Source: Candidatus Ligilactobacillus faecavium
GTDB lineage: Bacteria > Bacillota > Bacilli > Lactobacillales > Lactobacillaceae
NCBI GenBank assembly: GCA_019120355.1
Contig: DWVG01000058.1
Span: forward strand, 1 to 41,681
Length of the DNA stretch: 41,681 nt
Direction of reading: 5' to 3'
In this document: in pieces, positions 1-41,681 of the stretch
Position numbering within the stretch: the first letter of the stretch is position 1
Layout of the letters: every line of letters begins with the position of its first letter
Program-made: the position numbers and the translations under genes
Notes under the pieces: generated by a model
What the model was told of the DNA's origin: nothing
Database searches by the model: none
The model's input: only the letters and a program-made list of their open reading frames with translations

Positions 1-40
1 TGCAGCCCTTCAAGGACCGCAGCCTATTTCTTATCTTAAA

Positions 41-817
41 TTAATCTTCTGTTTTTTCTTTTGCTTTTTGCTGTTTTTCAAGCCGGTGAGCCATCAAAAA
101 CGTGGTGATCATGATGACGCAAATGACCGCAACGGCTGAATACAGCACCAGCATACATTCAGAAACAAAAATCTTCGCGTTGATACAATATCCAATTCCG
201 GCATGGACCTTCGCCAGCAGAACAAATAACGCCAGGTCACTCCCAAACATTCCGAAGAACAACGTGTTAAAGGTCATTCCCATAATTTGCGAGCCGATGT
301 TGCTTCCGCTTTGATAAAGTTTTTTCTTGGTAATGTCAGGGTTTTGATCGATAATTTCTTGCAACCCGCTTGAAATGGCGATCGCGGCTTCTGAAATTGC
401 TCCCAGCGTACTTAAAATCGCCGTTGAGATTGCTAACTTTTCAAAGTTGATCCCAATCAAAAGGTTGAATGCTTCGATTTCATCCGACTGTTCCGTTGAA
501 AAGCCTTTGATCTGAGCCCAGTGATCCATTGGAACGATCATGATGATCATGACGACCAGGACAATGATCGTTGCTTCAAACGCAATGTTGGTTGAGCGAT
601 CATCGCTGTTTCCCATATAAATGGTCGTCGCCAAAATACAGATCCCAGCAAACAACGAAACCAGCAGCGGGGGAAAGCCGCTTGAAATTAAAATAACGGT
701 TACGAATAAAATTCCGAAGTTCAGCAAAACGCTAAAGAACGATGACGTTCCCTGCTTTCCGCCAAAAACCATCATTAAAACTGCTAAGACGATCGTTAAT
801 GCTAAAATTGACGGCAT
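41..817 (-). CDS. YibE/F-like multipass membrane protein
   Basis: 258 aa, multiple TM segments; ATGA overlap with the upstream YibE/F-like gene. Confidence 0.8.
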   Translation of the reverse strand: MPSILALTIVLAVLMMVFGGKQGTSSFFSVLLNFGILFVTVILISSGFPPLLVSLFAGICILATTIYMGNSDDRSTNIAFEATIIVLVVMIIMIVPMDHWAQIKGFSTEQSDEIEAFNLLIGINFEKLAISTAILSTLGAISEAAIAISSGLQEIIDQNPDITKKKLYQSGSNIGSQIMGMTFNTLFFGMFGSDLALFVLLAKVHAGIGYCINAKIFVSECMLVLYSAVAVICVIMITTFLMAHRLEKQQKAKEKTED

Positions 818-1917
818 TAGTCAGCCCTCCTTCCGCTTAAGAACCGCGAACAGAGGAAACTTGCAGTCGGAATCACTAAAGTAATTCCGATTCCACTGAT
901 CAATGCCTGAGCGACCCCAAGGCCCATTGCCCACGCGAAGGTATACCCGTAAGTATTTCCTGTTCTGAAGTAGAGAACGGCAATTGCAAATGTTTCAGCA
1001 AAGAAGATCATTAACAGAACGTTGATAAGCGGTCCCATGATTGCATGACCAACTCCTTGTCCTGATTTAAACAACTGCTTGGCTGAAATCTCCGGCTGCG
1101 TCCGTTTGAGTTCAAACAATGTTGAAACGATATCGGTCGATGCATCCAAAACTGCCCCTAACAGTCCAATGATCGTTGCCGACAAGAAAAGCTGTTCTGG
1201 TTGCTGGGTCGCGTAATCAAGCGCTTCATAATGGATTCCATTATTTCCTGTTAAATTCAGAATCCCGACTCCGATCGCCATTGCCATCGTCGTTCCAATT
1301 ACAATTGACAGGAATGAAACCAGCGTTTGCTTATTCCACCCGATAACAAGAATCAGTGATAACCCTGTAAATAATACCGCACTGATTGCAAACAACCAGA
1401 AGAAATTCGTAAAGTCAAAATCAACGTCCATCTGAACGAAAATTAAGAAGATCACAAAGTTAATTGCCACACTTAACAATGCCCTTAATCCTTTTGCATG
1501 CATTGTGAGGTAAAGTAATCCAACGACTAACCAAAGCATCATTACTAGATATGTATCCCGCTTATAGTGCGAAATGACCGCGGTCAGTTTACCGCCATCA
1601 TGGTGCAGCTTCAAGAAGACCTGTTGTCCCTTAAAGTATTCCTGATCATAAGCGCCTGACTTGGAAAATTGATTCTTCAAATGGATGATTTCGCCTTTGC
1701 GCGAACCATTAATGATTTTAAGCGTTAATGACTGTTCGGTTGTTTCGTCTTTATTTTCGTATGCGTCTTCGGTTTGAACCGGCTTGGCATTTTCAACCTT
1801 AATGACCCGTCCAATATCTTGTTTGTACAAAAACGCATCATGCGAAGTGAAGAAGTAAAGTACTAATCCACTTAACAAAAGAACAATTACCTCAATCAAT
1901 GTTCTTTTTTTACTCAT
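817..1917 (-). CDS. YibE/F-like membrane protein; start probably MSKKRTLIEV at 1917 (RBS AGGTGAT), not the ORF-track start at 1956
   Basis: N-terminal TM, extracytoplasmic domain and several C-terminal TMs; paired with the next gene. Confidence 0.8.
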   Translation of the reverse strand: MSKKRTLIEVIVLLLSGLVLYFFTSHDAFLYKQDIGRVIKVENAKPVQTEDAYENKDETTEQSLTLKIINGSRKGEIIHLKNQFSKSGAYDQEYFKGQQVFLKLHHDGGKLTAVISHYKRDTYLVMMLWLVVGLLYLTMHAKGLRALLSVAINFVIFLIFVQMDVDFDFTNFFWLFAISAVLFTGLSLILVIGWNKQTLVSFLSIVIGTTMAMAIGVGILNLTGNNGIHYEALDYATQQPEQLFLSATIIGLLGAVLDASTDIVSTLFELKRTQPEISAKQLFKSGQGVGHAIMGPLINVLLMIFFAETFAIAVLYFRTGNTYGYTFAWAMGLGVAQALISGIGITLVIPTASFLCSRFLSGRRAD

Positions 1918-1999
1918 AAATATCACCTCGATGACAACCTCTAAGATAGCATTCATTTAAATAAAATAAAAGTGATATTCATGTTAAATTTCGAACACA

Positions 2000-2031
2000 A
2001 AAAAGAAGAATCCGTGAACCGGATTCTTCTT
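2000..2031 (-). terminator. Rho-independent terminator of nagB
   Basis: 12-bp stem AAGAAGAATCCG/CGGATTCTTCTT, U-run on the minus strand. Confidence 0.9.
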
Positions 2032-2051
2032 CAAATTTTCAAAACCTTGTA

Positions 2052-2771
2052 TTAGTTTAATTTACTCCGATCAAGCAAAGCTGCGGCTGCTTCATCAATG
2101 ATTACCGTCACGTTTGGATGCTTTTGCAAAACGCTAGCCGGGACATCCGTTGTAACTGGTCCCTGGATCATCTTTTGAATTGCTTCAGCCTTCTTGTCAC
2201 CGTATGCTTCAAGCAAAATATGTTTAGCTGTCATGATCGAACCGATTCCCATTGAATATGCTTCTTTCGGAACATCTTCTTCACGTTCAAAGAACCGTGA
2301 GTTGGCATCGATCGTTGATTGGGTCAACTTGATCTTGTGGGTTGTTGAGTCAAATGGCGTGCCAGGTTCATTAAACCCAATGTGGCCATTCCGTCCCAAT
2401 CCTAAAAGTTGTAAATCAATTGGATTTTCTTCAATAATTTTGTCATACCGTGCTGTTTCAGCTGCAGCATCCATGTTCGTCCCGTCCGGAACATATGAGT
2501 GTTTGAATTTCTTGTACTTGAAAAGATGTTCATTCATAAAATAGTGGTAACTTTGATCATTATCTGGAGTTAAGCCAACATATTCATCCAAGTTTACTGA
2601 AACGCAGTCAGAAAAATCTAAATCACTTGCAACGATATCTTCATAGGTTGTGATCGGCGTACTGCCAGTTGCCAAGCCAAATACCTTGGCTCCGTTCTTC
2701 ATTTCGTTTTCGTATAATTTGAGAGCTTCTTTTCCGCCTTCATTTTGATCCTTAACAATAATAACTTTCAT
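2052..2771 (-). CDS. nagB: glucosamine-6-phosphate deaminase; start MKVIIVKD at 2771
   Basis: Motifs [41 protein letters not shown]. The 2840 ORF start lies upstream of the promoter. Confidence 0.95.
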
Positions 2772-2800
2772 CAAAATAACTCCCTTTCGTTCATCTATTT

Positions 2801-2840
2801 GGTATAGTCCAATTATACGATGGACTATACCTTTTTTCAA
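2801..2840 (-). promoter_or_regulatory. nagB promoter (TTGAAA-17-TATAAT) flanked by inverted GGTATAGTCC operator-like repeats
   Basis: -35 at 2835-2840, -10 at 2812-2817, inverted repeat 2801-2810 / 2822-2831. Confidence 0.75.
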
Positions 2841-2876
2841 CCCCTTTTCGAATTTATTCTGATTGATATATCAGCT

Positions 2877-2905
2877 TTGTTATCGTTTTCGCAGTATGGT
2901 ATGAT
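2877..2905 (+). promoter_or_regulatory. Promoter of the small ORF: TTGTTA-17-TATGAT with TGn extended -10
   Basis: Direct reading. Confidence 0.65.
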
Positions 2906-2950
2906 AAAGACAAAGGAATCCTGATTTATTTAATGAAGGGAGAAATCAAC

Positions 2951-3187
2951 ATGAGTGAAGATGTATTTTTTAACCCTGGGCAATCAATTTCAAGCGACTT
3001 TGATTATAATAAAGCCTATGTCGCTGCTCAGATTTACCATGAAAAAGTAAAAAAGCCCGTGCTCGTTGTTAAAGAAGAAGACAATAAGCCATTCATCGTT
3101 TTCAATGAAGAAGCGGCCATTGAAGAGGAACACCAAGAAGAACAAAACGCTAAACAATATAAAGTTGTTAAACGGATTGACGATTAA
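2951..3187 (+). CDS. Small acidic conserved-type hypothetical protein (78 aa, MSEDVFFNPGQ...)
   Basis: RBS GAAGGGAG, own promoter and strong terminator. Confidence 0.75.
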   Translation: MSEDVFFNPGQSISSDFDYNKAYVAAQIYHEKVKKPVLVVKEEDNKPFIVFNEEAAIEEEHQEEQNAKQYKVVKRIDD

Positions 3188-3192
3188 AAATC

Positions 3193-3228
3193 AACCCGGC
3201 GGTGATGAAAATCACGGCCGGGTTTTTT
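3193..3228 (+). terminator. Rho-independent terminator of the small ORF
   Basis: AACCCGGCGGTGAT-GAAA-ATCACGGCCGGGTT followed by T-run. Confidence 0.9.
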
Positions 3229-3245
3229 GATTATCTTGATTTTTG

Positions 3246-3298
3246 TTTTAGAAGTTTTTAGAACTTTAATTTTATTTTAGAACTTTTTAGAACTTTTA
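3246..3298. repeat. Four TTTTAGAA(C/G) motifs arranged as two degenerate direct repeats
   Basis: Motif A positions at 3250, 3260, 3279, 3289. Confidence 0.7.
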
Positions 3299-3300
3299 TC

Positions 3301-3335
3301 AAAAAATGAGCTTCCATCCAAAATGAAAGCTCATT
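3301..3335 (-). terminator. Rho-independent terminator of the xpaC/telA module
   Basis: AATGAGCTT/AAGCTCATT with U-run on the minus strand. Confidence 0.8.
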
Positions 3336-3342
3336 ATCATTT

Positions 3343-4128
3343 TTATTCCTTCAACGCATCCCGTTCATCTTCCGTTACCTGAACAAAATCATCGCGGAAC
3401 TGATGCGAAATTGTCGCCAATTGCTCCTTAGCATTTTCAACCAGCTGTTTATCCTCATCCGATTCCACCACGTTGTCATCTAAATCCACAATCGCTTTGA
3501 CTTTATCCACATAGTCTTTCAAATGTGAATACAAAAAGTCATTCATTTTCAACAACATCCGCGGCGAATCGATCAGTTCGTTAAAAATGGCATGGATCAT
3601 CGTCAAATCTTTATCATACGAATCAACTTTATGTTCCATCAAATCTTTAACTGATTGAAGATACTGATAACTTTTATAGTATTTCCGCATTTCACTCTTA
3701 AAGAAGGATAGCTCTTCATTTGAAAGTTTGGATTCACGCAGCTTCTCTTCATTAAAGTGCAATTTATCATCAGAAAGACTGTTGACGATTTCGGGGTATT
3801 TCTGCAATTGTCGAAGCATTACTCCTCGATGAATTCCTCCAATAATAACTCCAATAATGAGTAGCATTACCATCAACATAAAAAATATTAAAAAAAATCC
3901 ATCACTCATCAGCCGCCGACCAAAAATAATCAACGTACTGATAATTGTCAACCCTGGGCCAATCACCATATATGAATTAAAAATATCAAAAAAGAATAAA
4001 CTTCCAAGAACTGCCGTCATATAAATCGGAAAAATTTCACCCTTCACCCCAAATACAATCGAAAGGACTAAAAGAATCAACGCAATTCCAATCCTCACAG
4101 GATGGAAGTTATCAATTGCCTGCCGCAT
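3343..4128 (-). CDS. XpaC-like (5-bromo-4-chloroindolyl phosphate hydrolysis family) membrane protein
   Basis: N-terminal TMs then helical cytoplasmic domain; linked to telA/yaaN-like gene as in Bacillus. Confidence 0.75.
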   Translation of the reverse strand: MRQAIDNFHPVRIGIALILLVLSIVFGVKGEIFPIYMTAVLGSLFFFDIFNSYMVIGPGLTIISTLIIFGRRLMSDGFFLIFFMLMVMLLIIGVIIGGIHRGVMLRQLQKYPEIVNSLSDDKLHFNEEKLRESKLSNEELSFFKSEMRKYYKSYQYLQSVKDLMEHKVDSYDKDLTMIHAIFNELIDSPRMLLKMNDFLYSHLKDYVDKVKAIVDLDDNVVESDEDKQLVENAKEQLATISHQFRDDFVQVTEDERDALKE

Positions 4129-4728
4129 TTAATTATCCTCCTGTTCGTAATTTGCAAGTGGATCTTGCGTATCCATTGTCACTCCATTTGAACTTTGAAC
4201 TTGATGGATATCGATTTTAATTCCACTATCACCGTTATCCGGAGCAAATTGTAATTTAAGATCATCATATGGATAAACTACAAAACATTTATCAAATTCG
4301 TAAGTTTTACTTATTTTAACGTGATTTAACGAATTACGAACATGATCAAATGGCGGTTGTTCAAGTCTTTTTTTAGAAGCTAAATCAGTAATGCTTTGGG
4401 CTTCGCTCCCATTATCATAGACTTTTACAAAATCACTATCGACACTTGTATACTTTGCTTCATCTTGATCCAAATCATCAGTATTAACCTGACATTTTAC
4501 CAACAAATAACGTGCATTACTGTTTGCTGAAGGTCGCGGATCTTTAAGAATTTGGTACCCTAAAACCTTATATTCAACACTATTGCTATCAAAACCAGTT
4601 TTATTAACTGGGCAAAAAGCATAAAGATTGCTGCTGCTATTCAATTGGCTTGAATTGGCAGCATTTACAACTTCACTATTAAAAAATATCATTAATAGTG
4701 TAATCAAAAAATAAACAACTTTTTTCAT
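4129..4728 (-). CDS. Secreted protein, probable DUF4352-like Ig fold
   Basis: Signal peptide MKKVVYFLITLLMIFFNSEVVNA; strand-rich domain resembling the C-terminus of the neighbouring ORF. Confidence 0.6.
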   Translation of the reverse strand: MKKVVYFLITLLMIFFNSEVVNAANSSQLNSSSNLYAFCPVNKTGFDSNSVEYKVLGYQILKDPRPSANSNARYLLVKCQVNTDDLDQDEAKYTSVDSDFVKVYDNGSEAQSITDLASKKRLEQPPFDHVRNSLNHVKISKTYEFDKCFVVYPYDDLKLQFAPDNGDSGIKIDIHQVQSSNGVTMDTQDPLANYEQEDN

Positions 4729-5045
4729 TACTGAAGAACCTCCAATTTCTGAGGATCAAACTTTAAAATATAAGCTGGTTGATTATTAAATTCATCCGGT
4801 TTACCTTGTAAATCAAAATCAGTGTAAATTAAGTAACCGGTCTTTTTTTCATTTGAAAGACTAAATACAACATTAAAAGTTAACTTTTTACCTGTGCCTT
4901 CAGTCATCGGATTACAATAATCATCCTCATCATCCAATTGATTGACAACTGGTGAGTTCTTTCCTCCTACTGAAAGAATCGTCGCATTTAACGGACTTTG
5001 AGCATATTCGTCCCCGTCGGAAAGGATATTCTTATCCGTTGTCAT
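4728..5045 (-). CDS. C-terminal half of an Ig-like (DUF4352-like) domain; likely the continuation of 5042..5923 after a frameshift
   Basis: No signal peptide or TM; starts mid-domain; ATGA overlap with upstream stop. Confidence 0.6.
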   Translation of the reverse strand: MTTDKNILSDGDEYAQSPLNATILSVGGKNSPVVNQLDDEDDYCNPMTEGTGKKLTFNVVFSLSNEKKTGYLIYTDFDLQGKPDEFNNQPAYILKFDPQKLEVLQ

Positions 5046-5923
5046 ATAGAAATTTCCAACTTCTGATCTGAACTTTTGGATAAAAGAGTTACATTGAAAA
5101 TTACAACATTTTTCCCAGACTTCGTTTGTCCACGATATGCTTTATTAACCGTCAAGTTAATTTTTTTAGCGACGTATGCTTGGTTGTATTTCAAATCCTT
5201 CCATTTAAAGTATTGAGAGTTATCGGGTTCCGCGTTAAAATTATCTGACGATGTAGTCGAGTTTGTCTTTTGTCCGATAAATTGACTTACAAACGCATCG
5301 ATTCCCGGATTAAACCCCAATGTACAAACCAGTCCACAAAACAGTAATATTCCACCCAATAAAGATTCCCACTTAAAAGAGGAAACTTGCAGATCCTGTT
5401 CATTTAATTTAATTTCATTTGATTTCCGTGCTAATTGATTTAACCGAGTAACAAATTCTTGAAACTCATTCTTATCAACCGTCTTAATTCGGAATCGTTC
5501 TTTTCCTGAAGAAAGCATCCGTAATTTTCCTTTTGAAGTATAACAAAAGGCATTTTGATATTTAATTGTCAAAATACCTTGGTTGCATGTGATTTCTACC
5601 ATGGAAAATGGAATATAAATCATCTGTAATTTCCGTCCAGAATTAATCCAAAGTCCTTGATCATTGCTATCAATTGCGAATGCAACTTGTCCGTAATTCT
5701 TATATGAATGAATTAAACCAAAAACTACCAAGCATCCAAGGATGATTGCGCTTGCGCTAATACAATGGCCAAACCAATTAAGGGAACCGCCTGCGGACTG
5801 ATATTGTAATTCAAACGTTACCGATAATATTCCCAAAATAAAAACGAAAACTGCAGTTCCAAGGCACAAATCAGTCTTACTTTCCTTTTTAAAATGAACC
5901 GCACTTTGATACTCTCTTTTCAT
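5042..5923 (-). CDS. Membrane protein with two N-terminal TMs, PH-like domain, third TM and truncated extracellular Ig-like domain
   Basis: TM segments near the N-terminus and around LLGGILLFCGLVCTLGF; stop at ...QKLEISI* inside a strand-rich domain. Confidence 0.6.
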   Translation of the reverse strand: MKREYQSAVHFKKESKTDLCLGTAVFVFILGILSVTFELQYQSAGGSLNWFGHCISASAIILGCLVVFGLIHSYKNYGQVAFAIDSNDQGLWINSGRKLQMIYIPFSMVEITCNQGILTIKYQNAFCYTSKGKLRMLSSGKERFRIKTVDKNEFQEFVTRLNQLARKSNEIKLNEQDLQVSSFKWESLLGGILLFCGLVCTLGFNPGIDAFVSQFIGQKTNSTTSSDNFNAEPDNSQYFKWKDLKYNQAYVAKKINLTVNKAYRGQTKSGKNVVIFNVTLLSKSSDQKLEISI

Positions 5924-5930
5924 CGACTTA

Positions 5931-7067
5931 TTACTCCGTCTTTGAATCAGAAGGAATCAAAGCCGTTTTCAGGTGGTCTTCCATCTGTGCTAATTCGCCT
6001 TCAATTGCTTGCCGCTTTTGGGTTCCTTCACTTTGAATCTGCATTACTTCTTGAATTGTTGAAATTAAGTTTTCTTGGGTTTCTTTCAACGTATCGACAT
6101 CAACCAAGCCGCGTTGGGAAGCCTTGGCAACATCGACCGTTGATTCATGCAACATTTCGCTATTCTTCTTCAACAGCTCATTGGTAGTATTCGCAACTGC
6201 ATCCTGCGCTTTGACAGCATCTTTTTGGCTTAACAACGACAATGCGATTGCGACCTGATTTTTCCACAATGGAATTGCCGTTGTAATTGATGACTGGATC
6301 TTTTCACTTAAAACGGAGTTGTTATTTTGAATCAGCCGGATCTGCGGGGCTTGTTGGATCGTAATTTCACGCGTCAGCATCAAATCCGATAACCGGTGAT
6401 CTAAACGGTCGGCTTGGGCTTTCATATCTTGAAGATTTTGAACGTCCATTTGGTCTGCCTTGCCAGCATCCACATCTGCTTGAAGCGTAGCCATTTCCTT
6501 GTTTAATTCATCCCGCCGAATTTGGCCACCAACAATCAGTGTATTTAATTGTTGGAAGTATTTTTGATTTGCGGTATACATTTCATCCAGCATATCGTTA
6601 TTTTTCAGCAGGTCATTTTCCTGATTTTCAAGTTTGGTTGCGATTTTGCCGATTTGCGCACTGACTTCCTGATACTTCGCCGTCATTTCAAAAACGGAAT
6701 CCTTAATTTTCTTGAATAGCCGGAAAATTTTGGGTTTCTTGTCACCGGAAAGCTTTTCGGGATCCGCACTGTTTAAGCTGGTAACTAAGCTTTGAAGGGT
6801 ATCGCCAATTTCACCGACTTCCTTGCTTTTGACATTGCCAATCACCTCGTCAGTAAATTGCGACATTTGGTCTTGAACTTCCTTACCGTAATCGGTAATT
6901 GCATTTTGACGTGAATCTTTTAACGCCACGGCATAGTTTTGCGCTTGAACTAATTGTTCCGGCGTTAATTTCGCTTTGATTTTTAACAGGTCTTCATCTT
7001 TAACCGCCACTTCGGTTGGCAAACTTTGACCATTGGTGATCGTTAATGGTTCGCTTTCATTATTCAT
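5931..7067 (-). CDS. TelA/YaaN-family (toxic anion resistance) protein
   Basis: 378 aa helical protein with family motifs (LTREITIQQAPQIRLIQNNN, IPLWKNQVAIAL). Confidence 0.9.
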   Translation of the reverse strand: MNNESEPLTITNGQSLPTEVAVKDEDLLKIKAKLTPEQLVQAQNYAVALKDSRQNAITDYGKEVQDQMSQFTDEVIGNVKSKEVGEIGDTLQSLVTSLNSADPEKLSGDKKPKIFRLFKKIKDSVFEMTAKYQEVSAQIGKIATKLENQENDLLKNNDMLDEMYTANQKYFQQLNTLIVGGQIRRDELNKEMATLQADVDAGKADQMDVQNLQDMKAQADRLDHRLSDLMLTREITIQQAPQIRLIQNNNSVLSEKIQSSITTAIPLWKNQVAIALSLLSQKDAVKAQDAVANTTNELLKKNSEMLHESTVDVAKASQRGLVDVDTLKETQENLISTIQEVMQIQSEGTQKRQAIEGELAQMEDHLKTALIPSDSKTE

Positions 7068-7122
7068 CTAAATATCTCCCTCTAGATTCTTCATTAAAAA
7101 TTCATAAAGTTAACTAATAAAG

Positions 7123-7152
7123 ATTATATCTTAACTCAAATCCGGATTTCAA
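7123..7152 (-). promoter_or_regulatory. Promoter of the telA module: TTGAAA-18-TATAAT
   Basis: -10 at 7123-7128, -35 at 7147-7152. Confidence 0.65.
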
Positions 7153-7191
7153 TATTAAGTTAAAGCTTATTGATCAATATTAACGGGTAAC

Positions 7192-7222
7192 AAAAAAGCC
7201 ATGGATAAAATCCATGACTTTT
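7192..7222 (-). terminator. Terminator of rplM-rpsI
   Basis: Hairpin around GCCATGGAT/ATCCATG with U-run. Confidence 0.85.
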
Positions 7223-7243
7223 GTTCGATAATATGAAGTAATA

Positions 7244-7636
7244 TTAACGCTTTGAGAATTGTGAAGCCTTACGAGCTTTCTTAAGACCTGGTTTCCGACG
7301 TTCCTTCATCCGAGCGTCACGTGTTAATAAACCGCTCTTCTTTAATGCAGGACGGAAGTCTGGGTCAACTTGAAGTAAAGCACGTGCAATTCCGTGACGA
7401 GTTGCACCAGCTTGACCTGAGAAGCCACCACCATTAACGTTAACTAAAACATCGTATTGACCTTCTGTTTCAGTAACCTTAAATGGAGCGATCATAACTT
7501 CACGCAAGTTTGCAAATGGAATGTATTCTTCTGCTGGTTTACCGTTCATCGTGATTTTTCCTGAACCAGGAACTAAACGAACACGAGCAACGGAATTTTT
7601 ACGACGGCCTGTGCCTTGATATTGTACTTGAGCCAA
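7244..7636 (-). CDS. rpsI: 30S ribosomal protein S9
   Basis: Typical sequence ending [14 protein letters not shown]. Confidence 0.98.
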
Positions 7637-7652
7637 TTTAAAATTCCTCCTA

Positions 7653-8096
7653 CTAGATTAAGTTTGTGATGTCTAATACTTCTGGTTGTTGTGCTTCATG
7701 CTTGTGTTCTGCACCACGGTATACATGCAACTTCTTAAGTTGTTGCTTACCTAAAGTACCCTTTGGAAGCATGCCGCGAACTGATAATTCGATTAATTTT
7801 TCTGGATCTTTTTCACGGTAATCACCAGCTGTGCGTGCCTTCAATCCACCTGGATGCAATGTGTGGTGGTAGTATACTTTCTTTTCGGCTTTCTTACCTG
7901 TTAATGCTACCTTATCAGCATTGATAACAATCACAAAGTCACCTGTATCAACGTTTGGTGTAAATTGTGGCTTGTTCTTACCACGTAAAACTGAAGCAAC
8001 GACTGTAGATAAACGTCCCAAAGGAACATCTGTAGCATCTACGACATACCATTTACGTTCTACTTCACCTGGTTTTGCAATATATGTTGTACGCAC
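7653..8096 (-). CDS. rplM: 50S ribosomal protein L13, GTG start at 8096
   Basis: [21 protein letters not shown]; the ORF-track ATG at 8111 is part of its own RBS (ATGGAGG). Confidence 0.95.
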
Positions 8097-8114
8097 GGTT
8101 AATTCCTCCATCTT

Positions 8115-8172
8115 TTATGCTTGTTTGACATACAATAGTTTTAACGGGGCTATTGTGGGGCAAACAATACCA
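8115..8172 (-). ncRNA. L13 leader (cis-regulatory RNA upstream of rplM)
   Basis: Nested stems TTGTTTG/CAAACAA (8121-8127 / 8161-8167) and ACAATAG/CTATTGT (8132-8138 / 8150-8156) directly before the rplM RBS. Confidence 0.75.
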
Positions 8173-8178
8173 AGTACT

Positions 8179-8207
8179 ATATTACGATTAATCCCTATAT
8201 TAGTCAA
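8179..8207 (-). promoter_or_regulatory. rplM-rpsI promoter TTGACT-17-TAATAT
   Basis: -35 8202-8207, -10 8179-8184. Confidence 0.7.
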
Positions 8208-8229
8208 TATTTCAAAGAAATTTTATCTC

Positions 8230-8982
8230 CTAATCGTAATAGACCTCTTTCAAATATAATCCTGAAGCCGGGGCCGTTTCCCGCGCTTCATTCCGATCTT
8301 TGACTTCATATAACCTTAAGAAGTCGTGAACTGGGCGTTTGCCCCGTCCAATCTCAAGCAACGTGGCAACCATAATCCGGACTTGATTATATAAAAAGCC
8401 ATTTCCTGCAAATTCAAAGATCAATTCATTTTGAGCTTCGTCCCGCCGAACAGTTGCATCATAAACCGTTCGGACATGACTTTTAACATTGCTGCCCGAT
8501 GCACAAAAGCTCGTAAAATCATGGGTCCCAATCACATCCGGCAACGCGGCCTTGATCTTTTCAAGGTCGACCGGATATTTGTAATGCCCCGTATAATTTC
8601 GTTTAAACGGATCAACAAAATAGCTTTGACTAACCCGATACATATACCGTTTGCCATGGGTCGTGAACCGGGCATGAAAATCGTCCGGCACAATTTCACA
8701 ATCGACCACAACACAGTCCAACGGCAGCATACTATTCAACGCCTTCAGCATGCTATCAGCACTCATTTCATGCGGAAAATCAAAATGAACAACTTGCCCC
8801 AGCGCATGAACTCCTGAATCAGTTCGGCCAGAACCGAAAATCGGGATGAATTCGTCCTTTTTGCTCATCTTATTCACAGCCCGTTCAAGAACGGATTGCA
8901 CCGTCCGTTGATGAGGCTGCGATTGAAACCCAGCAAAATTCGTTCCATCATATGCAATTGTAATTTTATATCTCTTTGTCAT
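8230..8982 (-). CDS. truA: tRNA pseudouridine(38-40) synthase
   Basis: [23 protein letters not shown] motifs. Confidence 0.96.
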
Positions 8983-8983
8983 C

Positions 8984-9778
8984 TTAACCTCTCAGTAACA
9001 TTAATCCGCCGGTTAACGCTAAAAACACAACGATCCCGACCGTATCAACCAGATGCCAATGCTGTTGCCGGTACTTCGTTCGGTTCGGCCCGCCTTGATA
9101 ACCGCGGGCTTCCATTGCCACTGCCAAATCTTCAGCGCGTTTGATTGAATTGACAAATAACGGAATTAAAATCGGAATCAGCATTTTGGCCTGCTTAAAT
9201 AAGTTTCCTTCGCCAAAATTGACTCCCCGCGCACGTTGAGCATTGATAATCTTTTGCGTTTCATCCATTAAGGTCGGAACAAACCTTAATGCAATTGAAA
9301 TCATCAAGGCAATTTCATCGACCGGCACTTTGATTTTCCGTAACGGTGCCATCAAGGATTCAAGGCCATCAGCAATTTCCAACGGAGTCGTCGTAACCGT
9401 TAGTAACGTTGACATCAACACGATCAAAACGATTCGGCAAAAAATATAAATTGAATTAATAATTCCAAAACTCGTCAGCTTGAATGGTCCCCATTGCCAA
9501 TAAACGGTTCCTCCGCTTGTGAAGAAAAGCTGCAACAAAACCGTGATCAAAATTAAGCCGATCAATGGCCGGACACCTTTAATAAAAAAACTCATTTTGA
9601 TTTTGGAAAGCAACACGCAAGCAAGGGTAAAAATTCCCAATAAAGCGTATGTTTGCCAGTTATTGCATAGAAAAACGATCACAATAAAGTATAAACTGAG
9701 AATTAATTTTGCCCGTGAATCCATCCGGTGAATTATCGAACCACCGTCAATATACCTTCCGAGAATAATATTACTCAT
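8984..9778 (-). CDS. ecfT: ECF transporter T component
   Basis: Membrane protein with EARGYQGG; next to ecfA genes. Confidence 0.95.
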
Positions 9779-9800
9779 CTTTCGCTCCTACCTGATCACA

Positions 9801-10652
9801 TTACTTCAACTTTGTTACCAATTGGCGTGCCAATTCATCAACATTTAATGGCAAGCCATCCCACTGCATCCCCTTTTGCATTAACTGCGCTGCAAATTCA
9901 GCTGCTCGGGGTAATCCAAGATGGTGCTGATAAAGCCATTGCGGATCACTGAAAAATTCTTGTTTGCTTTGAGCAGCGATCAACTTTCCTCGTTCAAGGG
10001 CAATTACCTGATCAGCGTAATCGGCAACGTCATCCATATTATGGGTTACAATGAGAATCGTCATTTTTTCATTTTCATGCAATTGTTTAAAAATTCTCAT
10101 TGTTTCCCGTTTTCCAACCGGATCTAACCCGATCAACGGTTCATCTAGTACTAAAATTTGCGGTTCCATTGCTAAAATTCCAGCAAGGGCAACCCGGCGC
10201 ATCTGCCCGCCCGAAAGTTCAAATGGTGAACGTTCAAGCAACTGATCGTCAATTCCAACCATTTTTGCTTTTGCCCGTGCAAGATTTTCAGCTTCGGATT
10301 CGTTTTTTCCAAAATTTTTCGGGGCAAACGCAATGTCTTTCAAAACCGTTTCTTCAAATAACTGGTTTTCAGAAAATTGAAAAAGAATCCCGACCTGGTG
10401 ACGTAAATCATCAAGTTCTTTATTTTTCGTTTGCGGCGTGATCAGCTGGTCATTAATTTGAATTTCACCCGCTGTTGGTTTAAGCAGGCCGTTTAAATGC
10501 TGGATAAAAGTTGATTTCCCGCTTCCAGTATGGCCAACCAGGGCCGTAAAACTTCCATCTTTGATCTTAACTGAAATATCATCAAGGGCCTGCTGTTCAA
10601 ACGGCGTTCCTGCCTGATAAGTATAACTTACATGTTTGAATTCAATTGCCAT
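9801..10652 (-). CDS. ecfA2: ECF transporter ATPase A2
   Basis: Walker A GHTGSGKST, LSGGQMRR. Confidence 0.95.
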   Translation of the reverse strand: MAIEFKHVSYTYQAGTPFEQQALDDISVKIKDGSFTALVGHTGSGKSTFIQHLNGLLKPTAGEIQINDQLITPQTKNKELDDLRHQVGILFQFSENQLFEETVLKDIAFAPKNFGKNESEAENLARAKAKMVGIDDQLLERSPFELSGGQMRRVALAGILAMEPQILVLDEPLIGLDPVGKRETMRIFKQLHENEKMTILIVTHNMDDVADYADQVIALERGKLIAAQSKQEFFSDPQWLYQHHLGLPRAAEFAAQLMQKGMQWDGLPLNVDELARQLVTKLK

Positions 10653-11458
10653 AATTTTGCTACCATTTCTTTTTCGTCTAATGTTTCATCATCTGTTAAT
10701 CCGGCTAATCCATTTTCCTGAAGTTTAAGCTTCAACTTTTCAACAAACGGTAAATCCAATCCTAAATCCATTAACTGGTTACGATTATGGTAAACTTCAA
10801 CTGGGCACCCTTGCATCCGAATTTTACCTTGGTCAAGAACAATGACCTGATCGGAGAAAACCGTCTCATCAATATCATGCGTAATCGCAATGGCCGTAAA
10901 ATGGAATCGATCTTTAAGATGCCGAATCAATTGAATCAAATCTCGTCGTCCTTCAGGATCAAGCATACTGGTGGCCTCATCTAAAATGATGATTTGCGGA
11001 CGAATTGCTAAAATTCCGGCAATTGCGACCCGTTGCTTTTGCCCGCCTGAAAGTTTGGAAGGCTCATGCTTCGCAAACTCTGCCATTCCAACCGCTTCAA
11101 GGGATTCGTTGACCCGTTTGACCATTTCTTCATGGCTGATTTGACGGTTTTCTAACCCGAAAGCTACATCATCTTCCACGTTTGCGCCCACAAATTGATT
11201 ATCGGGATTTTGAAAAACAACACCGATTTGAGAGCGAATTTGCCATACATTCTGTTCATTAACCTCAAGTCCATTAACGGTAATCGTTCCCGACTGAGCT
11301 TCAATCAACCCGTCAATCAACCGTGCAAGCGTACTTTTCCCGCTGCCATTCCGTCCAATAATTGAGATCCACTGATCTTTATCAAGCTCAAGGTTCAGCG
11401 GTCCGAGTTTGAAGTCATCATATTCATATGTTAGATCTTGAATTTGAATTAACGGCAT
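10628..11458 (-). CDS. ecfA1: ECF transporter ATPase A1; start MPLIQIQDLTYEYDDF
   Basis: Walker A GRNGSGKST, LSGGQKQR; RBS CGGAGGAC. ORF-track extension to 11527 covers a promoter and terminator. Confidence 0.95.
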   Translation of the reverse strand: MPLIQIQDLTYEYDDFKLGPLNLELDKDQWISIIGRNGSGKSTLARLIDGLIEAQSGTITVNGLEVNEQNVWQIRSQIGVVFQNPDNQFVGANVEDDVAFGLENRQISHEEMVKRVNESLEAVGMAEFAKHEPSKLSGGQKQRVAIAGILAIRPQIIILDEATSMLDPEGRRDLIQLIRHLKDRFHFTAIAITHDIDETVFSDQVIVLDQGKIRMQGCPVEVYHNRNQLMDLGLDLPFVEKLKLKLQENGLAGLTDDETLDEKEMVAKLWQLNSNM

Positions 11459-11489
11459 TTCCCATTGTCCTCCGAAAATAATTACCTGT

Positions 11490-11498
11490 ATTATATCA
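11490..11498 (-). promoter_or_regulatory. Extended -10 promoter TGATATAAT of the ecf operon
   Basis: Lies between the rplQ terminator and ecfA1 RBS. Confidence 0.6.
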
Positions 11499-11503
11499 TG
11501 AAA

Positions 11504-11536
11504 AGCAAAAAAGGATTGGACATTCATCCAATCCTT
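11504..11536 (-). terminator. Rho-independent terminator after rplQ
   Basis: AAGGATTGGA-(6)-TCCAATCCTT with U6 on the minus strand. Confidence 0.9.
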
Positions 11537-11569
11537 CTAATTCACAATCATTTGAAAACAATATCTAAC

Positions 11570-11668
11570 AAAAAAATCACTTTTTATAACGATTTTCGTA
11601 CAACCGTACTACTTAGGACTAGACTAGGTTTCCCACCATCGTAACGCCCGTTGTCGTTATAAAAGTGA
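11570..11668 (-). ncRNA. L17 downstream element (L17DE) 3'-UTR RNA
   Basis: Closing stem TCACTTTTATAACGA/TCGTTATAAAAAGTGA around ~61 nt, followed by U7, right after rplQ. Confidence 0.75.
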
Positions 11669-11704
11669 CACAAAATATAATTTATTTTAGTATTAGCAAT
11701 TAAA

Positions 11705-12088
11705 TTAGTCTACTAATTCAAGAACTGCCATCTTAGCAGCATCGCCACGGCGTTCTTGCATCTTGATGATTCGTGTGTAACCACCATTCCGATCCTTGAA
11801 CCGTGGAGCGACTTCATCAAACAACTTTTGTAAAGCTGTTTGAACAACGATGTCATCGCCATCTTCCTTAACGTCTGCAACAACATCCATTAAGTAAGCT
11901 GCTGCACGGCGGCGTGATGTCAAATCACCTTTTTTACCTAAAGTGATCATCTTTTCAACTTGACGACGAACTTCTTTAGCACGTTGTTCAGTTGTAACGA
12001 TCTTGCCGTTAACGATTACATCTGTTGTTAAGTTCCGTAACATTGATTTACGGTGTCCGCTTGTACGACCTAATTTCCGGTAAGCCAT
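11705..12088 (-). CDS. rplQ: 50S ribosomal protein L17
   Basis: [23 protein letters not shown]. Confidence 0.98.
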
Positions 12089-12114
12089 GAATAGTTTCCC
12101 TCCTTTAATTCTAA

Positions 12115-13059
12115 TTAGTCATCATGACGTAATGAAAGACCTAAATCAGCAAGTTTTGACTTAACTTCTTCAAGTGACTTCCGGCCCAAATTCCGAACCT
12201 TCATCATGTCAGCTTCAGTCTTGTCAGTTAATTCTTGAACCGTATTGATTCCAGCACGCTTCAAGCAGTTGTATGAACGAACTGATAAGTCTAAGTCTTC
12301 AATTGTCATTTCGAGCATCTTTTCTTTATGGGTTTCTTCCTTTTCAACCATGACTTCAGCATTCTTTGCTTCATCAGTCAAGTTAACGAAGATTGACAAA
12401 TGCTCTGTTAAAATCTTAGCTGATAAACTGATTGCCTCACTTGGAGTAATTGAACCGTTTGTCCAAACATCCAATGTCAATTTATCATAATCATTTTTTT
12501 GACCAACACGTGTCTTTTCTACTTGGTAGTTTACACGTTCAATTGGGGTATAAATTGAGTCGATTGCTAAAACACCAATCGGCATATCATCTGCTTTAGC
12601 TTTGTTTTCTGTAGCAGAAACATATCCACGACCTTTATTAGCAGTCATTCGAACATGGAATGAAGCTCCTTCAGCAACTGTACAAATGTACAATTCTGGA
12701 TTCAAAACTTCAACATCAGCACCGCAGTGAATATCGCCTGCTTTAACTTCTTTGGCACCTGTAACATCAATCTCGAGGATTTGAGGTTCTTCAGTGTCCA
12801 TCTTTAAAGCAACCTTCTTTAAGTTCAAGATAATGGTTGTAACGTCTTCCATGACACCTTCAACAGTTGAAAATTCATGCAAAACACCATCAATTTGAAC
12901 ATCAGTAATCGCTGCACCTGGTAATGATGAAAGTAAAATTCTCCGTAAAGAATTTCCTAACGTAGTACCATAACCACGTTCCAACGGTTCGACAACAAAT
13001 TTACCGTAGTCATTGTTTTCTTCAATTGTGTGAATCTTTGGTTTTTCGAATTCGATCAT
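12115..13059 (-). CDS. rpoA: RNA polymerase alpha subunit
   Basis: [26 protein letters not shown]; alpha-CTD. Confidence 0.98.
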
Positions 13060-13144
13060 GCTATTTGTCTACCCCTTTCAAAACGTAACGTGTAATCTGG
13101 CAAAAACAAAATGAAGTTACCCTCAAAATGAATACGAATCCACA

Positions 13145-13531
13145 TTAAACACGACGACGTTTTGGAGGACGGCATCCGTTATGAGGAACTGGTGTAACAT
13201 CCTTAATTGATGTAACTTCCAAACCAGTTGTTTGAAGAGCACGAATTGCTGCTTCACGACCTGAACCAGGACCCTTAACTGAAACTTCAACAGTCTTCAT
13301 TCCGTGATCCATTGCACCCTTAGCTGCAGCTTCTGAAGCCATTTGAGCAGCAAATGGGGTTGACTTCCGTGAGCCTTTGAAACCTAATGCACCTGCTGAT
13401 GACCATGCAACGGCATTTCCGTGAACATCAGTAATCATAACAAGTGTATTGTTGAATGTTGAGTGAATGTGAGCAACACCCGTTTCAATATTCTTCTTTA
13501 CACGACGCTTACGTGATTTCTTAACAGCCAT
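13145..13531 (-). CDS. rpsK: 30S ribosomal protein S11
   Basis: Typical S11 sequence. Confidence 0.98.
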
Positions 13532-13555
13532 GAACGTTTTCCCTCCTTCTAATTA

Positions 13556-13921
13556 TTATTTCTTTTTCCCTGCAATTGAAATTGCTGGGCCTTTGCGTGT
13601 CCGCGCGTTGTTCTTGGTGTTTTGACCACGAACAGGCAAGTGGCGACGGTGACGCATGCCACGGTAAGAGCCGATTTCTGAAAGACGCTTAATGTTCATT
13701 GATACTTCACGGCGAAGGTCACCTTCAACCTTGTAGTTATCAACTTCGGCACGGATCTTATCTTCTTGGTCAGGAGTTAAGTCACGTACACGAACGTCTT
13801 CTGAAACACCAGCAGCAGCAAGAATCTTCTTTGCTGTTGTATTACCGATTCCATAAATGTAAGTTAATCCGATTACGATACGCTTGTCACGTGGTAAATC
13901 GATACCTGCAATACGAGCCAT
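13556..13921 (-). CDS. rpsM: 30S ribosomal protein S13
   Basis: [26 protein letters not shown]. Confidence 0.98.
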
Positions 13922-13943
13922 TACAATTACACCTCCTTAAAAA

Positions 13944-14057
13944 TTAACCTTGACGTTGTTTGTGCTTTGGATTGCTGCAAATAACCATAACGCGACCTTT
14001 ACGTTTGATAACTTTGCAGTGTTCGCACATTGGTTTAACTGATGGTCTTACTTTCAT
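13944..14057 (-). CDS. rpmJ: 50S ribosomal protein L36 (37 aa; below the ORF-track cutoff)
   Basis: Translation [37 protein letters not shown] between rpsM and infA. Confidence 0.97.
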
Positions 14058-14091
14058 GAATCATACCTCCTATAAATTACTGAAGTACAAT

Positions 14092-14310
14092 CTATTTAAA
14101 GCGATAGGTAATGCGACCCTTAGTCAAATCGTAAGGGGACATTTCAACGGTAACCCGATCCCCAGGTAAAATACGAATATAATGCATCCGAATCTTACCG
14201 GAAACGTGAGCTAAAATTTCGTGTCCATTTTCGAGTTCAACTTTGAACATCGCATTTGGCAACGTTTCTTTGATCGTACCTTCAATTTCAATCACATCAT
14301 CTTTCGCCAC
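14092..14310 (-). CDS. infA: Translation initiation factor IF-1 (GTG start)
   Basis: [30 protein letters not shown]. Confidence 0.98.
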
Positions 14311-14410
14311 GCAAAAGTACCTCCTTAATATGGTTTGAAAACTTTAAACGAAAACAGTTATTTTCGCTGATCCAGTAGCTTTTGCGGCAAACTAGACCTA
14401 TTGAAAAGAT

Positions 14411-14476
14411 AAACCTGAATTATGATACCACACGCAAATCTAAAATGCAATACGTTATGGCTTATAATCCAGGTTT
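14411..14476. repeat. 13-bp inverted repeat around the infA promoter region
   Basis: AAACCTGAATTAT (14411-14423) versus ATAATCCAGGTTT (14464-14476); encloses TTGCAT-17-TATCAT (minus). Confidence 0.75.
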
Positions 14477-14484
14477 TCTCGCGA

Positions 14485-15144
<660 letters not shown>

Positions 15145-15177
15145 TTAAATTTCTCCTTTAAATAAATTCACTAACGT

Positions 15178-15183
15178 ATTATA
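15178..15183 (-). promoter_or_regulatory. Candidate -10 (TATAAT) upstream of adk
   Basis: Perfect -10 downstream of the secY terminator; weak -35. Confidence 0.5.
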
Positions 15184-15216
15184 ACCCAATTTTTTTAAAG
15201 ATAAAAGTTTATCAAA

Positions 15217-15252
15217 AACAAAAAGAACCCGTAATTTCTTACGAGTCCTTTT
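15217..15252 (-). terminator. Terminator between secY and adk
   Basis: 14-bp stem (WC plus GU) AAAAGGACTCGTAA/TTACGGGTTCTTTT with U-rich tail. Confidence 0.75.
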
Positions 15253-15266
15253 AATAACTAACTTAA

Positions 15267-16565
15267 CTACTCACGAATAAATCCAACATATTCGCGTTTC
15301 ATCATCATACCTTCAATTTGCCGCATTGTTTCAAGGGTTACCCCTACAACAATCAGCAAACTAGTACCACCTAAACCGATTGATTCATTCAATCCCCAAA
15401 CGCTTGATGCGACTAAAGGAATCAATGAAACGAATCCTAAGAAAAGTGAACCAACAGTACTTAATCTCATCAATAAACGAGATACATACTTTTCAGTTTC
15501 TTTTCCGGGCCATACAGATGGAATGTAGCTTCCTTGCTTTTGTAAGTTTTCTGATAACTTTTCAGGGTTAACTTGAACGAAAGCATAGAAGAATGTAAAC
15601 AGAATAATTAAGACTGTGTACAAAATCATTCCTGGCACTGTCTGCATATTGAAAATATTCGACAATGTTTGATACCATCCATCACCTGAATGAGTTCTTG
15701 TGAAGGCCATCAAGATCGTTTGAATCGTTGCAATAAATGAACTGGCAAAGATAACAGGAATAACTCCAGCAACGTTAACTTTTAATGGTAAGTATGAGTT
15801 TTCTGAAGAACCTGCAACCCGTCTTGTATATTGAATCGGAATCTTGTAGTTAGCTTGTTGAACATATGTAACAAATGTTACGATCACAAGGATAACTAAC
15901 AAGAGAACGACACAATACAATACTGAATGCCAAAGTTGCGATTTACTTACATGAACAAATTCTTCTTGATAAATTTGCCTGATTCCAACTGGGACCCGCG
16001 CAAGGATTCCGGCCATAATAATGATTGAAATCCCATTGCCGATTCCCCGATCAGTAATCATATCACCTAACCAAGTAGCAAACATTGTACCAGCTGTTAA
16101 AATCACACCAATACATACGTAAGTTTGAACACTTGGGTTTTGAACTAAGTGAAGACTACTCAAAGCGTTGAAACCAGCTGTAATCCCGATTGATTGTACA
16201 AACGCAAGCACAATTGTTAAATAACGGGTAACCTGATTCAATTTACGCCGTCCAACTTCACCTTGCTTACTCCACTCTACAAATTTCGGAACAATATCCA
16301 TTTGCAAAAGTTGAACAACAATTTGGGCGGTAATGTATGGTGAAACCCCCATCGCTAAAATTGAATAGTTGGTCAGACCGCCACCACTGAAAGTATTTAA
16401 CATACTAATTAACCCTGAAGATGCAACACTCGCTAATGCTTTTGCGTTGATCCCAGGGACAGTAATGTATGTGCCTAAGCGAAATACAATCAAGACACCC
16501 AACGTGAATAAGATTTTCTTTCGAATTTCTTTATCAGCAAGGGCGTTCTTCATTGTCTTAAGCAT
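15267..16565 (-). CDS. secY: Protein translocase subunit SecY
   Basis: 432 aa, 10 TMs; typical location after rplO. Confidence 0.98.
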   Translation of the reverse strand: MLKTMKNALADKEIRKKILFTLGVLIVFRLGTYITVPGINAKALASVASSGLISMLNTFSGGGLTNYSILAMGVSPYITAQIVVQLLQMDIVPKFVEWSKQGEVGRRKLNQVTRYLTIVLAFVQSIGITAGFNALSSLHLVQNPSVQTYVCIGVILTAGTMFATWLGDMITDRGIGNGISIIIMAGILARVPVGIRQIYQEEFVHVSKSQLWHSVLYCVVLLLVILVIVTFVTYVQQANYKIPIQYTRRVAGSSENSYLPLKVNVAGVIPVIFASSFIATIQTILMAFTRTHSGDGWYQTLSNIFNMQTVPGMILYTVLIILFTFFYAFVQVNPEKLSENLQKQGSYIPSVWPGKETEKYVSRLLMRLSTVGSLFLGFVSLIPLVASSVWGLNESIGLGGTSLLIVVGVTLETMRQIEGMMMKREYVGFIRE

Positions 16566-16568
16566 CTA

Positions 16569-17003
16569 TTACATCACCTCGGCTTGACCGCCTGCTGCTT
16601 CGATGGCACTCTTAGCTGATGCTGAGAACTTGTTAGCCTTAACAGTTAACTTTTTCTTTAATTCACCATTGCCCAAGATCTTGATACCATCTTTTTCGTT
16701 CTTAACGATACCTGATTCAACCAACAATGTTGGTGTAACTTCTGTACCGTCTTCAAATTTGTTTAATTTTTCAATGTTTACAACTGCATATTCAACGCGG
16801 TTGATGTTCTTAAAACCACGTTTTGGCATCCGCCGGAATAATGGCATTTGGCCACCTTCAAATCCTAAACGAACTTTACCACGTGCTTTTTGACCTTTTT
16901 GACCACGACCTGCAGTCTTTCCGTTACCTGAAGAAGTTCCACGACCAACCCGATTTCTTACTTGACGTGAACCTTCTGCTGGTTTTAATTCATTTAACTT
17001 CAT
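16569..17003 (-). CDS. rplO: 50S ribosomal protein L15
   Basis: [25 protein letters not shown] at 17003 fits GGAGG better than the GTG at 17015. Confidence 0.97.
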
Positions 17004-17036
17004 TAGGTTCGGCACCTCCCTCTAACTAAATATTGA

Positions 17037-17219
17037 CTATTTAGCCAATTCAACGTCCACTAAATGATTGATTTTCCGAATTGCTCCCCGCATTGCAACG
17101 TTATCAGGAACAATAACAGAACTATGAACACGACCAAGGCCTAAGCCTTTAACGATTTCGCGTTGTTTTTGAGGACGTCCAATGACTGAACGAACTAAAG
17201 TAACTTTCAATTGAGCCAT
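17037..17219 (-). CDS. rpmD: 50S ribosomal protein L30
   Basis: [23 protein letters not shown]. Confidence 0.97.
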
Positions 17220-17233
17220 AATCTAAGTCCTCC

Positions 17234-17734
17234 TTATTCTGCTAAGTGTTGAACTGAAACTCCACGTAATGAAGCAACTTGTTCAGCACTCTTCAATTGT
17301 GATAAACCATCCATTGCTGCACGAACAACGTTGATTGGTGTGTTAGAACCTAATGACTTACTTGTAATATCATCAATACCTGCAAGTTCCATAACGGCAC
17401 GAACCGCACCACCTGCAGCAACCCCAGAACCAGCTTCAGCTGGCTTCAACATAATGCGGCTACCGCTGTATTGACCGAGAACTTCATGAGGAATAGTTGT
17501 TCCAACAACAGGAACTTCGATTAAGTTCTTACGAGCAGCGTCAACAGCCTTGCGGATTGCTTCTGGGACTTCTTGAGCCTTACCAGTTCCAAAACCTACA
17601 TGACCATTGTGATCGCCAACGATTACTAAAGCAGCGAAACGTAAACGACGTCCACCTTTTACAACTTTAGTAATCCGGTTAATAGCAACGACACGATCTT
17701 CTAAATCTAATTGAGCTGGATCAATAAAAGCCAT
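17234..17734 (-). CDS. rpsE: 30S ribosomal protein S5
   Basis: Typical S5. Confidence 0.98.
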
Positions 17735-17755
17735 AAACGTTATTTCCTCCTTCTA

Positions 17756-18112
17756 TTAAAAGTCTAAGCCATTTTCGCGAGCAGCTTCTGCTAAAGCTTC
17801 AACACGTCCATGGTAGAGGTATCCACCACGGTCAAATACAACTTCTTTGATACCTTTTTCTACAGCACGTTTAGCAACGACTTCACCAACTGAAGCAGCT
17901 TGTTCAGTCTTTGTGTTGCCACTTACTTCGCTGTCTAATGTAGAGGCACTAACTAGCGTCACACCCGCTACGTCATCAATTACTTGAGCGTAGATGTTTT
18001 TGTTTGAACGATAAACATTTAAGCGTGGGCACTCAGCAGTACCAGAGATTTTATTGCGAACACGCATATGACGTCTTTGGCGTGTTTTGTTTTTATCTGG
18101 TTTAGAAATCAC
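17756..18112 (-). CDS. rplR: 50S ribosomal protein L18 (GTG start at 18112)
   Basis: [27 protein letters not shown]. Confidence 0.96.
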
Positions 18113-18152
18113 GATTTTCACCTCTTAATTTTATTTAACAGCCTATGCTGCA

Positions 18153-18689
18153 TTATTTACCAGTCTTACCTTCCTTACGGCGTACATATTCGCCAACATA
18201 ACGAATACCTTTACCTTTGTAAGGTTCTGGAGCACGGACAGCACGGATCCGTGCAGCCATGTCACCAACAACTTCCTTGTTGATTCCTGAAACAACGATT
18301 GATGTTGCTGAAGGAGTTTCAAACTTAACATCATCTGTTTGTTCAAATTCAACAGGGTGTGAGTAACCAACACTCAATACAAGTGTGTTACCCTTCATTT
18401 GTGCACGGTAACCAACCCCACGAAGTTCAAGTTCCTTCTTGAAGCCTTCTGTAACCCCAACAACCATGTTATTGAAGTTTGCACGTGTTGTTCCGTGAAG
18501 TGCTTTTGTCTTGTTATCATCTGATGAACGGTCAAAAGAAACAGTTGTTCCTTCAATCTTCATTGAAATTTTATCAGAAAATTCACGTGTTAATTCACCC
18601 TTTGGGCCCTTAACAGTAACCATGTTACCGTCTTGTTTTACTTCAACGCCTGCAGGTAATTCAACAACTTTATATCCAATACGACTCAC
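18153..18689 (-). CDS. rplF: 50S ribosomal protein L6 (GTG start)
   Basis: [17 protein letters not shown]. Confidence 0.98.
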
Positions 18690-18719
18690 GAGCCAGACAC
18701 CTCCTTACTCTTTAAAATA

Positions 18720-19118
18720 TTACCAGATATAAGCGATTACTTCGCCACCGATTTTCTTAGCACGGGCATCTTTATCTGTCATAACACCTTCAGATGTTGA
18801 CAAAATAGCGATTCCTAAGCCGTTAAGAACCTTTGGCACAGCGTCAGCTTTAACGTATGAACGTAAACCAGGTTTTGAGATCCGACGAATCCCTGAGATT
18901 ACGCGTTCACCATTTTTACCATATTTCAAGAATACACGGATAATGCCTTGTTTGTTATCTTCGATAAATTCATAATCGCGAATGAAACCTTCGTTCTTAA
19001 GAATTTCAGCAATACTCCGCTTAATTTTTGATGCAGGTACTTCTAATGATTCGTGCTTTGCCATGTTAGCATTGCGAATGCGTGTTAAGAAGTCTGCAAT
19101 TGGATCAGTCATTGCCAT
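18720..19118 (-). CDS. rpsH: 30S ribosomal protein S8
   Basis: [17 protein letters not shown]. Confidence 0.98.
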
Positions 19119-19151
19119 ATTATTTTGCCTCCTTACTTACTTTATTATGGA

Positions 19152-19337
19152 TTACCAGCTAGCCTTTTTCATGCCAGGGATTTGACCCTTATGAGCAAGT
19201 TCACGAAGGCAGATACGACATAACTTAAATTTACGATATACAGAATGTGGACGACCACAACGTTCGCAACGAGTATATTCTTGTGTTGAGAACTTAGCAG
19301 CACGTTTATTCTTTGCAATTTGTGACTTTTTAGCCAA
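19152..19337 (-). CDS. rpsN: 30S ribosomal protein S14 type Z (TTG start)
   Basis: 61 aa with [22 protein letters not shown]. Confidence 0.97.
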
Positions 19338-19352
19338 TGTGAAACCCCCTTA

Positions 19353-19895
19353 CTACTTAGCGAATGGCATTCCTAATTGAGTTAATAATTCTTTTGATTC
19401 TTCGTCTGTGTTAGCAGTTGTTACGATTACAATGTCCATTCCACGAACCTTGTTAACGTTATCGAAGTCAATTTCTGGGAAGATCAATTGTTCCTTGATT
19501 CCAAGTGTGTAGTTCCCACGACCATCAAATGCACGTTTGCTGATTCCATGGAAGTCACGAACACGTGGTAATGAAACTGAGATCAACTTGTCTAAGAATT
19601 CGTACATCCGTTGACCACGTAATGTAACTTTGCAACCAATTGCGTTACCTTCACGTAAACGGAAACCAGCGATTGATTTCTTAGCACGTGTGATAACTGG
19701 TTTTTGACCAGCAATCAAAGTTAATTCTTCAACTGCTTCGTCTAAGTTTTTAGCGTTACTTACAGCATCACCAACACCCATGTTGATAACGATTTTATCA
19801 ATCTTTGGTGTTTGCATTACTGATGTATAATTGAATTTTTCCATCATTGATGGAACGATTTCTTTATCATACTTTTCTTTTAAGCGATTTTCCAT
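19353..19895 (-). CDS. rplE: 50S ribosomal protein L5
   Basis: Typical L5. Confidence 0.98.
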
Positions 19896-19919
19896 GAAGA
19901 AAGTATCCTCCTTCCTTTA

Positions 19920-20225
19920 TTACAATGTTTTACCTGTCTTTTTAGAAACACGTACTTTCTTGCCATCTTCAATCTTGAAGCCAACCCGTGTTGGTTCATT
20001 GTTTGAAGGATCGATAAGCATAACGTTAGAAACATGAATCGGTGCTTCAACTTCAACAATTCCACCATTTGGATTTGCGTTAGTTGGTTTTTGGTGCTTC
20101 TTAACGATGTTTACGCCTTTAACGATTACACGTTCTTTTGAAGGAAATACTTTTTCAACTGTACCTTCTTTGCCTTTATCTTTACCGGCGATTACTTTAA
20201 CTTTATCATTCTTTTTGATGAACAT
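19920..20225 (-). CDS. rplX: 50S ribosomal protein L24
   Basis: [21 protein letters not shown]. Confidence 0.97.
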
Positions 20226-20260
20226 ATTGCTTGTGCACCTCCTTATCAACTAATGGTTCA

Positions 20261-20629
20261 TTATAATACTTCAGGTGCTAAGGAAACGATCTTCATGAAG
20301 TTTCCATCACGTAATTCACGGGCGATTGGTCCGAAAATACGTGTACCTTTAGGTGACTTATCATCACTAATGATTACTGCAGCATTTTCATCAAATTTGA
20401 TGTATGAGCCATCAGCACGGTGTACGCCAGACTTTGTACGAACAACAACAGCTTTTACAACATCGCCTTTTTTGACAACGCCACCTGGTGTTGCTTGTTT
20501 AACAGTAGCAACAATGATGTCACCGATGTTAGCAGTCTTAACACGAGAACCACCTAAGATCTTGATTACTAAGAGTTCACGTGCTCCTGAGTTATCAGCG
20601 ACTTTTAAACGACTTTCTTGTTGGATCAC
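20261..20629 (-). CDS. rplN: 50S ribosomal protein L14
   Basis: [27 protein letters not shown]. Confidence 0.98.
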
Positions 20630-20694
20630 AGTAAGTGTCCTCCTTTCGCTATTAGATAATTAGTAGAATACGAATTAGTTCTTTGGGTTATTCA

Positions 20695-20961
20695 TTAAAG
20701 AATAACTGCTTTTTCAACAATTTCTAATAAACGGAAACGTTTTGTAGCTGACAATGGACGTGTTTCCATAATCTTTACGATATCGCCAACTTTTGCTTCG
20801 TTGTTTTCGTCGTGAGCTTTGAATTTCTTTGTGTATTTAACACGCTTACCGTAAACCTTGTGGTTAACATAAGTTTCAACAGCAACCGTGATTGTTTTAT
20901 CCATTTTATCTGAGACAACGCGTCCTTGATAAACTTTACGGTGATTACGAGTTTCACTCAT
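20695..20961 (-). CDS. rpsQ: 30S ribosomal protein S17
   Basis: Typical S17. Confidence 0.98.
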
Positions 20962-20987
20962 GCGAAATTAGCCTCCTTTTCGTATTC

Positions 20988-21182
20988 TTATTTGTTTAAT
21001 TCTGCTTGACGTAATGCAGTTTTAATACGTGCAATGTTCTTACGAACTGCTTTTAACCGAGCAGTGTTTTCCAATTGACCGGTAGCTAATTGGAAGCGTA
21101 AGTTAAATAATTCTTCTTTATATTGCTTTTCTTTTTCAAGCATTTCAGCAGTGGTTAATTCATTAATTTCTTTAGCCTTCAT
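20988..21182 (-). CDS. rpmC: 50S ribosomal protein L29
   Basis: [14 protein letters not shown]; overlaps the rplP end. Confidence 0.96.
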
Positions 21183-21606
21183 TTGATTCGCCACCTACTT
21201 CCTCACGTTTTACAAACTTAGTCTTCACTGGGAGCTTGTGGGAAGCTAAACGGAAAGCTTCACGAGCAACTTCTTCAGGAACGCCGGCAATTTCAAACAT
21301 GACCTTGCCGCGCTTTACTGGAGCTACCCAGCCTTCTGGTGTACCTTTCCCAGAACCCATACGAACACCAATAGCTTTAGCAGTATATGATTTGTGAGGG
21401 AAAATCTTAATCCAAACTTTTCCGCCACGCTTCATATAACGAGTCATCGCAATACGAGCAGCTTCGATTTGACGGTTTGTGATCCAGTGTGATTCAGTTG
21501 CTTGTAAACCAAATTCACCAAATGTAACTGTCTTGCCACCCTTAGCTTCGCCACGCATGTGACCACGGAATTCACGACGGTGCTTTACACGTTTTGGTAC
21601 TAACAT
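21172..21606 (-). CDS. rplP: 50S ribosomal protein L16
   Basis: [19 protein letters not shown]. Confidence 0.98.
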
Positions 21607-21609
21607 AGA

Positions 21610-22266
21610 TTATTTCCCTCCTTTACTGTTGTTTTTCTTTGTTGGTAATACTTCACCACGGTAGATCCATACCTTAACACCTAATTGACCATATGTTGTA
21701 GAAGCTTCTACCCATGCATAGTCAATGTCAGCGCGTAATGTATGCAAAGGAACTGTCCCGTCTGAGAAGTGTTCAACCCGTGACATATCTGCCCCGTTTA
21801 AACGACCTGCAACTTGAACTTTGATACCCTTTGCACCTGCACGCATTGTACGTTGCATTGCTTGCTTCATTGCACGCCGGAATGCAATCCGGTTTTCCAA
21901 TTGTTGTGCAATGTTTTCGCCAACTAACTTAGCATCTAAGTCTGGTTTCTTAATTTCAACAATGTTAATGTGTACGCGTTTACCAGTTAACTTGTTTAAT
22001 TCTTGACGTAACTTTTCAACTTCTGATCCACCTTTACCGATAACCATTCCTGGTTTAGCAGTATGAATTGAAATGTTAACACGCTTTGCAGCACGTTCGA
22101 TTTCAATAGTTGAGACAGAAGCGTTGGCTAATTTATTTTCGATGAATTTACGGATTCGTAAGTCTTCGTGTAAATCTGTTGCAAAATCTTTTTCAGCGTA
22201 CCATTTTGCATCCCAGTCACGAATGATACCGACACGTAATCCGGTTGGATTAACTTTTTGACCCAC
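21610..22266 (-). CDS. rpsC: 30S ribosomal protein S3 (GTG start)
   Basis: [24 protein letters not shown]. Confidence 0.98.
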
Positions 22267-22279
22267 GCGTTATCCCTCC

Positions 22280-22627
22280 TTATTTAGCAGATACCACAAT
22301 TGTAATGTGGCTTGTACGTTTGTTGATTGGAGAAGCAGAACCTTTAGCACGAGGACGGAACCGTTTCAAAGTTGGTCCTTCGTTAACATAAGCTTCGCTT
22401 ACATATAAATCTTCAACATCTAAATCAAAATTGTTTTCTGCATTTGCAATTGCAGAATTAAGAACTTTTTCAATTAAGTAAGCACCTTTTCTTGGTGTAA
22501 ATTTCAAGATGCCTAATGCGTCAGCAACTTTTTTGCCACGGATAAGGTCGATCACAAGACGTGCTTTACGTGCAGGGATACGGACCATACGAGCGGTTGC
22601 CTTTGCTGATGTAACTTGTTCAGCCAT
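22280..22627 (-). CDS. rplV: 50S ribosomal protein L22
   Basis: Typical L22. Confidence 0.98.
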
Positions 22628-22643
22628 GCTTTATCCTCCCTTA

Positions 22644-22925
22644 TTATCTTACGCCTGTCTTCTTGTCGTCTCCGCCGTGACCATGGAATGTCCGTGTTGG
22701 AACAAATTCACCTAATTTGTGTCCAACCATGTCTTCTTGAATATAAACTGGCACGTGCTTGCGGCCATCATATACAGCAATCGTGTAGCCGATAAAGCTA
22801 GGGAAGATTGTTGAACGGCGTGACCATGTCTTAATTACTGATTTTTTATCTTGATCAGCTTGTGCTTCAACCTTTTTCATCAAATGTTCATCGACGAAAG
22901 GTCCTTTTTTCAAACTCCGACTCAA
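22644..22925 (-). CDS. rpsS: 30S ribosomal protein S19 (TTG start)
   Basis: [19 protein letters not shown]. Confidence 0.98.
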
Positions 22926-22962
22926 TGTTTGTCCTCCTTTCGGATAATCACCTTATAGGCAA

Positions 22963-23796
22963 TTATTTCTTATGACGTGAACGAACGATAAATTTGTTTG
23001 ATTTTGCCTTCTTTGAACGAGTCTTAAGACCAGTTGTCTTCTTACCCCATGGTGATAATGGTGATGGACGACCAACTGGAGCCTTACCTTCACCACCACC
23101 ATGAGGGTGATCGTTAGGGTTCATTACAGAACCACGTGATTGTGGCCGCTTGCCCATCCAACGTGAACGTCCGGCTTTACCAATATTGATCAATTCGTGT
23201 TGTTCGTTACCTACGGCACCAATTGTTGCCCGGCATGAAATTAAGATCATCCGTGTTTCGCCGGATGTCAAACGAACAATGGCATACTTGCCTTCCTTAC
23301 CAAGTAATTGTGCTGATGTACCAGCTGAACGAACTAATTGTCCACCCTTACCTGGCTTTAATTCGATATTGTGGATAACTGTACCAACAGGAATGTTTTC
23401 CAATGGAAGTGCGTTACCAACCTTAATATCTGCATCCTTACCTGATTGAACCTTTTGGCCTACTTCAAGACCTTTAGGAGCAAGGATATATGATTTTGTA
23501 CCATCAGCATAAACTAACAAAGCAATGTTTGCTGAACGGTTTGGATCATATTCAATTGCTTTTACTGTTGCAGGAACATTATCTTTGTTCCGCTTGAAAT
23601 CAATCACACGGTACTTGCGTTTGTGACCGCCACCACGGTGACGAACTGTAATGTGACCATATGAGTTCCGGCCAGCTGTCTTGCTCTTTGAAACAAGTAA
23701 TGACTTTTCTGGTGTTGTCTTTGTAATTTCAACAAAGTCCGAACCAGTCATATTCCGGCGACCGTTAGAAGTTGGTTTATATTTCTTGATCCCCAC
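22963..23796 (-). CDS. rplB: 50S ribosomal protein L2 (GTG start)
   Basis: [18 protein letters not shown]. Confidence 0.98.
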
Positions 23797-23824
23797 TGTG
23801 TTTTCCTCCTATTACTTAATATTA

Positions 23825-24112
23825 TTATTCTTCATCGAATAATTTAATTTCTTTTGAGTCTGATGTTAATGTAACGATTGCTTTCCGGCGCTTCTTTGTG
23901 TAGCCTTCATAACGACCCATGCGCTTCTTTTTACCCTTAACATTCATAATGTTAACCTTAGCAACCTTAACATCAAAGATGTCTTCAACCGCACTCTTGA
24001 CTTGTGTCTTTGTAGCACGTGTATCAACATCAAATGTATAGCGTTTATCGTCCATATTAGCCATTGAAGCTTCTGTGATAACTGGACGTAAAATTACATT
24101 GCGTGATTCCAT
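23825..24112 (-). CDS. rplW: 50S ribosomal protein L23
   Basis: Typical L23. Confidence 0.97.
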
Positions 24113-24735
24113 TATGCAAGAACCTCCTCTACTTGAGAAAGAGCTCCTTTAGTGATGACCATCTTATCGTTGTTGATAACATCTAAGACGTTCAAACCTT
24201 TAGCTGGGATAACAGTAACATTCTTTAAGTTCCGAGCAGCTAAAGCAGCGTTTGCATTGTCATCTTCAAGAACTACTAATACCTTTGAATTAACATCTAA
24301 GTTGCTTAAAACTTCTGCAAATGCTTTTGTTCTTGGTTGTTCGAATTTTAATTCGTTAACAACAACTAAGCCTTCATCTAATACTTTTTGTGAAAGTACT
24401 GACTTAATAGCTAAGCGACGAACTTTGCGTGGAAGCTTGTAAGCATATGAACGAGGTGTTGGTCCGAATACGGTACCACCGCCTACCCATTGTGGTGAAC
24501 GGATTGAACCTTGACGAGCACGACCTGTACCCTTTTGACGCCATGGCTTCTTACCACCGCCACGTACGGCACTTCTGTTCTTTACAGCGTGTGTCCCTTG
24601 ACGCATTGAAGCACGTTGCATCAATACTGCATCAAAAATTACGCTGTCGTTTGGTTCGATACCAAAAACTGTGTCGTTTAATGAAACTTCACCGTTTTTG
24701 CTACCGTCTTGGTTGAATAATGTAACCTTTGGCAT
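24112..24735 (-). CDS. rplD: 50S ribosomal protein L4
   Basis: Typical L4. Confidence 0.98.
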
Positions 24736-24758
24736 GTAAGTTTCCTCCCTTCATCTAA

Positions 24759-25382
24759 TTATTTCACTGTACTTTTAATAGTAACAAATGACTTGTTTGC
24801 GCCTGGAATGTTACCCTTGATTAAAAGTACGCCATTTTCTGTATCAGCCTTAACGATTTCCAAGTTTTGGATTGTAACTCGTTTGCCACCCATGCGACCA
24901 GGTAATACCTTGCCAGGGAATACACGGTTAATGATTGAACCCATTGAACCTGGACGACGGTGATAACGAGAACCGTGTGCCATTGGTCCACGACTTTGGC
25001 CCCAACGCTTGATGTTACCTTGGAAACCGTGTCCCTTTGAAGTACCTGTTACATCTACAAATTCGCCAGCTTCGAAAATATCAGCTTTGATTTCGTCACC
25101 AACGTTATATTCTCCAAGCTCTACACCGCGAATTTCACGAACGAAGCGCTTAGGAGCAGTTTTAGCTTTTGCTGCATGACCTTTAGCAGGTTTGTTAGTC
25201 TTAACTTCACGTTGGTCATCAAAACCTAATTGAATAGCTTCGTAACCGTCATTTTCCATTGTCTTAACTTGCATAACAACGTTTGAGCCAACTTCAACAA
25301 CTGTTACAGGTACTAACTCACCATCTTCAGTAAAGACTTGTGTCATACCTACCTTTTTTCCTAAGATTCCTTTTGTGGTCAT
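24759..25382 (-). CDS. rplC: 50S ribosomal protein L3
   Basis: Typical L3. Confidence 0.98.
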
Positions 25383-25412
25383 GAGTACACCTCCAATTTA
25401 ATTAATTTAGAA

Positions 25413-25721
25413 TTATAATTTGATTTCGATATCTACACCTGATGGTAAATCAAGTTTCATCAATGAATCAACTGTCTTTGGTGTAGGATTTACAATGTCG
25501 ATTAAACGCTTGTGTGTGCGCATTTCGAATTGTTCACGAGAATCCTTATCTTTGTGTGGTGAACGGATAACTGTATATAATGTCCGTTCTGTTGGCAAAG
25601 GAATTGGGCCTGAAATTTGAGCACCTGTTCTCTTTGCTGTTTCAACAATCTTATCAGCAGATTGATCTAAAATACGATGTTCGTATGCTTTTAAACGAAT
25701 ACGAATTTTTTGTTTTGCCAT
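25413..25721 (-). CDS. rpsJ: 30S ribosomal protein S10
   Basis: [22 protein letters not shown]. Confidence 0.98.
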
Positions 25722-25746
25722 GATGTTCCCTCCTTCGTCTATTTTT

Positions 25747-25834
25747 AAAATAAGACTAGCTCCGTGAAAATTACCGATTCACTCGTGGCAAAGCGGCCGG
25801 GTGTGTCGCAACCTTTCACATCTTAGCTTATTTA
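25747..25834 (-). ncRNA. Candidate structured S10-operon leader RNA
   Basis: Stems AAATAAG/CTTATTT and GTGAAA/TTTCAC enclosing GC-rich GGTTGCGACACACCCGGCCGCTTTGCCACGAGTG. Confidence 0.55.
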
Positions 25835-25960
25835 TAAACACAGAACAAAATACTTACGAAATCGCAAGTACTTTAATAGTTTATTACAATAAATACGAAA
25901 AAGCAAGGACTTTTCTGATTTCAAGCCTACTATAAGAATTATTTTACCCATTATAAGGCA

Positions 25961-25993
25961 AAAATAAAAAGCCATGCTCTCGCATGACTTTTT
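25961..25993 (-). terminator. Terminator of fusA
   Basis: AAAAAGCCATGC/GCATGACTTTTT hairpin. Confidence 0.8.
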
Positions 25994-26005
25994 ATCATTT
26001 AATTA

Positions 26006-28099
26006 TTAACCAGCGTTACCGCCGTTCTTCTTAATAATTTCTTCTTGAATTGACTTCGGAACTGGTTCGTAGTGATCCATTGTCATTGTGAATGTCCCAC
26101 GACCTTGAGTTGCTGAACGCAATGTTGTTGCGTAACCAAACATTTCAGCCAATGGTACATAAGCATTAACAACTTGTGAACCGCCACGGGCTTCCATTCC
26201 GTCAACCCGACCACGACGAGCTGTAACGTGTCCCATAACATCACCTAAGTTGTCTTCAGGACATACGATTTCAACTTTCATGATTGGTTCAAGGATAACT
26301 GCGCCAGCTTTAGCTGCAGCATTCTTCAAAGCTAATGATGCAGCAACTTTGAAGGCTGCTTCACTTGAGTCGACTTCGTGGTAACTACCATCATATAACT
26401 TAGCCTTAACGTCGATCAATGGATAACCAGCCAAGACACCGTTTTGCATGGCTTCCTTCAAACCTTGTTCAACTGAAGGAATGTATTCACGAGGAACAAC
26501 CCCACCAACGATAGCATCTTCGAATTCGAAGCCTTTACCTTCTTCGTTTGGTGTGAATTCGATCCAAACATCACCATATTGACCTTTACCACCTGATTGA
26601 CGAACGAATTTACCTTGAGCAGATACTTGCTTTGTAAATGTTTCACGATAAGCAACTTGTGGTTCACCAACTTTAGCTTCAACGTGGAATTCACGCTTCA
26701 TCCGGTCAACAATGATATCCAAGTGCAATTCACCCATCCCGGCGATCAATGTTTCACCAGTTTCTTGATTTGTTTCAGCCTTGAATGATGGGTCTTCTTC
26801 AGCAAGCTTTTGTAAAGCAACATCCATCTTATCTTGGTCAGCTTTTGACTTCGGTTCAACTGAAACTTGGATAACTGGATCTGGGAATTCCATTGATTCA
26901 AGAATCAATGGGTGATCTGGGTCTGTTAATGAATCCCCAGTTGTTGTATCCTTCAAACCGATTGCGGCTGCAATATCACCTGAGAATACCTCTGGGATTT
27001 CTTTCCGGTGGTTTGAGTGCATTTGCAACAAACGACCAACACGTTCACGCTTGCCCTTTGTAGCGTTCAATACGTATGAACCAGCTTCCAAAGTACCTGT
27101 GTAAACCCGTAAGTATGTTAAACGACCAACGAATGGGTCTGTTGCGATCTTAAATGCTAAACCGGCAAATGGCTTTGAGTCATCAGCAATTAAGTCAACT
27201 TCTTCACCTGTGTCAGGATCTGTAGCTGTATATGGCTTAACATCTAATGGTGATGGCAAGTAGTCGTTAACCCCATCAAGCATCATTTGAACACCTTTGT
27301 TCTTGAATGCTGAACCAGCAAATACTGGGAAGAGGTCTAATGTTAATGTTCCGCGACGAATTGCTGCCCGAAGTTCATCGTTTGAAATTTCTTCACCGCC
27401 AAGGTATTTTTCCATGATTTCATCGTCAACATCGGCGATTTGTTCAATCATTTCTTCACGACGCTTTTCAGCTTCTTCACGGTATTCTTCTGGAATATCA
27501 ACTGTATCCCACTTTGAACCTAACTTATCTTCGTCATAAAGGTCAGCCTTCATTTCGATTAAGTCGATAACCCCTTCGAATTCATCTTCAGCACCGATTG
27601 GCATTTGAACTGGCAATGGGTTTGCTTGAAGACGATCCCGGATCGTATCAACTGAGTAATCAAAGTTAGCACCGATCTTATCCATCTTGTTAACAAAGAC
27701 GATCCGTGGAACCCCGTATGTACTTGCTTGACGCCATACGTTTTCAGTTTGTGGTTCTACCCCTGATTGGGCATCCAAAACAACAACGGCCCCATCTAAA
27801 ACACGAAGTGAACGTTCAACTTCGATTGTGAAGTCAACGTGCCCTGGGGTATCAATAATGTTAATTCGGTGATCTTTCCATTGAGCTGTTGTAGCAGCTG
27901 ATGTGATTGTGATCCCACGTTCTTGTTCTTGTTCCATCCAGTCCATTTGTGAAGCACCATCGTGTGTTTCACCAATTTTGTGAATTTTACCTGTATAGTA
28001 AAGAATACGTTCTGTTGTAGTTGTTTTACCAGCATCGATGTGAGCTACGATCCCGATATTACGTGTTTTTTCCAAAGGGAATTCACGTTTATTAGCCAT
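26006..28099 (-). CDS. fusA: Elongation factor G
   Basis: [33 protein letters not shown]; start at 28099 after GGAAGGAG. Confidence 0.98.
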
Positions 28100-28142
28100 G
28101 GAATTATTATCTCCTTCCAATTATTAAATCAATCGAATTTTC

Positions 28143-28184
28143 AAAAAAATGACTATTATAGGATAAAAGAATCTATAACAGCCA
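28143..28184 (-). terminator. Terminator/attenuator-like hairpin between rpsG and fusA
   Basis: TGGCTGTTATA/TATAATAGTCA (two GU pairs) followed by U7. Confidence 0.7.
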
Positions 28185-28196
28185 TTCCACAAAATA

Positions 28197-28667
28197 TTAC
28201 CAACGATAGTGTGCGAATGCACGGTTTGCATCAGCCATCTTGTGTGTATCTTCACGTTTCTTAACAGAAGCACCAGTATTGTTAGCTGCATCCATAATTT
28301 CTTTTGCTAAACGTTCAGACATTGTGTGTTCACCACGAAGACGAGCGTAGTTTACGATCCAACGTAAACCTAATGTACGACGACGGTCTGGACGTACTTC
28401 GATCGGAACTTGGTAGTTAGAACCACCAATCCGGCGGGCCTTAACTTCCAAAACAGGCATAACGTTTTCCATTGCTTGTTCAAAGACTTCCAATGGATCC
28501 TTGCCAGTCTTTTCTTTGATCATATCAAATGCTTCGTATAAAATCTTTGAAGCTGTACCACGCTTACCATCTAACATAAGGTGGTTAATTAAACTTGTAA
28601 CCAATTGTGAATGATAAATTGGATCTTCAGGTACTTCGCGTTTTGCTGCAGGACCTTTTCTAGGCAT
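28197..28667 (-). CDS. rpsG: 30S ribosomal protein S7
   Basis: [31 protein letters not shown]. Confidence 0.98.
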
Positions 28668-28695
28668 ATGCTCTACCTCCTAAAATAAGTATTGA

Positions 28696-29112
28696 TTATT
28701 TCTTCTTAGGCTTCTTTGCACCATATTTTGAACGGCTTTGCATCCGGCCTTCAACACCAGCTGTATCCAAAGCACCACGAATAACATGGTAACGAACACC
28801 AGGCAAGTCTTTTACACGGCCACCACGAATTAAAACAACACTGTGTTCTTGCAAGTTATGACCAATACCTGGAATGTAAGCTGTAACTTCGATCAAGTTT
28901 GACAAACGTACACGAGCGTACTTCCGCAAAGCTGAGTTAGGCTTCTTTGGTGTCATTGTACCAACACGAGTTGCAACCCCACGCTTTTGTGGAGCTGGAG
29001 TGTTTGTTTGAACTTTTTTGTAACTGTTGTACCCAAAGTTTAAAGCTGGGGAATTAGATTTTGAACCTTTAGACTTACGACCTTTACGAACTAATTGGTT
29101 AATTGTAGGCAT
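28696..29112 (-). CDS. rpsL: 30S ribosomal protein S12
   Basis: [27 protein letters not shown]. Confidence 0.98.
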
Positions 29113-29153
29113 CTAAAGCTTCCTCCTTCCTTAATTGTCATTTTTCTAGTACA

Positions 29154-29197
29154 CACACCCAGGAGTTTCTTTTTTAATTATAAAAAAACTTGGTGTG
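29154..29197 (-). ncRNA. Long hairpin in the rpsL 5' leader
   Basis: CACACC/GGTGTG outer stem plus AGTTT/AAACT inner stem. Confidence 0.5.
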
Positions 29198-29239
29198 AGA
29201 TATTACTGTGCTAAACAGTTCTCATAAAGCACCTTTTTT

Positions 29240-29268
29240 AATTTATCACAGAGCATTTTTGATGTCAA
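29240..29268 (-). promoter_or_regulatory. str operon promoter TTGACA-17-TAAATT
   Basis: -35 at 29263-29268. Confidence 0.65.
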
Positions 29269-29320
29269 TTCAATTTCAAAAATAATTTTAAATTTCGTAA
29301 TTATCTTTAGGAGGGACTTT

Positions 29321-30004
29321 ATGTTAATTATCTTTTTTATTCTCGGAACCGCATGTGTTTCATTTGGAATGTGCCAAGCACGGCGGTATGTTGAGCAAAT
29401 TCAAAACTGCAGCTGGTCGATTTGTGATCATTGCCATCAGCGACTTAAATGGTGGCAGTTGATTCCAATTTTTGGATATCTACTTCAGGGCGGAAAGTGT
29501 GTTAATTGCCATTTCCCAATCACGGTTGCTTACCCCATCGGTGAATTTCTCGGCGGGGGATTCTTCATTTACTTATTTTCAACCTTTTCCGGCTTAGCTG
29601 CAATTCAATTTGGTTTCTTATTAACTTGGCTTTTAATTTTAGCACTTGAAGATTTCTTCACCCAGACGGTCTCGCTTAAACTTTTGCTTGGTGGTACATG
29701 CAGTGTTCTCTTAATCTTTGGCAATCGAATTTTCAATATTCCGTTAATTCAAATCGAGTTCTGGATCATCATCAGTGGAAGTCTCGCAATTTTATCGCTT
29801 AACAATTACTTTGGATGGGCTGATACCTGTCTGATAAGTTTATTTGGAATTTTATTTCCACCAATTACCCTTGCGGTGATCATTTTAATTGCTTCTTGCG
29901 GTGCCTTCATTACATTGAAGTTTTCAAATCAAACCACGCTTCCTTTTATTCCATGGCTTTTAATTGGAATCATTGTAACTTTACTTTTGCATTTAACAAC
30001 CTGA
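29321..30004 (+). CDS. comC: Type IV prepilin peptidase (A24 family), competence comC-like
   Basis: CDHC...CVNC, PIGEFLGG, Asp motifs ALEDFFTQ and GWAD; several TMs; RBS AGGAGGG. Confidence 0.85.
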   Translation: MLIIFFILGTACVSFGMCQARRYVEQIQNCSWSICDHCHQRLKWWQLIPIFGYLLQGGKCVNCHFPITVAYPIGEFLGGGFFIYLFSTFSGLAAIQFGFLLTWLLILALEDFFTQTVSLKLLLGGTCSVLLIFGNRIFNIPLIQIEFWIIISGSLAILSLNNYFGWADTCLISLFGILFPPITLAVIILIASCGAFITLKFSNQTTLPFIPWLLIGIIVTLLLHLTT

Positions 30005-30020
30005 TCAGTCTTACTAAATA

Positions 30021-30058
30021 AAAAAATGGTAATCTCCAACGAGATTACCATTTTAAAT
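30021..30058. terminator. Bidirectional terminator between comC-like gene and rpoC
   Basis: AAAATGGTAATCTC-CAAC-GAGATTACCATTTT. Confidence 0.9.
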
Positions 30059-30064
30059 TATTCA

Positions 30065-33000
30065 TTATTTTTGGTCTGGCAACTTTGTACTTTCTTCAAC
30101 CCCGATTTGCTTAGCAACATCTGAAATTGAGTAGACATTGTCGGTTGCAAGTCCAGTTTCTTCAGGCTGAATATCGTGGTACTTCTTCATTCCGGTACCA
30201 GCTGGAATTGTCTTCCCAATAATAACATTTTCTTTCAAACCGATTAATGGGTCGTTCTTGCCGCGAATTGCTGCGTCCGTCAATACCCGAGTTGTTTCTT
30301 GGAATGATGCAGCTGATAAGAAACTGTTTGTTTCCAAAGCAGCCTTTGTGATTCCGAGAAGAACTGGCCGTGATGTTGCAGGAATTCCACCCTTTACAAG
30401 GGTTTCAACGTTGCGATCCATAAATTCGCTTGTATCCATTAATGTTCCTGGAAGCATTGATGTGTCACCAGGATCCATGATGCGAACTTTTTGAAGCATT
30501 TGCCGGGTCATGATTTCAACGTGCTTATCTGAAATATCTACCCCTTGCATCCGGTAAACCTTTTGGATTTCGTGTAAGATGTAGTTTTCAGTTGATAAGA
30601 CGTCGCGAACCTTGATCAATTCCTTTGGATCGATTGAACCAACTGTCAACGGATCACCACGGTGGACTGAGTCGCCTTCCTTAACCTTCAATACTGAAGT
30701 AAATGGCAAATCATATGTCCGGGTATCAGTTTCACCCGCAACCGTAACAACCTTCGTTCTTTCAGCTGGGTTTTCTTCAACCGTATCAACAATCCCAGTA
30801 ACTTCACTGATGATTGCGCGTCCTTTAGGATTCCGTGCTTCAAACAATTCTTGAACACGAGGAAGCCCTTGAGTAATATCACCGTCGCCAGCAACCCCAC
30901 CTTGGTGGAAGTTCCGCATTGTCAATTGCGTACCTGGTTCACCGATTGATTGAGCAGCAACCGTTCCGACTGCTTCCCCAACTTCAACCTCATCACCGGT
31001 TGCCAAGTTCCGGCCATAGCAGCGAACACATACCCCGTGACGAGTGTTGCATGTAAATGCTGACCGGATCGTTACCTTTTCAACACCTGCATCAACGACC
31101 TTTTGAGCCATTTCTTCATCAACCAATGTGTTTGCTGGAACAATTACTTCACCAGTTTCAGGGTTCTTGACCGTCTTCATTGTGTACCGACCTAAGATCC
31201 GGTCGTACAATGGTTCAATCATTTCGTTACCTTCCTTGATAGCGTAAACGTCTAATCCACGGTCAGTGCCACAATCTTCTTCACGAACAATGACATCTTG
31301 GGCAACGTCAACCAAACGCCGGGTCAAGTATCCTGAGTTCGCAGTCTTCAAAGCCGTATCTGTCATTCCTTTACGAGCACCGTGTGAAGAAATGAACATT
31401 TCCAAAACAGAAAGCCCTTCACGGAAGTTTGAGATAACTGGCAATTCCATGGTCTTACCGTTTGGAGCAGCCATCAAACCACGCATCCCTGATAACTGCG
31501 TAAAGTTTGAAATGTTACCACGCGCACCTGAATCACTCATCATTTGGATTGGGTTTGATGGATCCATGTTTTCAACCAACTTCATTTGGATGTCATCCTT
31601 AGCCTTATTCCAAATTGCAATGACCCGGTTATAACGTTCATCTTCAGTGATCAAACCACGCCGGAATTGTTTCTTAACAACTTCAACGTTCTTCCGTGCT
31701 TCAGCAATAATTTCTGGCTTTTCTTTCAAAACAGTAACGTCAGCAATCCCAACCGTTAATCCTGACTTCGTTGATTCGAAGTAGCCAAGATCCTTCATCC
31801 GGTCAAGCAATTCTGAGGCTGCTGTTACTTTGTATTCCTTGTAAACTTGGGCAATGATATCTGATAAGAAACCTGACTTGAACGGTCCGATCAAATCTTG
31901 TTTCTTCAAGAATTCGTGAATATCTTCACCTGGTTCCAAGAAATACTTGTCTGGAATATGACCTTGTAAGTTTTCTTGTGTTGGTTCATTCAAGTATACA
32001 AAGTCATCTGGCAAGATTTCGTTAAAGATTGCCTTTCCGACAGTCGTTACCAAAATCCGTTCCTTTTGCCAATCAGTAAATGGCTTACCCTTTGCAGCTA
32101 ATGATGATGTTTGCAAACCAATCCGTGTATGCAAGTGAACATAGTTGTTTTGGTATGCTGTCCGCGCTTCGTTAACATCCTTAAAGATCATGCCTTCGCC
32201 TTCACGATCTTTTTCTTCAAGGGTAATGTAGTAGTTCCCGATAGTCATATCCTGTGATGGTGAGATGATCGGCTTTCCATCTTTTGGTGCCAAAATGTGG
32301 TGAGCAGCAAGCATCAGCAACCGTGCTTCAGCTTGGGCTTCATCAGATAATGGAACGTGGATCGCCATCTGGTCCCCATCAAAATCGGCGTTATAAGCTT
32401 CACATGCTAATGGGTGTAACCGCATTGCTTTTCCGTCAACCAAAACTGGTTCGAAGGCTTGAATCCCTAAACGGTGAAGTGTAGGGGCCCGGTTAAGCAA
32501 TACTGGGTGGCCCTTAATAACGTCATCTAAGACATCCCAAATATCTTCATCGCGGCGGTCGATCTTCCGCTTAGCGTTCTTGATATTTGATGCCATATCA
32601 CGTTTAACAAGTTCACGCATCATAAATGGTTTGAACAATTCCAAAGCCATTTCGTGCGGAATACCCATTTGAGTCAACTTCAATTTTGGCCCAACATCAA
32701 TAACTGAACGACCAGAATAGTCAACCCGTTTCCCAAGTAAGTTCTGACGGAACCGACCTTGCTTACCCTTTAACATGTGTGAAAGGGACTTCAACGGACG
32801 GTTTCCTGGTCCAGTAACTGGACGGCCACGCCGACCATTATCGATCAAAGCATCAACGGCTTCTTGTAACATCCGCTTTTCGTTTTGAACAATGATTCCA
32901 GGAGCATTTAAGTCCAATAACCGCTTTAACCGGTTATTCCGGTTGATAACCCGGCGATACAAATCGTTCAAGTCAGACGTTGCAAACCGACCACCTTCAA

Positions 33001-33733
33001 GTTGAACCATTGGCCGTAAATCAGGCGGGATAACTGGGATTGCATCCATAACCATCCATTCAGGCTCATTTCCTGAGTCAAGGAATGCTTCCAAGATATC
33101 CAACCGCCGAACAGCACGGGTCCGCTTTTGGCCAGTTGCGTCACGCAATTCTTCCTTTAATTCGTCGCATTCTTTTTGAAGATCAACATCCCGCAATAAG
33201 GTCCGGATAGCTTCAGCACCCATTCCGGCCTTGAATGCGTCTTTTCCGTATTCGTCTACTTTTTCACGGTACTCTGCTTCGGTCAAAAGTTGCTTCTTTT
33301 CAAGTGGAGTTTCACCTGGGTCAGTAACAACATATGATGCAAAGTAGATGATTTCTTCCAAAGCACGTGGACTCATGTCTAAGACTAAGCCCATCCGACT
33401 TGGAATTCCTTTGAAGTACCATATGTGAGTTACAGGAGCAGCTAATTCGATGTGACCCATCCGTTCACGCCGAACCTTTGCTTGTGTAACTTCAACGCCA
33501 CAACGGTCGCAAACTACGCCTTTGTAACGAATCCGCTTGTACTTTCCGCAGGCACATTCCCAGTCTTTTGTAGGTCCGAAAATCCGTTCATCAAAAAGAC
33601 CGTCTTTTTCAGGCTTCAATGTACGATAGTTGATTGTTTCCGGCTTCTTAACTTCACCATATGACCAGCTCCGAATCTTGTCTGATGAAGCTAATCCAAT
33701 TTGCATACTATCGAATTTATTGACATCGATCAA
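30065..33733 (-). CDS. rpoC: RNA polymerase beta' subunit (TTG start)
   Basis: [10 protein letters not shown]; zinc motif CACG...CDRCG. Confidence 0.98.
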
Positions 33734-33783
33734 AGGACCGACCTCCCTTTCATTTTTTTCTTTCAGTTTTTACTAACAAATAA

Positions 33784-36700
33784 TTACTTATTATCGTCTT
33801 TCCGTTCGTCAGGATTCCGATCTTCTTCCTGCTTCATTACGTCTTGAGCTTGTTTGTTTTCTTCTTTTTCTTTAAGCTTTGCAACCGCATCAACATTAAT
33901 TACGCTGTCGTCATCGTCATCAATGTCACGCAATTCAATTTCGTTCTTATCTGCATCAAGAACCTTCATATCAAGGCCTAAAGCTTGAAGTTCCTTAACA
34001 AGAACACGGAATGATTCTGGAACACCTGGTTGTGGGATTGGTTCACCCTTAACAATTGCTTCATATGTCTTAACACGACCAACAACGTCGTCTGACTTAT
34101 ATGTTAAGATTTCTTGCAATGTGTAAGCAGCACCGTAAGCTTCCAAGGCCCAAACTTCCATTTCACCGAAACGCTGGCCCCCAAATTGAGCTTTCCCACC
34201 AAGTGGTTGTTGGGTAACTAATGAGTAAGGTCCGATTGAACGTGAGTGAATCTTATCGTCAACCATGTGTGCCAGTTTCATGTAGTACATGACCCCAACG
34301 GCAATCCGGTTGTCGAATGGTTCACCTGTCCGGCCATCATACAGGATACTCTTTCCGTCGCCTGGTAAACCGGCTTCCTTAAAGGCATCCCAAATATCTT
34401 CATCACGCGCACCATCGAAAACAGGCGTTGCAACATGAATTCCTAACTTCCGTGCAGCCATTCCCAAGTGCAAGTCAAGAACCTGTCCGATGTTCATCCG
34501 TGATGGCACACCCATTGGTGACAACATAATGTCAATTGGAGTTCCATCAGGCATGAATGGCATATCTTCTTCTGGAATAACAACTGAAACCGTCCCTTTA
34601 TTACCGTGACGACCAGCCATCTTATCCCCAACTTGTAATTTCCGCTTTTGAGCAATGAATACCCGAACCATTTGGTTAACTCCAGGTGCTAATTCATCGC
34701 CAGCTTCACGGGTGTAAACCTTAACTTCACGAACGATTCCGCCACCGCCGTGAGGAACCCGAAGTGAGGTATCCCGAACTTCACGTGCTTTTTCGCCAAA
34801 GATTGCGTGTAATAACCGTTCTTCGGCTGATAATTCAGTAACTCCCTTTGGCGTTACCTTACCAACCAAGATATCACCGTCATGAACTTCGGCACCAACC
34901 CGAACGATTCCGAATTCATCCAAGTCTTTCAAAGCGTCTTCGCCGACGTTTGGAATTTCACGGGTGATTTCTTCCGGTCCAAGTTTCGTATCCCGCGCTT
35001 CTGATTCATGAGCTTCAATGTGAATTGAAGTATAAACATCTTCCTTAACTAACCGTTCGTTGATGGCAATCGCATCTTCGAAGTTGTAACCGTCCCATGT
35101 CATGAAGGCAATCAATGGGTTTTGACCTAAGGCTAATTCACCTTGTTCCATTGCAGGACCGTCAGCCAATACTTCGTCAGCCTTAACGTGTTCGCCAACA
35201 CGGACGATTGGTGTTTGGTTGTAGTTCTTTCCACTATTTGAACGGTGGAACTTCATCAACTTATAAGTATCAAGCGTTCCGTCTTCACGCCGAACGCGAA
35301 CTTCACAAGCATCAACGTATTCAACAACCCCATCATGTTCACAAATCAAAGCGTCACCTGAGTCGTGAGCAGCCTTGTATTCGATCCCGGTTCCAACTAA
35401 TGGAGCGTGTGGTTGAATCAACGGAACAGCTTGCCGTTGCATGTTAGCCCCCATCAAGGCCCGGTTTGAGTCATCGTTTTCCAAGAATGGAATACATGCT
35501 GTCGCAACCGCAACAACTTGCTTAGGTGAAACATCCATGTAGTCAACCTTATCGATTGAAACTTCAATGTTGTCATCTTTGTGCCGTGCCATAACAACGT
35601 CATCTACAAATGAGCCATCATCATTTAATGGTGAGTTAGCTTGTGCTACAACGTAGTTATCTTCTTCATCGGCAGCCAAGTAATCAATCTTGTCTGTAAC
35701 CTTGTGTGTTTCCCATGAAACGCGCCGATATGGTGTTTCAATAAAACCATACTTATTGACCCGTGCGTATGATGAAAGGTTGTTGATCAACCCGATGTTT
35801 GGTCCTTCAGGAGTTTCAATTGGGCACATCCGGCCATAGTGAGTATAGTGAACATCACGAACTTCATATCCGGCACGGTCACGTGTCAAACCACCAGGTC
35901 CTAAAGCTGATAACCGCCGCTTGTGTTCCAAACTACCTAATGGGTTTGTTTGGTCCATGAATTGTGAAAGTTGTGAACTACCAAAGAATTCCTTGATTGA
36001 AGCAACAACTGGCCGAATGTTGATCAATTGTTGTGGCGTAACGGTTGATGTATCTTGGATCGACATCCGTTCACGAACAACCCGTTCCATCCGTGCAAGT
36101 CCAATCCGGAATTGATTTTGAAGCAATTCACCAACTGAACGAATCCGCCGGTTACCCAAGTGATCAATATCGTCAGTTGAACCGAAACCTTCTTGTAAGT
36201 TAAAGAAGTAGTTCATTGAAGCGATAATATCTGCTGGGGTAATGTGCTTGTACTTCAAGTCAATGTTGCCATTGCCAATCATGTTAATAACCTTTTCAGG
36301 GTCATTAGCTGAGTAAACTTTAATTACTTGAAGGGTCATTGGATCTTGAACGACCCCTTCTTCTGAAGGTTGGTATGTAACCGTCTTAAAGTCTTCCCGG
36401 TCTAAGTATGGAGCAAGTTTGTCCATAACCTTCTTATCAATTACGTCGCCTTTATTAACAATGATTTCACCTGTATCAGGATCAGCCAATGTTTCAGCAA
36501 CCGTTGTATTCAACAAACGCGTCTTCAAGCTCAACTTCTTGTTGATCTTGTAACGGCCAACTGGTGCCAAATCATAACGTTTTGGATCAAAGAAACGAGC
36601 TGTCAACAAGCTTCTTGAAGAATCAGCCGTCTTTGGTTCGCCTGGACGCAACCGTTCGTAAATATCCTTTAATGATTCTTCGACCCGTGAGTCTTCGGTG

Positions 36701-37383
36701 TTCTTGTGAACATCCTTTTCAAGGGTCAGCATTAATGAATCAGTTTCACCCATCATTTCGATGATTTCTGAATCTGATCCGTATCCCAAAGCCCGAATTA
36801 ATTCAGTCATTGGAATCTTCCGGGTCCGGTCAATCCGGACATATGCAACATTCTTTGAGTCAGTTTCATATTCTAACCAAGCACCCCGGTTAGGAATAAC
36901 CGTTGTTCCATAAATGTTGCGGCCGTTCTTATCTAATTCTGAAGAGTAATATACCCCTGGTGAACGGACAAGTTGTGAAACAATAACCCGTTCTGCCCCA
37001 TTAATAATGAAAGTTCCTTGTTTTGTCATTAATGGGAAGTCGCCAAAGAAGACGTCCTGGGATTTAATTTCACCAGTTTCATGGTTTGTTAACCGTAAAG
37101 TAACGTGTAATGGTGCAGAATAGTTTGCATCATGTTCACGCGCTTCATCAACGGTATACTTTGGTTCTAATAATTGGTAATCGACAAATTCCAAAGATAA
37201 TGTACCGGCAAAGTCATCGATTGGCATAATATCTTCAAACATTTCCCGAAGACCTTCATCTAAGAACCAGTTGTAGGAATCTGTTTGAATCTCGATCAAG
37301 TTTGGTAAATCAAGCACTTCTTTGATTCGAGAATAACTTCTGCGTACACGATGCTTACCGTATTTTACTAAGTGTCCTGCCAA
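33784..37383 (-). CDS. rpoB: RNA polymerase beta subunit; probable TTG start at 37383
   Basis: [20 protein letters not shown]; the GTG at 37392 abuts the GGAGAG SD, TTG has normal spacing. Confidence 0.95.
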
Positions 37384-37401
37384 GTTGTTCACCTCTCCAA
37401 A

Positions 37402-37581
37402 AATTTTGTAAATCGTTAATATTACAATTTGTTTACAAATTCAAAAATAATGCTCTTTTTCTGTTTTTTTGGCAAAAAAAAACCAAAAACAGATTCGTTG
37501 AAAACTTCAAACTACACTATTTTTGTTTCACCTACCAGTATGGACAATATATCACACTGGACCTTCGATCTACAATTATAC
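37402..37581 (-). ncRNA. Structured rpoB 5'-UTR, probable Lacto-rpoB motif
   Basis: ~180-nt leader between promoter and RBS with stems CCAGT/ACTGG, CTGTTTTTGG/CCAAAAAAACAG and TTTGTAAA/TTTACAAA. Confidence 0.5.
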
Positions 37582-37587
37582 TTTAAT

Positions 37588-37616
37588 AGTATACTAACAT
37601 TTCACCTGCCCGTCAA
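37588..37616 (-). promoter_or_regulatory. rpoBC promoter TTGACG-17-TATACT
   Basis: -35 37611-37616, -10 37588-37593. Confidence 0.8.
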
Positions 37617-37689
37617 CCTTTACCCCTTTAAAAATCAGCCATTTGCGTTATATAATAAACAGTATTATTTAAGTTTGGGAGAGAACAAC

Positions 37690-38361
37690 ATGGAAAAAAA
37701 GACAATCGATCAAGCGAAAGTCCACTCATACATCGATCATCTTCAAAATCAAACTCACGAAAAGATGATGGAACATCTTAAAGCCTTTAATGATGGGGTA
37801 TTTGCAATCATCATTACAATTCTTGCGTTAGAAATTCCAGCCCCGCATTCGCAGGCTGCATATCCCGCATTTACCAAATCGATTTCGATCTTTTTGATCA
37901 GCTTTTTTGTTATTGGAAATTTCTGGTACCACTTGACCTTACTGTTAAGTAACATTAAGCAGGCTCCCAAACGAGTGATTATCGTTGACCTGATGTATCT
38001 GGCAGACTTAACCTTGCTGCCTGTTCTTACTTCATGGATCATCGAAAAGCCAAGCGCTTTGGCTGTTGCAAATTACGGAATTGTTTACTTAATTGCCCAA
38101 CTCGTTCGAACTTGGTTGCGCCATATCGTTTTTTCAATTCATATTTCCTCTGCTTTACCCGCCGAACGGGCAGCAATTATTGAAGACCATACCGACCGGC
38201 AAATGCGATTGCGAACGATTTTGCTATTCATCTTAAACGGAAGCTTGATTGCTTTAGCACTCTTAAATCCAAAATTAACGATTTATGCTTATTTAGCACT
38301 CCCCATTTTGGATTTCTTTCTTCCAAGTCATAAAAAATTGATCAAAAAAATAAAGCGGTAA
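37690..38361 (+). CDS. TMEM175/DUF1211-family integral membrane protein
   Basis: HLKAFNDGVFAIIITILALEIP in TM1, about six TMs; RBS GGGAGAG; TATAAT at 37651. Confidence 0.8.
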   Translation: MEKKTIDQAKVHSYIDHLQNQTHEKMMEHLKAFNDGVFAIIITILALEIPAPHSQAAYPAFTKSISIFLISFFVIGNFWYHLTLLLSNIKQAPKRVIIVDLMYLADLTLLPVLTSWIIEKPSALAVANYGIVYLIAQLVRTWLRHIVFSIHISSALPAERAAIIEDHTDRQMRLRTILLFILNGSLIALALLNPKLTIYAYLALPILDFFLPSHKKLIKKIKR

Positions 38362-38382
38362 AATTACCGCTTTATTTTTTTA
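38343..38382. terminator. Bidirectional terminator between TMEM175-like gene and clpC
   Basis: TAAAGCGGTA-AAAT-TACCGCTTTA flanked by A and T runs. Confidence 0.9.
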
Positions 38383-40810
38383 CCTTTAATGTAATCTTTC
38401 CCTTTTGCGATCCAATCATTACTTGTGAAGCCGAGTCCAGTTCGCCTAAAAGCAATGCTTCACTTAATCGATCTTCAACTTCAGTTTGAAGTGCTCGCCG
38501 CAATGGTCGTGCCCCATATTCAGGGTTGTAGCCTTTCTTCGCAATCGTATCGATCGCAGCGGGAGTAATCTTTAAGTTAACTCCTTGAGCTGCAACTCGC
38601 TTAATTACTTTTTGCGCCATCAATTTTACAATTTGATGCAACTCATCTTTCGAAAGTGAATGGAAGACTAAAATATCATCGATCCGGTTTAAAAATTCTG
38701 GGCGGAACGTCCGCTTTAACCGTTGATGAATCTTTTGCGACATTGCCCGGTATTCGTTTTCGGGAGTAGCTGCTCCGAACCCAACTTCTTTTTCATCACG
38801 CAGATCCGTTGCTCCTAAGTTCGACGTCATAATGATGATCGTATTGCGGAAATCGATTTTCCGGCCTTTTGAATCCGTCAAAAAGCCATCATCTAAGACC
38901 TGCAAAAGCAAATTAAAGATGTCCGGATGAGCTTTTTCAACTTCATCAAGCAAAACAACTGAATAAGGATTTTCCCGTACCTTATCGGTCAACTGACCGC
39001 CTTCATCATGACCAACATATCCCGGAGGAGCACCAACTAACCGACTCGATGCAAATTTTTCCATGTATTCGCTCATGTCGATTCGAATCATTGAATCTTC
39101 TGAACCAAAGACTGAAGCTGCGAGGGCCTTTGCTAATTCGGTCTTTCCAACCCCCGTTGGTCCCAAAAACATAAATGATCCAATTGGACGATGCGGATCC
39201 GCTAATCCACTGCGTGACCGGCGAATTGCCTTTGCAATTGAACTGATTGCTTCATTTTGACCGATTACCCGTTGATGCAATGTCTTTTCGAGATTTAACA
39301 AGCGTTCACTTTCGGTCTTTGAAATTTGTGTAACCGGAACGTTTGTCCATTCAGAAATGATCGTTGCAACATCTTCAGGGATAACCTTAACCTTTTGCCG
39401 ATCTTCATCGTTTACTTGTTCTTCATATTGCTTAAGTTGCTTTTGGTTGTGTTCATATTCCTTTTGGGCTGACACTAAATCATCCATATGACGGGTCGCT
39501 AAGTCAAAATCAATTTTTTGTTTTAACTTCTTTTGCTGAAGCCGCAACTGGCCAATTTGACTTTCATTATTTTGATTATCTCGCAGATGAGCCCGAACAG
39601 CAGCCTCGTCAAGAACATCAATTGCTTTATCGGGTAAGAACCGATCTGGAATATAACGTTTGCTTAAGTTGATTGCTGCCTGAATAACTTCGTCTGAAAT
39701 CAACACATGATGGAACTCTTCGTATTCGGCCCGTAAATTTGAAATAATTTCAAAGGCTTCATCCTTTGAAGGTTCTTCAACTTTAACCGTTGCAAACCGC
39801 CGTTCCAATGCAGCATCCTTTTCAATATATTTGTGGTATTCGTCAAGGGTCGTTGCCCCCAATAATTGGATTTCGCCCCGTGCAAGCGCTGGTTTCATAA
39901 TGTTCGAAGCGTCAATAGCTCCTTCAGCGCCTCCTGCTCCAACCATTGTATGCATCTCATCGACAAATAAAATAATGTCGCCAGCATCTTTGATTTCATG
40001 AAGAATCTTCTTTACGCGATCTTCAAATTCACCCCGGTATTTGGTTCCTGCAACTAAGGTTCCCATATCAAGGGAAACGATCCGCTTATCAGCTAATTCA
40101 GTTGGAACTTCACCATCGGCAATTCGTTGGGCAAGCCCTTCTGCAATCGCAGTTTTCCCAACACCTGGTTCTCCTAGTAAGACCGGATTGTTTTTCGACC
40201 GCCGCATTAAAATTTCAATTACGCGATTAATTTCTTTTTCCCGTCCTGAAATCGGATCGATCTCACCGTTCCGGGCCATTTTAGTAAGGTCTCGTCCAAG
40301 CTCTTCGATCAATGATTTTTGCTTTCGCGGATTTTCTGCTTCTTTACGGATTCGACTCAATTCTGACGGAGCAAATCCTAACTGGAGCAACGTTGTTCGT
40401 TTTACATTTGCAACGTCAATATCCAAGTTTTTCAAAATCCGAACGGCAAGGGAATCCGGCGCTGCCAGAAGTGCTAATAATAAATGTTCGGTCCCAATTT
40501 CATCAGATTTTAACAATCCTGCAATTCTTTTTGCCAGTTTAAAAGTTGCCTTTAATCCTGGAGTATAACCGCCTTTAGTTTCAATGTTCCCACCATTCTC
40601 GTGATCACCAATGCGTTCCATCTCATTTAAGATCTCATTGGGCAATAAACCTTCTGAAGACAGAACAACGGCTGCAATACTTGGAGTTGAATTGGCTAAT
40701 CCCCAAAGAAGATCAGCTGTTCCTAATTGCCGTTTTTGATCACCAATGTTTAATGAGCTGATGTATTTCAATGCTCGTTGTGATGCTGCGGTAAAGTCGT
40801 AGTTTTCCAT
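38372..40810 (-). CDS. clpC: ATP-dependent Clp protease ATP-binding subunit ClpC
   Basis: 812 aa, Clp-N plus two AAA domains ([30 protein letters not shown]). Confidence 0.97.
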
Positions 40811-40825
40811 TTATATCAGCTCCTC

Positions 40826-41293
40826 CTATTCTTTACACCTTAATCGATTTAATATACTGATCAAGACCCGTGCCCGAACCTGATCTTCAATTTTTTTATC
40901 TGCAAACGAAAGCGTATTACTGTCGATTGCAGCCAAAATTAAATTTGCTTCTTTTTTAGTCAAGACTTTATCTTCATATAAACTTTGAATGATTTGAAGG
41001 CCTTTACGGGCATTAATGTCCTCGCCAATGTAATCGATCAAGTCATCAATTACATTTACATTATTGATCAAATTAACTTTAGCGATTCGGATATACCCAC
41101 CCCCACCTCGTTTGCTTTCAACAAGGTATCCATTTTGGATATTAAATCGGGTTTTAATCACATAATTAATCTGTGAGGGAACAACATCAAATTGTTCTGC
41201 AATTTCAGACCGCTTAATCTCAATTTGCTTTGAATCTGCAAGGATTTCTTTTAAGTAGCTTTCAATAATATCTGAAATATTTCGATTTTGCAT
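40826..41293 (-). CDS. ctsR: Transcriptional repressor CtsR
   Basis: NISDIIESYLKEIL...SKRGGGGYIRI. Confidence 0.97.
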   Translation of the reverse strand: MQNRNISDIIESYLKEILADSKQIEIKRSEIAEQFDVVPSQINYVIKTRFNIQNGYLVESKRGGGGYIRIAKVNLINNVNVIDDLIDYIGEDINARKGLQIIQSLYEDKVLTKKEANLILAAIDSNTLSFADKKIEDQVRARVLISILNRLRCKE

Positions 41294-41309
41294 TGAATCG
41301 CCTCCATTA

Positions 41310-41326
41310 TTTGACTAACATTGACT
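41310..41326 (-). promoter_or_regulatory. CtsR operator AGTCAATGTTAGTCAAA, just downstream of -10 TATAAT (41330-41335)
   Basis: Tandem heptad repeat matching the CtsR consensus. Confidence 0.85.
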
Positions 41327-41376
41327 TTTATTATACTTGATGACAATGACAAATTGCAAAAAATACTTAATATAAC

Positions 41377-41407
41377 AAAAAAAGGATGAACCTTAAAAGT
41401 CCACCCT
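41377..41407 (-). terminator. Terminator after tRNA-Pro(CGG)
   Basis: AGGGTGGA/TTCATCCT stem (GU included) with U-run. Confidence 0.7.
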
Positions 41408-41417
41408 CTTCACATTA

Positions 41418-41491
41418 TCGGGAAAACAGGATTTGAACCTGCGACCCCTACGTCCCGAACGTAGTGCTCTACCAAACTGAGCTACTTCCCG
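41418..41491 (-). tRNA. tRNA-Pro, anticodon CGG
   Basis: Full cloverleaf; anticodon loop TTCGGGA; no encoded CCA. Confidence 0.93.
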
Positions 41492-41516
41492 ATATTGTTA
41501 TCTTTAATTTGATAGT

Positions 41517-41546
41517 AAAAAAGTCATCACCGATCAGCGATGACTT
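41517..41546 (-). terminator. Hairpin terminator between the two tRNA-Pro genes
   Basis: AAGTCATC/GATGACTT with U6 on the minus strand. Confidence 0.75.
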
Positions 41547-41552
41547 CTACTA

Positions 41553-41626
41553 TCGGGAAAACAGGATTCGAACCTGCGACCCCTTGGTCCCAAACCAAGT
41601 GCTCTACCAAACTGAGCTATTTCCCG
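41553..41626 (-). tRNA. tRNA-Pro, anticodon TGG
   Basis: Full cloverleaf; anticodon loop TTTGGGA; no encoded CCA. Confidence 0.94.
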
Positions 41627-41630
41627 ATAA

Positions 41631-41681
41631 TGCACCCAGTAGGAGTCGAACCTACAACCTTCTGATTCGTAGTCAGACACT
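41631..41681 (-). tRNA. tRNA-Arg, anticodon ACG (partial, cut by window edge)
   Basis: 3' portion: anticodon loop CTACGAA, T-arm GTAGGTTCGACTCCTAC. Confidence 0.8.

Follow-up and report, generated by a model that had tools for sequence, protein, structure and literature searches.

A structured ribosomal protein leader (r-leader) preceding the S10 operon is already known in Firmicutes. Eckert and Weinberg (2020; PMC7247131) credit its establishment to Yao et al. 2007 and its extension to Clostridia to their own work, and the class is represented in Rfam by RF03136 ('S10-Clostridia'). The regulator of this operon, the largest Gram-positive ribosomal-protein operon, is apparently still to be identified, as a 2024 review states for its spc part (PMC10931766).

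We examined the corresponding position in Candidatus Ligilactobacillus faecavium, in a window of 41,681 nucleotides (the whole stretch of DNA analysed, contig DWVG01000058.1). A first-pass annotation of this window had proposed a possibly undescribed structured leader upstream of rpsJ. Conservation and covariation across about 100 leaders confirm that a real structured leader of the S10 operon is present; the claim that it is undescribed was not borne out, given a full-length match to RF03136 and the S10 r-leader already on record (PMC7247131).

The window element and the RF03136 family

The element immediately precedes rpsJ, where the S10 operon starts (Table 1). At gathering thresholds Rfam reports nothing at the window leader, and the first-pass annotation could not assign a family with confidence; a search at a relaxed threshold supplies one, with RF03136 as the sole convincing match (25731-25832 on the minus strand, full model 1-81, 32.0 bits, E 3e-5; gathering score 35.1). 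The RF03136 alignment and pair counts also recover the P1 and P3 helices, with the conserved GUUGC and GGAGC strands. Judged from this match, the element is the Firmicutes S10 ribosomal leader. Its sub-threshold score is, on the same kind of evidence, the threshold failure of an orthologue, since copies from the same genus (41.2 and 40.7 bits) and from the B. subtilis group (39.1 bits) pass. The window copy is missed because a 28-nt insert, the GC-rich segment, faces few model nucleotides. This segment, to which the first-pass annotation had drawn attention, is indeed rich in G and C (GGTTGCGACACACCCGGCCGCTTTGCCACGAGTGAATCGG; 25813-25774, minus strand, with 26 G or C among its 40 bases).

Across the Lactobacillales, RF03136 finds matches in 144 of 151 genomes and places 34 above its cut-off, missing about three quarters of its own matches in the order. 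Seven genomes are without a match: one (G025) is an assembly without detectable rpsJ, and the other six have rpsJ. The two of these six that were searched with a model of our own (G041 and G063, leaders L119 and L124) both gave clear matches, of 60-64 bits. This model, R1, was built from 81 non-redundant Bacilli leaders; it scores the window at 110.3 bits (the next match in the same genome, at 12.1 bits and E 2.6, is at chance level) and finds 97 of 101 genomes spread over the class Bacilli, nearly all with a single match. The sampling is one of Bacilli leaders; the sole clostridial locus with a short loop that was obtained is L104.

Two other features of the window were recorded in passing: a match to L13_leader (RF00555) at 8114-8171 on the minus strand, scoring 44.1 against a gathering score of 44, and, on the opposite strand to the rpsL-rpoC interval in which it lies, a 227-aa open reading frame (29321-30004, plus strand) resembling a prepilin-peptidase-type membrane protein, for which NCBIfam gave no match.

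Table 1. Features of the S10 leader and its surroundings, in window coordinates
Feature	Position	Strand	Basis
S10 leader element	25728-25834	-	directly upstream of rpsJ
rpsJ (uS10), first gene of S10 operon	25413-25721	-	NCBIfam TIGR01049/NF001861
rplD (uL4), third gene, rival candidate ligand	24112-24735	-	NCBIfam TIGR03953
rplX (uL24), same gene cluster, leading candidate ligand	19920-20225	-	NCBIfam TIGR01079, 134.5 bits; open reading frame
Terminator-like hairpin 3' of fusA, boundary of str and S10 operons	25963-25996	-	terminator scan
Predicted -35 element TTGCTT	25901-25906	-	aligns with conserved CTTG in same-genus relatives; weak consensus match alone
Predicted -10 element TAAACT	25878-25883	-	TATGAT/TACTAT/TATTAT at same place in relatives; 17-nt spacer
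5'-end hairpin ACUUGCGA...UCGUAAGU	25846-25875	-	terminator scan; also in congeners, with changed pairs
Kink-turn bulged strand: AGC (C-stem), UAA (L1-L3), GA (1b,2b), U (3b)	25820-25828	-
P1 (core helix and NC stem of the kink-turn), 5' strand GUGAAA	25814-25819	-	99.0% of cells paired
P2 5' strand CGACACACC	25800-25808	-	77-89% of cells paired; double changes
Near-invariant apical loop GGCCGCUUUGCCAC	25785-25798	-	column counts, 100 leaders
P2 3' strand, imperfect in window genome	25775-25784	-	pair counts
P1 3' strand UUUCAC	25764-25769	-	pair counts; double changes on tree
Kink-turn non-bulged strand: G (3n), GA (2n,1n), GCU (C-stem)	25758-25763	-
P3 hairpin GUCUUAUUUU/AAAAUAGAC, just upstream of Shine-Dalgarno	25737-25756	-	86% of cells paired
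Shine-Dalgarno GGAGGG of rpsJ	25728-25733	-	sequence

Conserved helices, apical loop and kink-turn

The first-pass annotation had named the absence of conservation or covariation in relatives as evidence against a leader; both proved strong. An alignment of 100 leaders fitted to the structure (A2) has 87.3% of its cells paired, with changes on both sides in 22 of 25 pairs, and its covariation score of 0.335 compares with 0.187 for shuffles and at most 0.087 when the structure is slid along the alignment. An alignment made from sequence only (A1) agrees (0.288 versus 0.183), and the top three pairs of an unguided mutual-information scan all belong to P1. Traced on a 73-tip tree built from uS10 and uL3 proteins, these three P1 pairs show 13, 8 and 21 double changes and zero broken pairs, and P1 alone is recovered by RNAalifold from the raw MAFFT alignment. 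Folded by itself, the correct strand does only slightly better than chance, with a z score of -1.69, and 15 of 200 shuffles fold equally well; folding alone would not have settled the structure, and it is conservation that settles it.

Two nested stems had been described as framing the GC-rich segment. Both are present in the window, and the inner one is the conserved core helix P1. The outer one (AAATAAG/CTTATTT, 25833-25827 with 25754-25748 on the minus strand) is not conserved: 54.5% of its cells are paired versus 52.3% in shuffles, and we rejected it as a conserved element of the leader. It ends about 14 nt before the GGAGGG at 25733-25728, rather than the roughly 20 nt first estimated. 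The outer stem would share the 5' strand of P3, and the two were considered as a competing switch; this was also rejected, as the two outer strands of one genome pair no more stably than strands exchanged between genomes (mean -4.53 and -4.47 kcal/mol, respectively; p = 0.46). P3 itself ends 1-5 nt before the Shine-Dalgarno core in all 99 leaders in which its position was found. P2 is imperfect in many genomes, that of the window included; its double changes are chiefly from A-U to G-C at column pair 34/85, and its main support is one pair with seven double changes. Columns 23/79 of A1 hold G.U in 77 leaders and A.C, the isosteric wobble, in four, which suggests that P1 is topped by a specific non-canonical pair.

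The apical loop, which lies within the GC-rich segment, has the consensus GGNNGCWUUGYCAY over 100 leaders. It is missing from the RF03136 consensus, whose alignment skips 28 unaligned nucleotides at this place. Sequence mimicry of 16S or 23S rRNA by the apical core was not above shuffles (for 23S rRNA, 286 of 300 shuffles equal or exceed its score). In three Weissella-like leaders (L025, L052 and L060) the loop word UGCCAYGG occurs twice, in an enlarged P2 domain. The leader assigned to Sedimentibacter sp. SX930 (L058) is almost identical to one from the Lactobacillales (L118), and the contig that carries it probably contaminates the SX930 assembly.

Below P1 the leaders share the pattern AGC-NNN-GA-N opposite N-GA-GCU. 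Of 81 leaders, all 81 have its GA/GA pairs, its 3-nt bulge and its closing C-G pair, and GA/GA is found in 99 of the 100 leaders of A2, the exception having A at 2n, for which Kt-23 of T. solenopsae is a precedent (PMC5061560). The site conforms to the standard sequence definition of a kink-turn (PMC5061560), with a 3-nt bulge, G.A/A.G pairs, a C-stem ended by C-G and an NC stem, and from this we infer a kinked three-dimensional fold. The C-stem shows modest covariation in its pair counts (A-U 40, U-A 17, G-U 14, unpaired 26); independent double changes on the tree are few (two and one), and 21-26% of leaders, chiefly those of Bacillaceae, fail to form its outer pairs. Among 3000 shuffled leaders, 757 (25%) carry a loose kink-turn pattern, so the case for the kink-turn rests on its conservation and not on its presence. 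No mention of a kink-turn in the S10 leader was found in the open-access texts searched, a set that excludes Yao 2007 and Deiorio-Haggar 2013.

Mode of control and candidate ligands

Transcription is predicted to start near 25871, which would give a leader of about 150 nt; a start downstream of the element, named by the first-pass annotation as evidence against it, was therefore not what the promoter prediction gave. The hairpin at the predicted 5' end resembles a terminator. In congeners (L002-L140) its arms are changed yet complementary (CUUGU/ACAAG, CCUGU/ACAGG, CUUGC/GUAAG). It is probably not a terminator, because relatives have no U-tract there, and may possibly stabilise the 5' end of the mRNA. 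A U-tract follows P3 in none of 100 leaders, and transcription attenuation was rejected on this count, the terminator-like sequence at 25846-25875 being the 5' hairpin. Since P3 stands 1-5 nt before the Shine-Dalgarno sequence and no U-tract follows it, translational control is the likelier mode. A short upstream open reading frame beginning at GGAGCUAUG in enterococci was dropped, the AUG being missing in lactobacilli.

For a leader of the location, structure and conservation observed here, and free of a terminator, autogenous translational repression is the best explanation and, in our judgement, a reasonably probable one. We infer protein binding, repression and the translational level of control; autogenous control of the S10 operon, expected by the first-pass annotation, is the natural reading. 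The 5'-UTR domain of about 100 nt combines the predicted kink-turn, P1, an imperfect P2 with its near-invariant loop, and P3 abutting the Shine-Dalgarno sequence. An operon-encoded ribosomal protein present in excess over rRNA would bind at the kink-turn and P1-P2 domain and, together with P3, keep 30S subunits off rpsJ, and the block to rpsJ translation would lower expression of the whole coupled operon.

The kink-turn suggests which protein this might be. In the ribosome Kt-7 (helix 7 of 23S rRNA) is bound by L24, and U.G stands at 3b.3n in 92% of natural Kt-7 sequences (PMC5061560). In Bacilli 23S rRNA, Kt-7 reads G-GA-GCU-GUAAGYA-AGC-NNU-GA-U, and it is the sole kink-turn-like site with the AGC/GCU of the leader and U.G at 3b.3n in the one Bacillus-like 23S rRNA and the one lactobacillar 16S rRNA scanned with the same pattern. 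The leader shares with this uL24 site the C-stem AGC/GCU and the G.A/A.G pairs; most leaders also have U at L3, and about half have U.G at 3b.3n, whereas a third have A.G. The order of strands is permuted: in Kt-7 the C-stem is capped, by GUAAGYA, whereas in the leader the capped side is the NC stem (P1). The consensus of Bacilli leaders resembles that of their own Kt-7, yet leader and rRNA do not track one another in two genomes. G003 has U at 2n of its 23S Kt-7 but G at that place in its leader; in the Leuconostocaceae-like G063, the leader and the 23S Kt-7 differ in their C-stems. The G003 23S rRNA (L186), from a congener, has U at both 2n and 3n of Kt-7 in place of G and G.

Because the leader kink-turn matches Kt-7, we tentatively put forward uL24 as the leading candidate ligand, well short of an identification. 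uL24 is an initiator of 50S assembly, and its gene, rplX, belongs to the same gene cluster as the leader. The fuller proposal, of a Gram-positive S10 leader carrying a permuted copy of Kt-7 that uL24 binds, so that the S10-spc cluster is adjusted by feedback to the balance between uL24 and 23S rRNA, is possible, with the balance of probability against it. If true, it would add a new class of r-leader ligand and, next to uL10, a second example of kink-turn mimicry. It offers a concrete candidate in place of the default, uL4.

uL4 controls the enterobacterial S10 operon through the leader (PMC10931766), and rplD is the third gene of the window operon; here it would have to act through an unrelated RNA fold, on transcription, translation or both. 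Even among gammaproteobacteria the E. coli-type site lacks conservation (PMC10931766), the Firmicutes leader has no terminator, and rRNA sequence mimicry is invisible in it except for the Kt-7-like kink-turn, and we consider regulation by uL4 unlikely. Other proteins of the operon form a doubtful group of ligands: uS10 and uL3 are encoded by the nearest genes, rpsJ and rplC, and proximity is commonly, if not reliably, taken as a guide to the ligand of an r-leader (PMC7247131), while uS17 or uS11 could be drawn in as kink-turn binders, S11 being known to bind its cognate k-turn (PMC5061560). Against them, the leader core resembles neither 16S nor 23S rRNA in sequence beyond chance, and the lactobacillar 16S rRNA scanned contains no match to the strict kink-turn pattern.

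The kink-turn might instead be a global link, read by an L7Ae-family protein (YlxQ or YbxF) in place of an operon-encoded ribosomal protein. The same genome encodes a PF01248 protein (44.7 bits), and YbxF and YlxQ bind K-turns (Baird et al. 2012, as cited in PMC4316175). Proteins of this family bind most kink-turns, which would leave the near-invariant apical loop unexplained, and no evidence of regulation by them was found, making this reading very unlikely. Equally improbable in our estimate is a ligand-free role in which the structure passively stabilises a very highly expressed mRNA or enhances its translation: the 5'-terminal hairpin and a strong Shine-Dalgarno sequence would suit such a role, but a stabiliser needs no near-invariant unpaired nucleotides, and GGNNGCWUUGYCAY, GUUGC and GA/GA are kept in some 40 families. 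With the kink-turn and apical loop supplying exact nucleotides, the question of the ligand becomes directly testable.

Comparison with known leaders

The uL4-controlled S10 leader of E. coli has the operon and the regulatory position in common with the Firmicutes leader. It differs in fold and includes an attenuator with a NusA-assisted terminator, and an intrinsic terminator is absent from the Firmicutes leaders (none of the 100 has a U-tract downstream of P3). In the leader of the uL10 operon (L10(L12)4; RF00557), another r-protein leader, a kink-turn imitates one found in rRNA (PMC10931766); this leader serves another operon, and acts by transcription attenuation in B. subtilis. The rpsJ motif RLC-47-1 of Peptostreptococcaceae (PMC11109978) is also a candidate structured rpsJ 5'-UTR, and is likened to the present leader on that ground.

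Closest is RF03136, which shares the position upstream of rpsJ, P1, the GUUGC strand, GGAGC and P3, and aligns over its full 1-81. The near-invariant apical loop of the Bacilli leaders takes the place of about 5-9 nt in the Rfam consensus, and the bases of the kink-turn C-stem are shown unpaired in the Rfam drawing. Relative to that drawing, this loop and the kink-turn signature, as read from the aligned leaders, appear to be what is new in Bacilli.
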